A DNA stretch of 5,392 nucleotides from an uncultured Lachnospira sp. (lineage in GTDB: Bacteria; Bacillota; Clostridia; Lachnospirales; Lachnospiraceae). Every line of letters begins with the position of its first letter. Positions within the stretch are counted from its first letter, which is position 1. Made by a program: the position numbers and the translations under genes. The notes beneath the pieces are model-generated. The model did not search any database. It was given only the letters and a program-made list of their open reading frames with translations, and was not told where the DNA came from. The stretch covers positions 1 through 5,392 of the forward strand of contig CAMVRH010000069.1 of the NCBI GenBank assembly GCA_947169835.1, written 5' to 3'. Below are positions 1 through 5,392 of the stretch, piece after piece.

Positions 1-26
1 GGTTTATTTGAACTACCTGTTCCCTA
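1..26 (-). pseudogene. In-frame continuation of the discoidin gene beyond a TAG codon
   Basis: After GAT (Asp276) the minus strand reads TAG at 26-24 and then, in the same frame, GTGSSNK plus a partial proline codon up to the window edge. Discoidin domains commonly end FEFQVYG followed by a Gly/Ser linker, so TAG stands where a Tyr codon (TAT or TAC) is expected. One base change would make this stop. No hairpin or T-run follows the TAG inside the window. The reading is an inference from only 23 downstream bases. The alternatives are a natural end of a short protein, or a sequencing error. Confidence 0.4.
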
Positions 27-854
27 ATCTTGGAACTCAAAAAAAGATGCACCGTATCCTGTTGCTCTCTGTGTACATGTAATTCTTACATAACGAGCCT
101 CTGTTACACTTAGCTCATCTTTATTAATAGTCTGCTTCAAAGCATCCGCTGGATTGTCTTCTATACCATTATCGCCCTGAGCATCAACTTGTGCATCCAA
201 ATCTAGAACTCCACGTCCAAGTTCTTCGTTATTGTCTGGGTTGAAAGCAACCACTATCATGTAGTGCTCACCCTGGCTCATTCTAATATCGCCCTGTGTA
301 CCGCCGTGGTTTGTAAAACGATAGTTATCTCCACCAGCGTATGCGATATGATCATTATCTTCGCCATCTATATAAACTTTGTAGTGAGCATCTTCTACCT
401 TTGTCCAGTTAACTGAGAATCTGTAATCGCCATCAGCTCTTGTGCCTGTATACTTATAGCTAACTGCCATAGTCTTATGCTGAGCTTCACCTTTCTTCTT
501 TTCATAAGCAGTTGTCCACTCAATCTCATCATCAGATGTCTCAATCTTATAATACTTAGCATATGCTGCTTCCCAGTGCATATAGATGTGATCAATGTTG
601 GCCTTTTTACCTAAGTCAACATAGAGCCACTCATTACTATCATCCTGGGCCGCTTGCCATCTTGTGTTTTCTTTTCCATCTACAGCCTTGTCTTCTGTAT
701 CTCCGCCATTAGCAGAGCTAGCGTATACCGCTCTACCTTCAGACAAGTTGTATGGTTCGTCATCGGCTTGAACACTTTCAAGCGCAGGAATAAGGGTAAC
801 AACCATTGCTGTTACCATCATTACCGAAACAATTCGTCTAAATAGTTTCTTCAT
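24..854 (-). CDS. Secreted F5/8 type C (discoidin) protein with FN3-like insert; probably amber-truncated
   Basis: A 276-residue exported protein, probably carbohydrate- or surface-binding. Residues 1-30 form a signal peptide (KKLFRR, hydrophobic core, cleavage near VQA). Residues 35-123 look like the first two thirds of an F5/8 type C (discoidin) jelly-roll: NLSEG, AVDGKENTRWQA, EWLYVDLGKKANIDHIYMHWEAAY (given in part), YKIETSDD. The last strands, TEARYVRITCTQRATGYG and FFEFQ, appear only at 251-275. Between them lie about 125 residues resembling a fibronectin-III or carbohydrate-binding sandwich (YRFSVNWTKVEDAHYKVYIDG). The ATG at 854 is chosen because GGAGG (865-861) sits 6 nt before it and it begins the signal peptide; an upstream ATG at 962 lies next to the preceding terminator and lacks such a site. 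The frame ends FEFQD-TAG exactly where discoidin domains usually read FEFQVYG, and it stays open after the TAG, so a longer protein has probably been cut. No catalytic domain is visible. The export and discoidin calls are firm; the ligand is unknown. Confidence 0.85.
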   Translation of the reverse strand: MKKLFRRIVSVMMVTAMVVTLIPALESVQADDEPYNLSEGRAVYASSANGGDTEDKAVDGKENTRWQAAQDDSNEWLYVDLGKKANIDHIYMHWEAAYAKYYKIETSDDEIEWTTAYEKKKGEAQHKTMAVSYKYTGTRADGDYRFSVNWTKVEDAHYKVYIDGEDNDHIAYAGGDNYRFTNHGGTQGDIRMSQGEHYMIVVAFNPDNNEELGRGVLDLDAQVDAQGDNGIEDNPADALKQTINKDELSVTEARYVRITCTQRATGYGASFFEFQD

Positions 855-860
855 ATTTTT

Positions 861-865
861 CCTCC
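861..865 (-). promoter_or_regulatory. Ribosome binding site deciding the discoidin protein start
   Basis: GGAGG lies 6 nt upstream of the ATG at 854. It selects this start over the upstream in-frame ATG at 962. Confidence 0.85.
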
Positions 866-894
866 ATTTATAAAAATCCGCACAGTTTATCAAT

Positions 895-923
895 ATTATA
901 ATAGCACATATGTGTGATATAAA
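895..923 (-). promoter_or_regulatory. Promoter of the discoidin gene with palindrome in the spacer
   Basis: A perfect -10 hexamer TATAAT (900-895) lies 17 bp from a weak -35 TTTATA (923-918). The predicted transcript would start near 888 and have a leader of about 34 nt before the ATG at 854. The spacer contains the perfect palindrome CACATATGTG (905-914), which could be an operator. The promoter sits downstream of the phosphatase terminator, so this gene should be transcribed independently. Confidence 0.6.
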
Positions 924-927
924 AATT

Positions 928-947
928 CCCCTAATATAAATAAGGGG
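928..947 (-). terminator. Possible second weak hairpin behind the main terminator
   Basis: CCCCT (928-932) and AGGGG (943-947) can form a 5-bp stem with a 10-nt AT loop. On the minus strand it is followed by AATTTTTATA, so it could back up the strong terminator just upstream. It lies immediately before the -35 region of the next gene. The stem is short, so this is a weak call. Confidence 0.3.
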
Positions 948-960
948 GCCATATTTTAGC

Positions 961-991
961 AAAATAAAAAGCCCCGGGAAAATCCCGGGGC
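961..991 (-). terminator. Strong intrinsic terminator of the phosphatase gene
   Basis: A perfect 9-bp stem, GCCCCGGGA (971-979) with TCCCGGGGC (983-991), has a 3-nt loop and is followed on the minus strand by TTTTTATTTT (970-961). It begins 9 nt after the TAA stop of the phosphatase gene. The GC-rich stem stands out sharply from the AT-rich surroundings. Confidence 0.95.
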
Positions 992-1000
992 AAAATCTTT

Positions 1001-2413
1001 TTACTTCTTAATTTTTATCTTCTTTACTTTTGAATATGGACCGAATACTTTCAAGTGTCCATTTATATTATATGCCCTCACTTTTATGTAGTATTTCTTT
1101 TTCTTCTTTAGTTTTTTGATTTTGTAAGTAGTTTTAGTTGTGTATTTAGATTTAGTCTTGCTCTTCTGCTTTGTGAAGTTTTTAGATGTAGACCAAGTTA
1201 CTTGGTAACCTTTGGCGTTGCTTGCCTTTTTAAATGTAACCTTCACTGTCTTTTTCTTTATGTTCTTTACCTTCTTTAGTTTTACTTTGGAAGGTGTTGG
1301 AACTTTTGGTTCAGGAATAGGTATAGCACCTGGAGTTAAGATGTTTGATCTAATCTTGTTTAAGTCAGACTGTTTTAGATTCAAGCGTTCTCTCATAAAC
1401 TCCATTGTATTTTCTTGCAAACTTCCTTTGTCATATGTCTTTAGCCAATTGATTACTTTCCACATTTTTTCTGCGTAGTGCGCTGCATCTTTCACATCAC
1501 CATTAACTACTGAGAAGAAAGTAAATTCATAATCACGCATAATATCCTGCTCACTCATTCCAGCCAAAGCACCAATAAGTGTACAGAGCGTTCCAGTTCT
1601 GTCTCTACCTATAGCGCAATGAACATAGATTGGGAAGTTGTTTGGATTTGCAAATGTTAGTATCTCTTTTCTAAGAGCTGGATACCAATAATCGTAATCT
1701 AGTGCATTTATATACTGACCTGAAGAAACTGAAACTAGGTTTATGTTTTTACCTAGAGGTGAAACTTTTGACTTACCACGCAAATCTAGGTCTGTCTTTA
1801 TGCCGTAAGTCTCAACCATTTTTCTTTTGCCCTCTGAAGATATCTCATCTACATTGGCACCCCTGTATATGATTCCTTGTTTTACTCTATACTTTTTATC
1901 GACCGTTTGGCGTCCGCCAAAGTCCCTAGTATTTGTAACTGAATCAACACTGATTGTTCTTGGAATATCAGCTGTAGTTATTTTTATAACATCTGACATG
2001 TACATAGTATTATCCACCTCTGTACTTACTTGGTAGTAATAGTCAGTGGCTGAGAATAGATCTTCTATAGTAACCTTTGTCTCAAATGTTATGAACTCCT
2101 TAGGGTCTGTCATTGTTTCATTTTCACTTAACTTTACTTTATATGAAGTGGCACCGTTCACTTTTTCCCACTCTATTACTAATGGTGCAGGTGCGTACTT
2201 ATCTACGCCCTTTACATAGTATTTGTTTATAGCACCTTTAGAATAGTGCGTGGCAAAGTCTAGTGGATCTCCTTCTAAGAGATTCACTGTCGCTCCCTGC
2301 TCTGGTGTAGGATTTATGTCGGCTGCACTTATGTCTTTTTGAACAAAGCTAACGCCCACTCCTAAACCTACTGCTAGTGCAAATACTAATATTAGGCTTA
2401 ATACTTTTTTCAT
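1001..2413 (-). CDS. Secreted tyrosine-phosphatase-like protein with flanking FN3-like domains
   Basis: A 470-residue exported enzyme of the Y_phosphatase3/DSP3 type, the class of Listeria LipA and mycobacterial PtpB. Residues 1-31 are a signal peptide (hydrophobic 4-24, cleavage near ISAA). Residues 70-148 look like a fibronectin-III domain (PLVIEWEKVNGATSYKVKLS ... YYYQVSTEV). The phosphatase domain runs from about 155 to 350: NTRDFGG, IYRGANVDEIS, GIKTDLDLRG, then the P-loop HCAIGRDRTG, which has the full CX5R signature with Cys266 as nucleophile and Arg272 as phosphate binder. A proline-rich linker (about 361-374) leads to a second FN3-like domain (375-470) crowded with lysine and ending KIKIKK, which would suit binding to anionic wall polymers (inference). 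The ATG at 2413 is chosen over one at 2479 because AAAGG lies 7 nt upstream and the signal peptide follows. It has its own promoter and terminator. Substrate (phosphoprotein or phosphoinositide) cannot be told from sequence. Confidence 0.9.
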   Translation of the reverse strand: MKKVLSLILVFALAVGLGVGVSFVQKDISAADINPTPEQGATVNLLEGDPLDFATHYSKGAINKYYVKGVDKYAPAPLVIEWEKVNGATSYKVKLSENETMTDPKEFITFETKVTIEDLFSATDYYYQVSTEVDNTMYMSDVIKITTADIPRTISVDSVTNTRDFGGRQTVDKKYRVKQGIIYRGANVDEISSEGKRKMVETYGIKTDLDLRGKSKVSPLGKNINLVSVSSGQYINALDYDYWYPALRKEILTFANPNNFPIYVHCAIGRDRTGTLCTLIGALAGMSEQDIMRDYEFTFFSVVNGDVKDAAHYAEKMWKVINWLKTYDKGSLQENTMEFMRERLNLKQSDLNKIRSNILTPGAIPIPEPKVPTPSKVKLKKVKNIKKKTVKVTFKKASNAKGYQVTWSTSKNFTKQKSKTKSKYTTKTTYKIKKLKKKKKYYIKVRAYNINGHLKVFGPYSKVKKIKIKK

Positions 2414-2420
2414 AACTATT

Positions 2421-2425
2421 CCTTT
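2421..2425 (-). promoter_or_regulatory. Ribosome binding site deciding the phosphatase start
   Basis: AAAGG lies 7 nt upstream of the ATG at 2413. It supports that start rather than the in-frame ATG at 2479, which would fall inside the preceding terminator hairpin. Confidence 0.8.
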
Positions 2426-2451
2426 CTTTGTCCGTTCCATCAACTGTTTAT

Positions 2452-2460
2452 AGTATAACA
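2452..2460 (-). promoter_or_regulatory. Extended -10 promoter of the phosphatase gene
   Basis: The minus strand reads TGT-TATACT, an extended -10 element one base off TATAAT. The place where a -35 would lie (about 2475-2480) is occupied by the terminator hairpin and shows no TTGACA match. A promoter relying on the TGn motif is therefore likely. The predicted start is near 2445, giving a leader of about 30 nt. Confidence 0.55.
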
Positions 2461-2469
2461 TATTGCAAT

Positions 2470-2493
2470 AAAAAAGCACCTCTAGGTGCTTTT
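2470..2493 (-). terminator. Intrinsic terminator behind the nuclease gene, possibly bidirectional
   Basis: The core stem is GCACC (2476-2480) with GGTGC (2485-2489) around loop TCTA, extended by four A-T pairs. On the minus strand it ends in a run of six T (2475-2470). On the plus strand it ends in TTTT, so it can work both ways. It lies about 105 nt after the nuclease stop, beyond the structured element. Confidence 0.85.
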
Positions 2494-2501
2494 GTTATTA
2501 T

Positions 2502-2595
2502 AAGGATTCTTTGGCAGGCGTGGCAGTTCTCCTGCATCTCTTTTTACCCAAAGGGTGCGTGGTAGCCACGAAATTGACCACCTCAAAGAATCCTT
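2502..2595. repeat. 94-nt element bounded by a 12-bp perfect inverted repeat, with internal hairpins
   Basis: AAGGATTCTTTG (2502-2513) pairs perfectly with CAAAGAATCCTT (2584-2595). Inside, three further stems can form: GCAGG/CCTGC (2514-2518 with 2531-2535), ACCC/GGGT (2546-2549 with 2553-2556) and CGTGG/CCACG (2558-2562 with 2566-2570). This gives a closed multi-arm shape. The interior is richer in G+C than its surroundings. It starts 2 nt behind the nuclease stop codon, so on the minus strand it would be the 3' untranslated region of that mRNA. On the plus strand the closing stem runs into TTTTTT (2594-2599), which looks like the end of a small structured RNA. I do not recognise it as a known riboswitch, ribozyme or mobile repeat. 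A small palindromic mobile element is an alternative. Confidence 0.6.
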
Positions 2596-2597
2596 TT

Positions 2598-3725
2598 TTA
2601 ACTACAATAATCTTTCATTTCCTTCGCAAGGAATTCTTCCAATTGGCTTTTATCTGGTAGTTGAACCATATACTTAGAAATAAATATGTTTTCATCCATA
2701 CCATTCAACACATATTGAACCATTTTGGGTCCTTTCTCAGTACACATTAGTATCCCAATAGGTGGGTTGTCTCCTTCTGTCATTTCACAATCTTTGTAGT
2801 ACGAAACGTATGAATTTATTTGACCAATATGCTCGGGTTTAAACTTATCTGTTTTCAACTCGATTATTACATTACAATGTAATATACGGTTGTATAATAC
2901 TAAATCTATAAAATAGTAATCATCATCTATCACTATTCTCTTCTGTCTTGCTTCAAAGCAAAACCCATTTCCCATTTCTAATAAAAAATCTTGCAAATGA
3001 TCCATAAGGGCCTGTTCTAAATCTGATTCGTTTAATTTTTGATTAGCATCAATATTCAAAAAATCAAACATATACAATTCCTTTTCATCAAACTCTTGAA
3101 CTTCTGAATTATTTACAGTTTCTTCTAATAACTTTTTAGGGTTTTTACTTACACCTGCTCTAAAGAACAGTTTGCTAGATATTTGTCTATCAAGTTCCCT
3201 TACACTCCAACCACACTTGATGCATTCAAGCTCGTAGAAGTATCTTTCCATTGGATCATCAATGGACATTATTTTTCTAATATGTGTAAACGACAATTGA
3301 GTAATTAAGATTTCTGGGTCCAATTGGAATTTGTTACTCACTGAGTAACAAATCTCGTCTTTGTTTAATGTGACATCTATTTCATCAAAATGAGGCAATA
3401 GTTTGTCAAAATTTGGAATACTTTTCAATTTGGTCGTCACTGACGACCAAATCTGAGGATATTTTTGATAAAACATTCTGCATAGATTTAACCCTAATCT
3501 ATTAAGACCTTTAATCTGAAGCCTATTTGCTAATTCTTCCAATAAATTTTCACCATACTCCGCTCTATCCTCTCCTTTCTGCTCGTAATTAACAATATAA
3601 CAACCAATAACCCAATTCCTGATAGTCAACATCTGGTTGACAGCGCTTTTAGCTTGTGTTTTTGTGAACTCATCCAAACTCTTAACACTCTGAATTAATC
3701 CTTTAAAACTATTCTTTTCTTGCAC
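2598..3725 (-). CDS. DUF1016/YhcG-type PD-(D/E)XK nuclease
   Basis: A 375-residue cytoplasmic protein of the YhcG family: DUF1016 N-terminal helical domain (about 1-200) and C-terminal restriction-endonuclease-like fold (about 225-370). Active-site residues are visible in FIDLVLYNRILHCNVIIELK: Asp274, Glu289, Lys291, followed by FKPEHIGQINSYVSYY with Gln302. SIDDPMERYFYELECIKCGW and SVRELDRQI are typical family segments. Relatives are often found near restriction-modification loci and in accessory regions, and a DNA-processing or defence role is suspected, but no fixed substrate is established. Here the gene stands alone with its own promoter and terminator and no methylase or specificity subunit in view. 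The start is GTG at 3725, 8 nt after GGAGG (3738-3734). Between the two halves of the N-terminal domain, residues 92-133 contain a twice-used I-x-x-S-V-x-x-K motif, encoded each time by a perfect 25-bp palindrome. The length and active site appear intact. Confidence 0.93.
   Translation of the reverse strand: MQEKNSFKGLIQSVKSLDEFTKTQAKSAVNQMLTIRNWVIGCYIVNYEQKGEDRAEYGENLLEELANRLQIKGLNRLGLNLCRMFYQKYPQIWSSVTTKLKSIPNFDKLLPHFDEIDVTLNKDEICYSVSNKFQLDPEILITQLSFTHIRKIMSIDDPMERYFYELECIKCGWSVRELDRQISSKLFFRAGVSKNPKKLLEETVNNSEVQEFDEKELYMFDFLNIDANQKLNESDLEQALMDHLQDFLLEMGNGFCFEARQKRIVIDDDYYFIDLVLYNRILHCNVIIELKTDKFKPEHIGQINSYVSYYKDCEMTEGDNPPIGILMCTEKGPKMVQYVLNGMDENIFISKYMVQLPDKSQLEEFLAKEMKDYCS
3329..3353. repeat. 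Perfect 25-bp palindrome B inside the nuclease gene
   Basis: Two 12-base arms (3329-3340 and 3342-3353) are exact reverse complements around a single central base (3341). Outer bases are ATTTG/CAAAT and the centre is TCACTGA; the inner part is TTAC/GTAA. It begins exactly on the codon for Ile125 and encodes ICYSVSNK. As RNA it would fold into an 11-12 bp hairpin. The same layout occurs 99 bp upstream in the gene with different inner bases. Confidence 0.95.
3428..3452. repeat. Perfect 25-bp palindrome A inside the nuclease gene
   Basis: Two 12-base arms (3428-3439 and 3441-3452) are exact reverse complements around base 3440. Outer bases ATTTG/CAAAT and centre TCACTGA match the other palindrome, while the inner part is GTCG/CGAC instead of TTAC/GTAA. 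It begins on the codon for Ile92 and encodes IWSSVTTK. The compensated differences are what selection or a copying process acting on pairing would leave. Confidence 0.95.
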
Positions 3726-3733
3726 TTATATAT

Positions 3734-3738
3734 CCTCC
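3734..3738 (-). promoter_or_regulatory. Ribosome binding site for the GTG start of the nuclease
   Basis: GGAGG lies 8 nt upstream of GTG at 3725. No in-frame ATG is near enough to use it, so GTG is the start. Confidence 0.88.
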
Positions 3739-3757
3739 GTTCAGTTTGATTAAGAAT

Positions 3758-3785
3758 AGTCTATCACTTTTTTGTTAAATGTCAA
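3758..3785 (-). promoter_or_regulatory. Promoter of the nuclease gene
   Basis: A consensus -35 TTGACA (3785-3780) is followed after 16 bp by TAGACT (3763-3758) as -10. The predicted start is near 3751, with a leader of about 25 nt carrying the GGAGG site. The promoter lies downstream of the previous operon's terminator and next to a CRP/FNR-like dyad. Confidence 0.65.
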
Positions 3786-3810
3786 CATATACTTTATGTG
3801 ATAAATGTCA
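3773..3810. repeat. Two 12-bp direct repeats at the nuclease promoter
   Basis: TGTTAAATGTCA (3773-3784) and TGATAAATGTCA (3799-3810) agree at 11 of 12 positions and are 26 bp apart. The first overlaps the -35 hexamer and the second the right part of the CRP/FNR-like dyad. They could be two half-sites for one regulator, or chance in AT-rich DNA. Confidence 0.5.
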
Positions 3811-3816
3811 CATAAA
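3793..3816. promoter_or_regulatory. CRP/FNR-family-like operator upstream of the nuclease promoter
   Basis: TTTATGTGA (3793-3801) and TCACATAAA (3808-3816) are perfect 9-bp arms separated by 6 bp. The core matches TGTGA-N6-TCACA, the pattern bound by CRP/FNR-type regulators. The centre lies about 53 bp upstream of the predicted transcription start, just behind the -35, so an activator or repressor role are both possible. Which regulator binds is not shown by the sequence. Confidence 0.6.
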
Positions 3817-3876
3817 TATAAAATCTATTCGTTAAACCACGCGTCAAATATCTGACATTTTCCAACACCCAACACC

Positions 3877-3901
3877 AAAAAAGGCACCCAGTTGGGCACC
3901 T
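3877..3901 (-). terminator. Intrinsic terminator of the EF-hand/methyltransferase/RsiV-like unit
   Basis: On the minus strand AGGTGCCC (3901-3894) pairs with GGGTGCCT (3889-3882) around AACT, using two G-U wobble pairs, and is followed by TTTTT (3881-3877). It begins 7 nt after the TAG stop of the RsiV-like gene. Confidence 0.85.
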
Positions 3902-3908
3902 TTATCCA

Positions 3909-4604
3909 CTATTTTCTTTTCCCCACCTTAAACTCTTGTGTGTAAGCAAAATTGCCAATTTCATACTGATCAAATATGGCCATTACTTTTCCATTCTTTT
4001 TAATATAAAAATCTATCTTCTTTACTTTCATTTTCTTCACTCTTTTTAGCGCATACTTTTTCTGCGTTCCAAAATCTTTTTGTTTCTTTATTACTTTTAT
4101 CAATGTTTTCTTTGTAGCTTTTTTAGATTTCCGACAAGCTTGGTGAAGATATATTCTTTTACCTGTTTTTAATGAGTAATTCAAACCATACTCATCTGTA
4201 ATTCCAACTCTACCCAGCCATCCACCTGACACTACTTTTATACTTATTATTCCTTTTTTGTTATATTTCACATATGAACTAGCCGTCCAATAACACTCGT
4301 CGTCATAGTTTATTTCTTTTGAATAGTCCTTGATGTATTCAACATAGGAAGATTTTAAAAACTTATTACAATCTTTTCTAAGCGCTTTATTTATTTTTTG
4401 TATAGCAAGAGTATCACCTTTTAATTGAATCAACTCATAATATTCTTCTACTTTCACTTTCCCAAACGTAGTACTTTTGTCTATAGTTTGCTTTGTATAC
4501 TTCGCCCTCGACAAAGCACTTACATCACGCACTAAGCACACGCTCTCTATAGCAAGCGTTATACATAGGAGTATGCTTATTTTTCTTATTATCTGTTTTT
4601 TCAT
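3909..4604 (-). CDS. Secreted RsiV-like DUF4163/DUF3298 protein
   Basis: A 231-residue exported protein. Residues 1-30 are a signal peptide (KKQIIRK, hydrophobic 9-19, cleavage near VSA). Residues about 45-105 resemble DUF4163 (repeated charged and hydrophobic strands, then IQKINKALRKDCNKFLKSS). Residues 115-228 resemble DUF3298: IISIKVVSGGW, YGLNYSLKTGKRIYLHQAC, then FYIKKNGKVMAIFDQYEIGN and FAYTQEFKVG. This pair of domains forms the outside part of RsiV, the Bacillus anti-sigma factor that binds lysozyme, and the N-terminal part of the deacetylase PdaC. Here neither a cytoplasmic anti-sigma segment nor an enzyme domain is attached, so it is a free-standing version; lysozyme or wall-fragment binding is only an inference. 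The region 157-196 is lysine-rich. The start follows the methyltransferase stop by 7 nt, with only a weak GATGG site overlapping that stop, which suggests translational coupling. A terminator follows directly. Confidence 0.8.
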   Translation of the reverse strand: MKKQIIRKISILLCITLAIESVCLVRDVSALSRAKYTKQTIDKSTTFGKVKVEEYYELIQLKGDTLAIQKINKALRKDCNKFLKSSYVEYIKDYSKEINYDDECYWTASSYVKYNKKGIISIKVVSGGWLGRVGITDEYGLNYSLKTGKRIYLHQACRKSKKATKKTLIKVIKKQKDFGTQKKYALKRVKKMKVKKIDFYIKKNGKVMAIFDQYEIGNFAYTQEFKVGKRK

Positions 4605-4611
4605 TTTTCCA

Positions 4612-5202
4612 TCATTTCCTTCTTAGCAAAGCATTAAACCAAATCACATCTCTATCCCTTCTAGTATCCTCACTCTGCCACACTTTAACCTTCTCCATAC
4701 CAGAAATCTCCCCCAACACTTCCTCAAACCTTTCCTCATTCATATCCAGGAAATGTCTCTCCAGCATTTCACCCTCGAAGTCGCCATACTTAAATGACAT
4801 ATACACTATTCCACCTGGCACTAGCGCATCTCTTATCTTCTCTATCACGCCACCCAAGGTTTCCCTCTCGCAGTGTAATAGCGAAGCACACGCCCACACG
4901 CCATCGAATTCATTTTTCCACTGTATATCATTAAAGTCTAAACACTCTACTTCTATACCCAGTTTCTCTTTTGCCATTTTACACATAGCTGGGGAACCAT
5001 CTATAGCTGTTACATTATAGCCTTTGTCTATAAATGCTTTTGTATCTCTTCCTGATCCGCAGCCTAAGTCTAGGATTTTTGCGCCCTTGGGGATTAGGGA
5101 TAGGAAGTCAGTATAAAGGTACTCCACTTCTGCGTTCACTGTGGAGCTGAAGAATTCTTCTGTGTTGTTTTCGTAATAGGCTTTTGTTTTAGTATTCATC
5201 AT
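4612..5202 (-). CDS. Class I SAM-dependent methyltransferase
   Basis: A 196-residue cytoplasmic enzyme of the Rossmann-type methyltransferase fold (Methyltransf_25/11 style). Motif I is ILDLGCGSGRD (residues 43-53), the SAM-binding loop. The acidic residue for the SAM ribose is Asp68 in NVTAID. DFND (89-92) fits the adenine-contacting loop, and GVWACASLLHC (about 101-111) and VPGGIVYMSF (128-137) are motifs IV and VI. It is near the usual minimal length for the family, and no substrate-recognition domain is visible, so the substrate (small molecule, metalloid or protein) is unknown. Start choice: GAGG (5212-5209) touches the ATG at 5208 directly but is 6 nt from the ATG at 5202, so 5202 is preferred; ATG at 5199 is also possible. 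The start lies inside the last codons of the EF-hand gene, in another frame (14-bp overlap). The next gene begins 7 nt after the TGA stop. Confidence 0.92.
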   Translation of the reverse strand: MMNTKTKAYYENNTEEFFSSTVNAEVEYLYTDFLSLIPKGAKILDLGCGSGRDTKAFIDKGYNVTAIDGSPAMCKMAKEKLGIEVECLDFNDIQWKNEFDGVWACASLLHCERETLGGVIEKIRDALVPGGIVYMSFKYGDFEGEMLERHFLDMNEERFEEVLGEISGMEKVKVWQSEDTRRDRDVIWFNALLRRK

Positions 5203-5347
5203 CTTCATCCTCGTCTAAGTCTTCGTCATCGTATTCGTCTTCGTCAAAGGACTCGGACATGAAGCCTATTTCTGCGGCTTTTTCGATATCGTCAATTTCG
5301 CCGTCGTTGTCTAGGTCAAACATATCGCCAAATAGATCATCTGACAT
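5189..5347 (-). CDS. Small acidic single EF-hand protein
   Basis: A 52-residue protein beginning MSDDLFGDMF. Residues 11-22 read DLDNDGEIDDIE, a complete EF-hand calcium loop: Asp at 1, 3 and 5, Gly at 6, Ile at 8, Asp at 9 and Glu at 12. A helix-like stretch follows (KAAEIGFM), then an extremely acidic tail (about 34-52; mostly D and E, with two Y and one L). Short proteins of the type DLFDxDGDG are seen in clostridial genomes, but I know no assigned role. There is no signal peptide or membrane segment, so it is cytosolic. The start is well fixed: AGGAGG (5360-5355) lies 7 nt before ATG at 5347. The stop TAA (5191-5189) overlaps the methyltransferase start in another frame, so the two are probably translationally coupled. 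It may bind calcium, buffer metal, or act as a partner of the methyltransferase; the last is inference from gene order only. Confidence 0.85.
   Translation of the reverse strand: MSDDLFGDMFDLDNDGEIDDIEKAAEIGFMSESFDEDEYDDEDLDEDEDDEY
5209..5212 (-). promoter_or_regulatory. Ribosome binding site of the methyltransferase, inside the upstream coding sequence
   Basis: GAGG lies within acidic codons near the end of the EF-hand gene. It is 6 nt from the ATG at 5202 and 0 nt from the ATG at 5208, which decides the start in favour of 5202. Confidence 0.7.
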
Positions 5348-5354
5348 AGGAATA

Positions 5355-5360
5355 CCTCCT
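5355..5360 (-). promoter_or_regulatory. Ribosome binding site of the EF-hand gene
   Basis: AGGAGG lies 7 nt upstream of ATG at 5347. It is a near-ideal site and the best support that this very short reading frame is a real gene. Confidence 0.9.
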
Positions 5361-5388
5361 TACATATACTTATCTACATTTATATGTA
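5361..5388. promoter_or_regulatory. Inverted repeat in front of the EF-hand gene
   Basis: TACATATA (5361-5368) and TATATGTA (5381-5388) are exact reverse complements 12 bp apart. A second, nested dyad pairs CTACAT (5374-5379) with ATGTAG (5384-5389). It sits just upstream of the ribosome binding site, where an operator or leader hairpin would act. The minus strand also carries TATAAA here as a possible -10, but any -35 lies outside the window. Confidence 0.4.
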
Positions 5389-5392
5389 GTTC

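Follow-up and report, generated by a model that had tools for sequence, protein, structure and literature searches.

In-frame palindromes in DUF1016/YhcG nuclease genes are probably recognition sites of the proteins encoded around them

The window, by which we mean the whole stretch of 5,392 nucleotides analysed here from an uncultured Lachnospira sp., carries on its minus strand a DUF1016/YhcG gene (2598..3725) that starts with GTG and, according to the list of open reading frames, encodes 375 amino acids. The protein matches PF17761 (E 6.6e-27, 94.7 bits, cut-off 32.8) and PF06250 (E 2.2e-53, 180.7 bits, cut-off 32.5). It consists of a DUF1016_N domain (residues 16-189; 3159..3680, minus strand), which has a predicted ParB/Noc-like DNA-binding fold and an insert containing the sites described below, and a YhcG_C domain (residues 215-363; 2637..3083, minus strand), a PD-(D/E)XK nuclease domain similar to EndoMS/NucS. 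With both domains detected, the earlier reading of this gene as a YhcG-type nuclease stands. The PADLOC model PDC-S02 was also matched (PDLC04807, E 3.3e-117), making the gene a candidate phage-defence gene, and by these models the window gene is a member of the DUF1016/YhcG family (PF17761 plus PF06250, PADLOC PDC-S02). D274 and K291 are invariant across 100 aligned proteins and, judged by the E-D-E(I/L/V)K motif described in an excerpt of PMC1189080, are likely the catalytic positions. As modelled, the N-terminal domain resembles the ParB/Noc DNA-binding domain and the remainder an EndoMS-like nuclease; sequence searches of solved structures gave nothing or chance-level matches, a viral fold library gave no significant match, and the ParB N-terminal CTP-binding (ParB_N) domain had no Pfam match in the window protein at E up to 1. 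Of additional note, an Rfam skipping-rope RNA (RF02924, 66.2 bits, gathering 36.7) lies directly 3' of the gene at 2506-2591 on the minus strand. A CRP/FNR-like palindrome, TTTATGTGA-N6-TCACATAAA, is found at 3793-3816, just 5' of a TTGACA promoter-like sequence, and again in a close relative (L001, 2008-2031); its site type differs from that of the in-gene palindromes.

Two palindromes lie in frame inside the gene, neither assigned to a strand. Site 1 (3428..3452), the upstream copy, encodes residues 92-99, IWSSVTTK, and reads ATTTGGTCGTCAGTGACGACCAAAT on the gene strand; site 2 (3329..3353) encodes residues 125-132, ICYSVSNK, and reads ATTTGTTACTCAGTGAGTAACAAAT. Everything that the earlier note had said of their geometry was found: perfect 25-bp palindromes, centres 99 bp apart, each starting on an Ile codon. 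Both are odd palindromes of 12-bp arms plus one centre base, and the centre and outer bases are identical between the copies. The note had also described four inner bases as differing in a matched way; the compensation is real, since every difference is balanced on the opposite arm, but 3 of the 12 half-site positions differ rather than four (the 4th, 5th and 7th from the centre). Perfect pairs of 12-bp arms are expected about 5392 x 4^-12 = 3e-4 times per window, which, together with the codon shuffles below, bears out the claim that 12 paired bases lie beyond chance. The closest relative retrieved, a Eubacterium sp. MAG from sheep ileum (81% identity in the best segment), again has one perfect palindrome with different inner bases and a second site with one broken pair. 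The window's own genome, 79% complete, contains no further copy of ATTTG-N5-CAGTG-N5-CAAAT with fewer than two mismatches; at up to three mismatches there are 50 matches against 21 for the backward control, a loose count that includes both sites on both strands.

Relatives were gathered at the family, order, class and phylum levels around the window and, in addition, from E. coli, 9 of 453 matching plasmid records and viral and phage records, including single relatives from a protein query of genome contigs (1) and a profile query of viral contigs (1). After removal of duplicates and partial genes, the set comprised 220 near-full-length DUF1016 genes, which fall into 157 clusters when grouped at 85% protein identity. 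Palindromes were scored with +1 per pair and -2 per mismatch. In-gene palindromes scoring at least 10 occur in 79 of the 157 representatives and in 37 of 3140 codon-shuffled versions. These representatives hold 83 such sites in all; frame 0 accounts for 79 of them, and the interval nt 250-400 of the gene for 78. For odd frame-0 sites at nt 180-520, the excess over shuffled genes persists at every threshold: 122 of 157 representatives against 3.5% of shuffles at score 7 (171 of 220 when counted by gene), 90 against 0.4% at score 9, 72 against 16 of 7850 (0.2%) at score 10, and 34, the window included, against 0 of 7850 at score 12. This codon-shuffle comparison, which the earlier note had asked for, strongly favours the palindrome, and by it the symmetry of the in-gene sites goes far beyond what the encoded protein demands. 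Homologues with the encoded peptide and no paired arms, which the note would have held against a maintained palindrome, do exist in part: 19 of 62 representatives with [IL]xx[ST][VLP]xx[KEQ] in this region show no palindrome of score at least 9, and 47 of 95 without the peptide have one.

The sites are about 25-31 bp long and their bases vary between lineages; those within genes lie in the insert of the N-terminal domain, which separates the first predicted DNA-reading helix from the second. Genes that carry them span Bacillota, Pseudomonadota, Bacteroidota and Fusobacteriota. Five of the 9 plasmid genes (from Bacteroides, Methylomonas, Citrobacter, Pseudomonas putida and Cetobacterium) have a site of score at least 9 at a similar position and in the same frame. 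Among individual cases, one DUF1016 gene (L057) carries another arm type (GATTGTGGGG/CCCCACAATC) twice, at nt 303 and 351 from its start, with differing centres; at position 1496 of L102, a DUF1016 remnant of about 37 codons surrounds an intact palindrome, with no longer gene match in the stretch examined; and in L197, L202 and L203 the DUF1016 gene sits within a defence operon, either between pglX and pglZ of BREX-1 or beside type I restriction-modification genes.

Similar palindromes are found at the edges of the genes. Flank sites scoring at least 10 peak in two intervals, one covering -40 to -15 relative to the start codon (8 sites over 3845 bases) and the other +10 to +40 relative to the stop (10 sites over 4650 bases), a density of about 2 per kb compared with 0 to 0.2 per kb in the remaining bins out to 600 bases. 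In a first, smaller set, 11 of 18 near flank sites have a match of 21-26 bases inside their own gene, and these matches rank first to fifth among 134 genes; the other 7 have none. By eye, the site stands just 5' of a ribosome-binding-like sequence in 11 of 12 leaders, and the best promoter-like match in these 12 is upstream of the site in 4 and over or beyond it in 8. Two 3' palindromes (L149 and L067) were set aside, as they resemble ordinary G+C-rich terminators and nothing in the gene matches them.

We then compared protein columns with half-site bases by mutual information, excluding columns that the site itself encodes; half-site positions are numbered outward from the centre (d1, d2 and so on) and residues as in the window protein. 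The half-site consensus is A at d1, C at d2, variable at d3-d9, T at d10-d11 and A at d12-d13. The strongest pairs were 57-d12, 147-d3, 161-d2, 77-d7, 150-d4, 176-d2, 175-d3 and 80-d8. Bases d3, d4, d7 and d8 track residues 147/175, 150, 77 and 80, respectively. In a tally of one gene per cluster, with broken-pair positions excluded, Arg77 goes with G in 43 of 43 clusters; Tyr80 with T in 30/30, Lys80 with G in 24/29 and Glu80 with C in 6/6; Ser147 with A in 65/68 and Gly147 with C in 8/8; Arg150 with C in 34/38; and Lys/Arg175 with C in 23/25 and Thr/Ser175 with G in 16/18, while Ser77, Gln80 and Thr147 single out no base. As read from these alignments, the pairs are chemically sensible: Arg or Lys with G, Glu with C, an aromatic residue with T. 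In the window protein, the residues concerned map to a predicted helix at 76-88 (3462..3500), where residues 76, 77, 80 and 81 covary with d6-d9; one at 146-153 (3267..3290), where 147 and 150 covary with d3 and d4; one at 175-183 (3177..3203), where 175 and 176 covary with d1-d3; and the Tyr57 codon (3555..3557), with Tyr57 covarying with d12, all on the minus strand.

Since shared ancestry alone could yield such tables, and since N- and C-domain columns barely differed in their mean mutual information, two further tests were made. Across 78 disjoint sister pairs, all eight residue-base pairs that pass Bonferroni correction belong to the N-domain; the ninth in the ranking is a C-domain residue, as are 8 of the top 30. 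In a hold-out test, with training limited to genes less than 60% identical in the nuclease domain, in-gene bases were predicted at d3 in 129/134, d4 in 141/164, d7 in 131/163 and d8 in 120/164 cases, well above the nearest allowed relative. Prediction at d5 (141/161) and d12 (146/154) gained little over the commonest base, and that of d6 from residue 77 failed (68/146, under the commonest base). Non-coding flank sites, which lay outside the training, follow the rule at 51 of 82 readable positions in 22 clusters, against a fraction of 0.37 by permutation; counted by gene, d3 holds in 18/25, d4 in 19/27, d7 in 15/29 and d8 in 17/28, clear failures included. The predictive power of the rule in these sequence sets is therefore good for held-out in-gene sites and moderate for non-coding flank sites, and the fact that flank sites follow it at all rules out protein-protein covariation alone as the full explanation. 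Applied to the window protein (Y57, L77, G78, N80, T147, R150, V175), the rule gives d3 T, d4 C, d5 C and d8 G. Site 1 agrees at d3, d5 and d8 and site 2 at d3, d4 and d8, so both copies fall short of full agreement with the rule; Leu77 is absent from the common residues tabulated for it. By eye, the inner arms are common to both copies in four other genes (L043, L176, L194, L072) and not fully in two (L001, L128), and thus the window's pair is more diverged than some.

The E. coli yhcG locus offers a natural test of the rule. In K-12, yhcG contains three imperfect in-frame sites and is followed, just after its stop, by a perfect palindrome of 12-bp arms; a further palindrome, its innermost pair broken, lies just after gltD, beyond the other end of the gltF-yhcG segment and some 7 kb away from yhcG. 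Alleles with AKNLR at the first helix have a first in-gene site of the GCCAGACA type (as a palindrome, GCCAGACA-N-TGTCTGGC; the K-12 copy has a broken pair), and those with TRNLW one of the GTGCAGACA type (GTGCAGACA-N-TGTCTGCAC). Predictions made from other clusters alone return the same E. coli bases at d3, d4, d7 and d8. Not all of the remaining sites (the second and third within the gene, and the one after the stop) are in step with the same allele. The palindrome after yhcG also varies among strains (L076, 1783; L078, 1784; L074, 2784), either in its centre base or in one base on both arms. At the ST131 locus without yhcG (gltD-nanQ), a perfect palindrome, AATTCGCCAGACAGTGTCTGGCGAATT, is kept; L074, L076 and L077 have the same sequence as their first in-gene site. 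The 35-base gltD-nanQ junction has an exact full match in 7 of the 60 matches listed; the query returned 562 E. coli records at 99% or more, which include shorter matches and are not a count of empty loci. The left side of the gltD-yhcG-nanQ allele showed no palindrome.

Sites are also found apart from the gene. In a strict scan of viral contigs, 7 of 11 with a palindrome show no DUF1016 ORF within the stretch examined. Some of these orphan sites adjoin genes that we take to be AbiE-like, RloAB-like or toxin-antitoxin genes, and others adjoin ordinary phage genes, including structural ones. A relaxed scan added six contigs with no DUF1016 ORF seen; in L332, L333, L335 and L338 the symmetry extends past the core, in L334 and L337 it does not. 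The core CAGACA-N-TGTCTG was seen at gene ends on DUF1016-free stretches of L338 (1342), L326 (3205) and L335 (8089); in L326 and L335 an ORF reads across the palindrome as IFQTLSGK. On L325, two identical sites (4738-4765 and 6060-6087) in identical 67-base contexts stand about 1.3 kb apart around two small genes, presumably a toxin-antitoxin pair, in a viral stretch without a DUF1016 ORF. Across 299 family genomes, the commonest core, CAGACAGTGTCTG, occurs exactly at 63 places against 42 for the reversed control; among 30 places examined, 5 have a DUF1016 ORF, one a remnant, and three (L087, L100, L109) what look like longer palindromes without the gene. No dispersed palindrome family was found in the window's own genome or, for this core, in the 299 family genomes.

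Based on these findings, we propose that the palindromes are recognition sites of the YhcG-type protein of the same gene, bound by a dimer and serving self-control of expression; we consider this reading likely, a judgement that refers mainly to recognition. That a site is recognised by the protein encoded around it is our best-supported claim and, going by sequence, very probably correct. From the residue-base rule taken together with the ParB/Noc-like predicted fold, the palindromes probably serve as DNA sites for a dimer of the protein itself, placed in its own reading frame. The protein would bind as a dimer through its N-terminal domain, one monomer per arm. Since the site and the recognition helices lie within one short stretch of one gene, they can be passed on or exchanged together. 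A protein bound in the leader, or about 300 bp into the gene, might also act as a roadblock to transcription, a step to which we give less weight, and would thereby keep a potentially harmful nuclease scarce. Autoregulation of this kind fits the positions of the sites and the danger of a nuclease; among the conceivable consequences of binding it is the likeliest, and we regard it as possible, if somewhat doubtful. The earlier suggestion of a site that the nuclease recognises for autoregulation is thus upheld for recognition by the rule and the predicted fold; autoregulation is an inferred further step.

The other explanations account for parts of these observations. If a peptide motif were kept and the DNA symmetry were incidental, one would expect what is indeed seen among the close relatives aligned, where ICxTVSxK and similar peptides are common; the score-12 shuffle counts and the matching palindromes in non-coding flanks refute protein constraint as the sole cause, and we give it practically no chance. 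A mobile palindrome of the Rickettsia type, or template-switch copying, with no role in binding, would explain why palindromes recur, change fast with their arms still matched and sometimes stand without a gene. Neither process predicts the residue-base rule, no further close copy exists in the window's genome, and the excess of the CAGACAGTGTCTG core over its reversed control is as given above; the two possibilities raised earlier, a mobile element and correction of one arm from the other, therefore seem extremely unlikely, the former for want of a dispersed family in the window's genome or, for the commonest core, in the family genomes, and the latter because it accounts for neither the rule nor the near-centre symmetry.

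Control at the RNA level, in which the protein binds or cuts transcript hairpins, draws on the positions of the sites before ribosome-binding-like sequences and just past the stop, from which many are probably transcribed. In sites of score at least 9, the weighted counts of A.C (14.3) and G.T (12.4) mismatches are similar, and for this the earlier notion of a hairpin-keeping repeat probably addresses the wrong level; an unweighted count that includes weak sites gives 40 GT and 29 AC. The innermost pair, impossible in a hairpin loop, is kept in 57 of 84 odd sites chosen on their outer pairs (8 of 19 even-centred ones), a figure that we use in place of the 83% innermost pairing seen elsewhere because the latter sites were scored with that pair. 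Both features, as far as alignments can tell, fit a DNA-binding dimer better than a hairpin; the K-12 gltD palindrome is far from yhcG, and the residue-base pairs fit major-groove chemistry, leaving RNA control very unlikely. Homing or cassette exchange, in which the protein would cut the palindrome and the break drive gain, loss or conversion of the nuclease and accessory genes, is a serious competitor: the empty ST131 locus carries a perfect palindrome, the K-12 palindromes flank the gltF-yhcG segment on both sides (one pair broken beside gltD), most palindrome-bearing viral contigs of the strict scan (7/11) lack a DUF1016 ORF in the stretch examined, an identical site pair encloses two genes, some sites adjoin what we take to be defence or toxin-antitoxin genes, and the likely catalytic D274 and K291 do not vary among the 100 proteins aligned. 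Homing endonucleases, however, normally split their own site, whereas occupied alleles here retain intact ones, in-gene sites included, so that the enzyme would cut its own gene; the gltD-yhcG-nanQ allele has no left palindrome, and other viral copies adjoin ordinary phage genes. We judge homing unlikely. A broader version, in which DUF1016/YhcG proteins are self-addressed nucleases (a ParB-like dimer joined to an EndoMS-like nuclease, with the cognate site in frame within its own DNA-binding domain) that swap their own gene and defence cassettes between genomes and leave palindromes as scars at emptied loci, is speculative and still rather unlikely.

Recognition by the encoded protein recalls ParB and Noc, whose DNA-binding domain the predicted N-domain fold resembles and whose sites (parS/NBS) are symmetric palindromes like the putative sites here, for which a residue-base rule was derived from sequence; a parS site is also located inside the B. 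subtilis spo0J gene. It differs in that the YhcG protein has no ParB N-terminal (CTP-binding) Pfam match and continues into a nuclease, and in that its sites, of about 25-29 bp, are in frame in most genes compared, with lineage-dependent bases. To our knowledge, EndoMS/NucS is a mismatch endonuclease with neither such an N-domain nor a self-encoded site. REP/RAYT systems likewise tie short palindromes to one protein family; unlike them, the present sites have no dispersed copies in their own genome, and the protein joins a ParB-like domain to a PD-(D/E)XK nuclease and is not a Y1 transposase. Compared with homing endonucleases, the empty ST131 locus carries the palindrome, yet occupied alleles carry intact ones too. 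Rickettsia palindromic elements are spread over many genes, whereas the sites described here, about 25-31 bp long, keep to one place in one gene family and have matched flank copies. An excerpt of PMC4316617 describes those elements as palindromic, in frame inside genes and 100-150 nt long. Specificity in ParB and Noc is also set by a few interface residues; according to Jalal et al. 2020 (PMC7383237), these include one Arg that reads G and another that reads C:G.

In 2005, YhcG figured among predicted nucleases, its function being unknown (excerpt of PMC1189080); in 2009, yhcG deletion was found to be synthetic-lethal with weakened replication genes (excerpt of PMC2672614); and REP elements and an antisense RNA near yhcG appear in a passage of PMC7967276. 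The passages of PMC1189080, PMC2672614 and PMC4316617 at hand describe no DNA site for DUF1016/YhcG, and in the open-access literature (bioRxiv lying outside this scope) neither a YhcG DNA site or self-encoded arrangement nor a joint mention of DUF1016 and ParB was found. ParB-type palindrome recognition and autoregulatory sites are thus known, and what appears new, as far as that literature goes, is a site in frame inside its own gene.

The arrangement is unusual in placing a DNA-level signal inside a coding sequence and changing it in step with the encoded protein. For a widespread family of enzymes whose function is unknown, there is thus likely a DNA address that can be read, and the predicted site and residue-to-base rule make the YhcG target testable, in E. 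coli K-12 as well. Such a candidate target allows a fresh look at the synthetic lethality of yhcG with weakened replication genes. If these proteins are indeed self-addressed, enzyme, specificity and target would move as one block, with a readable code from residue to base.
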